Part shown: positions 1-64,000 of the stretch, one piece after another | How the letters are laid out: the number at the start of each line of letters is the position of its first letter | Numbering within the stretch: position 1 is the stretch's first letter | Source: Parasedimentitalea psychrophila | GTDB lineage: Bacteria > Pseudomonadota > Alphaproteobacteria > Rhodobacterales > Rhodobacteraceae | Direction: 5' to 3' | DNA: 64,000 bases | Assembly: GCF_030285785.1 (NCBI RefSeq) | Contig: NZ_CP127247.1 | Location: 3,619,501 to 3,683,500 of the forward strand | Notes under the pieces: model-generated | What the model was told of the DNA's origin: nothing | The model's database searches: none | The model's input: only the letters and a program-made list of their open reading frames with translations | Made by a program: the position numbers and the translations under genes

Positions 1-258
1 CCTTAGCCGACGTTGGTAGTATTATCTGATGCTGCAGGGCGGCTGCCACGAAGCATTTGTTCATGCATCGAGCAAAAATGTATGCCATTGAGGACAGCAC
101 CCAGTCTTATCAAAAACGATGTGACCTTGCTGATTTCCTGCTGGTTTATCCATTTGAGAGATAAACCATTCTCAGCATATGATTTTCCATAGCGGTTTCG
201 CAGGAAATGATGTTTAAAACGCCTATTCGTAATACGTATAGTAACTGGAGTCATTGCT
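1..258. other. left-edge region without a recognised gene
   Basis: No convincing gene is seen between the window edge and the SIR2 gene. A minus-strand open stretch (about 93 codons) overlaps the SIR2 start and resembles no family I know. The segment presumably holds the promoter of the SIR2 gene; a GGAG at about 247-250 sits 8 bases before its ATG. Confidence 0.4.
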
Positions 259-912
259 ATGTCCGCCTTTGGTGATCCCGCCACTCAGATGGCCTTTTCG
301 ATTCATGAAAATAAGGGCGTCTTCGCATTATTACTGGGTTCAGGCCTTTCCCGTGCGGCGGAAATTCCTACGGGTTGGGAAATAACCACTGACCTAGTTA
401 GACGGATTGCTACCGCTCAGGGTGTCGAGACACAAGGCGACTGGGGCAAGTGGTTTATCGATAATGAAGGTAAAGAACCAAATTATTCTGATTTGTTGGC
501 CCAATTAGCGACGACGCCAGCGGAACGTCGCGCCATTTTACATAGCTATATTGAACCGGATGACGAGGACCGTGAAGAGGGGCGGAAGGTTCCAACTGCT
601 GGTCACAAGGCGATAGCAAAACTAGTTCGCGATGGACATATCAGAGTTATTGTAACGACGAACTTCGATAGGCTTATGGAAAACGCCCTGCGCGAAGTTG
701 GGGTAGAGCCTACCGTGATTACTTCTCCTGACGTTTTAGAGGGGGCTGAGCCGCTAACCCATAGCACGTGCTATATTTTGAAGGTTCACGGGGACTATAA
801 AGATGCCCGTATTCTCAACACCGACGACGAGCTAGATGCCTATCCCAAAGCATATAACACGCTGTTGGATCGTATCTTTGATGAGCATGGTCTAATTGTT
901 TGCGGCTGGTCC
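259..912 (+). pseudogene. SIR2-domain protein, N-terminal part (gene split by IS)
   Basis: This is the N-terminal 218 codons of a SIR2-family protein. The Rossmann-type NAD-binding motif GSGLSRAAEIPTG lies near residues 27-39, with TTNFDRL (about residue 135), KVHGD (about 176) and the strand LIVCGWSG just before the break. The ATG at 259 has a GGAG 8 bases upstream. A 1,197-bp IS3-family element interrupts the codon run after W-S, and the same protein resumes at 2114. Without the insertion the gene would encode about 599 aa. Standalone SIR2 proteins of this kind often act as NAD-consuming antiphage effectors; that role is inferred. The gene is visibly AT-richer than its neighbours, which suggests horizontal acquisition. 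Confidence 0.85.
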
Positions 913-982
913 GGTAATCCCCCCCGAAACTAAGGGGATGTGGAAGTAGAATTTTCTCGGCAGAATGCATGAGGAGATTTTG

Positions 983-1246
983 ATGAAGATGACGAGATAT
1001 AGCGAACCCCAAATTCTTGCGATCCTACGCCAAGCCGAAGGCGGTGTGCCTGTAACGGAGCTGTGCCGCGAGCACGGGATGAGCAACGCGTCGTTCTACA
1101 AATGGCGATCAAAATACGGTGGTATGGACGCGTCGATGATCAGCCAAATGAAGGCGCTTGAAGACGAGAACCGGCGGCTGAAAAAGATGTATGCCGAGAT
1201 GAGCATGCAAGCAGAATTACTGAAGGAAGCCCTGGGAAAAAAGTGA
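983..1246 (+). CDS. IS3-family transposase OrfA (copy 1)
   Basis: An 87-residue OrfA. It has an N-terminal helix-turn-helix ([20 protein letters not shown], about residues 25-44) followed by a leucine-zipper-like coiled coil ([15 protein letters not shown]). It binds the IS ends and dimerises. I prefer ATG 983 because GAGGAG lies at 971-976; an in-frame ATG at 965 would add six residues. The 3' end contains a run of six A followed by G (1237-1243), a typical IS3 slippery site for a -1 frameshift making the OrfAB fusion. Confidence 0.9.
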
Positions 1247-2070
1247 TCCGGCCAGCCTTACGACGGGGTCTGGCCGAGAAAGCGGTGGCGCGCCACGGTA
1301 TCAGCATTGCGCTGGCCTGCCGCACGTTTGATGTCAGTGAGACGTGCTATCGTTACAGCCCGCTCTTGAGCGATGAGAACGAAGAGATTGCCGATCTGCT
1401 GGTTGGGCTGACGGCCGCACGGAAGACTTGGGGGTTTGGGCTATGTTTCCTGCATCTACGTAACGTGCAAGGTCATTCGTGGAACCACAAAAGGGTTTAC
1501 CGGATTTACTGCGAACTGGAACTGAACTTGCGGATCAAACCTCGGAAACGGTTAAAGCGGGACAAACCCGATGCGCTGGCAGTGCCGGACGCCCCGAACA
1601 TGACCTGGTCGATGGACTTCATGGCGGATCGCCTCGGGGATGGTCGGGCGTTTCGGCTCTTGAACGTGCTGGATGATTTTAACCGCGAGGGTTTGGGCAT
1701 CGAGGTCGATTTTTCTTTGCCAGCCGAACGGGTTATTCGCAGCCTTAATCGGATCATTGAATGGCGTGGGAAACCAGGAACCATTCGGGTCGATAATGGG
1801 CCGGAGTACATCAGTGGTAAGCTGCTGGAATGGGCTGAGAAACAAGGTATTATCATCCAGTACATTCAACCCGGAAAGCCGCAGCAGAACGCTTACATCG
1901 AGCGCTATAATCGCACCGTCAGGCATGAATGGTTGGACCAACATATCATCGAAAACATAGAGGAGGCACAGGACTTTGCCACACAATGGCTATGGACTTA
2001 CAATAATGACCGCCCGAATATGGGCCTCGGCGGCATCACACCCGCAATGAAACTGAAAATGGCCGCGTAA
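1243..2070 (+). CDS. IS3-family transposase OrfB, DDE catalytic domain (copy 1)
   Basis: A 275-residue rve-type integrase-core protein. The catalytic triad is visible as WSMDFMADR (first Asp), VDNGPEY (second Asp) and [16 protein letters not shown] (Glu). The GTG at 1243 overlaps the end of orfA by four bases, as is usual when the active product is made by ribosomal frameshifting. The product ends MKLKMAA. Confidence 0.92.
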
Positions 2071-2113
2071 ATTCTACGACCGCCCCCTGTTAAAAATGGG
2101 GGGATTACCGTCA

Positions 2114-3259
2114 GGTGAATGGGATCATGCCTTACGCGCTGCTATCTTACGCGTCAGGAATAGACGCTATCCCCTCTTTTGGGCGGCACGGGGCGATCTG
2201 AGGGGGCGCGGAAAAGAACTATGTGAAAGCCGAAAGGGCTTAATAGTCCCAATATCGGACGCGGATACCTTCTTTGTGAAGCTAGTAGAACAGGTGGAAA
2301 CGCTGGCCCAAAGTAAACGACAAAACCCCGTGGGGGTGGATATGTTGGTAAGCCGTGCAAAGCGATATTTGGCTAAGCCTGAGCACCGCATCCAACTATC
2401 TGATTTAATTTCTGATGAAGTGGAATGTATCACTGAGCGGCTTGATCAAGATGATATGGGTACACGCGGGAATATGACGCCAGAGGAGTTTCAACGGCGT
2501 ATAGCTGTCTATGAAGGCGCGACGGAAGGTTTGTCAAAGGTCTGTGGGCTTGTTGGACGTTGGGGGGATCAGGAAAATATTGAGCAAGTAATAGAGGGAA
2601 TAACTGCGCTGGTGGACCATGCCGAAAGTGAGCGGAGCGGCCTTCGTAGCTTTCTTGAGGTTCGAGGATATCCAGCCGTTTTAGCTTATCAGGGTGCAGC
2701 ACTAGGGTTGATGAAGTCATCTAATTGGCAGGGATTTAGGAATCTCCTTTTGTCAGAAGTCGATACAGGTAGGCCACAGCCGGAATCTATGTTTAGTGCC
2801 GTTTCACCTATGCAATGGAAGGGTGGGGACCGTGACAGGTGGAATAACTACTATGGAACTGGGCAGAACCTATTCGTCCCGATGATAGATAGGCTGCACG
2901 ACGAGATATTCGCAAGCTGGGGCAAGTCCTTCATGTCATCGATGGGTGGCTTTACAACCGCATTCCTATTGTCTGAAATGTTGACGGCATTTTTTCATTG
3001 TGAGGGCATGGACAAGGAAGAGTTTAAGCGACGTTCGGTTGACGCTCAAGAACGCAACAATGGGTTCGTCTGGATGCCTATTGGTCGCGCTTGTTGGGAC
3101 AGGACGTATCAGGAGCGGGTGCTGCCTAAGTTTGAAAATGAGAATTTCAAAAAAGAGTTGCTAAATGCAGGTTTTTTGAAGGGAGAAGCAGGGTACTTAG
3201 ACTTAGCGGTGAAAAATTATACCGCGTGCGTCGAGAAAAGCCGTTGGTGGTATAGGTAA
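2114..3259 (+). pseudogene. SIR2-family protein, C-terminal part (gene split by IS)
   Basis: The reading frame continues the SIR2 protein directly after the IS (G-E-W-D-H-A-L, completing the end of the SIR2 domain). About 380 more codons without a frameshift run to the stop at 3259. The C-terminal region beyond the SIR2 fold matches nothing I can name. It is rich in charged helices and ends WWYR. No second defence gene (HerA, Argonaute, ThsB-like) adjoins it. Since both halves are open, precise IS excision would restore the gene; as it stands it is a disrupted gene. Confidence 0.8.
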
Positions 3260-3997
3260 TAGATCTAAATGACCGCTTCTGAGACCAAGGATTATCATAC
3301 TGCACTTGCAGCGAATAGCTGCAATCCGCCCGACCAGTAGAAAAGTCACGTCCGCTTTGGGCGGCGGTTAGACGGGTTTGGCACGAATGGCAGGTCTGGG
3401 CCGTTCGCTACATTTATGGGTGAGTGAAGTGGTCCAATTTCTGCACCATGCACATTTCGACTAGAAAGGCGGGTTCCGGACCTTCGCTGCGGTCAGCTCC
3501 GACGGCAGCAATGCGCAGGTAGTGACCTTTGCAAAGTCGAAGCCTCATGCGTCGCGAGAGTGCATGAACGGCCCATTTCGTCCGTTTGAGGGGCTTTGAA
3601 ATTTCCGCGTTGCAGCATGAATATCGGTCATTCGGTCGTTATGAGACGAAAATTAGTGCGTGAGGGTTAGCAGATTAACAAAGAAGGCATTTTCTTGCAC
3701 TTCAACCAGTTTTTAACCCAGCTCAACATGGTGGGCGACTGCAAAAATTTGGTGTGTGATCCCGTACACTGAAGAATTCTGAACTCACCGCCCAAAGCGA
3801 TCAATTGTTCCTAAATATGTAATGCGACGCGAAGACGCGACGAACAAAACTCGATTGCAAAATTTTTGTTAGGTCAACCATGAACAGCATGATGGTCCTC
3901 AATAAGTTTCACAGCGTTCTTGATCCGCGCCATTTAATTGTCAACAGTTAACAAAATCTACCTAAGCCTAGAGTAGATTTTCTAAGGGGAGAAATGG
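3260..3997. repeat. 738-bp gap holding degenerate dispersed repeats
   Basis: No gene is recognisable here. Bases 3421-3560 match an intergenic segment at 51829-51965 (shared gcaccatgcaca, gcgggttccggaccttcgc, cagcaatgcgcag, gacctttgcaaagtcg). Bases about 3400-3467 match, in inverted orientation, 36878-36936. The remaining AT-rich part (3640-3990) probably holds the promoter of the gene starting at 3998, with AAGGGGAG at 3984-3991 as its ribosome-binding site. Confidence 0.6.
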
Positions 3998-4786
3998 GTG
4001 GGACTAGTTTGGCGCATATTAGCTATTGTTGGTCTGGCCAATTTTACAGTTCTGTTCATCTTCGTAGCGCTTGCTACGATGCAATTCGACGCTTTGCTGT
4101 CAGGCCTCATTCGCGAACGACTGGAAGTGATCGCCAGCAGGGCGCGAGTTCCCTTTGCTTCGGTTGTTGAATTGGGTCTGCCATTTTCCACAGTGCGAAA
4201 CGGGCGTGCTGTTCTTGAGGCGTCCAGACAAACCGATCCGGCGATTATTGAAATGTCTATTTTTCAACTAGATGGTAAAGTCTCCCACTCAACCGCAAAA
4301 TCTAACCATATGGTTCCTCCTGAACACTGGATGTCAGCGCCACGTACAGGTCCTGATCTAAATCTGTTTCACCTTGAAACCAAGTCGGCCTTTATTGTCG
4401 GCGCAGATATTGGTGAGACCGGCGATCCCTCCGGCGTACTTGTCATCGTATACTCCAAGCGCCAGGCTCTCGATCAAGTTCGGGCGATGGCAGCCAAACT
4501 GGCCTTTGTTGCAGGTGTGATCATGGTGGCCACACTGGTGGTCGGGGCAATTGCATTGCGGTTTGCGTTGATGGAGCACCAAAGAGTGTTTCACGGAATC
4601 CTGAAGACTTTCGACCGTTTTGAAAGAGCTTTTTGGCGGGGCTCTAGGACGGGCCGAAAACCAGAAAATGTCAAGGGTTTGGGATTTGAAACTGATCGTT
4701 TCTGGGACTTGCTCTGGCAATCTGAGCGCGAATACGAAGCGCGCAAAAAACAGACGCCAAACATGCAAAAAGATACGAACGCATGA
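3998..4786 (+). CDS. two-TM membrane protein with extracytoplasmic sensor-like domain
   Basis: A 262-residue protein with one transmembrane helix at about residues 5-27 and a second at about 168-188. Between them lies an extracytoplasmic domain of about 140 residues of the double-helix/sheet type seen in sensors, and a charged cytoplasmic tail follows. There is no kinase, cyclase or chemoreceptor domain, so it looks like a stand-alone sensor or accessory subunit. The GTG at 3998 follows AAGGGGAG at good spacing. It overlaps the next gene by ATGA (4783-4786), indicating translational coupling with the MFS protein. The N-terminal half of that protein has the same topology, so the two probably act together. 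No family name could be assigned with confidence. Confidence 0.7.
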   Translation: MGLVWRILAIVGLANFTVLFIFVALATMQFDALLSGLIRERLEVIASRARVPFASVVELGLPFSTVRNGRAVLEASRQTDPAIIEMSIFQLDGKVSHSTAKSNHMVPPEHWMSAPRTGPDLNLFHLETKSAFIVGADIGETGDPSGVLVIVYSKRQALDQVRAMAAKLAFVAGVIMVATLVVGAIALRFALMEHQRVFHGILKTFDRFERAFWRGSRTGRKPENVKGLGFETDRFWDLLWQSEREYEARKKQTPNMQKDTNA

Positions 4787-6711
4787 GTGCTGCCCTGCAA
4801 CCTGGGCGTCTGGCGGCACGGCGTGTCGTGCTATGGACTGCTGCGATTGTTGCTTTGTCGCTGATCGTTATGGCTTGGGCGTCAGTTAGGGCCTTCGAAG
4901 CGTCAATTGCTCCGGAAATGGAAAAGCGCACGCAGTTGATTGGCAGCACGGTTCGCGAAGAAATTCAGCGTGCACTTGATTTTGGTGTTCCACTTGAGGC
5001 GATTGGCGGGGCGAGTAAATATATCAACAGGATTTTACATGATTTTCCAGAAATTGAGCGAGTGACCCTGTTATCAGTCAACGACGAGATCATCGCTTCC
5101 TCATCAAGACACGGCGAAGAAGCAACCGCGCGACCGGACAGAAATCAAGTTTCACTTCCTATGCTTAGGCGAAACACAATAGTAGGTGAATTACGTCTGG
5201 AGACCGACCCGAAATTTGTCAGTACTCGGCTGCGCGGAGTCATGCTGGATATTCTGGTTTTCGGGCTGGTGGCTATTTTACTGGCGTTTGAATTGGTCAT
5301 CTTGGTGTCAGCCACAGCGCTTGGAAAACCACTGGATCGGGTATTTCACTTGCTAGAAGAACAAGAAAGTGGAGTTTTTAGCCACGTCATCCCACCAACC
5401 GAAGCAGGCGACCTGCGTCGTGTTGCACGACGCTTGTCCGATCGCGCGGTCGATCTGGCCGGACGTGTCGGTATCAGCAAGCGGCTTTCGGCGCTGCCTC
5501 AAGCTTATTTCGCCGATATCCGGTTGCCGATTTTCATTTTCTCCACCGCAACTGAAATCAGTGGCGCCTTCTTGCCGCTATATGCACGCGATCTGGACGC
5601 CCCTGAATGGATGGCACCAGAAATGGCGGCTACTGCGCCACTTGTAGCCTATCTGATCGCAATGGCGGTAGCAGCGCCGTTGGGTGGGAAGATCGCACAG
5701 CGTTTCAGCCCGCGGCGCCTATTCCTTGCGGCGATTCCACTGACTGCAATCGCTATGATTGGTGTCGGGATGGGGCAGTCGGTTATTGCCATTTCTTTTT
5801 GGCATGGGGCCATGGCGCTGGTTTATGCTTTTGCTACCATCGCATGTCAGGAATATGCGATCAGAGCAGCGCCGAAATCAGAAATTGCACAGGCAATAGG
5901 AGGGTATCTGTTCGTTATCCTCGGTGGTGCCTTTTGTGGGGCCGCTCTCGGTGGAGTTCTGGCTGACAGGCTTGGACCAAGTAACACCTTCTTTGTCGGT
6001 GCGGGGCTGGTTGTTATATCTGGCCTTATTGGGGCGAGAATTGTTTCGGCGACGATCGGTAAAGCCCCAAAAAGGGAGGAACAGCCTGTTGCAAAACCCG
6101 CCTCAGCCCGCACGGTCTATCGCGACCCAAGATTTATCGCACTCGTTTTTGGTGTTTCCGTGCCGACAAACATGGGGATGTCGGTTTTCATCTGGTATCT
6201 GACACCTGTTGTTTTATCCGCACAAGGCGTCAGTATAGCCGATATTGGGCGGGTGGTAATGCTCTACTATCTTGCGCAGGTGCTGATTGGTCCAACCGTA
6301 GCAAGGCTGGCTGATGGGCGCGTTGGCAACGTACCCATGTTGATCATAGGGATCACGATTTCGGGGCTGTCCATTACCTCGCTCACTATTTGGGGGGGAT
6401 TTTGGCCGATGGTAGTGGTTGTTACGCTCTTTGGCTTTGGTCACGCGATGTGTGACGCGACGCAATACGCGCAGGCTATTCGCATCGGCGAGGAAAGTGG
6501 ACTGGTTGGTGGAGCGGACGCCGCATTGGGAGGGTTGCGTCTGATTGAGCGGCTCGCAGCCATTGCAGGTTTGGTGGCAAGCGTCGTTCTGGTCGAACGT
6601 TTCGGTTATGACACGACGATTGGTGTCCTCGGTGTGACAATGCTGTCAGGTGCGATTTTAATGCTACTCTGCAGTAGGAGGTCAGACAAAATGCAATCTT
6701 ATACCGGTTAA
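4783..6711 (+). CDS. MFS transporter fused to N-terminal sensor/HAMP-like module
   Basis: A 642-residue inner-membrane protein with an unusual architecture. TM1 is at about 15-36, an extracytoplasmic sensor-like domain at about 37-150, TM2 at about 152-178 and a HAMP-like linker at about 179-232. A full 12-helix major facilitator domain then runs from about 245 to 630. Conventional MFS proteins are about 400 residues and lack the front module. MFS hallmarks include the loop GGKIAQRFSPRR and its second-half counterpart ARLADGRVG. Substrate is unknown. It is coupled to the upstream two-TM protein (4-bp overlap) and followed after 64 bp by a periplasmic binding protein, so a ligand-gated or binding-protein-assisted transporter is a reasonable inference. 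Confidence 0.8.
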   Translation: MSAALQPGRLAARRVVLWTAAIVALSLIVMAWASVRAFEASIAPEMEKRTQLIGSTVREEIQRALDFGVPLEAIGGASKYINRILHDFPEIERVTLLSVNDEIIASSSRHGEEATARPDRNQVSLPMLRRNTIVGELRLETDPKFVSTRLRGVMLDILVFGLVAILLAFELVILVSATALGKPLDRVFHLLEEQESGVFSHVIPPTEAGDLRRVARRLSDRAVDLAGRVGISKRLSALPQAYFADIRLPIFIFSTATEISGAFLPLYARDLDAPEWMAPEMAATAPLVAYLIAMAVAAPLGGKIAQRFSPRRLFLAAIPLTAIAMIGVGMGQSVIAISFWHGAMALVYAFATIACQEYAIRAAPKSEIAQAIGGYLFVILGGAFCGAALGGVLADRLGPSNTFFVGAGLVVISGLIGARIVSATIGKAPKREEQPVAKPASARTVYRDPRFIALVFGVSVPTNMGMSVFIWYLTPVVLSAQGVSIADIGRVVMLYYLAQVLIGPTVARLADGRVGNVPMLIIGITISGLSITSLTIWGGFWPMVVVVTLFGFGHAMCDATQYAQAIRIGEESGLVGGADAALGGLRLIERLAAIAGLVASVVLVERFGYDTTIGVLGVTMLSGAILMLLCSRRSDKMQSYTG

Positions 6712-6775
6712 ACAACATTTTGCAGATAAAATAGAAAACGGGTTTGTTGTACAAGCCACGGATTGGGGGAATAGG

Positions 6776-7768
6776 GTGCTGCGTATTTGTCTCTTCACCG
6801 CGACGCTTTTTTGGGTAAGCGTTCAAAGCGCCATTTCAGAAGAAAAACTGATCTACGGTGTGTTCTGGGAAGGCTGTGAACATGGCTGCCAAGGCTTTAT
6901 TGATGAAATAAAGAAGAGTGGATTTCCAGTACAGTTGGAGCTACGCGACGCCGAACAAAACAAAGCTAATCTGCCCAAGTTCATCAGAGAAGCGCGCGAG
7001 TTAGACGCCGATCTCGTTCTGACTTACGGCACCAGCGTTACCTTGGGTATGGCAGGTCGCTATGACGATCCAGATGCGGCGGATCGGGTCACCAGTCGGC
7101 CATTGGTGTTCATGTATGTCTCTGATCCGATCGGATCAAATATAGTGAAAGGCTTTGACACTAGCGGACGCCCGAATATTGCCGGGACATACAATCGTGT
7201 GCCCGAGGCAGCTAATATCAAGACAATTCGCACGATCCTCCCCGAATTTACCCACCTAGGCATGATTTACAACTTTAACGAACGGAATTCGGCACTAAAA
7301 GTCGAAGAAATGGACAGACTCTCTGCAGATATGGGGTTTAAACTGACGGCACTCGAAATTGACCCTGGGAATTCCGGTGTGCCTGATCCAGCGCTGATTT
7401 CCGAACGAGTGACGGAGTTGGCAGCCGCTGGCGTCGATTTCATCTATCTTGGGTCCAGTTCTTTCCTGCGGATAAACGGCGCTGCCTTTACCAAGTCCGC
7501 AGTTGAGAATGGAATACCAATTTTAAGCCCCTACGAAGAGGTCGTTCGCGAAAATGACGCGTTGATCTCCATCGCAGCGCGGGCAGCTGATGTTGGTGAA
7601 ATCGCAGCACAACAGGCATTGCGAATACTGCGCGACGGCAAATCCCCCGGGGATTTGTCCATCGCACGCGTCACCGATTTTGCTTATGTTGTGAACATGG
7701 AAGTTGCGAAGCGACTGAATCTTTTCCCACCTATCGAGTTTTTGCAAATAGCTGAAACGGTAAAGTAA
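6776..7768 (+). CDS. periplasmic substrate-binding protein (ABC_sub_bind/TrpX-like)
   Basis: A 330-residue protein with a signal peptide (about residues 1-21, ending SAISEE) and a two-lobe periplasmic binding fold of the ABC_sub_bind type (COG2984, which includes TrpX). Typical pieces are ADLVLTYGTSVTLGMAG, PLVFMYVSDPIGSNIV, AGTYNRVPEAANIKTI and GIPILSPYEEVV. Known relatives bind aromatic amino acids or similar ligands and work with ABC permeases. No permease or ATPase is adjacent; the partner here appears to be the sensor-MFS protein directly upstream. The start is GTG 6776. Ligand identity is unknown. Confidence 0.8.
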   Translation: MLRICLFTATLFWVSVQSAISEEKLIYGVFWEGCEHGCQGFIDEIKKSGFPVQLELRDAEQNKANLPKFIREARELDADLVLTYGTSVTLGMAGRYDDPDAADRVTSRPLVFMYVSDPIGSNIVKGFDTSGRPNIAGTYNRVPEAANIKTIRTILPEFTHLGMIYNFNERNSALKVEEMDRLSADMGFKLTALEIDPGNSGVPDPALISERVTELAAAGVDFIYLGSSSFLRINGAAFTKSAVENGIPILSPYEEVVRENDALISIAARAADVGEIAAQQALRILRDGKSPGDLSIARVTDFAYVVNMEVAKRLNLFPPIEFLQIAETVK

Positions 7769-8186
7769 TTCAGACTTTCCTAGTCAGGGTCGGTTGAGCG
7801 TCTAGCGACGCAAAACTGGATCGGCGAACTTCAGGTCAGCAATTTTGAATAAGTTGTCTAACAAGGTGCAGACTGCGGTTTGCATTGACGAAACGAACGG
7901 CCGCTTCCCGGAATTCGCTTGAAAATCGGCACCTGCAGCGAACGGCTCCTTCCCGTTCTTCGTGTCGGATGCTGCACCGCGCGCCAAGGTCTTACAAGGG
8001 CTGGGAATTGCCGTTAGACGTATTTGGCACGAACGACCGGTTCGGGCCGAAAGCACCAGTTAACTGATGCCCGTCCTCACCCACCCTGGCCGGGATCTCC
8101 GTCGTACCGGGTGGGCAAGGCCGTTAAGAGGCGGTCCTACTTTTTCGACCAGTTTGCAGCCTGCTTAAGGTGGATCAGGGTTTCAT
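7769..8186. repeat. gap with degenerate repeat and IS end
   Basis: No gene is seen. Bases about 7885-8065 belong to the loose family of 'gcagcgaacggc...gccgttagacgtatttggcacgaacg' intergenic sequences also found near 3300, 36800, 56350 and 61400. Bases about 8130-8186 are probably the terminal part of the truncated IS that follows. Confidence 0.4.
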
Positions 8187-8454
8187 TTAGGCTGCTAATC
8201 TCATTGGTGCCTTTTTGGTCTCATAAGCCTCCTTCGGCGTCAATATCCCATGGGTCGAATGGGGGCGTTCGACGTTGTAATAAGCGAGCCATTTTTCGAT
8301 CCCGAGACGGGCATCTGAGCCTGTTTCAAATGCGTTCAGGTAGATGCATTCATATTTGAGGGATCGCCAAAGCCGTTCGATCATCCGGTTGTCGATCCAG
8401 CGACCTTTGCCATCCATGGAGATCTTGACGTCGGCATCTTTCAGCGCCTGTATC
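8187..8454 (-). pseudogene. truncated IS3-family OrfB, C-terminal fragment
   Basis: About 89 codons of an IS3-family transposase C-terminus. It carries the last catalytic Glu region (ISMDGKGRWIDNRMIERLWR), LKYECIYL, and the terminal motif YYNVERPHSTHGILTPKEAY. The upstream part is lost at the edge of IS copy 2 (8455). This is a different element from both IS copy 2 and the one at 9652. Confidence 0.85.
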
Positions 8455-8493
8455 GGTAATCCCCCCATTTTTAACAGGGGGCGGTCGTAGAAT

Positions 8494-9321
8494 TTACGCG
8501 GCCATTTCCAGTTTCATTGCGGGTGTGATGCCGCCGAGGCCCATATTCGGGCGGTCATTATTGTAAGTCCATAGCCATTGTGTGGCAAAGTCCTGTGCCT
8601 CCTCTATGTTTTCGATGATATGTTGGTCCAACCATTCATGCCTGACGGTGCGATTATAGCGCTCGATGTAAGCGTTCTGCTGCGGCTTTCCGGGTTGAAT
8701 GTACTGGATGATAATACCTTGTTTCTCAGCCCATTCCAGCAGCTTACCACTGATGTACTCCGGCCCATTATCGACCCGAATGGTTCCTGGTTTCCCACGC
8801 CATTCAATGATCCGATTAAGGCTGCGAATAACCCGTTCGGCTGGCAAAGAAAAATCGACCTCGATGCCCAAACCCTCGCGGTTAAAATCATCCAGCACGT
8901 TCAAGAGCCGAAACGCCCGACCATCCCCGAGGCGATCCGCCATGAAGTCCATCGACCAGGTCATGTTCGGGGCGTCCGGCACTGCCAGCGCATCGGGTTT
9001 GTCCCGCTTTAACCGTTTCCGAGGTTTGATCCGCAAGTTCAGTTCCAGTTCGCAGTAAATCCGGTAAACCCTTTTGTGGTTCCACGAATGACCTTGCACG
9101 TTACGTAGATGCAGGAAACATAGCCCAAACCCCCAAGTCTTCCGTGCGGCCGTCAGCCCAACCAGCAGATCGGCAATCTCTTCGTTCTCATCGCTCAAGA
9201 GCGGGCTGTAACGATAGCACGTCTCACTGACATCAAACGTGCGGCAGGCCAGCGCAATGCTGATACCGTGGCGCGCCACCGCTTTCTCGGCCAGACCCCG
9301 TCGTAAGGCTGGCCGGATCAC
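8494..9321 (-). CDS. IS3-family transposase OrfB (copy 2)
   Basis: 275 residues, matching the OrfB of copies 1 and 3 except for Lys to Glu near the C-terminus (MKLEMAA instead of MKLKMAA). All DDE residues are present, and the GTG start overlaps orfA. Confidence 0.92.
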
Positions 9322-9581
9322 TTTTTTCCCAGGGCTTCCTTCAGTAATTCTGCTTGCATGCTCATCTCGGCATACATCTTTTTCAGCCGCCGGTTCTCGT
9401 CTTCAAGCGCCTTCATTTGGCTGATCATCGACGCGTCCATACCACCGTATTTTGATCGCCATTTGTAGAACGACGCGTTGCTCATCCCGTGCTCGCGGCA
9501 CAGCTCCGTTACAGGCACACCGCCTTCGGCTTGGCGTAGGATCGCAAGAATTTGGGGTTCGCTATATCTCGTCATCTTCAT
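9318..9581 (-). CDS. IS3-family transposase OrfA (copy 2)
   Basis: 87-residue helix-turn-helix plus coiled-coil OrfA, same as copy 1, with the A6G slippery run at its 3' end. The preferred start is the inner ATG following GAGGAG. Confidence 0.9.
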
Positions 9582-9651
9582 CAAAATCTCCTCATGCATT
9601 CTGCCGAGAAAATTCTACTTCCACATCCCCTTAGTTTCGGGGGGGATTACC

Positions 9652-10582
9652 CCTGGACAAATTGATCTTGAGGGAGGCCGCAGCGGGAAACTTCTGAGCC
9701 CCTCGCGCCGACGTTCCTGCATTGATCATGTGCGCAGCCAGATGAAGGTTTCTGAGCGCCGTGTATGCCGGGTTCTGGGCCAGCACCGGTCCACGCAACG
9801 TCGAGTGCCACAGGGGCGAGCTGACGAAGAACGTCTGGTCGCAGACATGATCGAACTGACGCGGCAGTACGGCCGGTATGGCTACCGCCGGGTGGCTGCT
9901 TTGTTACGAGACGCGGGCTGGCAGGTGAATGACAAACGTGTTGAGCGCTTGTGGAAACGTGAGGGGCTGAAGGTGCCTATGAAACAACCCAAGAAGGGGC
10001 GGCTCTGGCTAAACGATGGATCCTGTGTTCGGCTACGTCCCGAGTATCGCAATCATGTCTGGTCGTACGACTTCGTGCATCACCGAACCGATGATGGCAG
10101 GGCGTTCAGGACATTGAACATTCTGGACGAACACAGCCGAGAATGCTTGGCGATCCGGGTGAAGCGGAATCTGAACTCGACCGAAGTCATCGACGCGCTA
10201 ACGGACCTGTTCATCCTACGCGGCGTACCCGCGTACATTCGGTCAGACAATGGCCCTGAGTTCATTGCTGAGGCGGTCAGGGACTGGATCAAAGCCGTCG
10301 GAGCCAAGACGACCTACATCGAGCCTGGGCCCCCTTGGGAGAACGGATACTGCGAAAGCTTCAACGGGAGAATGCGGGATGAATTACTGAACGGTGAAAT
10401 CTTCTATTCGTTACGCGAGGCCCAAATCATCATCGAAAGCTGGAGGAAACACTACAACACCAAACGACCCCACAGTGCCCTGGGCTACCGCCCACCCGCG
10501 CCTGAGGCCATCGTACCGGTGGCCCAAAGGCCAACCATGCACTAACTTTCAACTTGGACCACGCAAGTGGGGCCGCTCATCC
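9652..10582 (+). mobile_element. 5'-truncated IS407-type IS3-family element ('IS-Y')
   Basis: The left end is removed at the joint with IS copy 2: only the last codons of its orfA remain ([13 protein letters not shown], stop at 9695-9697), followed by a complete orfB. The right end reads tggaccacgcaagtggggc then gctca. The same right end with part of the orfB tail recurs as remnants at 19918-20036, 31920-31993 and 35463-35540. Confidence 0.8.
9694..10545 (+). CDS. IS407-type transposase OrfB (from truncated IS-Y)
   Basis: About 283 codons. The sequence shows HTH_21-like [17 protein letters not shown], then the DDE core: [19 protein letters not shown] (Asp), [10 protein letters not shown] (Asp), [19 protein letters not shown] (Glu), and the tail [18 protein letters not shown]. 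The open frame is intact, but orfA, needed for the frameshift product, is missing, so the element is probably immobile. The exact start is uncertain because OrfB is normally made by frameshifting; the codon at 9694 is a boundary, not a claimed initiator. Confidence 0.8.
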
Positions 10583-10666
10583 ACGCCATCAACAAAGCCG
10601 CTAGACATAGACCATATTCCAAATAGGTGTTGGTGTTAGACTCCTTATGAGAAAGAACCGGGGCAA

Positions 10667-11332
10667 ATGATGAATTTGTTGAACTATCGCGCAGCAATTT
10701 TTGATCTGGATGGAACGTTGGTGATCAGCGAACCGGCCTGGCAAGCAGCGAAATCATCGGTCTCTGCCCGCTTTGGCCATTCGGTGTCGTCGGCATTCCT
10801 GGGTAGCCACGAAGGGCGGAACGTGACTGCTTTTGTGGACGAAGTGTTTGACAAATATGACGACGAGAGACGAGCAGAGGTCGTGTCGGAGATCAAGTCT
10901 GAAGCCTGGCGACTTCTTCCGTCTGAACTCAGACCGATACCCGGCGCTCAGGAATTTGTAAGGGCATTGTCACAGCAAGGTTTGCGGTTGGCTATTTGCT
11001 CGTCGTCACCCTCGCGCAATATTGATCTTTCCCTGAAGGTTGCCGGGATTGAGGACCTGTTTGATATTCGCGTGTCTGCCGATGGAATGAAACGAGGAAA
11101 ACCCCACCCCGCGCCGTACTTGGGAACACTTGAAAACCTTGCGCTGCCCGCTGATCAGGTGATTGTTTTCGAAGACTCGCTCGCAGGCGCTCGTTCAGCG
11201 GTTGATGCTGGATTGACCACTGTAGGGATCGGACCAAATTTACCTTCCGAACAGTTCGGTTTTTGCGCAATTCAGGTTCCGGATTACGAAACGCTGTTGT
11301 CTTCCATGGATCCGGGCCGTCGACTTCGGTGA
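10667..11332 (+). CDS. HAD-superfamily phosphatase/phosphoglucomutase-like
   Basis: A 221-residue HAD hydrolase of the beta-phosphoglucomutase/phosphatase type. Motif I is FDLDGT (nucleophile Asp13, Asp15), motif II is the Ser of ICSSS (about 112), motif III is Lys145 in KRGKPHP, and motif IV is FEDS (Glu169-Asp170). It has an alpha-helical cap between about 18 and 85. Such enzymes hydrolyse or isomerise sugar phosphates in the cytoplasm. It opens a run of three same-strand phosphatase-family genes just before an AfuABC-like importer, so an imported phosphate ester is a likely substrate (inference). Confidence 0.85.
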   Translation: MMNLLNYRAAIFDLDGTLVISEPAWQAAKSSVSARFGHSVSSAFLGSHEGRNVTAFVDEVFDKYDDERRAEVVSEIKSEAWRLLPSELRPIPGAQEFVRALSQQGLRLAICSSSPSRNIDLSLKVAGIEDLFDIRVSADGMKRGKPHPAPYLGTLENLALPADQVIVFEDSLAGARSAVDAGLTTVGIGPNLPSEQFGFCAIQVPDYETLLSSMDPGRRLR

Positions 11333-11681
11333 AGTCGCACCGCAATAACTAAGTCCCATGCAAATACCCATGGTGCCATTTACAGTCCTAGTTTCAACAC
11401 TGCCCGGCAAACAAGCGGCACTTTAGTTGCGTTCGACAAAGCTGGTTGCACCCTCCCGAAACCAACAATTACACCGCAAACACAGATACTTAACGCGGCT
11501 TAAGGGGAGGCGTTTGCGTTTGCGTAGTCCCCCGCGGTGCTACGGCAAGGAGCAAAGTACAGCACTTTTGGCGCTGTCATTTAGGTGGTCCAAGGTCCTG
11601 TGGAAACGGTTTTGGCGTTCATCACTGTTGGTGAAATGGCTCCAGACTTTCTTACCGTCGTTATTCGTGAGACAAATAATT
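11333..11681. other. gap without recognised gene
   Basis: About 350 bases between the HAD gene and the histidine-phosphatase-like gene. The frame of the downstream gene is open back to 11427, but the upstream translation is basic and low in similarity to the family. I therefore start the gene at 11682 and see nothing else in this gap. Confidence 0.35.
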
Positions 11682-12272
11682 ATGCATCAGAGAATTTGGT
11701 ATCTTACTCACCCGCAAGTATTGGTCGATCCTGCTAAAGAAATCCGGGATTGGTCGCTCAGTAACTTAGGGCAACGCCGGGTGATCACACTGGCAAATTC
11801 CAATGCCTTGGACAGAGTCACCGCTGTCATCAGCAGCACTGAAACCAAAGCTATTGAAACAGCTCGACCGTTGGCGGATGCCCTTAATTGCGAATTGGAA
11901 GTGCGTGAGCAGATGCATGAGAACGACCGCAGTACGACTGGTTTCTTGCCTTCCAAAGAGTTTGAAATCGTTGCTGACCAGTTTTTTGCCTCTCCCGACA
12001 CCAGTGTTAGAGGCTGGGAAACTGCAACGGCAGCCCAGTCTCGAGTTGTAGCAGAAATTCGCAACTGTCTAAGTGTTCATGAGGAAGGTGACGTGTTGTT
12101 TGTCGGACATGGCGCGGTTGGAACCCGGTTGTATTGCTACCTGTTTGGCGTCCCCATTGATCGGAAGTTTGACCAAGGTTCTGGCGGTGGTGGAAACTTC
12201 TTCCAGTTCAGCACGTTGCAGAGTAGACCAACGTCTCATTGGCGCCCGATGGAAGACATGACCGGAAATTAA
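11682..12272 (+). CDS. histidine phosphatase-fold protein with altered RHG motif
   Basis: A 196-residue protein with the histidine phosphatase layout. The phosphate-binding second histidine is in VLFVGHGAVGTRL and the T.E.R region is SSTETKAIETARPLADAL. The usual N-terminal RHG is replaced by T-H-P (WYLTHPQV, His10), so the nucleophilic His is kept but the arginine and glycine are lost. Activity may therefore be altered or lost. ATG 11682 begins immediately where family similarity begins. It lies 42 bases before the inositol monophosphatase gene, suggesting co-transcription. Confidence 0.7.
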   Translation: MHQRIWYLTHPQVLVDPAKEIRDWSLSNLGQRRVITLANSNALDRVTAVISSTETKAIETARPLADALNCELEVREQMHENDRSTTGFLPSKEFEIVADQFFASPDTSVRGWETATAAQSRVVAEIRNCLSVHEEGDVLFVGHGAVGTRLYCYLFGVPIDRKFDQGSGGGGNFFQFSTLQSRPTSHWRPMEDMTGN

Positions 12273-12314
12273 AGACCCTGAGCGGGTCCAAGCGACATTA
12301 CGGAGGAATCCCCA

Positions 12315-13097
12315 TTGAATACCAGATCACAAAAAGCGATTGAGATAGCAAAAAGTGGCGGGACATTGGCCCTCGACTATTTTCAGCGCGTCGGCAGTCT
12401 TGATGTGGTCGACAAAGGGCTGCAAGATTTTGTTTCGGAAGCGGATCAAAATGTTGAGTTACTCATCCGAAAGCTAATTGAAGAGGCGTATCCTGACGAT
12501 GGTATCGTCGGAGAGGAGCATGCGCCAAAGCCCAGCAAGTCGGGCTACAATTGGGTAATTGACCCAATCGATGGCACAACGAATTTCCTAAATTCGATCC
12601 CTGCTTGGTGTGTTGTCCTAGCCGTAGTGAAAGAGGACCAAACGCAAATAGGAGTGATCTTTGACCCGATCCACGATGAGACATTCCATGCTGTCCGAGG
12701 GGGCGGCGCGACCCTCAATGGCAATCCACTTATCTGCAGCGCTGACACTGCAATGAACCGCGGCAGTATCGGCACGGGGTATTGCAACCGATCCAGCAAA
12801 CCCAACACGACCAAGTTGATCACCGAAGTTCTGGAGCAAGACGGAGTCTTTCACCGTAATGCCTCGGGGGCGTTGTCACTGGCCTATACCGCAGCTGGGC
12901 GATTGATCGGATATGTTGAGGAGCACATGAATGCGTGGGATTGTTTGGCTGGACAACTGATCACCGAAGAGGCTGGTGGACGCGTCGAACAACAGTCGGC
13001 GGATCAGATGATAGCCGAAGGCGGGCGGGTTGTTGCAGGAAGTGCGGGAATATTTGATGAATTAGTTCGCATCGCAGACACGGTCTTTGAAGACTAA
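12315..13097 (+). CDS. inositol monophosphatase family protein
   Basis: A 260-residue metal-dependent sugar phosphatase. Metal ligands are visible: GIVGEEH (Glu67), WVIDPIDGTTNF (Asp83, Asp86) and WDCLAGQLITEEAGG in the C-terminal half. Family members dephosphorylate inositol phosphates, PAP or sugar phosphates. The TTG start at 12315 is supported by GGAGG at 12302-12306. It is probably in one unit with the two preceding genes. Exact substrate is unknown. Confidence 0.88.
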   Translation: MNTRSQKAIEIAKSGGTLALDYFQRVGSLDVVDKGLQDFVSEADQNVELLIRKLIEEAYPDDGIVGEEHAPKPSKSGYNWVIDPIDGTTNFLNSIPAWCVVLAVVKEDQTQIGVIFDPIHDETFHAVRGGGATLNGNPLICSADTAMNRGSIGTGYCNRSSKPNTTKLITEVLEQDGVFHRNASGALSLAYTAAGRLIGYVEEHMNAWDCLAGQLITEEAGGRVEQQSADQMIAEGGRVVAGSAGIFDELVRIADTVFED

Positions 13098-13624
13098 TCT
13101 ACGGTTAAAAGAACAGGCCCGACGGCATCCAGACCAACGGTTACATCTGTGCCCGCCGTTCGTGGGTTATCGACGGTTCCCTTACTACAAACACTTGGCC
13201 AAAGCTGGCTACCGACATAGCTGGCCTTGGACACGTTAATCGCGAACCCTTCTTATACGCCTAGTTTAAAGCCTGTTGGACGAACCGAGAGGTTGGCAGG
13301 ATCTTGGGACGGCAGACTTTGAAAGAAGACAAGCACTGTAGCTGCAAGGCGCCTACAGCTCTAGGGGTTATTCAGACCGCTGATGTATGTCGGCGGCACT
13401 GGATCAGCTCGGCGACGTTCTATAAATATAAATCGAAGTACGGTGGCATGGAACCGTCTGACGTGAAGCTGCTTAGGGCCTTGGAAGACGAGAACGGAAG
13501 CAGTTCAATGCCTCATGGCTGCCGCTCTCTGCGAATGGCGTCGGCCTAGCGGCAGTGAATCTGGCCTGTAGAGGCGCGTTCGAATTTGGCTGACAGCAGC
13601 CCCGTGAGAGCCAGATTGTCACAT
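13098..13624. other. gap with an IS3-family orfA remnant
   Basis: Most of this 527-bp gap is featureless. Bases about 13340-13500 (+) encode a degraded IS3-family OrfA segment: HWISSATFYKYKSKYGGMEP followed by VKLLRALEDEN. It resembles, but is not the same as, OrfA of the 1,197-bp IS. It separates the phosphatase genes from the ABC importer genes. Confidence 0.65.
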
Positions 13625-14173
13625 TTAGTTTTGGGCGAACACACGCACTTCGCAATTTTCCATGTCGAAATTTGCCAGTGCACGGAACGTATTTCCGTGA
13701 CCAACAATTGCGAGTGGCCGGTTGGAATACTGGTCTAAGGTTTTGCAAAAATTCTGGATGCGCTTGTCAAAACTGTCATGGGGCTCTTCTGCCACCCCAT
13801 ATTGATTCTGGGGGCCAGAATGCCACCAGACTTCGTCCAAATGATTAAATGAGAGTTCAGGGAAGTCAGCTGCCAGTTCCTCGGGCGCGCGACCTATATC
13901 ACAAGCGTGATCAAGGCGTTCGCGGTGGTCTGCAACAACTTGGATTGGGGCGATCCCATCAAACATTAGCTTGGCCGTTTGGATCGCGCGCGTCAGAGGC
14001 GTGGTGAGTACGGATTGAATCCCAAGGTCTAGGATTTGTTCACGGGCAGCACGGGCCTGTTGGCGACCCAATTCGGTGAGTTGAGCGTCAACGATCATCG
14101 GATCGGCAGCGCCCGGTTCCAGGTTCAGGGCATTGAATTCGGATTGGCCGTGTCGGATGAGGTAAACAGTCAT
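13625..14173 (-). CDS. histidine phosphatase family protein
   Basis: A 182-residue phosphoglycerate-mutase-like histidine phosphatase with the canonical nucleophile motif YLIRHGQSE (His8) and the second histidine in AIVGHGNTFRAL (about residue 157). Other family regions are LTELGRQQA and TPLTRAIQTA. It is divergent from the binding-protein gene at 14303, so the roughly 130-bp gap probably holds a shared regulatory region. It fits the phosphate-ester theme of the neighbouring importer. Confidence 0.88.
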   Translation of the reverse strand: MTVYLIRHGQSEFNALNLEPGAADPMIVDAQLTELGRQQARAAREQILDLGIQSVLTTPLTRAIQTAKLMFDGIAPIQVVADHRERLDHACDIGRAPEELAADFPELSFNHLDEVWWHSGPQNQYGVAEEPHDSFDKRIQNFCKTLDQYSNRPLAIVGHGNTFRALANFDMENCEVRVFAQN

Positions 14174-14302
14174 AGGCGCTTTCCGGTGTTCGAATGCTTG
14201 AATGAAATTCTATGCACACGATTGCAAAGTAAACGCGGCTTTACTAGGCTCTATGTTAGTAGGCTAACGAAAAGACTAATTTTATCAATTGGGAGGATGA
14301 AT

Positions 14303-15331
14303 ATGTTGAATGTACGTTCAGGGATTATTATGGGCGCGTTGTCGTTGGTTGCCTCGGCTTCGGTGGCTCAGGCCGATGGCAAGCTGGCCCTGTATTGCAG
14401 TGCGCAAGAAGACTGGTGCCAGTTGATGGCACGCAGTTTTGAAGATGCGACCGGTATTGACGTGAATATGTCACGCAAAAGCTCCGGTGAAACTTTCGCT
14501 CAGGTCAAAGCCGAATCGGTCAACCCCAAAGGGGATGTTTGGTGGGGTGGTACCGGCGATCCACACCTGCAGGCCGCAGAAGAAAACCTGACCGAAGCCT
14601 ATGTTTCGCCAATGCGTGATCAGTTGCACGACTGGGCGATCTCACAGGCGACCTCGGCGAATGACAAAACCATCGGCATCTATTCGGGTGCATTGGGGTA
14701 TGGCTATAATACTGATTTGGTGGCCGCCAACAATCTACCCGAGCCGGCTTGCTGGAAAGACTTGTTGAAGCCAGAGTATAAAGGGCACGTCCAAATGGCG
14801 AACCCGAATTCATCCGGGACTGCCTACACCACGCTTGCCACCATGGTTCAGCTGTTTGGTGAGGACGAGGGTTTTGAATTCATGAAGGGCCTGCATGCCA
14901 ACGTGAACCAATACACAAAATCCGGCTCTGCCCCGATCAAGGCCGCAGCACGTGGGGAAAACACCATCGGTATCGTGTTTATGCATGACGCCGTGAAACA
15001 GGCCGTTTCTGGCTTCCCGATCAAGGTTGTCGCACCGTGCGAAGGCACCGGCTACGAGATTGGCTCGATGTCGATCATTGCGGGTGCACGCAACATGGAA
15101 AACGCCAAAATTTTCTACGATTGGGCCCTGTCGGCCGAAGCACAGAATCTGGCGTTGCAGGTGAATGCATTCCAGGTGCCGTCAAACACCGGTGCCGAAA
15201 CGTCCGAGTCCGCGCCTGATATGTCGTCGATCACTTTGATCGATTACGATTTCAGCAAATACGGCTCGAGCGCCGAGCGTAAGCGGTTGCTTCAAAAGTG
15301 GGACAACGACGTCTCTGTGTTGCCCCAGTAA
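14303..15331 (+). CDS. ABC importer periplasmic binding protein (AfuA/FbpA-like)
   Basis: A 342-residue family-1 type solute-binding protein with a signal peptide (residues 1-24, cleavage near VAQADG). The mature protein begins KLALYCSAQEDW and contains KPEYKGHVQMANPNSSGTAY and GEIGSMS-type elements of iron(III)/AfuA-like binding proteins. ATG 14303 is chosen because GGGAGG (14291-14296) gives 6-base spacing; the ATG at 14297 abuts it. It is followed by a fused double permease and an ATPase, a complete importer. AfuABC of Actinobacillus is known as a hexose-phosphate importer, while FbpABC imports ferric iron. Neighbouring phosphatases favour a phosphorylated substrate here (inference). Confidence 0.85.
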   Translation: MLNVRSGIIMGALSLVASASVAQADGKLALYCSAQEDWCQLMARSFEDATGIDVNMSRKSSGETFAQVKAESVNPKGDVWWGGTGDPHLQAAEENLTEAYVSPMRDQLHDWAISQATSANDKTIGIYSGALGYGYNTDLVAANNLPEPACWKDLLKPEYKGHVQMANPNSSGTAYTTLATMVQLFGEDEGFEFMKGLHANVNQYTKSGSAPIKAAARGENTIGIVFMHDAVKQAVSGFPIKVVAPCEGTGYEIGSMSIIAGARNMENAKIFYDWALSAEAQNLALQVNAFQVPSNTGAETSESAPDMSSITLIDYDFSKYGSSAERKRLLQKWDNDVSVLPQ

Positions 15332-15349
15332 GAATAGGCACCGCATAAA

Positions 15350-17563
15350 TTGAAAATTTCGAGCAGTGAAAACAAGACCCTCCCGGTATTGATCTTTTGG
15401 ATCTTCGCCGGGTGGGTCGGTTTCGCCGTCCTGCCCTGGTATGGGGTAGAAGACGGCTTCTTTGCGTTTGACTGGGTGTTTGATGGCTATCCTATGGATC
15501 GCGATTATGCCCCGGCGGCATTTCTACTGGCACAGGGTAAGAACCTGTGGTTGGCGCCATTGGTGCTTGGGCTGTTAGCCCCCTTGGTGGCCCTCCAGAT
15601 GAAAAAAACGGATCCGCGCTATGGCGCTGTATTGCTGGCTGTCGGCGCTGTCGGGCTGGCATGGATGGTGGCACAAGGAATGGCCATTGGCATCCGCGGC
15701 TGGACAGCGGACTGGCTAGGCATGGTGTTTGGGCCGATCGAAACCCGCCAATACGGCATGGGCTACGGTGCGCTACTGACCGCGTCGGCCTTTCTTTTTC
15801 TGTTTACACAGGGGTTGGCAGCGCGCGGCGCAATTAATGGAGACGTTTTTGTCGTCAGCGCAATCACCGGTGTGATCGCAATTGTGACGATTTTTGTGTT
15901 CTTCCCGATTGCCAAGCTTATGGCAGCCGCCTTCATTGGTGATGATGGCAGCATTTCCGTGTTGTCGTTCATAGCCAAATTTGGCGACAAGCGCATATGG
16001 GGGCTTGGCTGTCTTAGCGGTGGCCGTTGTGGCGCGGCGTGGAACTCGTTCTTCCTGGCCATCATAGTTGCAACCATCACCACAACCATGGGTCTTGTCT
16101 TCGCACTAGTGGTGACGCGATCTGGGTTCAAGTACAAGCGGCTGCTGCGGGCACTGACCGTTTTGCCCATCATCACCCCTCCGTTTGTGATCGGCCTCGC
16201 TATCATCTTGTTGTTTGGGCTTTCTGGTTCGATCACAGGATTTTTTGCAGATATATTCGGCGTTCAACCTACACGTTGGGTTTACGGTTTGCCGGGCATC
16301 ATTATTGCGCAGTCCCTGGCGTATACGCCGATTGCCTTTCTGGTGCTGATTGGCGTGGTTGAGGGGGTTAGTCCTTCGATGGAAGAGGCGGCACAAACCC
16401 TGCGCGCCAGCCGTTGGGAGGTGTTCAAGACGGTGTCGCTGCCGCTGATGCGGCCCGGTTTGGCAAATGCGTTTTTGCTGGGCTTCATCGAAAGCATGGC
16501 CGACTTTGGCAATCCGCTCGTGCTGGGCGGCAACTACGATGTGCTTTCGACCGAAATCTTCTTTGCCATTGTGGGTGCGCAATATGATCAGGGTCGCGCG
16601 GCTGTGCTGGCGATTGTTCTGCTGTCTTTCACATTGGGCGCGTTTTACGCCCAACGGTTCTGGCTGGGGCGCAAATCCTATACCACTGTTTCAGGTAAAG
16701 GCGACGCTGGGGTTCACCCCGCAATGCCCCGCGGATTGGCGATTACGACGTTAACGATTGCCTCCATTTGGGGCATGTTCACCGTGGTGATCTACGGCAT
16801 GATTTTTTACGGCAGCGTTGTCGAAGTTTGGGGCATGAACAACACGCTTACGTTCAAGCACTACATCACTGCGTTCTCGTTCCGGATCGAGGACAGCGGC
16901 ATTCGCTGGACCGGTTCAGCCTGGGACAGCTTCTGGACCACGCTAAAGATTGCAACCGTCGCGGCCCCTTTGACCGCGGGCATCGGGTTGATCACCGCTT
17001 ATCTGTTGACGCGACAGAACTTTGCCGGGCGCAATGCCTTTGAATTTGGCACCATGCTCAGCTTTGCCATTCCCGGCACGGTGATTGGTGTCAGCTACAT
17101 TTTGGCGTTCAACGTACCACCTGTCGAAATTACCGGCACCGGTGTGATCCTGGTGGTCTGTTTCATCTTTCGCAACATGCCAGTTGGCGTCAGGGCAGGG
17201 ATTGCGTCCATGTCGCAGCTGGATAAATCGCTCGACGAAAGCTCGCTTACGCTGGGCGCAAACAGCTGGCAGACGTTCCGAAGTGTTATGCTGCCGTTGC
17301 TGCGGCCGGCTATTATGGCGGCGCTTGTCTATAGTTTTGTACGGGCGATGACGGCGATATCTGCGGTGATTTTCCTGGTGAGCGCCGAATACAACATGGC
17401 CACGAGCTACATCATCGGCCGCGTTGAAAACAATGATTACGGTCTGGCGATTGCCTATTCGACAACTTTGATTTTCGTGATGCTGTCTGCGGTTCTGCTG
17501 ATGCAGTTGGTGGTTGGTAAAACGCGAATTGGGCGGCGCGGCGCCGGACGAGAGAAAGAATGA
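15350..17563 (+). CDS. ABC importer fused permease (AfuB/FbpB-like)
   Basis: A 737-residue inner-membrane protein with two binding-protein-dependent permease domains in one chain. Each has an EAA-type loop: EEAAQTLRASRWEVFKTVSL (about residues 345-364) and DESSLTLGANSWQTFRSVML (about 627-646). About four hydrophobic segments precede the first domain. The length fits fused AfuB/FbpB permeases. It follows the binding protein by 18 bases and overlaps the ATPase gene by 4 bases (ATGA at 17560), showing one operon. The start codon is TTG with a weak ribosome-binding site. Confidence 0.88.
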   Translation: MKISSSENKTLPVLIFWIFAGWVGFAVLPWYGVEDGFFAFDWVFDGYPMDRDYAPAAFLLAQGKNLWLAPLVLGLLAPLVALQMKKTDPRYGAVLLAVGAVGLAWMVAQGMAIGIRGWTADWLGMVFGPIETRQYGMGYGALLTASAFLFLFTQGLAARGAINGDVFVVSAITGVIAIVTIFVFFPIAKLMAAAFIGDDGSISVLSFIAKFGDKRIWGLGCLSGGRCGAAWNSFFLAIIVATITTTMGLVFALVVTRSGFKYKRLLRALTVLPIITPPFVIGLAIILLFGLSGSITGFFADIFGVQPTRWVYGLPGIIIAQSLAYTPIAFLVLIGVVEGVSPSMEEAAQTLRASRWEVFKTVSLPLMRPGLANAFLLGFIESMADFGNPLVLGGNYDVLSTEIFFAIVGAQYDQGRAAVLAIVLLSFTLGAFYAQRFWLGRKSYTTVSGKGDAGVHPAMPRGLAITTLTIASIWGMFTVVIYGMIFYGSVVEVWGMNNTLTFKHYITAFSFRIEDSGIRWTGSAWDSFWTTLKIATVAAPLTAGIGLITAYLLTRQNFAGRNAFEFGTMLSFAIPGTVIGVSYILAFNVPPVEITGTGVILVVCFIFRNMPVGVRAGIASMSQLDKSLDESSLTLGANSWQTFRSVMLPLLRPAIMAALVYSFVRAMTAISAVIFLVSAEYNMATSYIIGRVENNDYGLAIAYSTTLIFVMLSAVLLMQLVVGKTRIGRRGAGREKE

Positions 17564-18642
17564 CTATGACTGAACCCATGAATAACAAAGCGGCTTCGGT
17601 GAGCTTTCATAACGTCACCAAAGTCTACGGCAAGGATGTTGTTGCCGTAGACAATATCGATCTTGTGATTGAGCCGGGAAAACTGGTGACGTTGCTGGGC
17701 CCATCGGGTTGCGGCAAAACCACGACGTTACGTATGATCGCCGGGCTGGAAATGGCGACAAAGGGCAAGATTTCCATCGGCGGAACCGATGTCACGCGGC
17801 TGCCCGCGACGGATCGGGACGTGTCGATGGTGTTCCAGTCATATGCACTGTTCCCGCATATGACGGTGATCGAAAATGTATCCTACGGGTTGCGGTTTTC
17901 CGGCCATCCCAAGGGCGAGATCCGGGGTACAGCACTGGATGGCTTGGGTCTGGTTGGGCTTGCCGATTTTGCCGATCGTTTGCCTAGCGAACTGTCAGGC
18001 GGGCAGCAGCAGCGTGTTGCGGTGGCCCGCGCACTGGTGCTGAAACCACAGGTATTGCTGTTTGACGAACCATTGTCGAATCTGGACGCAAAACTACGTC
18101 GGCAGGTGCGTGAGGAAATTCGCGAAATTCAGCAAAACCTTGGTTTGACGGTTGTCTATGTTACCCATGACCAGGAAGAGGCGCTGGCGGTTTCAGATAC
18201 CATTGTAGTGATGCGTAACGCAGCGATTGCCCAAATCGGAACCCCGCGCGAGTTGTATGATGCCCCCGCCGATCGTTTTGTGGCTGACTTCATTGGCGAG
18301 GCAAATCTGGTCGATTGTATCATCAAGAGCGTCGATGGAGGAATGGCCGAAGTCGATGTCGCCGGTTACAGCTACCGCCTGGCTTCACGCGGACTTGGTG
18401 TTGGGTCGGAAACCATGGCGGTGCGTCCAAGTCGAATTGTTCTGAACCGGACAGCGTCGGATGACGGGCTTGCAGTGACGGTGACCAAGGCGACCTATGT
18501 CGGGTCACGGATGGAATACACCCTTTCGACGCCGGTTGGGCAATTGTTCGCGACCTTGGATGACGTCTATGACGCGATCGAAGTGGGTCAACAGGTAACT
18601 ATGCAATTTGCGGATAAGGGCCCTGTGCTCCTGCCTGACTGA
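17560..18642 (+). CDS. ABC importer ATPase (AfuC/FbpC/PotA-like)
   Basis: A 360-residue nucleotide-binding subunit. It shows Walker A GPSGCGKTT, Q-loop MVFQSYALFPHMT, signature LSGGQQQRVAVARAL, Walker B LLFDEPLSNLD, H-loop YVTHDQEEALAVSD, and a C-terminal TOBE-like regulatory domain from about residue 240. It energises the fused permease encoded directly upstream. There is no sign of truncation. Confidence 0.93.
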   Translation: MTMTEPMNNKAASVSFHNVTKVYGKDVVAVDNIDLVIEPGKLVTLLGPSGCGKTTTLRMIAGLEMATKGKISIGGTDVTRLPATDRDVSMVFQSYALFPHMTVIENVSYGLRFSGHPKGEIRGTALDGLGLVGLADFADRLPSELSGGQQQRVAVARALVLKPQVLLFDEPLSNLDAKLRRQVREEIREIQQNLGLTVVYVTHDQEEALAVSDTIVVMRNAAIAQIGTPRELYDAPADRFVADFIGEANLVDCIIKSVDGGMAEVDVAGYSYRLASRGLGVGSETMAVRPSRIVLNRTASDDGLAVTVTKATYVGSRMEYTLSTPVGQLFATLDDVYDAIEVGQQVTMQFADKGPVLLPD

Positions 18643-18706
18643 TGAACAAAAGAGGGTCAGTGTCAAAGTGGTCTTGTCGCGGTTTAGTTCCGCCCTTTGT
18701 GCTCAT

Positions 18707-19564
18707 TTAGGCGGCGATCTTTTCAAAAGCCAAGGGACTTTTCCAACCTAATGCCGAGTGTCTCCGGCGGGGATTATAGAACCCATTAATGTACTCGAAG
18801 ATGGCGATCTCAGCAGCCCTGCGGGTTTGCCAAGAGTGCCGCCAGATCAATTCCGCCTTGATGGTTTTGAAGAAGGTTTCCATTGCGGCGTTATCATAGC
18901 AATTACCCTTGCCGCTCATGGATACCTTGAAGCCATACTGGCGCAGGATTTTCTGGTAATCCTGCGAGCAATATTGGCTGCCCCTATCAGAATGATGGAT
19001 GCATCCTTTGGGCGGCCTGCGCAGGGCTATGGCCATGTTCAGCGCCCGTATGGCCAGATCACGCTTCATCCGGTTGCTGACAGCCCAACCGACCACGCGC
19101 CTGGAGTACAGGTCCAGAACCACGGCCAGATAGAGCCAGCCCTCGCGGGCCCAGATGTAGCTGATATCGACAACCCATTTTTGATTGGGTCGATCTGCTG
19201 AGAAGTTCCGGTTCAGCAGGTTTGGCGTGATGTTGAACTTGTGATTGCTGTCCGTTGTGGCCTTGTACTTACGGGTTCTGACAACAGATATGCCGTTCTG
19301 GCGCATCAATCGGCCGACACGGCGGTGACCAATATCCAGACCAAGCTCTTTCAGTTCTTCGACCATTCTCGGTCGGCCGTAGCTCTGCAAACTCAGGCGG
19401 TGCTGCTCCCGGATGTGGGCCAGCAGAACCATATCCCCACGTTGACGCTGGCAGGCAGGGCGTTTGCGCCAGGCTCGGTAGCCACGTGGGGTGACATCCA
19501 CAATCCGGCAAAGTCGCTCTGTGGGAATGCTATTGCGGTGCTTTTCAACAAATGAAAACCTCAT
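18707..19564 (-). CDS. IS3-family transposase OrfB
   Basis: 285 residues with HTH_21 and the rve core. Motifs are PNQKWVVDISYIW (Asp), HHSDRGSQYCS (Asp), KGNCYDNAAMETFFKTIKAE (Glu) and the tail YNPRRRHSALGWKSPLAFE. It appears intact and overlaps orfA at 19561-19564. Confidence 0.92.
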   Translation of the reverse strand: MRFSFVEKHRNSIPTERLCRIVDVTPRGYRAWRKRPACQRQRGDMVLLAHIREQHRLSLQSYGRPRMVEELKELGLDIGHRRVGRLMRQNGISVVRTRKYKATTDSNHKFNITPNLLNRNFSADRPNQKWVVDISYIWAREGWLYLAVVLDLYSRRVVGWAVSNRMKRDLAIRALNMAIALRRPPKGCIHHSDRGSQYCSQDYQKILRQYGFKVSMSGKGNCYDNAAMETFFKTIKAELIWRHSWQTRRAAEIAIFEYINGFYNPRRRHSALGWKSPLAFEKIAA

Positions 19565-19836
19565 TTGCTTTGGTCCGCAAAGAAGATTGTTGCTTTTTTT
19601 AGCAGCTCCCTCTCCTCACGTAGAAGGCGGTTTTCCCGGCGAAGGCGCTCGTTCTCATTGGCCAGTTCCTGATCCTCTTTCGAAACAACGTCCGCGTCAC
19701 GATAGGTTCTGATCCACTTGCACAGGGTGGACATACCAACCCCAAGATCGGAGGACGCCTGTCGGCGGGTCAGCCCGCTGGTCAGTGCGATCCGCACTGC
19801 GTCGCGTTTGAATTCTTCGGATGGTCGTGGTGCCAT
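19561..19836 (-). CDS. IS3-family transposase OrfA
   Basis: 91 residues with a helix-turn-helix (LTRRQASSDLGVGMSTLCKW) and a leucine-zipper-like coiled coil (LANENERLRRENRLLREERE). An A7G run near its 3' end (complement of 19594-19600) is a probable -1 frameshift site. Confidence 0.9.
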   Translation of the reverse strand: MAPRPSEEFKRDAVRIALTSGLTRRQASSDLGVGMSTLCKWIRTYRDADVVSKEDQELANENERLRRENRLLREERELLKKATIFFADQSK

Positions 19837-19917
19837 GGTGTATCTCCTTTGGGGCAGAATATGCTCTCAAAGGGGCGGAACAATACCGTGACAGGTCCAC
19901 TCCTAGCTTCATCGCCA

Positions 19918-20036
19918 TGAGCAGCCCCATTTGCGTGGTCCAAGTTGAAAGTTAGTGCATGGTTGGTCTTTGGTCCACCGGTACGATGGCCTCAGGCGCT
20001 GGTGGGCGGTAGCCCAGAGCACTGTGGGGTCGTTTG
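19918..20036 (-). repeat. IS-Y right-end remnant (inverted)
   Basis: Matches the right end of the truncated IS407-type element at about 10460-10582. It has the orfB tail [17 protein letters not shown], then the terminus containing ggaccacgcaa and ggggctgctca (read on the minus strand). The coding part is broken at the joint with the IS30 fragment. Confidence 0.8.
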
Positions 20037-20867
20037 GCTCTGAGTCTGGCTGAACGCGAGGAGATATCACGAGGCCTGACTGCGCAACTATCTGTGCGAT
20101 CAATTGCGAGATCCTTGAAACGGTCTGCGTCGACCATCAGCCGCGAGATCCGGCGCAACGGTGGTGCCAAACTTTACCGTGCGGCTCAATCAGATGCAGC
20201 GGCATGGGCTCGTGCCCATCGGCCAAAGCCCTGCAAACTGGCAGGCAATATCTATCTATGTCCACTGCCCGGCAGTCGATACGAAGTATCGATGAGAGGG
20301 GGCGATATCGGCCAAGCTGACCCGCAAATGGTCCCCGCAACAAATCGCAGGTTGGCTGATGCGCGCACATCCCGATGAGGAAGACAAACGGGTCTCTCAC
20401 GAGACGATCTACCGAAGCCTATTTATCCAGGCACGCAATGTACTTAAGAAAGAGTTACTGTCGCACTTGCGGGCGACGCGATCCATTCGTCGCTCTCGCC
20501 ACGCCACCATGAAGCGCAGCGGCCTTGGCCAAATCAAGGACACTATATCGACCCGACAAAGACCGGCGGATGTGGAAGACCGTGCCGTTCCAGGACACTG
20601 GGAAGGCGATTTGATCGCCGGTTCTGGCAACAGCTTCATTGCCACGTTGGTCGAGCGACATACGCGTTATGTGATGCTGGCCAAGGTTGGCAGCAAAGAC
20701 AGTCACAGCGTTGTTCAGGCGCTGATCAAGCAAGCTCACAAGTTACCAAAAGAACTCTACCGTTCACTGACATGGGATCGTGGAAGCGAGATGGCGGGGC
20801 ACAAAAAGTTTACCTTGGCGACTGATATCGACGTCTATTTCTGTGATCCGCGATCACCGTGGCAACG
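20037..20867 (+). pseudogene. IS30-family transposase, 5' two-thirds, frameshifted
   Basis: Starts inside the N-terminal HTH region (LSLAEREEISRGLTAQLSVR), contains a frameshift near 20250, and continues WSPQQIAGWLMRAHPDEE, then GHWEGDLIAGSGNSFI (first catalytic Asp), LVERHTRY and LTWDRGSEMAGH (second Asp). It breaks off after DPRSPWQR, before the catalytic Glu. The missing C-terminal part of the same transposase is present at 61594-62057. Confidence 0.85.
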
Positions 20868-21110
20868 CCCGGTTCGCTTCAATCACATCGCTGGGTAAAA
20901 CTCCGGCGCAGTTTTGCAGAAGTTCATTGCCGATCACGGCTTCAAATTACTGCCAGAGTCCATGAGCGGGCCAGTGGGTGCGATTGCGGTCCGTGGTGGG
21001 GGTGCCCCCCCGGTGGCGCATGCGGCTTAACACGTCTGTAGGGGCGCCTCCGATGGTGCCGACCACTTGCCGCCGAACCATTGCGCATCTCAAACTGGTT
21101 CCGCCGGAAC
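20868..21110 (-). pseudogene. Rep_trans-like replication protein, C-terminal fragment 1
   Basis: Homologous to 31490-31690 and decayed into three frames. On the minus strand they read FEMRN, then SRMRHRGGTPTTDRNRTHWP, then NELLQNCAGVLPSDVIEANR. The same segments occur in the longer fragment at 31274-31919. The fragment directly abuts the IS30 fragment at 20867. Confidence 0.7.
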
Positions 21111-21184
21111 AAAAGGGGATAAGCCTTGACAACCGGTTTGAAAAAAAGGCCTTTTGGAGGAAGTTCGAAGCACAAGGCTACCCC

Positions 21185-21430
21185 ATGTACAAAAGACTGT
21201 CGGCCATTCTTTGCGTCTTTGCAATTTTCTCCATGTCTGCCTGCACTGGAGTGTCGGTAAGGAATGCGGCGCGATCGCAAAGTCAGGCATATAAAGCGCA
21301 AGGCGCAGTTGCTGAACAGCGTCTTGAATTTGTCAAAAACTATCAAGACTGCATCGCAAAAGCGGGGGAAAATCTACAACAGGTGGAAGCCTGCGACGTT
21401 TACCTCAAGAGCGCCGAGGCACTTTCCTAA
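21185..21430 (+). CDS. small lipoprotein, unknown function
   Basis: An 81-residue protein with a lipoprotein signal peptide: positively charged start MYKR, hydrophobic core, and lipobox S-M-S-A-C with Cys at about residue 20. The mature part is a short helical, Gln/Glu-rich chain with two further cysteines (about residues 56 and 70). I do not recognise the family. GGAGG at about 21157 is too far upstream to be the ribosome-binding site. The gene is isolated between mobile-element fragments. Confidence 0.6.
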   Translation: MYKRLSAILCVFAIFSMSACTGVSVRNAARSQSQAYKAQGAVAEQRLEFVKNYQDCIAKAGENLQQVEACDVYLKSAEALS

Positions 21431-21450
21431 TGTAAGCACCAAGGCTGCGG

Positions 21451-22073
21451 CTAATCATGTGCCGTTTTTGCTTCGGCTTGAGCCTTTTGGGTCTCGATTA
21501 CAGCCTGATACTCCCATGACATCAGCTCGTTGATACGGCTGACGGGATGGTCTTGGATGCGTTCCAAGACCGAGGCAAGCCACGCTTCAGGATTAACGCC
21601 GTCGAGTTTGCAGGTCTCGATCAGGGTATAAGCGTTGGCGGCTGATTTACCGCCAGATTCCGAGCCCATGAAGAGATAATTCTTGCGGCCCAGAGTCACC
21701 GGCCGGACGGCGCGTTCGGCTGTGTTGTTATCCAATTCCAGAACGCCGTGTTCCAGATAGGGCCTCGCCTTGGGCAGACGGGTCCGCGCATATCGGATCG
21801 CCTTGGCCAAGGGTGTTTTGCCGGATAGCCTGCCAAGTTTTTTCCTGAGCCAGACCTCCAGATCATCGAATACGGGTTTGGCGTATTCTTGACGCAGAGC
21901 CACGCGCTCTTGGGGCGATTTGAACCGCGCCTGTTTCTCGATCTCGTATAGCTTGGCAATACGCTCAACGGCTTCCCCTGCGGCGGGAAATTGATAGCTT
22001 TCAAAGGCTTTTACGAACTCACGGCGGATATGAACCATACAAGCCATCTCAGTCACACGCCCAGTGCGGCAGA
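21451..22073 (-). pseudogene. IS66-family transposase (TnpC), C-terminal fragment
   Basis: About 200 codons of the C-terminal part of an IS66 TnpC. It contains HIRREF, the GVLELDNNTAERAVRPVTLG motif, then GRKNYLFMGSESGGKSAANA, and the terminal domain NPEAWLASVLERIQDHP. The N-terminal half, with the remaining catalytic residues and zinc finger, is absent, and no tnpA/tnpB is nearby. The upstream limit is a joint near 22073. Confidence 0.88.
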
Positions 22074-22323
22074 TAGTGCCCTATGGCGTGGTGTAAATTG
22101 TTCTCCAGCCAGGTGTTGAGCCGGTTTACAGGGCGGCGATTTTCGCCGGGTCCATGGGGGATCTCCTTGATCGGTAGTCAGGTTGCAACCCAAACCTACC
22201 GGAGAACGTCCATGGCCGCTCAGCAACTCGCGCGAGCTTCGCCTGAGCTACGCAAGGCTCCACTCAGCCCGCGCTACCGTCGGAATGACACCGCGTCCAG
22301 GGGCACAAGCATCGGGGGCTATC
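22074..22323. other. chimeric gap containing the left 60-bp direct repeat
   Basis: No intact gene. Bases 22251-22310 are repeated at 25101-25160 in the same orientation with two mismatches in 60. A short open stretch from ATG 22212 runs through the repeat, but I do not recognise it. Confidence 0.5.
22251..22310 (+). repeat. 60-bp direct repeat, left copy
   Basis: Begins cgcaaggctccactcagccc and ends gggcacaagc. The second copy lies at 25101-25160. The pair brackets the lysR-epimerase-endonuclease segment. Confidence 0.85.
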
Positions 22324-23226
22324 CTAAAGAAGAGGTTTTGTTTGTTGCAGGCCCTTGGCCAGCAGGGACCAGACGCGGGTGATGCGCGGGGTCTGGCGCA
22401 TGGCTTGATGGGCCGCCAACCAGACCGGTAGCGGCGGGATCTCGATGCCGAGGTCCAGTTCTTGCACCAAGGGATCGGCCTGCCCGACATTGCACTGTGA
22501 AAAACCAATGCCGCAGCCGGCGCGGACCAATTGCCAATAGGTTGCCTGATTGTCGCAGCGGGTGGCAAAATCGCCGCGCTCGAGTGCCCAGCCAAGGGCG
22601 CGGGTGGTGTGCAGTATCAGCTCATTTGCATCATAGCCGACCAGATCGTGTTGGCGCAGATCTTCGGGGATTTTTGGGGTGCCTTTGCGGGCCAGATAGC
22701 TGTGCGCGGCAAAGGCCCCCAGTGGCAGGTCGCAGATGTGACGGGTGACAATGTCGAGCTGGCTGGGCCGGTACATCCGCACTGCGATATCGGCGGCGCG
22801 GAACAGCAGGTTTTCGCTGCTGTCCGAGGGCACCAGTTCCAGCTCGATCAGCGGCTCCTGGCGTCGGATGTCGGCCAGGATCGGTGGCAGCAGATAGTGC
22901 GAGGCAAACACGCTGGCGGTGATGCGGACGGTGCCGTTCAATTGTTGCGACTGGCCCGCGACGTTAAGCGCGATGGCGTTCATCTGCGCGTGCATGTTTT
23001 GCGCCATCGGCAGCAGCCGGGTGCCGCTGGGCGACAGGTGCAAGCCACGGGCGTGGCGCTCGAACAGGTGGCTTCCCAGATCCTGTTCCAGCGCCTGTAT
23101 GTGGCGACCAAGGGTGGGTTGGCTGCGGTTCAGCCGTCGGGCTGCGGCAGAGAGTGAACCGGTTTCGGCCACGGCCAGAAAGCTTTGGATCAGGGACCAG
23201 TCGGGGAGGGGCAGTGGGGTGTCCAT
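22324..23226 (-). CDS. LysR-family transcriptional regulator
   Basis: 300 residues. The N-terminal winged helix (about 9-67) has the typical FLAVAETGSLSAAARRLNRS and QPTLGRHIQALEQDLGSHLF. A LysR substrate-binding domain follows from about residue 95 (GTVRITASVFASHYLLPPIL). It is divergent from the epimerase-like gene at 23319, separated by about 92 bp containing a TATCA-rich segment, so it probably controls that gene. The inducer is unknown. Confidence 0.92.
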   Translation of the reverse strand: MDTPLPLPDWSLIQSFLAVAETGSLSAAARRLNRSQPTLGRHIQALEQDLGSHLFERHARGLHLSPSGTRLLPMAQNMHAQMNAIALNVAGQSQQLNGTVRITASVFASHYLLPPILADIRRQEPLIELELVPSDSSENLLFRAADIAVRMYRPSQLDIVTRHICDLPLGAFAAHSYLARKGTPKIPEDLRQHDLVGYDANELILHTTRALGWALERGDFATRCDNQATYWQLVRAGCGIGFSQCNVGQADPLVQELDLGIEIPPLPVWLAAHQAMRQTPRITRVWSLLAKGLQQTKPLL

Positions 23227-23318
23227 TCATAAATGAATATATCATCTGCGAATTTTGGCAATATCCACCGTGATATGAATGGTTAAATTGACCTCATTCG
23301 CAATTGGGAGAATGAGTG

Positions 23319-24242
23319 ATGACCCGCAGTGTTTTGATCCTTGGCGCCTCTGGCCGGTTTGGCCGTGCCTGTTCGAAGGCCTTTAGTGATGGTGGTTGGC
23401 AGGTCCAGCATTTTGACCGCAGTGCTGACAATCTGATGATAGCCGCGCGGGGCGTGCAGGTGATCGTCAATGGTTGGAACCCGGATTACCCCGACTGGGC
23501 GGCGCAGGTGCCGGATCTGCATGCGCAGGTGATTGATGCGGCGCGCAGCAGTGGGGCGACGGTGATTGTGCCCGGCAATGTCTATGTCTTTGGTGCCCAG
23601 ACACTGGGGCCGTGGTCGGAAAATACAACGCATCAGGCGAGGAACCCGCTGGGTTGTATCCGGATCGAGATGGAGGCGGCCTATCGCCGATCAGGCGTGC
23701 GCACCATATTGCTACGGGCGGGGGACTTTTTGGATACCCGGGCCTCGGGCAATTGGTTTGACATGATCATGACCAAGGATTTGGCCAAGGGGCGGTTTAC
23801 CTATCCCGGCAATCCCGACCTGGCGCATGTCTGGGCCTATCTACCGGATCTGGCGCGGGCTGCGGTGGCATTGGCCGATTTGGGCGACAGTCTGCCAGTC
23901 TACGCCGATGTGCCATATCCCGGCTACGTACTGACCGGGCAGGAGTTGCTGGCGGCGGTGAACCGGGTGGTTGCACGGCCGACGCGGCTGAAACACATGA
24001 ACTGGTTGCCGCTGCAGCTGACGCGACCGTTCTGGGCGATGGGGCGTTGTCTGCTGGAGATGCGTTATCTGTGGACTACCGCCCACCGTCTGGATGGGAC
24101 GTTGATTGAGACCCTACTGCCTGACGTCCACCAGACGCCGCTGGACGTTGCGATAGCTTCGGCGCTACCGTCAGAACTAATCGAGCGCGATGTCCAGCCA
24201 AACCAGGTGGTGGCGACTGGCCGCAACCCCGGCCTGACCTGA
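23319..24242 (+). CDS. NAD(P)-binding epimerase/dehydratase-like protein
   Basis: 307 residues with an N-terminal Rossmann motif (VLILGASGRFGRACSKAF). The extended short-chain dehydrogenase fold follows, with GNVYVFG and a region equivalent to the YxxxK segment that is not canonical, so enzymatic activity is uncertain. ATG 23319 follows GGGAG (23306-23310) at 8 bases; GTG 23316 is possible. The 3' end overlaps the convergent endonuclease-like pseudogene by 66 bp. Confidence 0.8.
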   Translation: MTRSVLILGASGRFGRACSKAFSDGGWQVQHFDRSADNLMIAARGVQVIVNGWNPDYPDWAAQVPDLHAQVIDAARSSGATVIVPGNVYVFGAQTLGPWSENTTHQARNPLGCIRIEMEAAYRRSGVRTILLRAGDFLDTRASGNWFDMIMTKDLAKGRFTYPGNPDLAHVWAYLPDLARAAVALADLGDSLPVYADVPYPGYVLTGQELLAAVNRVVARPTRLKHMNWLPLQLTRPFWAMGRCLLEMRYLWTTAHRLDGTLIETLLPDVHQTPLDVAIASALPSELIERDVQPNQVVATGRNPGLT

Positions 24243-25105
24243 AGATGGGGGCCAGACCACGCCCGCACCCAGTATCTTCTGGTCGGCAGAGGGCAGCAGG
24301 TAATCCACCCGCATGCGCCCGGCGCGCTGCCATTGCACCGTGTTGGTGCCCGCTTCGGCGCTGGTTGGGCGGGGGTCTTGTAGTCTTGGAACATCCAGCA
24401 GCGATTGGATTGCACTGCGCCGCCCGTCGCCGCGATTTGGGTCCAGATTGGCACCACCTGCGATCACCAGCGGCGTGTCGGGCACCGGGCCCAGAGCGCC
24501 GTCGAGCAGCAGTTGCCACAGGCGAATTTCGTCGGCATTTCGCCGTCCGTTGCGGCCCTCGGCCCCGTCAAACAGCGGCGGTCCGGCCTGAAACGTAAGC
24601 AGGTTCAGCCGTTCGCCGTCTGGCAGGATCAGCGGCACTACCCAATGGGCGGTGCTGGACAGGCCTTGCACTGCTAATGCCTGCTTGGACGGGAACGGGG
24701 TGCCATCGGGTATTGTGGCAGCAAGGCGTCGGGCAGGTCGCGCCACAGCATCGGGCTAAAATCCCGCACCGCAGCGTAATCTATCGGTAGTTTTGACAGC
24801 ACAGCGATGCCGCTTTGGCCGGTAAATACCCCATAGCCCTGCGAGTTTCGAGGCTCGCCCAGCCTGTTGTTGCCGTCCAGATCCAATTCGGTGGCCAGTC
24901 CGGCGTTGGGCTGTAACGCAAAGATATGCGGATAGCGGGCTCCGGCCTGTTGCAGTTTCTGTTGCAGCGGATGCACATCCGGATGTGCATCCGCGATCAC
25001 CTGTATCACGGCCGCGATCTGTGGGTCTTTGCCGCGCTCAAGGTCGCGCAGCAGCAGGCCGGGGCAATCGCGGGATAATTCAGTGTTATAGGTGGCGATG
25101 CGCAA
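24177..25105 (-). pseudogene. endonuclease/exonuclease/phosphatase-family protein, frameshifted
   Basis: The N-terminal part (RIATYNTELSRD, then GYGVFTGQSGIAVLSKLPID and FSPMLWRDLPDALLP) and the C-terminal part (AHWVVPLILPDGERLNLLTF, RNGRRNADEIRLWQLLLDG, RMRVDYLLPSAD, SRHHLVWLDIALD) are in different frames, joined near 24700. The N-terminal glutamate region seems shortened (PDVHPLQQK). The catalytic GDxN motif is changed to GGANLD, losing the Asp. The start coincides with the edge of the 60-bp repeat at 25101. I judge the gene dead on several grounds. Confidence 0.8.
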
Positions 25106-25160
25106 GGCTCCACTCAGCCCGCGCTACCGTCGGAATTACACCACGTCCAGGGGCACAAGC
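25101..25160 (+). repeat. 60-bp direct repeat, right copy
   Basis: Second copy of the repeat at 22251-22310, with two substitutions. It overlaps the 5' end of the broken endonuclease-like gene. Confidence 0.85.
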
Positions 25161-25252
25161 GTGCGGCAAGGATATCGGGAAGCACCTGCTCGTCCGGGGT
25201 GATTTCGATGGTGACAGTCAGCATGATTTCGAAATCCAGATTATGAGAACGG

Positions 25253-26202
25253 CTAGTCTAGGCTCATTTTTTCTGCCATCACTTCCGCCGCCTCCCTTAG
25301 TGGGTCATCGGCAATATGGGCATAGCGCTGCGTCGTCATAGGATTTGTGTGCCCAAGCAGGCGCCCAACGATTGCGAGACTCATCCCGCTCGACACAAGC
25401 TGTGATGCGTGTGTGTGGCGATTGTCGTGGATGCGGTAGTCGCTGATACCGGCTTTTGAAAGGACGGATCGCCAGAATTTCTTGAGATCCACAATCGGCT
25501 TGTTCTTAGATCTGCCCGGAAAGACGAACTCCGACCCGGCGGCACCGTTCTTGATCCGGCTCAATAGGGCCGCGGCTGCTTTGGAGAGCGGCAAGTGCTC
25601 TGTTCGCTTCTGTTTGGTATGGTGAGAGGGCTTGATCCATACACCGCGGTCGAAGTCGAAATTTTCCCATTTGGAAGTCAAAACTTCCCCGATCCGTGCG
25701 CCGGTTTGCAGTTGCAGGCGGATCGCATTCGCAGCTTTCTGGTTCGGATGATTGTCCAAAGCCACGCACAGACGGGTCAACTCGTCGCTAGACAACCATC
25801 GGTGCCTTTTTTCTTCGTGAAATCTCTCGATACCTTTGGCAGGGTTATCTGATCGCATTCCCCATTTGATCGACAACTCGAACATCTTTGACAGAAGTGC
25901 GAGAGCACGATTGGCTTGATATGGCGTCACTTTGAGCGAATTGTGAAATGTCTGAATTTCTTTGTGACGGACGTCACGGATCTTTTGCGAGCCGAACTTT
26001 GGCAAGATTAGGCGGGTGAGCATGGACTTGTCATTGGCGACGCTCTTTGGGCGCTTTTTGGGGATCGCGTGCACGTCCAGGTATTGCTGACAGAGATCCT
26101 GCATGATGGGTGCTTCGCGGACCATCTGTGCTTCTGTAACGGGATCTCCGCCGCGCAACACATCCGAAAGCAGTCCCGTCGCAATTTCCTTAGCTTGAGC
26201 AA
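25253..26202 (-). pseudogene. tyrosine recombinase (phage integrase), N-terminally truncated
   Basis: About 316 codons. The core-binding domain is followed by a catalytic domain with Arg in TGARIGE, H-x-x-R in IHDNRHTHAS, His in LLGHTNP and Tyr in TTQRYAH, so the catalytic set is complete. The frame is open upstream of ATG 26161 to about 26202 (AQAKEIATGLLSDVLRGGDP). There it meets a stop and a joint with a truncated metallo-beta-lactamase gene, so the N-terminal arm-binding domain is missing. The 302-residue form from ATG 26161 could still be translated, but function is doubtful. Confidence 0.8.
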
Positions 26203-26696
26203 AGGTTCACGTCATACATGTCGGCCCGTGCCATCAGGTTGGCGATGCTATCGTGTGGCTGCCAAAAGAACGTGTGCTGTTTTCCGGGGACATACTATTT
26301 CGTCTTTGCACTCCCATGGGATGGGTGGGGACATTCCACAAATGGTATCAGGCGCTCGACATGATCGTCGATGAACTAAAGCCGGATATTATCGCCCCCG
26401 GACATGGGCCTGTGTGTGGGTTGGAAGGAGTGACGGAAATGAAGGCGTACTTGGAGTACGTTGAAAAAGAGTCTCGCATCTTTTTCGACAATGGCTACAC
26501 GTCAAACCAAGCAGCACGCAAGACTGACCTGGGGCCATACGCGGACTGGCTTTGCCCGGAACGCATCTATCTCAATGTGGAACGTGCATATCGCGAGTTT
26601 CGCGGAGAGACATTCGACAAACCCTGGGATCAAGCCGAGACTTTTGATGAGATTTTGGGTGTCGCCAAATCGCGTAGCATGACGCCCACATTCTGA
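26203..26696 (+). pseudogene. metallo-beta-lactamase-fold hydrolase, C-terminal half
   Basis: In-frame similarity begins at VHVIHVGPCHQVGDAIVW and goes on through LFSGDILFRL (metal-bridging Asp) and IIAPGHGP (metal-binding His), to the C-terminal helical extension ending RSMTPTF. The N-terminal half with the HxHxDH motif is absent. The break coincides with the truncation of the convergent-facing integrase at about 26203, so both genes were cut by one rearrangement. Confidence 0.8.
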
Positions 26697-26794
26697 ACCT
26701 CAATTCGAGCAGGAGGTGTGGCTTTGTTGATGGCTTGTAGAAACCACTTACCGAGGTGCACAGCACGAAGCCACTGGACCGTGTCAACAAGGAG
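26697..26794. other. short gap with possible IS5-type end
   Basis: Contains ggctttgttgatggcttgtag at about 26720. This resembles the GGCTTTGTTGA termini common in IS5/IS903-like elements. A similar string in inverse orientation lies at about 10587. No transposase accompanies it. Confidence 0.3.
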
Positions 26795-26864
26795 GGTAAT
26801 CCCCCCCGAAACTAAGGGGATGTGGAAGTAGAATTTTCTCGGCAGAATGCATGAGGAGATTTTG

Positions 26865-27128
26865 ATGAAGATGACGAGATATAGCGAACCCCAAATTCTT
26901 GCGATCCTACGCCAAGCCGAAGGCGGTGTGCCTGTAACGGAGCTGTGCCGCGAGCACGGGATGAGCAACGCGTCGTTCTACAAATGGCGATCAAAATACG
27001 GTGGTATGGACGCGTCGATGATCAGCCAAATGAAGGCGCTTGAAGACGAGAACCGGCGGCTGAAAAAGATGTATGCCGAGATGAGCATGCAAGCAGAATT
27101 ACTGAAGGAAGCCCTGGGAAAAAAGTGA
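26865..27128 (+). CDS. IS3-family transposase OrfA (copy 3)
   Basis: 87 residues, same protein as copies 1 and 2, with HTH, coiled coil and A6G slippery end. Confidence 0.9.
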
Positions 27129-27952
27129 TCCGGCCAGCCTTACGACGGGGTCTGGCCGAGAAAGCGGTGGCGCGCCACGGTATCAGCATTGCGCTGGCCT
27201 GCCGCACGTTTGATGTCAGTGAGACGTGCTATCGTTACAGCCCGCTCTTGAGCGATGAGAACGAAGAGATTGCCGATCTGCTGGTTGGGCTGACGGCCGC
27301 ACGGAAGACTTGGGGGTTTGGGCTATGTTTCCTGCATCTACGTAACGTGCAAGGTCATTCGTGGAACCACAAAAGGGTTTACCGGATTTACTGCGAACTG
27401 GAACTGAACTTGCGGATCAAACCTCGGAAACGGTTAAAGCGGGACAAACCCGATGCGCTGGCAGTGCCGGACGCCCCGAACATGACCTGGTCGATGGACT
27501 TCATGGCGGATCGCCTCGGGGATGGTCGGGCGTTTCGGCTCTTGAACGTGCTGGATGATTTTAACCGCGAGGGTTTGGGCATCGAGGTCGATTTTTCTTT
27601 GCCAGCCGAACGGGTTATTCGCAGCCTTAATCGGATCATTGAATGGCGTGGGAAACCAGGAACCATTCGGGTCGATAATGGGCCGGAGTACATCAGTGGT
27701 AAGCTGCTGGAATGGGCTGAGAAACAAGGTATTATCATCCAGTACATTCAACCCGGAAAGCCGCAGCAGAACGCTTACATCGAGCGCTATAATCGCACCG
27801 TCAGGCATGAATGGTTGGACCAACATATCATCGAAAACATAGAGGAGGCACAGGACTTTGCCACACAATGGCTATGGACTTACAATAATGACCGCCCGAA
27901 TATGGGCCTCGGCGGCATCACACCCGCAATGAAACTGAAAATGGCCGCGTAA
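27125..27952 (+). CDS. IS3-family transposase OrfB (copy 3)
   Basis: 275 residues, same protein as copy 1 (MKLKMAA C-terminus). The DDE residues are intact and the GTG start overlaps orfA. Confidence 0.92.
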
Positions 27953-28050
27953 ATTCTACGACCGCCCCCTGTTAAAAATGGGGGGATTACCGGAGGTGAA
28001 GCGAGGTTTCAAGTTGATCGGTATCCCCCAACCATTAGGATGTGGTGCAG

Positions 28051-28197
28051 ATGATCGATCGATTTTCCTTTTTTAGGGCAAAACAACGAAGGGGTTGTCT
28101 ACCACCGCTACTTGCCGGTGACGAACCAACCGTCCCGGACGGTGATCTCGAAATGGCGGCTATGATTGCCATAAAACTAACGAGCATTACTAAATAA
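28051..28197 (+). CDS. possible 48-residue small protein
   Basis: ATG 28051 to TAA 28195-28197 encodes a 48-residue peptide beginning MIDRFSFFRAKQRRG and ending IAIKLTSITK, with AGGA about 10 bases upstream. The balance of residues (basic N-terminus, acidic middle, hydrophobic end) is plausible for a real peptide, but I recognise no family. It sits between IS copy 3 and the hybrid kinase in a 360-bp gap that otherwise shows nothing. Confidence 0.3.
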   Translation: MIDRFSFFRAKQRRGCLPPLLAGDEPTVPDGDLEMAAMIAIKLTSITK

Positions 28198-28352
28198 AGA
28201 GTAAAATTGGCAATACTCCCCATGATTTCACCTTGCCGAACTTGGTCGCTGGTCATTTTTTGGCCGCAATTTCAAGGGAGAAGGAAAGTCACCTGTGTTG
28301 AAAGGTGATGAGTGGTTACCTACTGCGCGCGATCGCATAAATAGGGAACGAC

Positions 28353-30167
28353 GTGATAGTTACCGCAGGGACGATGTGGATGTCTAATTTGTCGCCAGAC
28401 CTCACAAGCTCTGTGGCTGCACAGAATGTGCTGGTTCGCGCAGACCTTCCCTATCGTTTTGCTTCGATTACACTCGTAGCGATCCTGTCGCTCTACTATC
28501 TGCCACTACAGACGCTGGGGATCGTCTACCTTGCCTACGCTTTGATCGAGATCTTGGGTATATTCGTATACAGAAGTCTAAAGAACAGCGTCACGCGGAG
28601 TGGAATTCTCCTCTTCACTGTCTCTGCATTCGTTGGCGTTTGGGTCTTCAATTCAATCCCTTTGCTGCTCTTCATGCAGTCAGAACCATTTCCAAAACTT
28701 GCGGGGGCGATGCTGCTATTTATCGCGCTCAATCAGTGCGTAGTGGGGCGTTCAGACTGGATGGTTTTTGGCATTCTGACTGCGGTGCCGATCATTTGCG
28801 CTGTCGGATACATGATCGTCAGCTTTCTCTATTCTTTTGCAAACCCGGTGGAAATTTTCATCGCAGTTGCAATCATGGTCATTGGGACAGCCTATGTGGC
28901 ATACGGCATGTGGGCGCTCAATCGGCTGACCAGCCGGTTGCGTGAAGCCCTAAGTGAGGCTGAGGCTGGGAGCCGCGCCAAGAGCCGTTTCCTTGCTGCC
29001 ATGAGCCACGAGATACGGACTCCTTTAAACGCAATTTGCGGGATGTCAGAACTGATTGATGAGGAAGATGCCGATCCTGAGACACTGCGGGAGCGAACTC
29101 TGTTGTTGCGAAAGTCCGCACAGGCGCTCACCGGTATCCTGGACGGTGTTCTCGACCATGCCAAAGTCGAGGCTGGACATATTGAGCTCAGCCTCGCGGC
29201 GGCCGAACCTGAGATTGAGGTCGCAAGCGCGGTGGAGATGTTTCGGCCGTCAGCAGACGACAAGGGGCTTCGGCTCGACATCAATTTTGGCGAAGGCGTG
29301 CCGACCTACGCCGAATTTGATGCACTGCGGCTGCGCCAGGTGATTGGAAACTTAGTCTCAAATGCGGTAAAGTATACCGAGGCGGGTCACGTGTCTGTGG
29401 TGGCGCACTGCGAGCCGAATGGCAGTCAATCGATGCTCACCGTCGCGGTTTCTGACAGCGGCCGCGGCATGACCGCCAATCAGATTTCCGAATTGTTCAC
29501 CGAATTCTACCGGGTCGAAAACAAAGATGCCCCGGCGGTTCCGGGCACCGGTCTTGGACTGGCAATTGCGCGCCGTTTTGCGCGTATGATGGGGGGCGAT
29601 ATTACCGTGTCATCCAGCCCCGCGCGAGGAAGCTGTTTCACCTTCACCAGTCTGGTCAGAGTTCTGGAGGAGCCGAAAGTTTACTCCTCTCCGTCACAAT
29701 CTGAGGTTCAGCCTGACGACGGAAGCGCCAGGGATGCTGGCATAAAATCGATCCTGTTGGTGGACGATACCGCATCAAACCGAATGGTGGTTCGTGCCTT
29801 TCTGAAAAAGAGCGAAGTCGAAATTACTGAGGCCACTAATGGAGCCGAGGCCCTAGAGTGCCTGGAGCGCCAACCAGTAGATCTCATTCTGTTGGACATG
29901 AAAATGCCCGTGATGGACGGGCGTGAAACTTTAGCGGAAATGGCGCGGCGCGGCGGCCGGATCGGCGCCACGCCTGTGATTATGCTCACAGCAAACGCGG
30001 CTCCGGAGGATCGGGAGCGCTATCTCGCTCTGGGCGTTGCAGGTTACATTGCGAAGCCCGTTAGGAAATCTGTGCTGCTGTCCGAAATTCGCAGGGTCGC
30101 AGGGTCGCAGCAGCCCAGATTACTGGAGCAGCCTGATCTAGGCGAGAAGGCGTCCATAAGGAGCTGA
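28353..30167 (+). CDS. hybrid sensor histidine kinase (TM - HisKA - HATPase - REC)
   Basis: 604 residues. About six transmembrane helices (residues 37-190) form an integral-membrane sensor with no large periplasmic loop. HisKA has MSHEIRTPLNA (His219). The ATPase domain has NLVSNAVKYT (Asn333/337), DSGRGM and GTGLGLAIA. A C-terminal receiver has the acidic pair at 471-472, the phosphoacceptor Asp515 in LLDMKMPVMDG, and the KP motif (Lys568). There is no Hpt domain, so an external phosphotransferase is expected. It lies directly upstream of luxI, separated by a strong hairpin, so the two are probably separate transcription units. A role in density signalling is conjecture. The start is GTG 28353. 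Confidence 0.9.
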   Translation: MIVTAGTMWMSNLSPDLTSSVAAQNVLVRADLPYRFASITLVAILSLYYLPLQTLGIVYLAYALIEILGIFVYRSLKNSVTRSGILLFTVSAFVGVWVFNSIPLLLFMQSEPFPKLAGAMLLFIALNQCVVGRSDWMVFGILTAVPIICAVGYMIVSFLYSFANPVEIFIAVAIMVIGTAYVAYGMWALNRLTSRLREALSEAEAGSRAKSRFLAAMSHEIRTPLNAICGMSELIDEEDADPETLRERTLLLRKSAQALTGILDGVLDHAKVEAGHIELSLAAAEPEIEVASAVEMFRPSADDKGLRLDINFGEGVPTYAEFDALRLRQVIGNLVSNAVKYTEAGHVSVVAHCEPNGSQSMLTVAVSDSGRGMTANQISELFTEFYRVENKDAPAVPGTGLGLAIARRFARMMGGDITVSSSPARGSCFTFTSLVRVLEEPKVYSSPSQSEVQPDDGSARDAGIKSILLVDDTASNRMVVRAFLKKSEVEITEATNGAEALECLERQPVDLILLDMKMPVMDGRETLAEMARRGGRIGATPVIMLTANAAPEDRERYLALGVAGYIAKPVRKSVLLSEIRRVAGSQQPRLLEQPDLGEKASIRS

Positions 30168-30170
30168 CCC

Positions 30171-30208
30171 ACGAATTAAAGGCGCAACAGTTCGCGCCTT
30201 TAATTCGT
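30171..30208 (+). terminator. hairpin terminator after the hybrid kinase
   Basis: Perfect 15-bp inverted repeat, acgaattaaaggcgc (30171-30185) and its complement (30194-30208), with an 8-base loop, starting 3 bases after the kinase stop. The T-rich right arm could serve as the release tract. Its symmetry would let it act in both directions. Confidence 0.75.
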
Positions 30209-30365
30209 CCGGCCATCTATCCCGATGAAAAGCAAAAAAACTTATCGCCAACACAATGAGAAATTAACTCAAAATTTACGATGACCTGTTCAATTTGTTT
30301 CAATTTTTAGGAAAGCTCTTGGAACTCTTTTCTTAAGGGATTGGAACATATGGTCAGGCACCCCA

Positions 30366-30968
30366 ATGCGATCGACAGAAATCACCTTCGATAATCTTGG
30401 TGAAACCGGAACTCTTTTCACGGCGCTTTTGCGAGCCCGGTATCACCACTTCATTGAAGCACGCGGTTGGGATCTTCCAAACGTCCGTGGGCTTGAATTC
30501 GATCAATATGATACGCCGGAAAGCATCTATTGCGCGATCCATGAGGGCATGATTGTCTATGGTGGTTTTCGGGTGACGCCCACGACTGCGCACTGCGTAA
30601 ATGCAAGCTACATGTTGCGTGATGCGCAGCTCGGCCTGCTGCCTGATCTGCCATTGGGTATTCTCGACGAGCCGGCACCTCAGGATCCAAGGATCTGGGA
30701 GGTTAGCAGGGTTTTTGTCGATGACACTCTGAGCAGCCGTGAACGTATGCGTGTTAGGGATGAGTTGGGGCTGACCTTTGCCCGACTGGCGAAGGACTGG
30801 AACATCAACGCCTTCCTTTGCCTTACCTCGGTTTCTGCCGCGCTACTCATGCGCCGAGCTGGGTTGAAAAGTTCTCCGGCCGGACCTCGCTTTGAAGCCG
30901 GGGGAGAAACCTGCCAGGCGTATCACCTCAAGATCGATGTGAGGAACCTGCGCAGCCACGCCGCATAA
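30366..30968 (+). CDS. luxI: acyl-homoserine-lactone synthase (LuxI family)
   Basis: 200 residues. The invariant LuxI residues are visible with a +1 shift from classic numbering: Arg25, Phe29, Trp35, Glu44, Asp46, Asp49, and Arg69 in GGFRVTPT, then Glu112 in WEVSRVFVDD. The enzyme makes N-acyl-homoserine lactones from SAM and acyl-ACP in the cytoplasm. No luxR-type regulator lies next to it; the nearest regulatory gene is the hybrid kinase upstream. Acyl chain length cannot be told from the sequence. Confidence 0.9.
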   Translation: MRSTEITFDNLGETGTLFTALLRARYHHFIEARGWDLPNVRGLEFDQYDTPESIYCAIHEGMIVYGGFRVTPTTAHCVNASYMLRDAQLGLLPDLPLGILDEPAPQDPRIWEVSRVFVDDTLSSRERMRVRDELGLTFARLAKDWNINAFLCLTSVSAALLMRRAGLKSSPAGPRFEAGGETCQAYHLKIDVRNLRSHAA

Positions 30969-31273
30969 TGCGATGGCTTTCAGCCGTCTGCGAGCCCTAT
31001 GGGCGGTTGTGAATTCGAGCAAAATACAGACACGAAATTGTGGAGCGGTCACACATGCCATAAGGAAGGGGAGGACCCTTCACATGATACCGACCAGGCT
31101 GTATCCAGTGCGGGGAGGAATGACCGAGTAGGTCTCATAGCGAGTGGTGCCCCGTATCAACCGAATGTCGGCTATTCAGCTGTGCCTTGAGTTTGCAAAG
31201 CCTGCATTCTGCGCATAGCCGCCATCGGTGCTGACCGCAGCGAAAGCCCGCAACCGCCTTTTCTCCGATCTCA
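30969..31273. other. gap without recognised gene
   Basis: About 300 bases after luxI. Several short open stretches occur but none resembles a known protein. A luxI promoter or lux box would lie on the other side, so nothing regulatory is claimed here. Confidence 0.3.
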
Positions 31274-31919
31274 CGTCAGCCGATACCTAGACCGTGCCTT
31301 CCCAATCCGATCCCCGACCGGAACCGGATGCTCATTTGCCAGCCGCATGAGCGCTTCCGGATGGGTTTCCATGAAGTCGTCGAAACCGTCGCTTGATACG
31401 TCAGAAATCGCCGCGCGGGTGATGAACAAACCGACAAGCTGTGCATCCAATTCCCGCATTTTCGCATTGCGATTGGCCTCAGTCACGTCGCAGAGTAAAA
31501 CTCCGGCGCAGTTTTGCAGAAGATCACTGCCGATCACGGCTTCAAGTCGCCGTCAGAGTCCAGGGACGGGCCAGTGGGTGCCGTTGCGGTCTGTGGTGGG
31601 TTTTTGTTGGTGGCGCATGCGGCATAACGCGCCTGTAGGGGTGTCTCCGATGGTGTCGCGCGCATTCTGCCAATTGCGCATCTCAAACCGGTTGCGAAGC
31701 TGTTTAGATCCAAGCTTGAATTCAAAACGCCATACTAGACTTTGATCACGGTCACTTAGATCAAGTGGCGGTTTTCCTTTTCCGGTGAAAGCGGTGTTCC
31801 AGATCGTTAACCAGCCCATTTCCTTACTTTGGATCACTTCGGCGCGTTTGTCATAGATAGCCAGTTGCCGGTTAGCGATCGCTCTAGCCCGTAGACCGAT
31901 CACGCGCGCGCCGCTGGCA
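31274..31919 (-). pseudogene. Rep_trans-like replication protein, C-terminal fragment 2
   Basis: Reads on the minus strand ANRQLAIYDKRAEVIQSKEM, then DQSLVWRFEFKLGSKQLRNR and FEMRNWQNARDTIGD, to THWPVPGL. A frameshift near 31540 follows, then DLLQNCAGVLL, MRELDAQLVGLFITRA and the end KARSRYRLT. The YDK motif and the WRFEFKL strand resemble the Rep_trans (rolling-circle initiator) family; this assignment is from memory. It begins abruptly at the joint with an IS-Y end (31920). The missing N-terminal half matches what is preserved at 38405-38908. Confidence 0.65.
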
Positions 31920-31993
31920 ACATCGTACCGGTGGATCAAAGGCCAACCATGCACTAACTTTCAAATTGGACCACGCAAATGGGGCTGCTCAAC
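31920..31993 (+). repeat. IS-Y right-end remnant
   Basis: Holds the last codons of the IS407-type orfB (IVPVDQRPTMH) and its terminus (ttggaccacgcaaatggggc, then tgctca). It matches 10497-10582 and, inverted, 19918 and 35463. Confidence 0.8.
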
Positions 31994-32187
31994 GAGCCAT
32001 CATACGTTTTTACTTAAGCCGCAGTTTTGCAATTTGGCTCAGCCCAGGTAGGACGCCCTGAATGTGAACACGGCAGACAGCATCGCCATGGGTGATATAG
32101 GCCGCTTCTGGCGCGCCCACTTGCACGTTACTGTTTGGCTTTCTGGCAGCTTCATAGAACCATTCACCACCCGCCCGCCGTTGATAC
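31994..32187 (-). other. gap with short open stretch downstream of CHASE kinase
   Basis: On the minus strand, bases about 32013-32192 read in one frame as GGEWFYEAARKPNSNVQVGA followed by EAAYITHGDAVCRVHIQGV, to a TAA near 32013. The composition is protein-like and the stretch starts at the kinase stop codon, but it lacks a good start codon. It may be the tail of a lost gene. Confidence 0.3.
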
Positions 32188-35133
32188 TTATTGGTAATTT
32201 AATCCGAGCCGACGTTTAGCCTGAAGGGCCGCAAGCGTGTCAATCAGATGCGCCTTGTTGATGGGTTTGGACAGGAAATGATCCATCCCGGCTGCCAGGC
32301 AGGCCTCGCGGTCGCTTTCAAAGGCATTGGCCGTCAACGCCACTATTGTCGGTTGCACGATATCCAGCGCCCGGATCTCTCGTGTTGCGGCGATGCCATC
32401 CAGCTCTGGCATCGACATATCCATCAACACGATATCCGGGGCGTGTATCTGGCACAGGGTCACTGCTTCGCGCCCATTCACAGCCTCAACCAGTTCAAGA
32501 GGTTGATCATTCAGGTACTTAGTGATCAACAGTCGGTTTACCTTGTTGTCTTCGGCCAACAGAACAAGGCTTTCAGTAAGCCTGCCAGAGGAGACAACGG
32601 CTGATGATCTAGCTTCTTTTTCAGATACGTCAGCTGGCGACATTTGCACACAGAGGCAAAAACAGCACCCCGCCCCCAGCTCTGAGCGCAACGTGATGCC
32701 ACCGCCCATTCGTTTTGCCAAAACGCTGGAAATGGCTAGGCCAAGGCCCGTTCCACCAAAGGCCCGTGTAATGGCAGAATCCGCTTGCGAAAACCGATCA
32801 AAGATATGCTGCGCCTGGTCCGGAGAGATACCAATCCCGGTATCCTCAATCTCGATCAGCAGCCGATATGGATCCGCGTTGTCAGCCCCAACATTGATCG
32901 TCACCCCGCCCTGTGCAGTGAACTTTATCGCATTTCCTATTAGGTTCACTAGGATCTGCCGCACCCGCCCGTCGTCGCCAAGCACCCGCTCAACCAAACC
33001 AGTGGCATAGTTGACCGTTATCGAAATTCCCTTTTCATGGGCCTTGGGCCTCAACAGATCTACAGAACTCTCAATACAGTGACGTAAATCGTAATTAGTC
33101 AATGTGACGTCAAGTTTTCCGGCCTCCAGCCGTGACAAGTCCAGAATATCATTGATAATTTTCAACAAAGCGCTGGAAGAGTCCAGGATCGTATCCACAT
33201 ATTGTTTTTCGTCCGTGGCCAAATCACATTCAGCCAAAAGTCCGGCCATTCCGATAATTCCGTTCATCGGAGTTCGGATTTCATGGCTCATATTTGCCAG
33301 AAACTCGGACTTAGCCCGGTCGGCCAGTTCAGCTGCAATTTTGGCTTCCGCCAATTCACGCTGGCGGGTTTTGGACTCTGTAACGTCACGCTCAATCCCG
33401 ACAACCAGTTCAACCTCACCATAAGCGTTTAAGATTGGTACCAGGTTGGTGCTGATCCAGATCTCTTCTCCCGATTTTGTGTAGTTCAGGATTTCGGTAT
33501 GGTGCCGTTCGCCACGGGCAAGGTGGCTGGCAATCTCGCGGATCGCCGAAGGGTCCGTTTTTGGACCGTTGAACAATTCGCCTGCAGTCAACCCAATCGC
33601 CTCTTCTGGCGAATATCCGGTGACCCGGGTAAACCCATCGTTGACCCAGACGATTCGGGTCTGTGCATCGGTCAGAATAATACTGTCCGATGCATGTTTG
33701 GCCACCAGCGAGAGACGGTGCAATTCGGCCTGTTGTTTCTGCAGATCAGCATGTGCCTTTTCAAGGGCCAACTGACCTTCACGCATCTCGCCATTGCGAT
33801 GTTGCAAGGTCTGGTTGGTGCGCATTAATTCGTCTCGCAACTGTACGTCTTTGGACACATCCCAGTTCACCCCGATCACTCGGTTTTTCCCGGCAGCATC
33901 TTTAAATGAAACGCCAAGTTCGCGAATATGATGCTCTGCTCCGTCTGGTAAAACGATGCGAAATTCCGCCGAAAAATCCCCCCCGTGCTTCACGGCATCG
34001 TCAAGGATCTGTCTTGTGGCCTTCTGATCCTCGGGGTGCAAACGCTGCTTCCAGAAATCCGCACTGAGAGTGGCGGAGTCACCTGAGTAACCAAAGAGGT
34101 CGCACATTCGCTGGTCCCAGATCAGGCGCGTGCTATCGGGCTCATACTCCCAAATGCCGATCTGTGAAGTCTCAACCGCAACTTTCAACCGCCGTGACAG
34201 CGTTTCCAAGTCCCGCTCACGCCGCTTTAACGAAAGAATCGCCGATCGACGTGCAGCAGAAAGTCGCCCAGCCAAGAACGTCGGGAACAGGATCAATGCG
34301 CCCGCAACTAGGAGCGCCAATCGCAGTGACCACAGGTTTTCCGGTTGAGCGGACCAGCCCCCAGATGGCCGTGCAACCAATTGCCAATTGCCAACTGGAA
34401 ACGAAATATCAACCCGCACAGGGTCGTCATCGACAATGCCGGAGGCACCATAGAACTGCTCTCCCTCGGGGCCCATCCCGTCTCGGCCAATCAGTGCCAG
34501 TTCAATGCCAATCTCTGGGTCCGTCACTCCGGTGCCCGCATACAGTGCGTCAACATCAATGACGGCTGACAATATACCAAAAAACTGCCGATCCGGGCCC
34601 GTTCCTACAAAGAGGGGAAAGCGACAGATGAAACCATGACCGCCCTGAACCAGATTGACCGGGCCCGCTAGCACCATTTCGCCACTGTCGCGAACACGAA
34701 ACGCAGCTTCGCGCTGTGCCTCGTTCTTGTTGTAGTCCAGCCCCATTGCAGTCTCGTTACCCTTCATCGGGTAAATCAATGAGACAACCAGATCCGGGGC
34801 CGCGGCCACAATGCGGATCTCTTCATGGTCACCAAGCACCTGTTCGGCCAATTGGGTAAACCGCACCTGGCTCATATCCGGCTCAGTTGAAAGCACCGCC
34901 ACCAACCCTTGCACCAACTGAATGTCAGCGCTGAGCCGCCCCTTCAATTGAGACGCGATCAATCCTGCCTCGTGCTGAACATCCGCACGAAGTCTTTGGG
35001 TATAGATTGTGGCGTTTTGCTTTTCAACGAAAGCAGAAGCCATAAGAACAGCAACAAAAGTCACCAATGTAGGTAGATAAGTTCGCGTTTTAGTAAGGCC
35101 AAGCCAAGCGCTGGACCGAAGGCTATGGGCCAT
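32188..35133 (-). CDS. CHASE-PAS-PAS hybrid sensor histidine kinase
   Basis: 981 residues. Order: TM helix (about 17-37), extracytoplasmic CHASE domain (about 70-260, with IVAAAPDLVVSLIYPMKGNE and GHGFICRFPLF), TM helix (about 270-290), a first PAS/PAC (about 312-430), a linker coiled coil, a second PAS/PAC (about 468-585), HisKA with MSHEIRTPMNG (His at about 617), HATPase (NLIGNAIKFT, DTGIGIS, GTGLGLAIS) and a receiver (Asp at about 903 in VLMDMSMPELDG; SKPI). CHASE domains sense small extracellular ligands. There is no adjacent response regulator or Hpt protein. The downstream target is unknown. Confidence 0.92.
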   Translation of the reverse strand: MAHSLRSSAWLGLTKTRTYLPTLVTFVAVLMASAFVEKQNATIYTQRLRADVQHEAGLIASQLKGRLSADIQLVQGLVAVLSTEPDMSQVRFTQLAEQVLGDHEEIRIVAAAPDLVVSLIYPMKGNETAMGLDYNKNEAQREAAFRVRDSGEMVLAGPVNLVQGGHGFICRFPLFVGTGPDRQFFGILSAVIDVDALYAGTGVTDPEIGIELALIGRDGMGPEGEQFYGASGIVDDDPVRVDISFPVGNWQLVARPSGGWSAQPENLWSLRLALLVAGALILFPTFLAGRLSAARRSAILSLKRRERDLETLSRRLKVAVETSQIGIWEYEPDSTRLIWDQRMCDLFGYSGDSATLSADFWKQRLHPEDQKATRQILDDAVKHGGDFSAEFRIVLPDGAEHHIRELGVSFKDAAGKNRVIGVNWDVSKDVQLRDELMRTNQTLQHRNGEMREGQLALEKAHADLQKQQAELHRLSLVAKHASDSIILTDAQTRIVWVNDGFTRVTGYSPEEAIGLTAGELFNGPKTDPSAIREIASHLARGERHHTEILNYTKSGEEIWISTNLVPILNAYGEVELVVGIERDVTESKTRQRELAEAKIAAELADRAKSEFLANMSHEIRTPMNGIIGMAGLLAECDLATDEKQYVDTILDSSSALLKIINDILDLSRLEAGKLDVTLTNYDLRHCIESSVDLLRPKAHEKGISITVNYATGLVERVLGDDGRVRQILVNLIGNAIKFTAQGGVTINVGADNADPYRLLIEIEDTGIGISPDQAQHIFDRFSQADSAITRAFGGTGLGLAISSVLAKRMGGGITLRSELGAGCCFCLCVQMSPADVSEKEARSSAVVSSGRLTESLVLLAEDNKVNRLLITKYLNDQPLELVEAVNGREAVTLCQIHAPDIVLMDMSMPELDGIAATREIRALDIVQPTIVALTANAFESDREACLAAGMDHFLSKPINKAHLIDTLAALQAKRRLGLNYQ

Positions 35134-36010
35134 ATGAAAACTCTCTGTCGTAAGTTTCGGTATCAGAATATTCCTCTTGCATAGTTCACGAGAGTTCAGC
35201 TTCGCTTAATAGAGAGTATTATTGTTAAACTGACATTCCCCAAGTGAAATGCCTTTTCCTACAAGTTGTGGCTGTTTTGGTTCCCAATCAAGCCTCTTGT
35301 GCAAGCTGTACCGTGGTTCGGGCACCTGTCTCTTGAATTGAGCACAATTTTTTGTCTTAGAGGTGGGCTTGACCCGGCTTTTGGTCTGATCGACACCGGT
35401 TTTGACAGACCCGTCGAGCCGCTTTTCTTCAGGTTTTGTCGTTGACACCGTCATGTTGGAGCTAAGCAGCCCCACTTGCGTGGTCCAAGTTGAAAGTTAG
35501 TGCATGGTTGGCCTTTGGTCCACCGGTACGATGGCCTCATCCGCCGACTGCACCTGCCGCCGGTTTCGAAATGGAGAAGGCAGTGGTAGGTCTAGAAGGA
35601 ATGCGGCTCGACGGAACTGTCAAACGGGTATCGATCAAGCCAAAAGCTGGGTCGACCCCACCACTGAGACCAAAAACTGCACACAATTCAAACGGCAAAT
35701 GATCAAGCCATAGTACAATTTCAACAAGAGCCTTAAAGGCGACAATAAACAGCTAAGGGATGCAAGAGGGGGTATTCAATTTTGTGAAATGTCGGCTAAA
35801 TGAGGCTGAAGTATAGCTGTAAAATCATCAAGAAATGGCGGGCAATCACTACTTTTCGTGGAGGAAAACTCCATCTCCTAATTTGATTGATTTGTGCCAT
35901 TATTGGCGCAACGCAAGCTATAGTGCAATGCAGGGATTGATTTGTCGAAATATTGGTCGCCTAACTTAGGTGGACTTAATTTTTTAACGTTGCTTTAAGG
36001 GTTAACTTTA
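35134..36010. repeat. 877-bp gap with inverted repeat pair and IS-Y end
   Basis: No intact gene. Bases 35331-35428 and 35602-35690 form an imperfect inverted repeat of about 90 bp (shared gcggctcgacgg, tcgatca, ccaaaagc, gggtc). Between the arms lies an IS-Y end at 35463-35540. Bases 35234-35350 also match 44470-44585 in the same orientation (first 20 bases identical). The AT-rich end (35880-36010) is probably the promoter of the regulator at 36011. Confidence 0.65.
35463..35540 (-). repeat. IS-Y right-end remnant (inverted)
   Basis: Minus-strand copy of the IS407-type right end (agttgaaagttagtgcatgg and ggtccaccggtacgatggcc). It is inserted between the two arms of the 35.3/35.6-kb inverted repeat. 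Confidence 0.8.
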
Positions 36011-36685
36011 ATGAGTGTATTGTTAAAAATTAGAGGCTTTGGTGTATTTGGTGTTTTTGCTGCCAACGGGGAAAGTATTGTTCTCGGTGCCAAACACCAG
36101 GCCTTGATGGCTCTGTTGTCAAAAGCTGACAGTGGCGTACGTACCCGGGCTTTTCTCGAAAACATTCTGTGGAGTTCATCACAGCCAGAGCAGGCCAAGG
36201 CCGGTTTGCGGACCGCACTCAGTACATTGCGCCGCCATTTGGGATCAGAGGCATCTCAGTTGCTAACGGCCAATCGAGAACGCGTTGTATTGGATCTTAA
36301 CCGCGTCGGTTTTATTGGAAGCTATGAAGATGGAGCCTTTATGGAAGGCTTTGAGCTTCCGTACCAGGCGTTATTTCGCGATTGGCTGACGCGGGAACGG
36401 GATGAAACCACCTACCGTATCCCGCGACGTCAGACGGATTTGGGATTCAATGAGACTCAAATTTATTCGAGTTCTGGTTCCTCCAAACAAAAATCAAAAC
36501 CAACAATGTTGGTAAGCGAGCAGCGTATCGGGATCCTCAAATCTGAGGTCCAGCAACTCCTGCATATTCGCGAACACGCAATGACTATCATTGACGGATT
36601 GCAGCGCGAAAATGAGGCTCTCAAAATTGCGCGTGATATGCAGCCGAAATCTCCGACAATTGCAAGAACCTCAAAACAGGCCTGA
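36011..36685 (+). CDS. winged-helix/BTAD-like regulator with C-terminal coiled coil
   Basis: 224 residues. The N-terminal 95 residues resemble the winged-helix module of SARP/CadC-type activators (FGVFGVFAANGESIVLGAKH and a recognition-helix region LWSSSQPEQAKAGLRTALS, then TLRRHLG). Instead of a BTAD or ATPase domain, a linker and a coiled coil (about 170-210, ILKSEVQQLL and IDGLQRENEALKIA) follow. It probably binds DNA as a dimer. The target is unknown. The ATG at 36011 follows a G-rich TAAAGGG at about 36000. Confidence 0.6.
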   Translation: MSVLLKIRGFGVFGVFAANGESIVLGAKHQALMALLSKADSGVRTRAFLENILWSSSQPEQAKAGLRTALSTLRRHLGSEASQLLTANRERVVLDLNRVGFIGSYEDGAFMEGFELPYQALFRDWLTRERDETTYRIPRRQTDLGFNETQIYSSSGSSKQKSKPTMLVSEQRIGILKSEVQQLLHIREHAMTIIDGLQRENEALKIARDMQPKSPTIARTSKQA

Positions 36686-37156
36686 CACCGATCACTCAGA
36701 GATAGACCTGGCGCAATTTCATCATAACCTCCTTTGGGAGATACCCACCAAATAAAGGTGTGGCCGTGCTAAGTGGGCGGGGTAAAGTGGACATTGCGAG
36801 GCGTGCAGCGAACGGCGGCACAGTCCGCTCAACTGCCGTTGGTCCAGATCGCAGCGAAAGTCGGCTGTCCGCCCTTCTAGTCGAAATGTGTATGGTGCAG
36901 CGATTGGGCCACTTCACTCACCCAAAAATGTAACGAACGGCTCTAAGCCGACCATCGTTGACGGCGCAGCGAATGGCGGCAAGGAGTCGAAATCGAGGGT
37001 ATTCTGCATCGCGACCAATGTTAGTTTTACTGGAATGCGCGAATTAATCATGGGGTTGAGGGATGTCCCTAAAATCAGATTTGACCTTGGCAAAACCCTG
37101 ATGAGCGGTTCAACTCAAAATGGGTATATGAAATCCACTAGCGATAGGAGCGACTG
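36686..37156. repeat. 471-bp gap with degenerate dispersed repeats
   Basis: Bases 36878-36936 (tagtcgaaatgtg...ttcactcaccca...gaacggctc) are an inverted match to about 3400-3467. The surrounding 36780-36970 belongs to the same 'gcagcgaacggcggc' family. No gene is recognised; the last 60 bases hold the start region of the next gene. Confidence 0.55.
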
Positions 37157-38218
37157 ATGAATCCCACTCCCCTCAGCCGTGCTACCGGTTTTTGCAACGC
37201 ATATGACCTGCAAGTTCCAATCCTTATGGCCCCTATGGCGGGGGCGTGTCCGGCGTCTCTGGCAATTCCTGTTGCGAACGGCGGCGGGATAGGCGCGTGC
37301 GGCTGCTTACTGATGCAGCCGGATGGAATAGCGAATTGGGCGCGGGAGATGCGGGCCGGATCGAATGGTGCGTTTCAGCTCAATGTCTGGATTCCCGATC
37401 CTGATCCCTTACGCGATCCGGCCCATGAAGCAAGGGTACGCGCGTTTCTTGGTCAATGGGGACCAGAGGTCTTAGCCAAAGATGCCGAGGCGCCTCTGCC
37501 AGACTTCGAGGCGCAATGCGATGCAATGCTGGCTGCAGGGCCGCATGTCATTTCGTCGATCATGGGGGTTTACCCCGCACCGTTCGTCGCGCGAATGAAA
37601 GAACGTGGGGTGAAGTGGTTTGCGACCGTCACCACTGTCACTGAGGCTTTGGCCTCAGAGGCAGCGGGCGCAGATGTGATCGTCGCGCAAGACATGGAGG
37701 CGGGCGGGCATCGCGGGTCGTTTGACGCTGATGACGCAGCCCGTTCCTTGGTGGGGCTATTCGCGTTGCTTCCTGCTGTGGTTGATGCGGTGCAAGTGCC
37801 TGTGGTGGCGACAGGTGGGATTGCGGATGCTCGCGGGGTGGCGGCAGCGCTGGTTCTGGGGGCTTCGGCGGTGCAAATTGGCACGGGCCTTCTACGTGCG
37901 CCTGAAGCTGGGATTGCCCCTTCTTGGGCCGATGCAATTGGGGACGCATTGCCCGAAGGGACAGTTTCGACGCGAGCATTCTCCGGGCGGTTAGGACGGA
38001 GTATTCGCACTGCTTACACAGAGGCTGCGGAAGAGGGACCGATACCTGCACCTTATCCGATCCAGCGGAATATTACGAAGATGATGCGGGAGAGCGCGAC
38101 AGGGATCGACAGGATGCAGGCATGGGCGGGACAGTCTGCGAGACTGGCACGTGCCGAGCCTGCGACGGACCTAGTCGCGGGTTTATGGGACGAGGCACGA
38201 GAAATCTTGCAGACTTGA
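37157..38218 (+). CDS. nitronate monooxygenase / 2-nitropropane dioxygenase-like flavoenzyme
   Basis: A 353-residue FMN-binding TIM barrel. It shows PILMAPMAGACPASLAIPVA at the N-terminus, the catalytic-type His185 in DMEAGGHRG, and phosphate-binding VVATGGIADARGV and LGASAVQIGTGLL. Family members oxidise nitronates such as propionate-3-nitronate, or reduce quinones. The start is ATG 37157. It is monocistronic. Substrate is not determinable here. Confidence 0.88.
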   Translation: MNPTPLSRATGFCNAYDLQVPILMAPMAGACPASLAIPVANGGGIGACGCLLMQPDGIANWAREMRAGSNGAFQLNVWIPDPDPLRDPAHEARVRAFLGQWGPEVLAKDAEAPLPDFEAQCDAMLAAGPHVISSIMGVYPAPFVARMKERGVKWFATVTTVTEALASEAAGADVIVAQDMEAGGHRGSFDADDAARSLVGLFALLPAVVDAVQVPVVATGGIADARGVAAALVLGASAVQIGTGLLRAPEAGIAPSWADAIGDALPEGTVSTRAFSGRLGRSIRTAYTEAAEEGPIPAPYPIQRNITKMMRESATGIDRMQAWAGQSARLARAEPATDLVAGLWDEAREILQT

Positions 38219-38341
38219 TCAAGGATCACGAACCGTGGCGCAAAAGGCCGTTCTGCGACACGGTATCTGTCCAGTATCCTTTTTCCATTAGACGAAATGG
38301 CCAGAAACCTGTGCCACAAGCGCAAGGGGCCGTTTTTTGGC

Positions 38342-38908
38342 TCAAACTGAAATCGAACCTTCAGAATCGCATCGACGAAGGTTCATTTTGTCCGCATTGA
38401 CGGCGTGGGTCTCGCTGGTGTCCGCCTCACAGAACTCCCGATTCTTAGTTCCTGGAGGTAGGACCAAAGCCTCCCGGTTGGGCTCAAACCACGGCGCGAG
38501 GATGTCCACCGCGAAGTCTGTGCGCGAAACCCGGATCTGTGTATCGGCGTAGGGCATTCCCAAGGCCGTCATACATTCCTCAAAATGCTCCCTGGCAGCT
38601 CTGAGCCCGCCTGTGGCGAGCAGAAAGGCCCGGAAATCAACGGTGACCCCAGGATTATTTGGGGCGCGGTTCTCTGGGTCGGCAAAGAGCCACTCGGCCC
38701 CGTATTTGCCAGTGTGAACCGAGAAGGCCATACCTCCGCTTCTTCGGACACCAAATGGGATACCGTCACGTTCCAATTCAGTCTCACGGATGTTGGCGAT
38801 CGCGGCGAGTTTCGTATCCTGCAATTCGGCCCGAAGGTCGGATGGGATTTCGGTCTGGACCGTAAGGCGGAGCCCATCAAACCCACTGTGTAATATATCT
38901 GCTTCCAT
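38342..38908 (-). pseudogene. Rep_trans-like replication protein, N-terminal fragment 3
   Basis: 188 codons from ATG 38908. It begins MEADILHSGFDGLRLTVQTE and contains GMAFSVHTGKYGAEWLFADP, then TQIRVSRTDFAVDILAPWFE, whose RxxRxDFAxD strand is typical of Rep_trans initiators. Family-like sequence stops around SETHA (about 38405), after which unrelated codons run to 38342. The missing continuation matches the fragment at 31274-31919, on the same strand 6.5 kb downstream. Confidence 0.65.
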
Positions 38909-38937
38909 TTACGATCTCCTACGCTTTCGTATTCGTA

Positions 38938-39078
38938 GAGGGGGGTGATACAAGACCCCCCTCCTTGCCGCTCCGCCATTCCCGATGCCCGCTTCGCGGG
39001 CGGGGCGGGCGCTTCGCGCCCTTCGATGTGCCTCCAGCAGGGCAGCTTTTGTTTTGGGGCCGGGCGTGGACGCCCGGC
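38938..39078. promoter_or_regulatory. cluster of four perfect hairpins, candidate replication origin
   Basis: Four hairpins within 141 bp, upstream of the Rep-like fragment: GAGGGGGGT/ACCCCCCTC (38938-38963, 8-base loop), GCCCGC-TTC-GCGGGC (38987-39001), GGGCGC-TTC-GCGCCC (39007-39021) and GCCGGGCG-TGGA-CGCCCGGC (39059-39078). Rolling-circle replicons keep their double- and single-strand origins as such hairpins near rep. The role here is inferred; they could also be terminators. Confidence 0.45.
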
Positions 39079-39103
39079 GGTGGGTGTGGAAACGGTAGGG
39101 CCC

Positions 39104-39275
39104 AGGTATCCGTATGTTGAGGGATCAGGGCGATATGGCCATCATTCTGGTCGAGCAGTTCTTTGAATTTGCCTATGGGCTGGCCGATCAATGTATCGTC
39201 TTGCGTCGGGGCGAGATCATTCTGGAAGGTGCCAGGGAAACACTGTCGCGGGAAACTTTGCTTGCGGGTGTCTAG
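39104..39275 (+). pseudogene. urtE: UrtE (urea ABC transporter ATPase), C-terminal scar
   Basis: About 55 codons to TAG 39273-39275: IRMLRDQGDMAIILVEQFFE, then FAYGLADQCIVLRRGEIILE and GARETLSRETLLAGV. This matches the C-terminal end of branched-chain/urea-type ABC ATPases (the H-loop is replaced by E in LVEQ, as in UrtE/LivF). Everything upstream is missing; the join is next to the hairpin cluster. It is a scar of a lost or distant urt operon. Confidence 0.7.
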
Positions 39276-39326
39276 GTCTGATAAAGCCACTTCCCCTATG
39301 ATACTAAGTATGCCAACTTTTGTGTC

Positions 39327-40262
39327 ATGAGCACAGATTTCACCCCCCCCGCTGGCGACCCTGTTTCACGCTTTTGCTTTGGCACCATGCAGTTTGGAGG
39401 CAAGGCCGACGCCACTGCCAGTCAGGCCCTGTATGATGCCAGCCGCGCTGCGGGCATCAACTTCTTTGACACCGCCGATGTCTATACCGATGGCACTTCG
39501 GAAACGCTGCTGGGAGGCTTTGCCAAAGCCGAACGGGATAAGTTGGTCATCGCCACCAAGGTTGGTGCTGTGGGCGGCAGCAGCCGCGACAATATTCTGA
39601 CCCGGTTTGATGGCTGCCGCAGTCGGCTGGATATGGAGTATGTTGATATCCTGTACCTGCACCGCTGGGATGATGAGACCCCGCTGGAGGAGAGCATTGA
39701 AACACTGGCTGAACTGCAGCAGGCGGGCAAGATCGGCGCGATTGGGGTGTCCAACTATTCTGCCTGGCAGATCATGAAAGCCCAGGCCGTTGCGGTATCA
39801 TTCGCGACAAACATCAGCATCTTTCAACCGATGTATAGCTTGGTCAAACGTCAAGCCGAGGTCGAAATGCTGCCCATGGCCCAAAGCGAAGGCTTTGCGG
39901 TGGCGTCATATTCGCCGCTTGGCGGCGGTTTGCTAACCGGAAAATACGCCTCTGGCGATGGCGGGCGGCTGGTCGATGATAGCATGTACAAGGCGCGTTA
40001 TGGCGTGGATTGGATGCATCAGGCGGCCAAGGACCTGTCGGTTCTGGCCAAGGATAATGATGTGGATCCGGCCACGTTAGCTGTGGCTTGGGTGGCGTCG
40101 AACCCGGCGATCACTTCGCCGATCATCAGTGCCAGATCTGTTGCCCAGTTGGCCCCGTCATTGGCGGCGCTTGAATTTGACCTTGGCGATGATCTCAAGG
40201 CGCAGCTTTCAGCCCTCACACCGACTCCGGCCCCGGCAACAGACCGGCTGGAAGAAGTCTAA
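39327..40262 (+). CDS. aldo/keto reductase
   Basis: A 311-residue NADPH-dependent (alpha/beta)8-barrel reductase. The catalytic tetrad is visible: Asp48 and Tyr53 in FFDTADVYTDG, Lys78 in IATKVG, His112 in LYLHRWD. The cofactor region ISARSVAQL is near the C-terminus. It is complete, with ATG 39327, and is followed by a truncated exporter gene on the opposite strand. The physiological carbonyl substrate is unknown. Confidence 0.9.
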   Translation: MSTDFTPPAGDPVSRFCFGTMQFGGKADATASQALYDASRAAGINFFDTADVYTDGTSETLLGGFAKAERDKLVIATKVGAVGGSSRDNILTRFDGCRSRLDMEYVDILYLHRWDDETPLEESIETLAELQQAGKIGAIGVSNYSAWQIMKAQAVAVSFATNISIFQPMYSLVKRQAEVEMLPMAQSEGFAVASYSPLGGGLLTGKYASGDGGRLVDDSMYKARYGVDWMHQAAKDLSVLAKDNDVDPATLAVAWVASNPAITSPIISARSVAQLAPSLAALEFDLGDDLKAQLSALTPTPAPATDRLEEV

Positions 40263-40278
40263 GCCAAGCGGGCTGATT

Positions 40279-40515
40279 TCAGGCCAGCCCGTCCCAGATC
40301 AGCTTGGCTCCGGTGCAGGACAGCAGCACATAGGCCAGTGCAAAGAACAGCTTCTCTGGCATCTTGGGGTGCAGTTTGACACCCAGCCAGGCACCCAGCA
40401 GGGCAAAGGGGGCCAGCATCAGGTCCTGCTTTAGCGTCTCCAGGGTGAACAGCCCCAGAAATGCATAGGGGATGAATTTGGCGGTGTTCATCACCCCAAA
40501 GACCAACACCTTTGC
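40279..40515 (-). pseudogene. TauE/SafE-type sulfite exporter, C-terminal fragment
   Basis: About 78 codons from VFGVMNTAKFIPYAFLG through LMLAPFALLGAWLGVKLH and LFFALAYVLLSCTGAKLIW. These are the last two to three membrane helices of a TauE/SafE permease. Family similarity stops at about 40515, where the mobilisation-gene segment begins. The rest of the permease is not in the window. Confidence 0.75.
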
Positions 40516-40613
40516 TCTGAAACTAATGAACATTCTTGGTCTAAGACAAACCAGTTTTCCCAAATTGAACATACGAACTCACGTCCCTCCCGAATTCAAC
40601 GGTAGACGGAAAC

Positions 40614-41118
40614 ATGTCGACAGATAAACCAAGCAAGAAGCATCCGGTGGTGCTTCGCTTTGAAGGCTTGTGGCCCCATCAGCTGGCCGGTTACGAGATG
40701 CACAGAAACCGCACCGGCGGTGATTTGGGGCATATCGATCGGGATTGTGTCCATCTGAACAAGCGTTTGATTGGTGAGGAGGATTGGGCTGAAAAAGCGC
40801 AGGCTGAGATCGCGCAGATGCGGGCGGAGAATTTCGCGGATGAGCTTGATGGGTTGGCTCGGCGCAAGCGGAAGTCGGATATCAGGAGGCGGATGGTCGA
40901 AGGCCCGAAGGAGCCCTGGCGAAATTCCAAACATGGCCTGATGCGTGAGGTCATCTTGACTGTTCGCAAGGATTGGTTCGAAGATGACCTTGATGGAATT
41001 CTGGGCTAACATCTCGTGAAGAACACTTTGAAGACTATGCAATTTCCTGGTTGAAAGACACGTTTGGTGATGACGTGGTTCATGCCCGGGCAGACCGCGA
41101 TGAAACGACATATCATTT
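40614..41118 (+). pseudogene. MobV/Pre-like plasmid relaxase, N-terminal fragment, frameshifted
   Basis: The first 131 codons (VVLRFEGLWPHQLAGYEMHR, GGDLGHIDRDCVHLN and PWRNSKHGLMREVILTVRKD) end at a stop at 41009. The protein continues in the next frame as SREEHFEDYAISWLKDTFGD, then DVVHARADRDETTYH, the histidine motif of Mob_Pre-type relaxases. It breaks off after YH, where a Rep-like fragment abuts in opposite orientation. The intact enzyme would nick plasmid oriT. The family call is from memory. Confidence 0.65.
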
Positions 41119-41119
41119 C

Positions 41120-41204
41120 AGCCCGTCAAAGCCACTATGCAGGATCTCGGCGTCCATTTGCGCTGGCCTTCGCTTTCGCTTTCGTATTCGTGGAGGGGGG
41201 GTAC
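41120..41204 (-). pseudogene. Rep_trans-like N-terminal fragment 4 with leader
   Basis: Only the first 12 or so codons remain (MDAEILHSGFDGL, ATG at 41157), matching the start of fragment 3. Its upstream leader (tttcgtattcgtggaggggg, read on +, about 41180-41199) matches 38926-38945. It shows that a second copy of the replication module existed. Confidence 0.6.
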
Positions 41205-41205
41205 A

Positions 41206-41880
41206 GCCTTGCTTACAATGTTGGGGTGCGTGGGGCAGGGCACTGCACAGCCACGCGCCGCCTGAACGCTGGCGACATTGCCGGGGGTTACCGCTGCGGC
41301 AGGCGACGGGTTTTGTGGAAAGCCTGTTGAAACTGATCCATCTGGACTGGGTGGTGCCAGACTTCAGCACGCTGTGTCGGCGTCAAAAGACCCTGTCGGT
41401 TTGCATTCCTTTTCGCGGCTCCACTGGCCCTCTGCACCTTCTTATCGATAGCACCGGCATCAAAGCTGAGGGCGAAGGCGAGTGGAATGCACGTAAGCCC
41501 CCTCTCACACATGCAAGCATGTGTGAGAGGGCAGCGGGCGGCCCCAAGCGTCGACTCTGGCGCAAGATACATATCGGGATCGACGAAGAAACACTGGAGG
41601 TCGTACCATTGAGGTGACCGGCAGCAACGTCGGTGTCGCGCCCATGCTGCCTGACTTGTTGGGACAGATCGCTCCTGATCAGGAGGTCGGGTCTGTCACG
41701 GCGGATGGGGCTTATGACACACGCAAATGTCACGCGGCTATCGCTGCGCGGAATGCCCATGCTATCATCCCGCCGCGCAAGAATGCAAAGCCTTGGAAAC
41801 CGGATACGCCGGGAGCGGTCGCGCGAAACGAAGCGATACGTTCCTCGCACTATTTGGGCCGTGCTCTGTGGCGAACCTGC
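41206..41880 (+). pseudogene. IS5-family transposase, degraded
   Basis: Recognisable from about 41290: LPLRQATGFVESLLKLIHLD, VPDFSTLCRRQKTLSV, then LHLLIDSTGIKAEGEGEWN (first Asp) and RRLWRKIHIGID. After a frameshift near 41610 it reads VGSVTADGAYDTRKCH (second Asp) and PPRKNAKPWKP, and it breaks after LGRALWR, before the catalytic Glu. The N-terminal part is degenerate. A 39-nt palindromic insert interrupts the conserved RKHGGPKRR stretch (see 41500-41531). Confidence 0.85.
41500..41531. repeat. perfect 15-bp palindrome inside IS5 transposase
   Basis: Arms CCCTCTCACACATGC (41500-41514) and its exact complement (41517-41531) around a 2-base centre. It lies in a 13-codon stretch replacing one His codon of the usual NARKHGGPKRR motif, so the net change keeps frame. 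Confidence 0.85.
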
Positions 41881-41988
41881 CTCAACGCGACATCAGACGC
41901 CTGCGCCTGTTGCTGAGCCTACGGGTGTTTAAGCTACAACTGGCTCACAATATTGACCGTTCGTATGTCTCCACCCACCGAATAACCA

Positions 41989-42765
41989 TTACTCTGGCTT
42001 GTCGCCCTGGTCCGTCAAGGATTTGGGCAAAAGATCAATCGGCAAGGGGAATATCACCGTCGACGTGCGGTCGTTGGCGATATCAGTGAGCGCGTTGAAA
42101 TAGCGCAGCTGCATGGCGTTTGGTTGCGTGGCAAGCAGTTTGCCTGCCTCAACCAACTTGGCCGCTGCCTGCTGCTCGCCTTGGGCATTAATGACGCGTG
42201 CGCGACGCAATCGTTCCGCCTCGGCCTGTTTGGCAATGGCGCGCACCATGCTTTCGTTGATGTCCACGTGTTTGATTTCAACATTGGCGACTTTAATGCC
42301 CCAGGCATCGGTTTGCCGGTCGAGAATGGCCTGAATATCCACGTTTAAGCTCTCTCGCTCCGCCAGCATTTCATCAAGCTCGTGTTTACCCAGCACCGAG
42401 CGTAGTGTTGTCTGTGCCAATTGGCTGACGGCAGAAGCAAAGTCCGCAACATTGACGATCGCCCGTTCCGGGTCGACTATGCGGAAATATAGGACCGCAT
42501 TGACCCTGACCGAAACATTGTCGCGCGAAATTACATCCTGGCTGGGCACGTCTTCGACGACCATGCGCAGGTCGGTTCGCACCACCTGCTGCACCACTGG
42601 GATGATGAACACCAGCCCTGGCCCGCAAACCCGGGTAAATCGGCCAAGTGTGAACAGAACGCCACGCTCGTATTCCCGAAAAACGTAGATGGCTGCCGAC
42701 AGGAACCAAAGCACTAGGGCCAAGCCGAGAAGGTAGGCGATCGAATTGAAAATGATGGCTTCCAT
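41989..42765 (-). CDS. slipin (SPFH/stomatin-like membrane protein)
   Basis: 258 residues. An N-terminal hydrophobic segment (about 8-28) is followed by an SPFH domain (REYERGVLFTLGRFTRVCGP, then DVISRDNVSVRVNAVLYFRI) and a coiled-coil AEAERLRRARVINAQGE segment before the C-terminus. Slipins assemble in membrane microdomains. ATG 42765 has AGGAGAGG just upstream and lies 17 bases after the nfeD stop. The pair nfeD-slipin is a classic operon (STOPP), in which the NfeD protease acts on the slipin C-terminus. Confidence 0.92.
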   Translation of the reverse strand: MEAIIFNSIAYLLGLALVLWFLSAAIYVFREYERGVLFTLGRFTRVCGPGLVFIIPVVQQVVRTDLRMVVEDVPSQDVISRDNVSVRVNAVLYFRIVDPERAIVNVADFASAVSQLAQTTLRSVLGKHELDEMLAERESLNVDIQAILDRQTDAWGIKVANVEIKHVDINESMVRAIAKQAEAERLRRARVINAQGEQQAAAKLVEAGKLLATQPNAMQLRYFNALTDIANDRTSTVIFPLPIDLLPKSLTDQGDKPE

Positions 42766-42782
42766 AATGAGACCTCTCCTAT

Positions 42783-44222
42783 CTAGCGTTCGGACATTGA
42801 ATCGTCTGCGCTGGTGACGTGCAGTGTCAGCCCAGCGATGTCGCGGATGTAAACGGCAGCACCAGGCGACAGGCCGGTCATTCCACTGGCGCGCCAGCGT
42901 TCGCCCTCGGCCCAGACAAAGCCCGCCTCATCCTTCCATTCGATAACCACTGCCTCCTTGCCCAGCATGGAGTTTCGGCTAATGGCTGGAGCAAGTCGGT
43001 AAGCGCGCATTGTGTAGCCAAGAAGGAGCACCAAAACCGCCGCGCTGAGGCCAGCCATAGTGCCAATTACCCACCAAGAGATCTGGTAGGCGGGAAAGTC
43101 GGTGTCGACCAGCATGGCAGACCCAAGTACAAAGGCGCTCAGCCCGCCAAAGCCCAGAATGCCAAAAGTGGGCGTAAAGGCTTCGGCCACCATAAATGCT
43201 ATCCCAAGACCAACCAGGGCCAGGCCGGTATAGTTCAAAGGCAGCTGATTGAGCGCGTAAAGACCCAGAGTCAGGCTGATAGCGCCGACCACCCCTGGCA
43301 CCAGCGCACCGGGGTTCCAGAACTCGAAAATTATTCCGTAGACCCCAATCATCATTAGGATCAAAGCGACATTCGGGTTCGAAAGAACCGCTAAGATGGT
43401 GGTGAGTGTCCCCATTTCGATCCGCTCAATGGCGAGATCACTGGTCGACAGCACGCTATCTTCGCCTAGGAGCAAGACAGTGCGGCCGTCCAATGCGACC
43501 AGCAATTCCTCTGCATCCGTGGCGACAAGATCGATCACGTTCTTTTCAAGCGCGCGTGCGGATGACAGACTGGCCGCGTCTCGTACCGCGGCTTCTGCCC
43601 AATCCGCATTGCGGCCGCGCAGCTCGGCAAGACTGCGAATAAATGCAACTGCATCATTTGTGGCTTTGGCGGTCATGGTCGTGCTTGAACCGGGCATCCG
43701 TGGCGACCTGCCGTCGCCAGTGGCATCACTGTCTTCACCATTTGACTCTGGGGCTGGATCAATGGGTTTTTCGTCCTGTGGCGGGGTTAAGCCGGGCAGA
43801 CCGCCGATCAGCACCGGCGTCGCCGCGCCGAGATTGGTGCCGGGCGCCATAGCCGCCACATGTGTGGCGTAGAGAATGTAGGTTCCGGCGCTTGCCGCAT
43901 GCGCCCCGGGCGGAGCAACATAGCCGACAATCGGGACTGGCGAGGCAATTATGTCCTGGATGATGTCGCGCATGGCGTCCACCAGACCTCCAGGTGTATC
44001 GATACGCAATATGATAACTTCAGCCTGCTGGCCCCCAGCAATCGCGATGATCTTTTTGATATGACGTGTGGATGCCGGACCTATCGGCCCTTTCAATTCG
44101 GCAAGTATCGCCACTGGCTGGAAGACCTCACCATTAGTATTCTGACTGATCGCCAAGTTTGCAGCTGTTAGGAACACCACCGCTGTGAAGACGAAGCGAC
44201 CCAGCCATTGGACAACTGCCAT
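42783..44222 (-). CDS. nfeD: NfeD-type membrane serine protease (ClpP-class)
   Basis: 479 residues from ATG 44222, chosen because AGGAG lies 6 bases upstream; a GTG at 44237 would add five. It has a signal/TM at the N-terminus and a ClpP-like protease domain with Ser111 in PGAHAASAGTY and the presumed Lys186 in MTAKATNDAV, the Ser-Lys dyad of this family. An Asp/Pro-rich insert lies at about 145-180. About five TM helices occupy about 275-405, and a C-terminal OB-fold NfeD domain contains the GKEAVVIEW region. It is co-transcribed with the slipin downstream. Confidence 0.9.
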   Translation of the reverse strand: MAVVQWLGRFVFTAVVFLTAANLAISQNTNGEVFQPVAILAELKGPIGPASTRHIKKIIAIAGGQQAEVIILRIDTPGGLVDAMRDIIQDIIASPVPIVGYVAPPGAHAASAGTYILYATHVAAMAPGTNLGAATPVLIGGLPGLTPPQDEKPIDPAPESNGEDSDATGDGRSPRMPGSSTTMTAKATNDAVAFIRSLAELRGRNADWAEAAVRDAASLSSARALEKNVIDLVATDAEELLVALDGRTVLLLGEDSVLSTSDLAIERIEMGTLTTILAVLSNPNVALILMMIGVYGIIFEFWNPGALVPGVVGAISLTLGLYALNQLPLNYTGLALVGLGIAFMVAEAFTPTFGILGFGGLSAFVLGSAMLVDTDFPAYQISWWVIGTMAGLSAAVLVLLLGYTMRAYRLAPAISRNSMLGKEAVVIEWKDEAGFVWAEGERWRASGMTGLSPGAAVYIRDIAGLTLHVTSADDSMSER

Positions 44223-44237
44223 CTTCTTCTCCTGCAC

Positions 44238-44788
44238 AATTATATAATCCTCTTTATCCTGAACGACAGGTAAATCCCGCTAAGTATTTGACACAAAAGA
44301 GATATGCGTACCGAATATCGCACCCATATCAACGCACAATTAGGCGAGCAGTTGCTCGGAACCTGTCTGCTCAAAGTGCAACGCTTGTAGTGCTTTCCGC
44401 AGAGAAGGGCTGGTCAGAGCCTAAACTTTCAATTTTTGGTACAGAGTTTCGTTGTGTTCTTTCTACCGCCATTCCCCAAGTGAAATGCCATCACCTGCAT
44501 GTTGGGTTGTTTTTCGTTCCGATTAAGCCATCTTTGCGAGTTGTGCGGTTATTTTAGTGCCTGTCGCGTGAACTGAATGGAATTTTCGGTCTCTATGGCA
44601 GGGGTTTTCCCTCACTGAATGACACTCCTCAAGCCCTGGCATTCGCCGGGGCTTTTCTTTGGTGTTGCCTTCTCTCGTGGGGACGGGAAGGGGGCAACGG
44701 TGCGTCAGCGGCAAGGCGCCCGGTGTGGGTGTCTTGGGCTGGCCGACAGTCTGTTAGAATGAGTTCAGGGCGGGAGAGAGATCACAGT
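44238..44788. other. 551-bp gap with dispersed repeat and hairpin
   Basis: Holds the nfeD promoter side, a repeat (44470-44585) related to 35234-35350, and a terminator-like hairpin at 44631-44654. No gene recognised. Confidence 0.5.
44631..44654 (+). terminator. hairpin with T-rich tail
   Basis: aagccctggc-attc-gccggggctt (one G:T pair) followed by ttttcttt. It is a good intrinsic terminator on the plus strand, but no plus-strand gene precedes it in the window, so the gene it served may have been lost. Confidence 0.55.
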
Positions 44789-46003
44789 TTAAGACGAATT
44801 AGAGGTGGGGTTGGACATCTTGCAACGGTCAATCTCATCGCTGATACGTTGAATGGGTTCCCGCAGACGTTCAGGGTCGTGGATCAGGTAACCGCTCGTT
44901 ACATCGCAGTTGGCATGGTTCAAGAGCCGTTTTATGGCATAGTGGCTAACGTCCCACCGCTCGGCCATGGTCGCAAAAGTTCGGCGCAAGTCGTGGAACG
45001 TCCAATCTTGTCCAATGCTTTTTCGAACTTGCACCAGAAACTTGCGGGGATCTTCTAACTTGCCGCTTTTACTGTTTGAAGCGAATACGTAGCCTGTGGA
45101 TCCGTAATTGTGGCGGCGCCGGAATATGGCCTTAATTTGTTGGCTCATGGGCAGGGTGTGGTCGCTGCCATTTTTCGTATCTCGCAGGGTGAAAATACTG
45201 GCTATCAGGTCTACATCTTCCCAAAGTAGTGACGCCCCCTCTGAACGGCGCAGTCCGGTTCTCAGAAGTAGTTCAGCATAATCTCTGAAGTTTTCAGCAT
45301 CTTCCCTGAAAGTCATTGTTTCGAGATTGTTCAATGCATTGAACCATTTAGGCAACATATCGTCTCTCAGGAAGGTTTGGCGGCGCTTGACAGGGTTCCA
45401 TGCCTTTACGGCCCCGACACGGCTCACGGGGCATTCTGCAAGCACTGGCACACCGTTATAACCCGCTGTGGCGGCACGGTTGTAGTTCCACATCGACTGA
45501 AACACTCGCGCAGCTTTGTTGGCAGTGGCAGGCCCATTTTCGGTCGTCAGCTTGCGGAACCGGTTCAGGAAGGCGCTGGGTGAAATATCTCGCAGAGCAC
45601 GCTTGTCCCAATCGCTGAAATACACGGCAAACACACGACGGTAATCGTATTCTGTCTTGGATTCCAACTTGCGGCCTGCGAAGAACGTCTCCCGAGCTAC
45701 GGAAAGCGTAATCCCCCTCATACGGGCTTCGGCCTTGGCCGCATTTGGATCAATACCTGCTGCCATTTGGCCCAGAAGTTTCTTGGCTTCTTTCCGTGCT
45801 TGATCAGTGGTGAATACATCAGCAGGGCCAATGGTGATACGCCGGCTTTTTCCGTTCACGCGGCTTTCAGCAAAGTAGGATTTCTTGGTTGCTCCAATCA
45901 GAACCCCGAAGCCGTGCAAGGACTTGTCATAGATCAGGCGTTGCTTGCCGGATTGGAACGGTAATTCGTTCACCAGTTTGGCCGTCAGTTTTATGCGGTT
46001 CAC
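44789..46003 (-). CDS. tyrosine-type integrase of an integrative element
   Basis: 404 residues from GTG 46003, which follows GGGAGGGG at about 6 bases; an upstream start at 46033 is possible. It has an N-terminal DUF4102-like arm-binding domain (LPFQSGKQRLIYDKSLHGFG), a core-binding domain, and a catalytic domain with Arg in RTGLRRSEGASLLW, H-x-x-R in TFHDLRRTFATM, His in LLNHANCD and Tyr in SGYLIHD. All key residues are present, so it is likely functional. About 160 bp from its start lies a tRNA-Thr 3' fragment, a probable attachment site. No other phage or ICE genes are adjacent. Confidence 0.9.
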   Translation of the reverse strand: MNRIKLTAKLVNELPFQSGKQRLIYDKSLHGFGVLIGATKKSYFAESRVNGKSRRITIGPADVFTTDQARKEAKKLLGQMAAGIDPNAAKAEARMRGITLSVARETFFAGRKLESKTEYDYRRVFAVYFSDWDKRALRDISPSAFLNRFRKLTTENGPATANKAARVFQSMWNYNRAATAGYNGVPVLAECPVSRVGAVKAWNPVKRRQTFLRDDMLPKWFNALNNLETMTFREDAENFRDYAELLLRTGLRRSEGASLLWEDVDLIASIFTLRDTKNGSDHTLPMSQQIKAIFRRRHNYGSTGYVFASNSKSGKLEDPRKFLVQVRKSIGQDWTFHDLRRTFATMAERWDVSHYAIKRLLNHANCDVTSGYLIHDPERLREPIQRISDEIDRCKMSNPTSNSS

Positions 46004-46160
46004 AGCTGCCCCTCCCTGGGCACTAATAGGCATCTAACAGGCAATTTGCCTTTATCTGAGATTATGCTGAGTGATCGTAATAATCAACTAAGTTGCTGAA
46101 AGCACTATGATAAATGATGTTGTATGATGCTAGGTTATCTCTGGAGATCAAGAAAACCTA

Positions 46161-46208
46161 TCTTTTGTAATCAGTAGGTCCGCGGTTCGAGTCCATGTGG
46201 GGGCACCA
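46161..46208 (+). tRNA. tRNA-Thr(UGU) 3' fragment, probable att site
   Basis: Contains the anticodon-loop/3' stem sequence tttgtaatcag (anticodon TGT), the T-loop ggttcgagtcc and the end gggggcacca. No D-arm or 5' acceptor half is found upstream. A 3' tRNA segment beside an integrase gene is what site-specific integration leaves. Not a functional tRNA. Confidence 0.7.
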
Positions 46209-46480
46209 TAACATCAATGACTTAGATGATATTCGCTTCGTCAGTTTGTTGTTCGGGTACCGCTGCGGGTACCAGGCCGCGGCTCAACGACAGGACTCCG
46301 GCGCAGGTCGAAAGTTTCTGACGTATTCAGGGTCGTATCTACATACCACCCCCCCCCTGCGACCCCCCATGGCCCCCAACTATGCACCTGTTAAACACTG
46401 CTCAGAAAATATTGCCGAATTTCTGGAAGCGGTCGTTTAGGGTGTGGTCTTGCGAGTTTACTTTTGTTTGGGGGTATTTG

Positions 46481-46539
46481 CGGTGCGCATCAGGCGCATA
46501 ACTTGAAGATCGTAGGTTCAATTCCTACTCCCGAAACCA
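46481..46539 (+). tRNA. tRNA-Met(CAU) 3' fragment
   Basis: tcagg-cgcataa-cttga forms an anticodon stem-loop with CAT, gtagg-ttcaatt-cctac forms a perfect T-arm, and the sequence ends gaaacca. The 5' acceptor and most of the D-arm are absent, so this is a second tRNA 3' fragment 270 bp from the first. Confidence 0.6.
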
Positions 46540-46546
46540 TAAAAAC

Positions 46547-46585
46547 AAGGCCTCACAGCGTTAATCCGCTCGAGGCCTTTTTTTT
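46547..46585 (+). terminator. intrinsic terminator after tRNA-Met fragment
   Basis: aaggcctc (46547-46554) and gaggcctt (46572-46579) form an 8-bp stem followed by a run of T. It sits where a terminator follows intact tRNA genes, suggesting the fragment and its terminator were captured together. Confidence 0.75.
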
Positions 46586-46840
46586 GGGTCCGGCCAGTGT
46601 CCGGTTTGCGATCCAACTTCAAAACTCCTTCTCATTAGTCACTCCGAACTCACACCACCCTTTTTTGCCGATGTTTTGCAAGCAGGGCAGAGAGACCATG
46701 GAACATTCAGTCGCAGGAAATTTTCGAAAATTCAGGTGGTTCACTCTGGTGCAGGGACTTAGCAATAAGGGCGAAAGGTATAGCGAAGGCGATACACGGT
46801 TTGGCAAACTGGATTGTGCGCCTTCGCCAAATTTCAGGCT

Positions 46841-47461
46841 TCAAGAGCGGCAGTTATCGCCCTCCCGTTCGACTTGTAGAAAAGTGGTTCGGTCAGGCCC
46901 GGTTAATCCAGGAGTGATTCCCTCAATCACTTTGCCGTACTCTTTCCTGATTTTTTGAAGATGTGCAGAAACCAGCCGCCCCAGTGCAGATAGATGCAAT
47001 CGCCCCTCACGGAAATCGAAGGACTGGATGAGGCCAAGCACCTTCAGGTCGGGGGTAGTATCCTGATGGCCGCCAAAACCGTTCTCGCTGAGTAGATCGA
47101 AAATGGTGTCGAGATCTCCCTTGTCATTGGCTCCATCGGGCGCCATTTCACCGATTTCGATGATTACCTGGTTCAGGTTTCCCCCGGGCTGGAACTTGTC
47201 GATGTCGAGTGTTTGTGGAAGTTTTTCGATCCTTTCCGGAGTGACCCGGATGGCGCATTCATCGAGACTTTCAACCAACCCGGTCAGCAAGAACGGAATA
47301 CCGCCCGTAGCATTCAGGATGGCAGCTCGAATATCTCGGTCGTCGAGCACGAGTTCCTCGACTTCCTGAAGGTAGGGGCACCGCTGCTCTGGAGAGCTGT
47401 TTTGCAGGCGTTGGCTGTTGGTACGTCTGCGGGTCTTGTGTAAAAAATATATCGTGGCCAA
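46841..47461 (-). CDS. uncharacterised protein, probably C-terminal fragment
   Basis: 206 codons. From about residue 40 the sequence looks like a real helical protein: ILNATGGIPFLLTGLVESLD recalls the helical sub-domain of AAA/STAND ATPases, and VLGLIQSFDFREGRLHLSAL recalls a winged helix. The first 35 residues are basic and unlike the rest, and no Walker motifs are present, so an upstream ATPase part was probably lost. Function unknown. Confidence 0.45.
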   Translation of the reverse strand: MATIYFLHKTRRRTNSQRLQNSSPEQRCPYLQEVEELVLDDRDIRAAILNATGGIPFLLTGLVESLDECAIRVTPERIEKLPQTLDIDKFQPGGNLNQVIIEIGEMAPDGANDKGDLDTIFDLLSENGFGGHQDTTPDLKVLGLIQSFDFREGRLHLSALGRLVSAHLQKIRKEYGKVIEGITPGLTGPDRTTFLQVEREGDNCRS

Positions 47462-47468
47462 ATAGTAG

Positions 47469-47494
47469 GAGGCCCGCCATTGCTGGCGCGCCTC
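47469..47494 (-). terminator. terminator of the autotransporter gene
   Basis: Read on the minus strand, gaggcgcgcc and ggcgggcctc form a 10-bp stem with one mismatch and a 6-base loop, 20 bases after the autotransporter stop. Confidence 0.5.
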
Positions 47495-47514
47495 TTTCCT
47501 TGGTTGTGTATCAA

Positions 47515-50500
47515 TCAGAACTGCAGGCGCACTTGGCCGGTCAGGCCATAGCTATCAAAGCCAGGGCCAAACCTTCCGTCTGCGCGTATTGACACGGACA
47601 GCTTGCGCAGAGATCCGGTAGTGCGGTCACGGCGCAGTTCCCGGTTGTAGGAATAACCAAGGCTGAGTTCAGTGTAATCTGGCAGCGCCGATGAAGTGAT
47701 GTCTGTTGAAGAACTCGAGGTGTCGGTGAAGACCGAGGTTGAATCGTCAGACAAGTTTACATAGTGCGTCAATGTCGAAAAGAGCGCGGTTCTTGCTCCC
47801 GTGATCTCGTTAAAATCCGAATACGTCAAGGTGCCGCCGATAAAGGCGATATTTGTGGTTGTTTCATTCAACAAAAGACTGCTGCCATCAGTGAAAGATA
47901 AGGTAGCATCAGACGTGTTTGTCGTTGACAGGCCGACCGTCGGCACAAAAAACATCTGGGGCTGATTTGGCACGCTAAATGCATAACTTGCGGCAGCTGA
48001 CAGTGTGTAGGAACTCGTGTCGAATTTTGAGTCATTCACAGGAAACGCCGTGCCCGATCCAACAGGGTTGGAATTTACTGTGAAGTCTGTTTTATCGATC
48101 CACCCCTGCACATCAAAGCTAAAGCGACCACGGGCACCAACTAGGTAGAAACCGCCATAGGCTTGGTCCATATCGAGGTCGGTTATACTCTCGATTGCAC
48201 CGCTGATGCCGGGAATGGCCTGCTCAGACGTTGCGATGTTATAGCCAGCAATCAGACCATAAGAGAGATCCCAGCCATTTTCTTGAATCAGACTGTTAAA
48301 GCAGGTGCTGTCGCCGCCAATTTGGATGCCGGCGAAATTTGTATCTGTGGTGGTGGTTGTCGAGGACGTTGCTGTCGTTGCTGTGCCGGTCGCACTGCCG
48401 TTACCACCAACCATCCGGACCCATCCACCTGGGCGGCATTTCTCGTCTTCGTCAACCGCCGAAAGGCTGGTGACAAAGGGGCTGGTCGGTCTGTTGATCG
48501 CCGCTGCAACCAGGGACTGGGCAGAGGCGATCGCCCCGCTTAGACCGGCGATCGCGTTGTTAGTCTGGCTCAGTAGAACGATATCTCCGCTGATGGTTCC
48601 AAGGGTATAGACATAGACGTTTTGGTCATCCTGGGGCAGGGCGCCTGAAATGGTGGCCGTCAACGTGCTGGTTGTTTCAAGGTCTAACAGAACAATACCA
48701 GAGGATGAGATTGCCCCGTATGTGCCTGCTGTTGTCAGGTCGTTCAAAGAAATTTGGATTGTACCCGAGGAGGCCCCGGAGCCGAGTGCCACGATCGAGT
48801 CCGAGGTGCCCGCATTCAGATCCACATCCAGACTAACGATGCCGCCCGCACCAGTAAACGCACCACTGACAGTGAGCGCCGTGAAAGTGGAGCCATCTGC
48901 CATATTGATCGTGGCAGATGCGCCAAGTGTGATATTTCCGGTGATTGACAATCCGCTGGCCTGAGCCACCAAGGAACCACTCAGCAGGGAAGTTGTCCCC
49001 GACAGGGTGGCATTCTGCAACAGGTTGACCGTGCCGCCGGAATTGCTGAACCCACCAGTGGCCGTGTAGGTCTGGCCCGTGTTGACTGTGAAGGCGCCGC
49101 CAGTGATGCTGGTAAGGCCCGAGACGGTTGACGCGCCATCAACCGTGGTTGATCCTGCGGACTGGGAATAGGTTCCAGTGATATCACCGGCCAGCGTCGC
49201 GATGCCAGTGTTGGTGACTGTCTGATTGCCGGTGATGTCACCGTCCAGATCCAGAGTACCGTTGTTGGTAAGTGCAGTGGCCAGATCCACGGTTCCGTCC
49301 ACGTCCAGCGTTCCAAGCGCCCCCGTCGTAATTCCACTGGTGGATGTCAGCGTTCTGGGGGAGAGGACGGTGAGAGTGCCGCCGTTGACCGAGATTATCC
49401 CGCTGACGGTGGTGTCGCCGTCGATATCGATCTGCCCTCCTGTCTGGGTCAGGGTGCCGGTGATATTCGCGCCGATATCCGCATCGTACGAGGCAGTTGT
49501 AACATTGCCGGTGACCGCAGCGTTTTGGTCATAAGTCGCAGCATTGGCCACATCGACATCCGCTGAAGTGGCCGCATTTACGGTAAGGGTGCCTTCGTCG
49601 ATATCTATTCCGGCGGTAAAAGTCGAAGTCCCATCGATCGTTGTCGATGCCGTTGCCTCGGTGCTTTGGGTAAACAGCCCTGTCACTGTACCGTCCAGCG
49701 TGATCGCAGTGGAGGACTGGTTGTCCAGCGCCCCGGTGATGGAGCCGTCGTTCAGGTCCAGGCCCGCCGTCCCGGTCAGCAGCACATTGCCGTCCAGGTT
49801 CCCCGCTGCGGTTATTGTACCAGCCGAAGAGTTGAGCGTTGTGAAACCAAGAGTTGCCCCGCTTGCCACGTCGATCGCAGTGGCGCTGGTGGAGCTGTTG
49901 GTCAGGGTGGTAATCCCGTTCATCGTGCCGGTGTTGACAGCAATGGTGCCGGTGCCCTGGTTGGTCAAAGCGCTTGAGCCAACAGCCACTGTGCCCACTC
50001 CTGCGTTGACGACAATGGCGCCATCGTTTCTGACAATTTCACTGCCGCTGCTGTTAGAATCGGAGTTGAGGACCGCGCCCGCGGACAAGGTGACAGTGCC
50101 GGTGGACTCGTTGTGGATTTCACCGGCAGCTTCAACTGTGGCGCCGTCAGCAACCGTCAGCGCGCCCGAGTTATCTATTGAATCCGCTGAAAGTACTTTA
50201 TTCGTACTCACATTCAGCGTCGCGCCCGAGGCAATGGTGACAGCGCCCGTTGTGGTGGTAATTGTATCCAGTGTCAGCTCGCCACTGGTAATCGAAATCA
50301 GCCCAGTAACCGCTAGGGTATCAGTACCAGATCCGTAAATTGTTAGTCCGGAGGCAGATGAGGTGACAGTTGCGGCGGTAATTGCTCCTAGGTTGATCGT
50401 TACCGTGGCGCCATCTGCTGCGGGGTCGAAAATGGCATCATCGGTTGGGTTTGTAAACGCAACGGTTCCACCGTTCCAGTTGTCTTCTGTCGCGTTCCAG

Positions 50501-50679
50501 TTCCCGGGTCCAGGCTTGGACCAAGTGCGGTCGGCGGCAGACGCAGTTGCGGGCAACAGCAAGGTCGCCCCCGTTGCCAATACACAAACCAGTTCCGTAG
50601 CGTGGCCAAACCGGCAGCAGCGACGCAGACTTTTCTGCCGAATTCCGTTTTGCTGAACCGTAACTTGTGTTTTCAACAT
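47515..50679 (-). CDS. type V autotransporter adhesin-like protein
   Basis: 1,054 residues from ATG 50679, chosen for an AGG about 10 bases upstream; an in-frame ATG at 50721 adds 14. A long signal peptide runs from a basic N-region to LLLPATASAADRTW. The passenger (about 55-770) is built of short repeated beta-helix strands rich in Gly, Thr, Ser and Asp (e.g. TTVDGASTVSGLTSITGG, LDGDITGNQTVTNTGIATLA). The last about 280 residues form an autotransporter beta-barrel ending YGLTGQVRLQF with the terminal Phe. It is expected to be surface-exposed. The function is unknown; adhesion is a guess. Confidence 0.85.
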   Translation of the reverse strand: MLKTQVTVQQNGIRQKSLRRCCRFGHATELVCVLATGATLLLPATASAADRTWSKPGPGNWNATEDNWNGGTVAFTNPTDDAIFDPAADGATVTINLGAITAATVTSSASGLTIYGSGTDTLAVTGLISITSGELTLDTITTTTGAVTIASGATLNVSTNKVLSADSIDNSGALTVADGATVEAAGEIHNESTGTVTLSAGAVLNSDSNSSGSEIVRNDGAIVVNAGVGTVAVGSSALTNQGTGTIAVNTGTMNGITTLTNSSTSATAIDVASGATLGFTTLNSSAGTITAAGNLDGNVLLTGTAGLDLNDGSITGALDNQSSTAITLDGTVTGLFTQSTEATASTTIDGTSTFTAGIDIDEGTLTVNAATSADVDVANAATYDQNAAVTGNVTTASYDADIGANITGTLTQTGGQIDIDGDTTVSGIISVNGGTLTVLSPRTLTSTSGITTGALGTLDVDGTVDLATALTNNGTLDLDGDITGNQTVTNTGIATLAGDITGTYSQSAGSTTVDGASTVSGLTSITGGAFTVNTGQTYTATGGFSNSGGTVNLLQNATLSGTTSLLSGSLVAQASGLSITGNITLGASATINMADGSTFTALTVSGAFTGAGGIVSLDVDLNAGTSDSIVALGSGASSGTIQISLNDLTTAGTYGAISSSGIVLLDLETTSTLTATISGALPQDDQNVYVYTLGTISGDIVLLSQTNNAIAGLSGAIASAQSLVAAAINRPTSPFVTSLSAVDEDEKCRPGGWVRMVGGNGSATGTATTATSSTTTTTDTNFAGIQIGGDSTCFNSLIQENGWDLSYGLIAGYNIATSEQAIPGISGAIESITDLDMDQAYGGFYLVGARGRFSFDVQGWIDKTDFTVNSNPVGSGTAFPVNDSKFDTSSYTLSAAASYAFSVPNQPQMFFVPTVGLSTTNTSDATLSFTDGSSLLLNETTTNIAFIGGTLTYSDFNEITGARTALFSTLTHYVNLSDDSTSVFTDTSSSSTDITSSALPDYTELSLGYSYNRELRRDRTTGSLRKLSVSIRADGRFGPGFDSYGLTGQVRLQF

Positions 50680-51090
50680 ATGGTGCGACCTCAGAATGTG
50701 ACCGCCGGGCCCCTGTGTCATTGGGCCATATATCCGAGGCGATCGGAATTAAAGTAATGTCCAAAAAATCTGCGTTGGATGATTGGAGGCCCGGTTTTCA
50801 AAGCCATAATGGAATTATCAAACTGATCTTATGAACTTTGATCCGATATTTCTTCATGCCAATCAATAATGGCGCCACTCTTTCTGCTTGTGGGCGATGC
50901 TACTTCGCCGAGTGAACGAGTCGTTAAGAAATCCTGAGTTCGTGGTGAGTTCCCTTAGCAATACACCAAATCGTTGTCAAATTATCACAAAATTACATCT
51001 TGTTTGCGGGCCTGGAAATGAGGCAAATGCAGCAGATTGTTTTGTGATCAGTGCTGGTGTTGTATCCTGCCATTCATTCAGAGGTAAAAT
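50680..51090. other. divergent promoter region
   Basis: About 410 bases between the divergent autotransporter and IalB genes. No gene or repeat recognised. Confidence 0.35.
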
Positions 51091-51600
51091 ATGTTGTTTC
51101 GGTACATTTTTGTAATTTTCGCCTGTATTGCCACCACTGGTGTGTCCCAAGCACAGAGCACAGCACAAAATGGAGATGTCTTTGGCGATTGGCGCCTGGC
51201 CTGCAGAGCTCCGGCGGTTGGGCAATCGATTTGTAATATCTTTCAAGTTCTTACGGTGACGGAAACGGGGGAATTTTTGGCCGAAATTTCCCTGCAGTCG
51301 GCGGTTGTTGATGGCGAAAATACCGTGGTTCTGACTCTATCTACGCCAACGGACATGCTTTTGACAATTAGGCCAGGGTTTAAGATGGCATCGCAATCCG
51401 ACACCCTGCCATTGGAGTGGCGCACCTGTTCCTCCGAAGCCTGCCTGGCGTCCCGTGTCTTGCAGCCCAATGAAGTTTTGGCGCTGAGGGCAGGTACTCA
51501 GATGATCATGGGGTATCAGTCCGTCAAACAGACGGAACCATTGAGGTTCTCGGTGTCCCTGAAAGGTGTGACACGCGGACTGGCGTCAATGAAGCAATAG
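51091..51600 (+). CDS. invasion-associated locus B (IalB) family protein
   Basis: 169 residues with a signal peptide (cleavage near SQAQS). The IalB hallmark is at the start of the mature protein, FGDWRLAC; further features are SICNIFQVL, LSTPTDMLLTIRPGFK, RTCSSEACLA and the C-terminal SVSLKGVTRGLASM. It is periplasmic or outer-membrane associated. IalB was named in Bartonella invasion, but free-living alphaproteobacteria carry many paralogues of unclear role. The ATG at 51091 follows GAGGTAAAAT. Confidence 0.88.
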   Translation: MLFRYIFVIFACIATTGVSQAQSTAQNGDVFGDWRLACRAPAVGQSICNIFQVLTVTETGEFLAEISLQSAVVDGENTVVLTLSTPTDMLLTIRPGFKMASQSDTLPLEWRTCSSEACLASRVLQPNEVLALRAGTQMIMGYQSVKQTEPLRFSVSLKGVTRGLASMKQ

Positions 51601-52580
51601 GGTTCTGGTATCCCATTCAATGCAGTGGATTGCCTTTGCCCGCTGAAGTGGCATCACTTCAACCAGATGAGCCAAACTCTTCACTTGTTTAAGCTGCTCT
51701 TACTTCCAAAAACCCTGACGACGCACAAGAATTAAGCTGTTGGAAGCATATCGGGGGCGCTGTTGCGTCACCGGTTGTGATGTCCCTGCGGCTTAGGGTC
51801 GTGCGTGACCGTGATGGAAGGGGGGCGGTCTGATTGCTGCACCATGCACACTTCGACACAAAGGGCGGGTTCCGGACCTTCGCTGCGGTCAACTCCAACG
51901 GCAGCAATGCGCAGCTACTGACCTTTGCAAAGTCGCAGGGTGCGAAGCCTACTATGAGTCGCGACCGGCCCTTTGCGGCAATTGGTGACCAGTGCGGCGA
52001 AAGTCTGGTAATGGGAGGTACTAACTGCTTCACCCAGCAAAATAGTCTGGAGCTAAGTCACTGTTTGTTGGAGAAGTAGCATGAAGAAGATTGCTTTTGT
52101 TGAACCGATGTCGATTGGCATCGATATCGGCAAGGACAGGTTTATTTGGTCGACTTTGGTCCATCGGGACAGGGTAACTGCGCCAAAAGGTCAAGCGGAT
52201 GGCGCTGAATTGGACTTTTGAGAATCTGCTGCGCTGTGTTGTCTGAATCAAAGCGTGCCTGAGTACGCACTTCGTCAGTCGCACCCCGCGCAAGATGGGG
52301 TTTGAGCCTATTGTTACCAGTGTCGCTGCTGCGGAAATTTGTCAGGATAGATGGTTTGCCGTCATTCGATGCAAGTGGTGAGGGCCAAGGGGATGCTACA
52401 TTTTCAAGAATGGCTATTACTAAAAGAACCAGAGCAAATTACCTGACCGGAACAATCGTGCTGTTCCCATCAGGCATAAATTTGCTGCGGACCGACGCGG
52501 TCCGACATGCGAGCAAGGGTGACTTTGGCCGCTATCATGATTGCCTGCACCAGACGTTTTCACGCGGTGCAGGCAAGGAT
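51601..52580. other. 980-bp gap with dispersed repeat and IS110-like remnant
   Basis: No intact gene. Bases 51829-51965 match 3437-3560. Bases 52081-52222 (+) read MKKIAFVEPMSIGIDIGKDR to a stop; GIDIGKD is the first-Asp motif of IS110-type DEDD transposases. Nothing else recognised. Confidence 0.55.
51829..51965 (+). repeat. dispersed intergenic repeat, copy
   Basis: Shares gcaccatgcaca, gcgggttccggaccttcgct, cggcagcaatgcgcag and gacctttgcaaagtcg with 3437-3560, in the same orientation. Confidence 0.8.
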
Positions 52581-54767
52581 TTATGCGAATTCAACCCCAT
52601 TTGCACTCATCGGCAGCTCTGCGACATGTTCTGCGTCAATGGACAGGGCCGCAATCGCATTGGCAAGAGCCGGAGCGGATGGCGGTGTACCGGGTTCACC
52701 CATGCCTGTGGGTGCTTCTGCGGAGGCCACGATGTGGGTCTCGATCGCCTTGATGTCAGAGATGCGCAACGGCTCATAGTCCGGGAAGTTGGACTGTTCC
52801 ACGGCACCACCATCCAGCGTGATTTGGTCGCGCATCGCGTGACCGATACCATAGCCGATTGCACCTTCGGTCTGCGCTATGACCGTGTCTGGGTTCAGCG
52901 CGATGCCGCAATCCACAGCTGCGGTGACCTTCTCGATGACGATACCATCGTCGACGTTGCCTGAGACTTCCACAACAGTGGCTACGTAAGAGCCAAAGGA
53001 TTTGTGCACGGCGATGCCTTTGGCGTGACCCGCTGGTGCGGAGCCCCAGCCTGCCTTCTCGGCTGCCAGCTTAAGCACCCCAGCCTTACGGGCCGCGTCA
53101 CCTTCACCGGTCAGGTAATCAAGGCGATAGTCAACCGCATCCTTGCCAGAAGTCTTCGCGGCCAGATCCATCATCACTTCCATGACATAAGCCGTGTGGG
53201 TGTGGCCCACGGAACGCCACCAAAGAACAGAAGTCGCTTTTTCGGTGTCGGTGAGACCCAGCGCCTGGCCTGGAATGGTGTAAGGGCTGTCGGCAATGCC
53301 TTCAACTGAGGAGTGATCGACGCCATCATGTACAGCAAAGGCCTCAAACGGGGTGCCTTTCATGATGGATTGACCCGCGACTTGGTGATCCCAACCGATG
53401 ATAGCGCCGGTTTCATCCAGACCTACGCGGACCTTGTGGCCAGCGGCCGGACGATAGTAGCCGCCACGGATGTCGTCTTCGCGATCCCAAACCAATTTCA
53501 CTGGGCGCGACCGATCGGTCATGATGAAGGCCAGAGCGGCTTCGACCTGATAATCGGCATCAGGTGTTGCGCGACGGCCAAACGAACCACCGGCGAGCAT
53601 GCTTTTGATCTGGATCTTTTCGGCAGGCAGTTCAAAGATCTGCTGATAGGCCATGTGTGGACCTGTCGGCATCTGCGCGCCATCGTGCAGCACGATGTCA
53701 CCTTCGGCAGTCTGCTCGATGGTGCAGTTTAGGGGCTCCATTGGAGCATGCGCCAGCAGCGGGAAATAGAAGGTCTTTTCCAGCACAGTTGCTGCCCCAT
53801 CAACCGTAGTTTTCACGGCTGTGCGATCAGCTTTGTTGACGTTGTAGGTCGGCTCTGCATTGAGCGCGGCCAGGATCTCGTCTTTGATCTCCTGAGAAGA
53901 GCGGGTCTCAGCTGCGGAGAAATCCCATTCGATTTCAAGCGCGTTGCGGGCCTGCATCGCCGCCCAAGTGTTCTCGGCGTACACCGCAACACCGTGACCG
54001 GTGGGCAGCGCCTGAGCCATAATGAAGCCTTTGACCTTTTTGGAGGCGCTGTCATCAAAAGCCACAACCGTGCCACCGCGCTGAGGCGTGCGGCGAACCA
54101 TGACGACCATCTGGTTGTCCAGATGCACGTCCATGGCAAATTGCGCCTGACCGTTCACTTTGATGGGGCTGTCCAGACGGCGGGTCTGTGCATTGCCGAT
54201 GATCTTCCACTCGAACGCGTCGCGCAAGCGGGGTTCGGCGGGAACTTCCATCTCGCCAGCAGCGGCGACGAACTCACCCATTGGGGCAGATTTGCCGGCA
54301 CCTGTGATCACGCCTTCGACGATGTCCAGCGCGCCTGCGTCCACATCCCATTCTTTGGCTGCGGCAGAGATCAGCATCTCGCGCGCAGCAGCACCGGCGG
54401 TGCGGTACTGGGTGAAGGAGTTGGCAATCGCGGTCGACCCACCGGTGCCCTGGAAGGGACCGAACAGCAGGTTGTTGTAGATCGCGGGGTTGGAAGGGGC
54501 AAATTCGTAGTCGATTTGCTCCATGGTGACGCCAAGTTCTTCGGCGATCAGCGTGGTCAGGCCGGTGGCAGAGCCCTGGCCAAATTCTACGTGCTTACAA
54601 AGCGCAACCGCACGCCCATCAGCAGTGATTTTTACGAAGTGGTTCAGCATGGCATCTGCAGAGTTGGATGCAGCCATGGCGCCTTTGGTGTTGGCACCGA
54701 CGTAGAATACGGCACCAGCCGCTGCAGCGCTTTTCAGAAAACCGCGACGAGAAAGATTAGCAGTCAT
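52581..54767 (-). CDS. iorB: molybdenum hydroxylase large subunit (IorB-like)
   Basis: 728 residues of the xanthine dehydrogenase/aldehyde oxidase family, isoquinoline 1-oxidoreductase beta type. A twin-arginine signal (LSRRGFLKSAAAAG) shows export of the folded cofactor enzyme. Domains include CKHVEFGQGSATGLTTLIAE, AGGSFGRRATPDADYQVEAA and, near the C-terminus, the molybdenum-site Glu in GMGEPGTPPSAPALANAIA. It is encoded 3 bases after the iron-sulfur subunit gene. Such enzymes oxidise N-heterocycles or aldehydes. No cytochrome partner is adjacent. Confidence 0.9.
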   Translation of the reverse strand: MTANLSRRGFLKSAAAAGAVFYVGANTKGAMAASNSADAMLNHFVKITADGRAVALCKHVEFGQGSATGLTTLIAEELGVTMEQIDYEFAPSNPAIYNNLLFGPFQGTGGSTAIANSFTQYRTAGAAAREMLISAAAKEWDVDAGALDIVEGVITGAGKSAPMGEFVAAAGEMEVPAEPRLRDAFEWKIIGNAQTRRLDSPIKVNGQAQFAMDVHLDNQMVVMVRRTPQRGGTVVAFDDSASKKVKGFIMAQALPTGHGVAVYAENTWAAMQARNALEIEWDFSAAETRSSQEIKDEILAALNAEPTYNVNKADRTAVKTTVDGAATVLEKTFYFPLLAHAPMEPLNCTIEQTAEGDIVLHDGAQMPTGPHMAYQQIFELPAEKIQIKSMLAGGSFGRRATPDADYQVEAALAFIMTDRSRPVKLVWDREDDIRGGYYRPAAGHKVRVGLDETGAIIGWDHQVAGQSIMKGTPFEAFAVHDGVDHSSVEGIADSPYTIPGQALGLTDTEKATSVLWWRSVGHTHTAYVMEVMMDLAAKTSGKDAVDYRLDYLTGEGDAARKAGVLKLAAEKAGWGSAPAGHAKGIAVHKSFGSYVATVVEVSGNVDDGIVIEKVTAAVDCGIALNPDTVIAQTEGAIGYGIGHAMRDQITLDGGAVEQSNFPDYEPLRISDIKAIETHIVASAEAPTGMGEPGTPPSAPALANAIAALSIDAEHVAELPMSANGVEFA

Positions 54768-54770
54768 TGT

Positions 54771-55235
54771 TTAAGCCTCCAGAATTTCGGATGCACGCAG
54801 AACACCGGCGCGGATGCGCTGGTAGGTGGCACAGCGGCAGGCGTTGCCGTGCATATAGTCATCCACCTCTTCGGCACTGGGTTTGGCGTTTTCACGCAGC
54901 AGGCCCACGGCGTTCATGATTTGACCAGACTGACAGTAGCCACACTGAACGACGTCCAGTTCCAACCATGCCTGTTGCACAGCTGCGCCAACCGTGTCTT
55001 CGGCCATCTTCTCAATGGTAGTGATCTCGGCGCCTTCAACGTCTTCAATGAAGGTCTGGCAAGAGCGCACTGGCTCGCCGTCCAGATGCACGGTACAAGC
55101 TCCGCAGGCGGCTACACCGCAGCCGAATTTGGTTCCGGTTAGTTTCAATTCATCCCGGATCACCCACAACAGAGGGGTTCCCGGCTCGGCGTCCACTTCG
55201 TGGGTTTGGCCGTTTAGGTTCAGCGATATTGACAT
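54771..55235 (-). CDS. iorA: molybdenum hydroxylase [2Fe-2S] subunit (IorA-like)
   Basis: 154 residues with two iron-sulfur clusters: plant-type ligands Cys39, Cys44, Cys47, Cys59, and the C-terminal four-helix cluster Cys98, Cys101, Cys133, Cys135 (CGYCQSGQ and CRCATYQRIR). It passes electrons from the molybdenum subunit to an acceptor. It is first in the operon with iorB and divergent from an AraC-type regulator. Confidence 0.93.
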   Translation of the reverse strand: MSISLNLNGQTHEVDAEPGTPLLWVIRDELKLTGTKFGCGVAACGACTVHLDGEPVRSCQTFIEDVEGAEITTIEKMAEDTVGAAVQQAWLELDVVQCGYCQSGQIMNAVGLLRENAKPSAEEVDDYMHGNACRCATYQRIRAGVLRASEILEA

Positions 55236-55413
55236 GGCTTAGGGGCTCCCGTTGGCTTGGTCTGTTTTTTACTGTTGTGCCTAGATAACAACCGGCGGGC
55301 AGTTCTCCCTGCCTCATCCTCCGAATAACTTGCCCAATCCTCCGCCCTCCCGGCTTTTTGTTCTGTGATATTGATAGAAGCCCTATATGCTCAGGGCAGA
55401 CAAAAAGGATACG

Positions 55414-56298
55414 ATGGTGCAAAGAGAGCTGATTTCCGAGGTTTTCAACCATGTTCAGCAGCAAAATGCCTTTGGCGAGGTCTGCACTACGGGTGTTGAT
55501 AGTCTTTTTGCGATGAGCAATCCAAAAACTACCCCTTACGAGTCGACACTGTATGAACCGATCATGTGTCTGGTCCTGCAAGGGGTTAAAGAGGCACATC
55601 TGGGCGAGCGGCGCGTAAGATATGGCGCAGGTGACTCGCTGATTGTAAGCCATACGATACCAGCGGTTTCGGGAGTCATTCAGGCCTCGGCAGATCACCC
55701 CTATGTGTCGCTGGCCTTACGTTTGGATATGGCAATGGCGCGCAGCCTTTATGACGATATTGGTGAAACTGAAATGGGCACTGGTGGCCTGCAATCCATG
55801 AGCGTCGCAGCAACGGATGCGGGTCTTGTGGATGCCATGACCCGATTGTTCCGAATTTCTCAAAATCCAATAGAGTCGCGAACTCTGGCTCCCTTGGTGC
55901 TAAAAGAAATCCATTTCCGCCTACTACGGGCCCAGCACGGAGGAATGCTGCGCCAGCTGCTTTTGCATGAAAGTCCAGCCAGCCGTGTATCCAAGTCAAT
56001 AGCGCGCATTCGCTCCGACTATAATCAACACATTCCCGTTGCGGAGCTGGCGGCAACTGCCGGTATGAGTCAGTCCACGTTTCACGAACATTTTAAAACG
56101 GTGACCTCCTCGACACCGCTGCAGTACCAAAAGGAGCTGCGTCTTTTAGAGGCACAGAGATTGCTTAGATCAAGGGGCAAAACCGTTTCAAGTGTGGCCT
56201 TTGAGGTTGGTTATGAAAGCCCGACACAATTCAGTAGGGAATACGCTCGTAAATTCGGCGTCACACCAAGGCAGGAAAAATCTTCGCAAACTGTCTGA
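55414..56298 (+). CDS. AraC-family transcriptional regulator
   Basis: 294 residues from ATG 55414 (AGGA 5 bases upstream); an in-frame ATG at 55387 adds nine. An N-terminal AraC_N (cupin-like) ligand domain (EPIMCLVLQGVKEAHLGERR) precedes two C-terminal HTH motifs (VAELAATAGMSQSTFHEHFK and SVAFEVGYESPTQFSREYAR). It is divergent from iorAB, separated by about 180 bp, so it is the likely regulator of that operon. Confidence 0.92.
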   Translation: MVQRELISEVFNHVQQQNAFGEVCTTGVDSLFAMSNPKTTPYESTLYEPIMCLVLQGVKEAHLGERRVRYGAGDSLIVSHTIPAVSGVIQASADHPYVSLALRLDMAMARSLYDDIGETEMGTGGLQSMSVAATDAGLVDAMTRLFRISQNPIESRTLAPLVLKEIHFRLLRAQHGGMLRQLLLHESPASRVSKSIARIRSDYNQHIPVAELAATAGMSQSTFHEHFKTVTSSTPLQYQKELRLLEAQRLLRSRGKTVSSVAFEVGYESPTQFSREYARKFGVTPRQEKSSQTV

Positions 56299-56929
56299 AT
56301 TGTCGTCTGCCAGCACGATACCTTTGCCCACTCAGCAGTCATTCACGCAATGCGCAGCGAAGGGCCGGAAACCGCCCTTCCTACTTCAAACATCACCCAT
56401 GCTGCACTGCGCACCAATGTCGTAGAAGGGCTGACAGCTGCCGTTAGACGTGTTTGTCACCAACGGCAGCTATGCGCAGTTGGCGACATTTGCAAACTCT
56501 GGGCACAACTTCAAAGCCGACTTTCGGAGGACACGGCATGCCGGTTGCCTTGAGCGCTTACCGGCCATTGCCCCAGACACAACCCTTCGCTAGCGCAGCA
56601 TGTAGCGAACGGCCCAATGCGGCCGCTCGTGGCCCCCTTGGCGAATGGCTGGTTCAATCCCTGTCTTGCAAATGCTTCGCTTGGCAGAACAGCGCGAAGT
56701 GGGAATAGCGGACGTTGCTAGGTGCCTGGAGAGCTCTAACGCCTGTCGCTTTGGCATGTTCAGGGACGAGGAAATGCCTTTGTGAGGGCAACTCGGGCTG
56801 CCGGAAGAAGATGTTAAAATTCAATTAATTCAATTTCCATACTTTAAACTTGTACGTTCATTTCAAATGACACGCATAGGGTGCATCTCTTAGTCTTTTT
56901 CCTAGATTGATTAATTAATAGGTGTGGGA
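56299..56929. repeat. 630-bp gap with degenerate repeats
   Basis: Bases about 56350-56620 carry the loose repeat family (gcagcgaagggccgg, gccgttagacgtgtttgtcac, cggcagctatgcgcagtt). The AT-rich segment 56810-56920 is probably the promoter of the RTX-like gene. Confidence 0.5.
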
Positions 56930-59900
56930 ATGAGCGGTCAAGTGATTACCGGAACACAGGCAGCCGACAGAATTAGTGTCGATGATGAAAGCTACACCAT
57001 CAACGCGGGTGATGGGAATAACCAGATTTCGGCAGAGGATGGCGACAATAACATCATTGCCGGGCGAGGTAGCGACAAAGTAACCGTCGGGGATGGCAAT
57101 AACGCGATCCAAGTGGGCGAGGGCAGCAATCGTGTCTCGGTTGGCGACGGCGACAATGTTATTCAATCTGGTAAAGGCAACGATCAGATTTCAGTTGGCC
57201 GCGGTTCTAATGTGATTACGTCCGCAGGTGGCAACAACCGAATTATTGGATCGGATGGAAACACTCAAATCTCAACAGGTATAGGCAGGGATGACATCCG
57301 CCTTGGCAACGGTGACAACACGGTTGATGCCGGGGATGGTGCCAACAAAGTCACCGCAGGCAATGGTCTCAATATCATTGAAACTGGCAGTGGCGCAGAT
57401 AGAATCACTCTGGGAAACGGGAATAACAAAGTCGCGGCCGGTGCTGGGAGCAACCAGATCATTGTCGGCGACGGTATGAATGAAATCACCTCAGGCGATG
57501 GTGACGACAAGATTACAGTTGGCAACGATGCCAATGAAATTGACGCCGGGCATGGGCGGAACACGATCAAAGCCGGCGGTGGGGACAATCAGATCTCAGC
57601 CGGGAAAGACGCTGATAGAATTACCGTTGGTGACGGAGATAACAACATAGATGCCGGAGATGGCACCAATCGCATTGCGGCTGGTGACGGTAACAATAAC
57701 ATCAGCACCGGTAGTGGCCGCGATGACATACGTCTTGGCGATGGCAACAATTGGATTTCCGCCGGTGACGGCGACAACAAGATCACTGTTGGCCAGGGTC
57801 AGAACGTGATCCTGACCGGGGACGACAAGGATACCATTAAGGTTGGCAACGGGCACAACACAATCTCTGTTGGCAATGGAGCGAATAAGGTCACCGCGGG
57901 CAGTGGCGACAATATGATCACTGCCGGTGACGGCAAAGATGATATTCGCGCCGGTGATGGCAACAATACAATCGAGATCGAAGCCGGTTCCAATCGCATT
58001 ACGGTCGGTGACGGTTTCAACGACATTGAGACAGGCGATGGGGCCGACACCATTCGCGCAGGCAAAAGTGACAACCGGATCGATGCTGGGGATGGGAAAA
58101 ACTCCATTACCGTAGGTGATGGATACAATGAGATCGAAACAGGCAGTGGCGACGACAGAATTACCGCCGGCGATGGCGACAACATCATATCCGCTGGTGA
58201 CGGCACGAACCGAATTCAAGCGGGCGATGGCGACAACGAGGTTCACACCGGATCTGGCAAAGATGACATCCGTTTGGGCGACGGCACCAATACTGTCTGG
58301 TCGGAAGGCGGCAACACCAAAATCACCAGCGGCGACGGAGGCAATTTCATCGTTACGCACGACGGCGATGACTATATCAAAGTTGGCGATGGGTTCAATT
58401 TCATCGAGGCTGGCGAGGGTCGCAATAAGATTTATGCTGGAAAAGGTGAGAATTATATCACCACCGGTGACGGCGACGACACCATTAATGTCAAAGGACG
58501 AGACAACACAATCAATGCCGGTGGTGGACGGAATTCAATAACCGCTGGCGACGGTAACACTAACGTCAAGACTGAGGATGGAAACGACACCATCAAGCTA
58601 GGCGATGGGTTGAACACGGTCGAAGATAAAGGTGGCAACAACCGAATTTCCGTCGGCGACGGCTGGGCTGTCATTGAAACCGGCGATGGCAAGGATGACA
58701 TCCGAGCCGGCGATGGGGGCTTCATAATTTCCACCGGCGATGGCGACAAGAAAATATCTGCTGGGGATGGCGAAATCGAAGTTTTTGCCGGAAATGGCAA
58801 CAATACCATCTCTCTGGGGGACGGCGAAAACGAAGTTCATTCTGGCGACGGCAACAATAAGATCACGGTCGGCGATGGATCCAGTTTTATTTATGTTGGC
58901 GACGGCAATAACAGCATCCGGACCGGAGATAGTAACAACCAAATAACGACGGGTAACGGCAACAACAAGATTTCAGCTGGCGATGGATATAATGAGATCT
59001 CCACTGGTGATGGCAGGGATGACATCCGTGTGGGCGATGGCGATAGCGAGATCTCCGCCGGGGCTGGCAACGATAAAATTCGAACCGGCGACGGCAATAA
59101 CACCGTCTATGGTGGTGATGGCAACGACACCATCCAAACCGGTGATGGCGATGACAAGATTTGGGGTGGTCAGGGGAATGACAAGATCACCGGTGGTGAT
59201 GGCTATGACATTGCCTATTACGCCGGTTCATTCAGCGATTACATCCTTGAGCGGTCATCATCCCGCATTGAGATCACATCTGTGGGAACAGATGTTCCGG
59301 ATGCCGGCTCTGACCAGCTCAGCGGCATCGAGGCGATTTATTTCCAGGCTGATGGTTACCTTCTCGATCTGACCTGGGAGGGAGACCCGACGCTGGTTGA
59401 TGATAACGTGACAGCATCTGACGAAGGCCCTCTGATAATTTCCCTGTCTATTCTACTGGACAATGACGAAGGCCTCGGGGACCGGCTGCCTGCGCTTGAA
59501 GTCAGTGAATACAGTTCATTGGGCATCCGCGTTACTTACGATGGAGAGACCATCACCTATAACGCCGATGACGTGCTGCAATACCTGGGCGAAGGCGAGG
59601 AGTTTGAAGACAGTTTCACCTACACGATCACCGATCCCTACGGGGAAACATTCGAGGCACAAGTGAATGTGACATTGGATGGTAAAAATAGCGATCCAAC
59701 AGCAGTTGATGACCTTTTGGTCAATGAGGAAACGGCTGCGACCACGGTTGATGCCAGCGACGAAATTGTGGTCAACCAAGATACGCCTGGGCGACAGACC
59801 AATTCGTCAATCACCTCATTTGACGACGGTAGCTATTTTGTCGTTTGGCAAACCAACGCGAATGTCTTTGACGACACCAATGGTGCTATTCGCGGCCGCT

Positions 59901-61306
59901 TTTTCAGTGCCAGCGGTGTGCCGACGGGTCAGGAGCTCGACATCAGTCAAGTGACTGATATTAGACAAACTGACCCGGATGTTGCGGCGTTGAGCAACGG
60001 CAACTATGTCGTAACCTGGATATCAGATAGTGGCGTAAACCCGACCCCTTGGACCGTCAAAGCAAGGGTATTACAGTCCGATGGGGTATGGGCAACGGAT
60101 GAATTCGTAATCAATGATGACACGGTGCAATATCGCTACTCCCCTCTGGTAGTTGGGCTGGAAGGTGGCGGATTTGCAGTTACTTGGGAGGGGGGGCAAT
60201 GGGTAAATTCAAAATTTGAAATGGATGTGGCCGTTTCGGTATTTGACGCATCCGGGCATCAAGTGGGTGACCAAATCACGCTAGAGACCCCTGAAGGAAT
60301 TAAAGAATATAGCCCCAGCATTGCCGCGCTTCCTGACGGAGGGTTTGTCATCACCCGGATGACAGGCGGAGAAATGAACGCATACAACATTACTGTAAGT
60401 TTCTTTGACGAAACAGGTTCATTGGTATCCACACAGGCGATAACCGACAATGCCTTTGTTGACCTTGAGGCCTTTGAAAGTATTAAAAATTATTTTCCAT
60501 CTGTAACAGTTGGCCCAGATGGCCAAACACTTGTTGTCTGGTCCACAAATGTATTGGGAGATTCGGAAAGTTCAGGGTATTTCGCCCAGATATTTAGTGA
60601 AGTTGGGGGCACGGTTGTTGAACAGTTCAGACTGGCTGACATACCTACCACAGGGTATTTCGATATCGCAACGACTTGGCTCGACGATGGCCGGTTTGTC
60701 GTTACTTGGAACGAAGACGCTGGGCTGGCCGTGCGCGCCCAGGTCTTCAATCCCGACGGAAGTGAAAACAGCAATGCATTCACAGTAGAGGTTACCAGCA
60801 CAGGGGGGACATATAACCCTGACATTACGGCCCTAAGTGACGGAAGGTTCGCCATCACTTGGACCGGTGAATTTTTGAGCGAGACAAAAGAGGCAGACAT
60901 AGCCGTACGTATCTTTGATGTGAATGGTGATATCACCAGTTCCGCTTATACGGATGAAGACAGCCCCGCGACAATCGACATCGCTGAATTGTTGTTGAAC
61001 GACACTGATCCAGAAGGTGATGCCTTCATCTTCTCACTGGACACGGGCATCAGCGAGCATGGGGCAACGGTGACATATGACGCCGTAGCTGGAACGCTGA
61101 CCTACGATGCCACTTTGGCAGAGGAAATTCAGGCTCTGAATACGGGTCAAGCACTTGAAGACACTTTCACCTACAGTATTTCGGATGGCCACGGCGGCAC
61201 CGATCAGGCCACGGTTACAATAGTTGTTGGCGGCGTGAACGAAGACGAGTCTTCGGCATTCGCGCAGGAGCTTGCCTTGCCTGCCGCAGATGACTTTTGG
61301 GGGTAA
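56930..61306 (+). CDS. giant RTX-like secreted repeat protein
   Basis: 1,458 residues from ATG 56930; a GTG at 56924 would add two. There is no N-terminal signal peptide. Residues about 20-761 are roughly 80 tandem nonapeptides of the form GDGnNxIxa, a variant of the calcium-binding RTX repeat GGxGxDxUx. They end in more canonical units (YGGDGNDTIQTGDGDDKIW, GGQGNDKITGGDGYD). Residues about 820-925 and 1340-1437 resemble VCBS/cadherin-like domains (DDNVTASDEGP, LLLNDTDPEGDAF). Between them are seven DGxFVVTW-like repeats suggesting a propeller. RTX proteins are exported by type I secretion from a C-terminal signal; no secretion genes are in the window. Probably a surface or biofilm protein. 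Confidence 0.85.
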   Translation: MSGQVITGTQAADRISVDDESYTINAGDGNNQISAEDGDNNIIAGRGSDKVTVGDGNNAIQVGEGSNRVSVGDGDNVIQSGKGNDQISVGRGSNVITSAGGNNRIIGSDGNTQISTGIGRDDIRLGNGDNTVDAGDGANKVTAGNGLNIIETGSGADRITLGNGNNKVAAGAGSNQIIVGDGMNEITSGDGDDKITVGNDANEIDAGHGRNTIKAGGGDNQISAGKDADRITVGDGDNNIDAGDGTNRIAAGDGNNNISTGSGRDDIRLGDGNNWISAGDGDNKITVGQGQNVILTGDDKDTIKVGNGHNTISVGNGANKVTAGSGDNMITAGDGKDDIRAGDGNNTIEIEAGSNRITVGDGFNDIETGDGADTIRAGKSDNRIDAGDGKNSITVGDGYNEIETGSGDDRITAGDGDNIISAGDGTNRIQAGDGDNEVHTGSGKDDIRLGDGTNTVWSEGGNTKITSGDGGNFIVTHDGDDYIKVGDGFNFIEAGEGRNKIYAGKGENYITTGDGDDTINVKGRDNTINAGGGRNSITAGDGNTNVKTEDGNDTIKLGDGLNTVEDKGGNNRISVGDGWAVIETGDGKDDIRAGDGGFIISTGDGDKKISAGDGEIEVFAGNGNNTISLGDGENEVHSGDGNNKITVGDGSSFIYVGDGNNSIRTGDSNNQITTGNGNNKISAGDGYNEISTGDGRDDIRVGDGDSEISAGAGNDKIRTGDGNNTVYGGDGNDTIQTGDGDDKIWGGQGNDKITGGDGYDIAYYAGSFSDYILERSSSRIEITSVGTDVPDAGSDQLSGIEAIYFQADGYLLDLTWEGDPTLVDDNVTASDEGPLIISLSILLDNDEGLGDRLPALEVSEYSSLGIRVTYDGETITYNADDVLQYLGEGEEFEDSFTYTITDPYGETFEAQVNVTLDGKNSDPTAVDDLLVNEETAATTVDASDEIVVNQDTPGRQTNSSITSFDDGSYFVVWQTNANVFDDTNGAIRGRFFSASGVPTGQELDISQVTDIRQTDPDVAALSNGNYVVTWISDSGVNPTPWTVKARVLQSDGVWATDEFVINDDTVQYRYSPLVVGLEGGGFAVTWEGGQWVNSKFEMDVAVSVFDASGHQVGDQITLETPEGIKEYSPSIAALPDGGFVITRMTGGEMNAYNITVSFFDETGSLVSTQAITDNAFVDLEAFESIKNYFPSVTVGPDGQTLVVWSTNVLGDSESSGYFAQIFSEVGGTVVEQFRLADIPTTGYFDIATTWLDDGRFVVTWNEDAGLAVRAQVFNPDGSENSNAFTVEVTSTGGTYNPDITALSDGRFAITWTGEFLSETKEADIAVRIFDVNGDITSSAYTDEDSPATIDIAELLLNDTDPEGDAFIFSLDTGISEHGATVTYDAVAGTLTYDATLAEEIQALNTGQALEDTFTYSISDGHGGTDQATVTIVVGGVNEDESSAFAQELALPAADDFWG
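56990..59215 (+). repeat. 27-bp coding tandem repeat with 108-bp super-period
   Basis: Degenerate 27-base units coding for nonapeptides. The variant motif DDIR occurs six times, with its first codon at 57290, 57722, 57938, 58262, 58694 and 59018. Spacings are 432, 216, 324, 432 and 324, all exact multiples of 108 bases. Confidence 0.9.
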
Positions 61307-61320
61307 TGAAAACGAATTGG

Positions 61321-61359
61321 CCCAAAGCACAGCTTGTTCATGTGAGCGGCTGCTTTGGG
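61321..61359 (+). terminator. hairpin downstream of RTX-like gene
   Basis: cccaaagca (61321-61329) and tgctttggg (61351-61359) form a perfect 9-bp stem with a 21-base loop, 14 bases after the stop. There is no clear T-tract, so termination is plausible but unproven. Confidence 0.4.
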
Positions 61360-61593
61360 TTGAAAACTACAGCTTGCAAAGTTTGCAACCTACGCATTGC
61401 TGCTGTTGGAGCGACGCGCAGCGAATGGCTGGCATCCGCCCTTCGTGACGCCGGTAAACTCTCCTAATTGCGGATTTTCGCAGATGCAGCGAGTGGCGGA
61501 TCTGGCCACAGCCTGGCCAGTGCTGCACATCGCCATGAAGGTCCGCTCTTGCGGCGACAGGTTTCGGTGCCAGGTCCGCTTAGGGCGGCGGTT
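61360..61593. repeat. gap with degenerate dispersed repeat
   Basis: Contains gcagcgaatggctggcatccg and related strings of the loose intergenic repeat family. No gene. Confidence 0.4.
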
Positions 61594-62057
61594 TCAACGG
61601 GTCGACGCAACACATGCATTGAAACGCTCGGCTGGTGTCTCATATCCTAGCGTTTTTCGAGGTCGTTCATTGAGCTGCCTTGCGACGGCACTCAGCTTTG
61701 CTTGACTATGTATCGACAAATCTGTGCCCCTTGGGAAGTACTGTCGCAGCAAACGGTTGGTGTTTTCGTTCGTGCCGCGTTGCCACGGTGATCGTGGATC
61801 ACAGAAATAGACGTCGATATCAGTCGCCAAGGTAAAATTTTTGTGCCCCGCCATCTCGCTTCCACGATCCCATGTCAGTGAACGGTAGAGTTCTTTTGGT
61901 AGTTTGTGAGCTTGCTTGATCAGCGCCTGAACAACGCTGTGACTGTCTTTGCTGCCAACCTTGGCCAGCATCACATAACGCGTATGTCGCTCGACCAACG
62001 TGGCAATGAAGCTGTTGCCAGAACCGGCGATCAAATCGCCTTCCCAGTGTCCTGTAA
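61594..62057 (-). pseudogene. IS30-family transposase, C-terminal fragment
   Basis: Begins within GDLIAGSGNSFIATLVERHT and includes LTWDRGSEMAGHKNFTLATD, the DPRSPWQRGTNENTNRLLRQ motif with the catalytic Glu, and the C-terminal NERPRKTLGYETPAE. It overlaps in content the 5' fragment at 20037-20867 and supplies the part missing there. It interrupts a DUF1254-type gene at 62057. Confidence 0.88.
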
Positions 62058-62688
62058 CGGCACGGTAGCTTGTTCTTTCGACATCTCGTCAGAAAGCGGG
62101 ACACGCACGATTGAGTAGACCGTATTGGTGTTGGCTTGCACGAGCTGGTGACCCGCGGGGACTTGCCCATCCCAGCCTGGCGGCACGATAAGCATCTTGT
62201 CGCCTTGCGCCTTGTTAGGACCAACCATTCCCCAATCATAAAAGGCCCGATACCACCCATCGTAGAAACCCGCGTGATGGGGCCAGGAGGGATCTCATAA
62301 ACCACTGGTCCAACCTCTTCGAGATGAATGTTGTCGAACAGGTGCACCACCGATTGGTTCGGCGTGAGTACCTCTTGGTCCGCATTCGCGAGTTGGTCGT
62401 AGAGCATGGCGCCAAGGTTCTCTACCCCGACATGGTCCATCGCCTTTTCCCACAGATATCCGTTATAAGCCGCCTCAACCCAGAACACCGATTGTGTTGC
62501 ACGCTGAAAGTCCATCTCATCAAAGAGCAGTTCCTGCGACGCGCGCGACGGCACATCATGATCAAAACCAGGTTGCCAATTCGTGACTCAAACGTGTCGA
62601 TGTAGTCGCCCGTAGCCTGGGCAGAAGCCGATGTTGCCATGAACAGCACCGGTGCAAATAGAGAAATTATTTTGTAAAAAAACGTCAT
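62058..62688 (-). pseudogene. DUF1254-type exported protein, frameshifted and truncated
   Basis: An N-terminal signal peptide (FFYKIISLFAPVLFMATSAS, from ATG 62688) is followed by TGDYIDTFESRIGNL. After a frameshift near 62570 it reads LLFDEMDFQRATQSVFWVEA, VHLFDNIHLEEVGPVVYEIP and PPGPIT. After another near 62275 it reads FYDGWYRAFYDWGMVGPNKA, then GDKMLIVPPGWDGQVPAGHQ and TVYSIVRVPLSDEM, where the IS30 fragment starts. These are typical DUF1254 segments; the C-terminal DUF1214 part is lost. Confidence 0.75.
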
Positions 62689-62788
62689 TCAAACCTCCTG
62701 CTGAGTGTTGATCATAAGTAGCGTACAGCTTTTTCCATTTGAATTCTGGTTCGGGAATTTTCGCAGGGTTGGGCTCTGGGCGCTTACG

Positions 62789-63598
62789 TCATTGGAACTG
62801 CATGTTCAGTGCCAAATAGATTTGCCATTTGGGCAACCCGTTGCCTTTGTGTGCGACGGTGTATTGCGGTTCGACGAAAAAGTTGAAAACTGTTTTGTTG
62901 CGCTTGGTGACCTTGCCAAGACGGATGCCAATCGGCACGGCATAGCTGTCATTTTTGAAATTGTAACTCCAGATCGGAGCGCCACCGGTGTAGTATCCAT
63001 TGCCCAACTGATAAAAAACAAACGGCTGGATTGCGCCCTGACTGATACGGGTTCGGCCATGTGTGTCCCCAACGCCCCCACGCCAGGTCAACAGATAGCC
63101 ATATTGGATTATGGGTGAGGTGGCGTTGAAGTAGACGTTGGCCACCCCCAGTTGCCACTGATCCGATCCAAGCCGGTCGTCCGTGGCAGTCGGTGCAACC
63201 ACTTGTGGGCCTATGGCAAAGCTGACTCCGGGTTTGCCAGTTTCGAACTGATAGGCTGCAAAAATATCGAAATCGCCAATCGCGCTGACCTTTTGTCCGC
63301 CCGGCCCAACTGGAAACGAATTATAAGGTAGCGAGGCACGGATCAGCCATTTCGTATCGCCTATGGAAATCGGTTGAGCGTAGCGCAACACAAACTGGTT
63401 GCCAGTGGCGTTCCCGAGCCCCGTGAACTCTCCGATATAGTAGTTCTGGATGTTAAAGGCCTTGATGTCGGCCAAAGGGTTGTTGGCCTGTGCGGCGTCA
63501 GAGGCCGAGTCAGACTGTGCATGGAGCGAGAGAGGCAGCAACACTGCGACAGTCGTTAGGAAACGGAGTAGGTGTTTTCGTAGATCAACACGGAACAT
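62789..63598 (-). CDS. outer-membrane beta-barrel-like protein
   Basis: About 269 residues from ATG 63598, chosen because a clean signal peptide follows (LRKHLLRFLTTVAVLLPLSL, cleavage near HAQSD); an upstream frame extension to 63718 is unlikely to be translated. Alternating hydrophobic strands (NQFVLRYAQPISIGDTKWLI, GDFDIFAAYQF, SFAIGPQVVAPTATDD, PIIQYGYLLTW, NFFVEPQYTVA) and the terminal LALNMQFQ fit a beta-barrel. Proteins of this type are often annotated as hypothetical or, misleadingly, neuromedin U. It is near, and on the same strand as, the DUF1254 remnant. Function unknown. Confidence 0.75.
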   Translation of the reverse strand: MFRVDLRKHLLRFLTTVAVLLPLSLHAQSDSASDAAQANNPLADIKAFNIQNYYIGEFTGLGNATGNQFVLRYAQPISIGDTKWLIRASLPYNSFPVGPGGQKVSAIGDFDIFAAYQFETGKPGVSFAIGPQVVAPTATDDRLGSDQWQLGVANVYFNATSPIIQYGYLLTWRGGVGDTHGRTRISQGAIQPFVFYQLGNGYYTGGAPIWSYNFKNDSYAVPIGIRLGKVTKRNKTVFNFFVEPQYTVAHKGNGLPKWQIYLALNMQFQ

Positions 63599-64000
63599 TG
63601 CATTTGCCACATTAATACCCCTTGGTTCGCACATAAGGCTTAGAAGGCTCGGGACATCTACCGAGGCAACGAGATAATCAGCGCGCGGGCATTCCAGCTC
63701 AAGCTCTCCGAGAACCATGTTTGTCAGAGAATTAGCGCGCCCATCAAGACTTTCCAGTATCGGTCAGCGGTTCAGAGGCCTTGATGCCTTTGTTGCTGTC
63801 GATATTACGGATGGAGGCGTAGAAACCCCTTTATCAAAGTCCCAATTTAGGATGCACGGTAGAGCTATGCCAACTGCGACAGGCAGCGGGAAAGAGGTGA
63901 GCATCTATGTGTCCCATCATGTTTTCCATGCGTAAGGATTTGAAATGGCCCACTTATATTGCGTCATGTTTATTTACTTCGCTGACCCCGATCAGACGGT
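63599..64000. other. right-edge region without recognised gene
   Basis: About 400 bases with no convincing gene. A 72-codon plus-strand open stretch at 63717-63935 shows no recognisable protein features. A gene may begin beyond the window. Confidence 0.35.

Follow-up and report, generated by a model that had tools for sequence, protein, structure and literature searches.

A conserved sensor-MFS-binding protein gene trio that may form a receptor-controlled carrier complex

What does a periplasmic binding protein do beside a carrier of the major facilitator superfamily (MFS)? A 2018 account (PMC5812351) counts three families of transporters that depend on a substrate-binding protein (SBP): ABC, TRAP and TTT. 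The window, which is the whole 64,000-nucleotide stretch of DNA analysed here, contains three genes, termed P1, P2 and P3, in which a stand-alone sensor, a sensor-MFS fusion and a binding protein follow one another (Table 1). All three reading frames are open in an ORF check of the window. The ATG of P2 (4783-4785) overlaps the TGA stop codon of P1 (4784-4786), and the ATGA junction that the original prediction placed between the sensor gene and the MFS gene is thus seen directly; the distance from the P2 stop to the P3 start is 64 nt. The trio proves to be a genuine and broadly conserved unit, and its probable role is to connect an external chemical with a response at the membrane.

Table 1. 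Coordinates of the three genes and their parts in the window
Feature	Position	Strand	Description
P1	3998..4786	+	Two-TM sensor subunit with a single Cache-like extracytoplasmic domain; 262 aa; GTG start
P1 Cache-like extracytoplasmic domain	about 4178-4456	+	Part of P1 (3998..4786)
ATGA overlap, P1 stop and P2 start	4783..4786	+	From the sequence itself
P2	4783..6711	+	Sensor-MFS fusion protein; 642 aa; conserved family
P2 sensor half	4783..5316	+	Cache-like domain flanked by two TMs; residues about 1-178; from hhalign to the P1 family and conservation
HAMP-like two-helix linker	5317..5490	+	Putative; residues about 179-236; from helix pattern of the L089 model and position
MFS domain	5515..6678	+	12 TM; residues about 245-632
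P3	6776..7768	+	Periplasmic binding protein of the ABC_sub_bind family (PF04392); signal-peptide-like N-terminus; 330 aa

Eighty named loci were collected via the binding protein, and by record label these comprise 48 alphaproteobacterial, 23 gammaproteobacterial and 9 other loci. The sensor-MFS gene lies directly upstream of the binding protein gene on the same strand in 74 of the 80, which bears out the conserved synteny that had been proposed as a check. The MFS and binding protein genes are convergent in two loci and share one frame in another (L080), while three loci have no sensor-MFS gene: at L119 the binding protein is on its own, L049 is truncated next to a transposase gene, and L047 retains an MFS fragment. 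A P1-P2 fusion is present at 29 of the 80 loci, and these fusions, together with the single MFS-binding protein frame, argue that the parts act together. Moreover, distances co-vary across 69 loci (r 0.86 for P1-P2, 0.82 for P2-P3 and 0.81 for P1-P3), compared to a maximum r of 0.13 in 500 permutations. Beyond these three, no gene recurs in a majority of the 80 loci.

The same association is found in genome samples. Eleven relatives of the sensor-MFS protein occur in a 198-genome sample of the window's family, in 10 genomes in addition to the window's own (E 4e-106 to 2e-14), and a P3 homologue adjoins all 11. In a 299-genome sample of the phylum, six places match P3 with at least 279 bits and the others among the matches listed reach at most 115.3; all five non-self binding proteins above the gap have a sensor-MFS neighbour. 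Fifteen lower-scoring binding proteins of this sample were inspected, of which 11 lie beside an ABC ATPase and permease, four beside neither, and none beside this MFS. Pairing with an ABC permease elsewhere, named beforehand as a finding that would count against the idea, therefore does not apply to close relatives of P3. The score gap was rejected as a clean definition of MFS-linked binding proteins because the T6SS-linked ones in L206-L209 reach only 65-75 bits, and the gap is thus not absolute.

P3 begins with GTG, and its N-terminus resembles a signal peptide. It matches ABC_sub_bind (PF04392) with an E value of 3.7e-23 and 82.6 bits against a cut-off of 25.9, which agrees with the predicted ABC_sub_bind/TrpX-like protein after the MFS gene; on the TrpX equivalog model NF041285 it scores 94.8 bits, below the cut-off of 390. 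P3 is the only PF04392 protein in the whole genome, which contains no TrpY-type permease (PF06541), and the surrounding ORFs include no ABC permease or ATPase, as originally described. Its solved relatives are 6hni, 3lft and 3lkv, and P3 shares its family and probable fold with CD0873 (6hni), TrpX (3lft) and VC_1101 (3lkv), but it differs from TrpXYZ-type ABC uptake in lacking a permease or ATPase and in having a sensor-MFS as partner. According to PMC6816091, solved members of this family bind aromatic amino acids. In the numbering of that paper, with an inferred offset, the CD0873 selectivity position Glu-263 aligns with P3 Tyr253, and Tyr-279 with Ala270; this residue pair gives no predictable ligand, and the positions were set aside as a guide. 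TRAP and TTT systems, like the trio, combine a binding protein with a membrane carrier without an ATPase, but their carriers are DctQM or TctAB, whereas here the carrier is an MFS and sensor domains are added. No DctQM or TctAB subunits are present, since the Pfam scan assigns MFS_1 alone to P2 and yields no credible match for P1.

A Pfam scan of P1 gives no credible match (the best is DUF5936, E 0.92). The predicted P1 structure resembles a WalK-like Cache domain, and this fold lies between two TMs. No cytoplasmic output domain is recognised in P1, and Pfam finds no HisKA/HATPase output domain in P1 or P2. WalK-type two-TM Cache/HAMP sensor kinases, in contrast, carry a kinase or other output domain, and P2 has an MFS at the output position instead. 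Comparison of the P1 family with the P2 N-terminal family by hhalign (probability 96.7, E 4.5e-10) indicates that the two sensor halves share ancestry. The earlier claim that a two-TM sensor and an MFS are joined in one protein is confirmed. The boundaries of the P2 sensor half are approximate, having been taken from a relative's structure model; within it, D156 is kept in 98% and E170 in 93% of 46 alignment rows. The model of L089, a fused P1-P2 relative, contains two Cache-like domains and an MFS (pLDDT 86, pTM 0.86). A HAMP-like linker had also been suggested, and it stands as to position and helix pattern in a relative's model but not as to profile: PF00672 (HAMP) has no match in P2 and matches relatives only, weakly (L037, E 0.1).

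The MFS half of P2 is canonical. It has both the MFS_1 profile match (E 4e-27, best stretch residues 251-471) and the 12-TM fold of the superfamily, and the MFS core positions are nearly invariant across the P2 alignment. All 46 rows carry R247, R586 and R590, and 45 of them carry E589. Motif A is only partly kept: in the residue counts listed for position 306, D or E occupies 17 of the 46 rows, and the transport competence of P2 is therefore uncertain. The nearest relatives are the drug/amine:H+ antiporters NorA, VMAT, EmrB and MdfA. Profile scores fall far under each cut-off of the curated drug pump families, so the direction of transport is unreadable from profiles. TM5 conserves a G-x3-G-x3-GG core; G-x3-G-P-x2-GG in TM5 is motif C of H+ antiporter MFS proteins, and the motif C-type proline is found in 0 of 46 rows of alignment A5 and in 5 of 12 rows of A1. 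P2 is thus like DHA1-type MFS H+ antiporters (NorA, VMAT, MdfA) in its 12-TM fold and nearest profile matches, but unlike them in its fused N-terminal two-TM Cache sensor and its obligate sensor and binding protein neighbours.

The window copy stands alone, with neither an ABC partner nor a T6SS gene nearby, and a T6SS seed search of the window gave no match. The genome has its VipA genes on contig C3 and a single SpoIIE gene at C1:1652290, both away from the window copy. Some relatives, unlike the window copy, are located in T6SS loci. Of 61 Vibrio genomes, 17 contain relatives, in every case followed on the same strand by tssJ (T6SS). In a second genus, relatives are confined to 7 of 48 genomes, and these are precisely the ones that carry a DUF6931-type T6SS. 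TagQRST/PpkA is a periplasmic-to-cytoplasmic signal input encoded within T6SS loci; the T6SS-linked relatives would be comparable to it, with a binding protein, a Cache pair and an MFS as the input. Some other relatives adjoin, or are fused to, proteins of partner-switching SpoIIE/HATPase_c_2 systems, which are known by names such as BtrU/BtrW and RsbU/RsbW. In L039, L041 and L042 the P1-like part is joined to HATPase_c_2, and SpoIIE adjoins these three loci as well as L107 and L158 (Pfam) and L038 and L155 (BLAST); some relatives combine the HATPase_c_2 fusion with a SpoIIE gene downstream. The window copy, in contrast, has neither domain, and no signalling gene is recognised in the operon of most main-clade copies, this one among them. 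Passages from the main text of three Vibrio T6SS papers (PMC9765294, PMC9545535, PMC3628861) make no mention of an MFS or a substrate-binding protein.

It is somewhat favoured that the trio forms one receptor-carrier complex, in which the binding protein and the Cache/HAMP pair control the MFS body. P3 would bind a small molecule in the periplasm, and loaded P3 would dock on two related Cache domains, one each of P1 and P2. From there the signal would travel along the two-TM/HAMP-like segments to the P2 MFS body, whose state would be set by the outside ligand, making it a gated carrier, or transceptor. In relatives, the same complex may also pass information to a T6SS or to a partner-switching phosphatase pathway; the window copy has no recognisable output other than the MFS. 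A broader proposal, possible though on balance doubtful, is an undescribed kind of receptor in which this control of an MFS carrier serves as a chemical trigger, stand-alone or in T6SS loci, where it would cue the action of the weapon. Should the complex be real, it would either add to the classes of transporter that depend on a binding protein or represent a chemoreceptor of a new kind with an MFS body as output, and specialists in transport and in signalling would expect neither. In that case the T6SS-linked relatives would, in addition, be a concrete candidate for small-molecule sensing by some marine T6SSs. A full-text literature search, with most subscription papers outside its coverage, found no SBP-MFS or sensor-MFS system.

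The receptor-assisted carrier first proposed is partly supported: the conserved three-gene unit holds, and ligand transport by the MFS and delivery by P3 stay hypothetical. Delivery is the core of an importer reading, the first proposal taken strictly, in which P3 would pass on its ligand for uptake by the MFS, as a further class beside ABC, TRAP and TTT. The transport family to which P3 belongs, with the aromatic ligands given in PMC6816091, its restriction to an MFS neighbour in a genome without a TrpY permease, and the in-frame L080 fusion all speak for uptake. It is nevertheless unlikely, given the kinship of the MFS half to antiporters, the motif C glycine core, which is kept even though the proline is mostly absent, the lack of a common catabolic neighbour, and the T6SS and SpoIIE linkage of relatives. 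The antiporter kinship and the T6SS and SpoIIE/HATPase_c_2 ties of relatives suggest a receptor role no less than they do uptake. Antiporter kinship and the motif C-like core, along with the sensor architecture, would also suit a receptor-gated exporter, in which P3 and the Cache pair sense an outside noxious or signal compound and switch on efflux by H+ antiport. However, the low drug-pump scores leave substrate direction unreadable, and no resistance or biosynthesis gene recurs nearby in the loci inspected; an exporter has a similarly small chance.

The fixed T6SS linkage in two genera, the HATPase_c_2 and SpoIIE linkage and the partial loss of motif A point instead to a pure receptor, in which a non-transporting MFS acts as a membrane transducer or scaffold that signals to the T6SS, SpoIIE/HATPase_c_2 or other partners. 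Its near-invariant MFS core and the stand-alone copies without a recognised output partner are at odds with this role, which is rather improbable overall. The complex in which the MFS body is controlled as a carrier remains the preferred reading. That three unrelated genes are merely held together by mobility is highly improbable and is already contradicted by synteny. The trio does lie between two identical inverted IS copies (913-2110 and 8454-9651), but the same order is seen in many families and in many genome contexts, P1 and P2 are fused in some loci, and distances co-vary. Furthermore, the genome has at least 17 near-complete, near-identical copies of this IS among the matches listed, the two flanking ones included, so the position says little and the IS geometry is no evidence; a composite transposon was rejected on the same grounds. 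A shared catabolic or resistance neighbour was likewise rejected, as none is common to most of the 80 loci. Ten downstream neighbours were scanned; four are without a match, and the others are GGDEF-EAL, a cyclase, a TPP enzyme, TIR-DctQ, DUF1194 and NMT1_3.

P1, a 2-TM Cache-like sensor, and P2, a related 2-TM sensor fused to an MFS part, are joined by a four-base overlap (ATGA) and followed by the binding protein P3. In Pfam, P2 matches MFS_1 (4e-27) and P3 matches ABC_sub_bind (3.7e-23), with no credible Pfam match for P1. Among NCBIfam models, P3 reaches 94.8 bits against TrpX, below the cut-off of 390, and P2 resembles H+ antiporter and drug-export models weakly, all far under cut-off. 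The window genome encodes a single PF04392 protein, a single P2 and no PF06541 permease.

Coordinates of the trio and of features in the window and in relatives' loci (L plus number)
Feature	Sequence	Positions	Strand
P1, ORF	window	3998-4786	+
P2, ORF	window	4783-6711	+
P3, ORF	window	6776-7768	+
Identical IS copies	window	913-2110; 8454-9651	
SIR2_2-domain gene, apparent pieces	window	259-933; 2096-3259	
Sensor-MFS and binding protein in one frame	L080	1-2841	
Second ABC_sub_bind copy	L057	10091-11092	
Second ABC_sub_bind copy	L066	10058-11053	
TIR_2 + DctQ ORF	L068	1991-3115	
SpoIIE, module and export genes	L158	1-9206	
NMT1_3 and secretin	L098	10060-13026	
NMT1_3 and secretin	L123	9975-13126	
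SBP_bac_3	L156	4480-5208	

A P2 search at E 0.001 in 198 genomes of the window's family gave some match in 29, mostly ordinary MFS. Ten genomes apart from the window's own carry clear relatives (E 4e-106 to 2e-14) at 11 loci, in all of which a P3 homologue adjoins the MFS. Named genomes were scanned with six binding proteins as queries, using binding-protein sequence only, and the best 80 of 120 relatives were taken. The three-gene unit of the original prediction, a sensor, a sensor-MFS fusion and a binding protein, proved real and its parts recognisable, its order being kept in 74 of these 80 loci, where the sensor-MFS lies upstream of the binding protein and points in the same direction. The two genes converge in L055 and L104 and share one reading frame in L080; three loci lack an MFS above 100 bits, namely L047, which keeps an MFS fragment, L049, which is truncated beside a transposase gene, and L119, which has the binding protein alone. 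Among the 80, 29 have P1 and P2 fused and 36 have a separate P1; in 8 the contig begins too late to include P1, and 4 are left unscored (L095, L106 and L107 show a P1-like match, L123 an ORF of P1 size). Record labels, taken as given and in several cases those of MAGs, assign the 80 to Alpha- (48), Gamma- (23) and Betaproteobacteria (3), Myxococcia (2) and others (4). The closest named relative among them is Ruegeria arenilitoris L044 (identity 65% for P2, 71% for P3). The L080 frame, from a MAG and possibly an assembly error, has a signal-peptide-like stretch between its parts, and its sensor-MFS is partial at the contig start. L057 and L066 carry a second ABC_sub_bind copy after the first, and in L068 a TIR_2 + DctQ ORF lies downstream of the binding protein.

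A profile built from 11 MFS-linked binding proteins (A2) matched in 48 of 299 genomes of the phylum. Five non-self places scored 279-387 bits, and no other among the matches listed exceeded 115.3. A sensor-MFS is present in each of the five (L154-L158) and in none of 15 hand-picked loci with lower scores; of these 15, 11 have an ABC ATPase together with a multi-TM protein next to the binding protein and 4 have neither. The score gap is not absolute, since the T6SS-linked binding proteins of L206-L209 score 65-75 bits (their MFS 206-232). A rapid phylogeny of 75 binding proteins, which took alternate members of L044-L123, the three loci lacking an MFS and further sets, places the 11 ABC-linked proteins together with 2 orphans on one branch (SH-aLRT 92); L155, L172 and L173 are not resolved.

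Some relatives lie within T6SS loci. Downstream of the trio in Vibrio furnissii L113 come VgrG, DUF6931, PAAR, one further gene, TssA, Hcp, VipA and VipB, an order shared by L116, L120 and L122; L154 agrees within its 11-kb stretch, with no PAAR match. In Rhodobacteraceae L034/L194 the trio sits between VgrG-DUF6931-PAAR and TssA-Hcp-VipA-VipB. In L190 four-base overlaps link P1, P2, P3 and vgrG in turn. T6SS genes lie near L106 on the opposite strand, and VgrG near L107.

A genus of 61 genomes is identified as Vibrio because the VgrG of L210 is 100% identical to that of L113. P2-like matches occur in 17 of the 61, and each is followed on its own contig and strand by a tssJ, at 2.7-3.1 kb in 14 and 18.2-18.6 kb in 3. 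tssJ is present in 37 genomes, 20 of them without the module, and the module in 0 of the 24 without tssJ. Among 48 genomes of a second genus, P2 and DUF6931 occur in the same 7, 3.2-3.3 kb apart, with VipA 6.1-7.2 kb from P2; the other 41 contain neither, and VipA occurs in 21 of the 48. Fisher p values are 3e-5 (Vibrio, tssJ), 1e-8 (second genus, DUF6931) and 0.002 (second genus, VipA), all overstating independence because the genomes are related. Gene-by-gene inspection of 11 of the 17 Vibrio loci (L156, L157, L206-L214) gave the order ClpV, sensor-MFS, binding protein, SBP_bac_3, FHA, TssJ, TssK, TssL, or the vgrG type. P1 was not recognised in L206-L209, where about 1.3 kb between ClpV and P2 has no gene assigned to it. 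The family-3-type SBP_bac_3 protein between module and FHA gene was seen in L156 (E 8e-5), L206-L209, L213 and L214.

Some relatives are linked to signalling genes. A single ORF of L041 combines HATPase_c_2 with a P1-like part and P2, and in L039 and L042 a separate ORF carries HATPase_c_2 ahead of the P1-like part. SpoIIE phosphatase genes lie beside L039, L041, L042, L107 and L158 (Pfam) and near L038 and L155 (BLAST). In L158 SpoIIE adjoins the module, and the opposite side has FlhB- and FliR-type genes of a flagellar or type III export system. An NMT1_3 second binding protein and a secretin (by BLAST in L123) lie directly downstream of the module in L098 and L123. A GNAT-like gene of ~210-285 aa recurs near SpoIIE-type relatives (L037, L038, L039, L041, L155, L158).

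We lean slightly towards reading the trio as a ligand-gated receptor-carrier complex. Importer, exporter and pure-receptor forms are its rivals; the readings overlap, and their odds are not meant to sum to one. A role as receptor gains from the T6SS and SpoIIE links, and a role as carrier from the conserved MFS core positions and the stand-alone copies. The sensor halves resemble kinase sensors that lack the kinase, and in P2 an MFS occupies the output position. A 2018 paper (PMC5812351) counts three known SBP-dependent transporter families, and no SBP-MFS or sensor-MFS system was described in the full-text literature searched, mainly non-subscription papers. No described system with this combination was found there, and each part is from a known family.

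The window trio stands alone, since no T6SS seed match falls within the window, the genome's VipA genes are on contig C3 and its only SpoIIE is located elsewhere; most of the best 80 of 120 loci are in the same state. The downstream piece of a nearby SIR2_2-domain gene, apparently split by the IS at 913-2110, has no Pfam match. Two identical, inverted 1198-nt copies of this IS flank the cassette, and the genome has 17 near-complete, near-identical copies among the matches listed.
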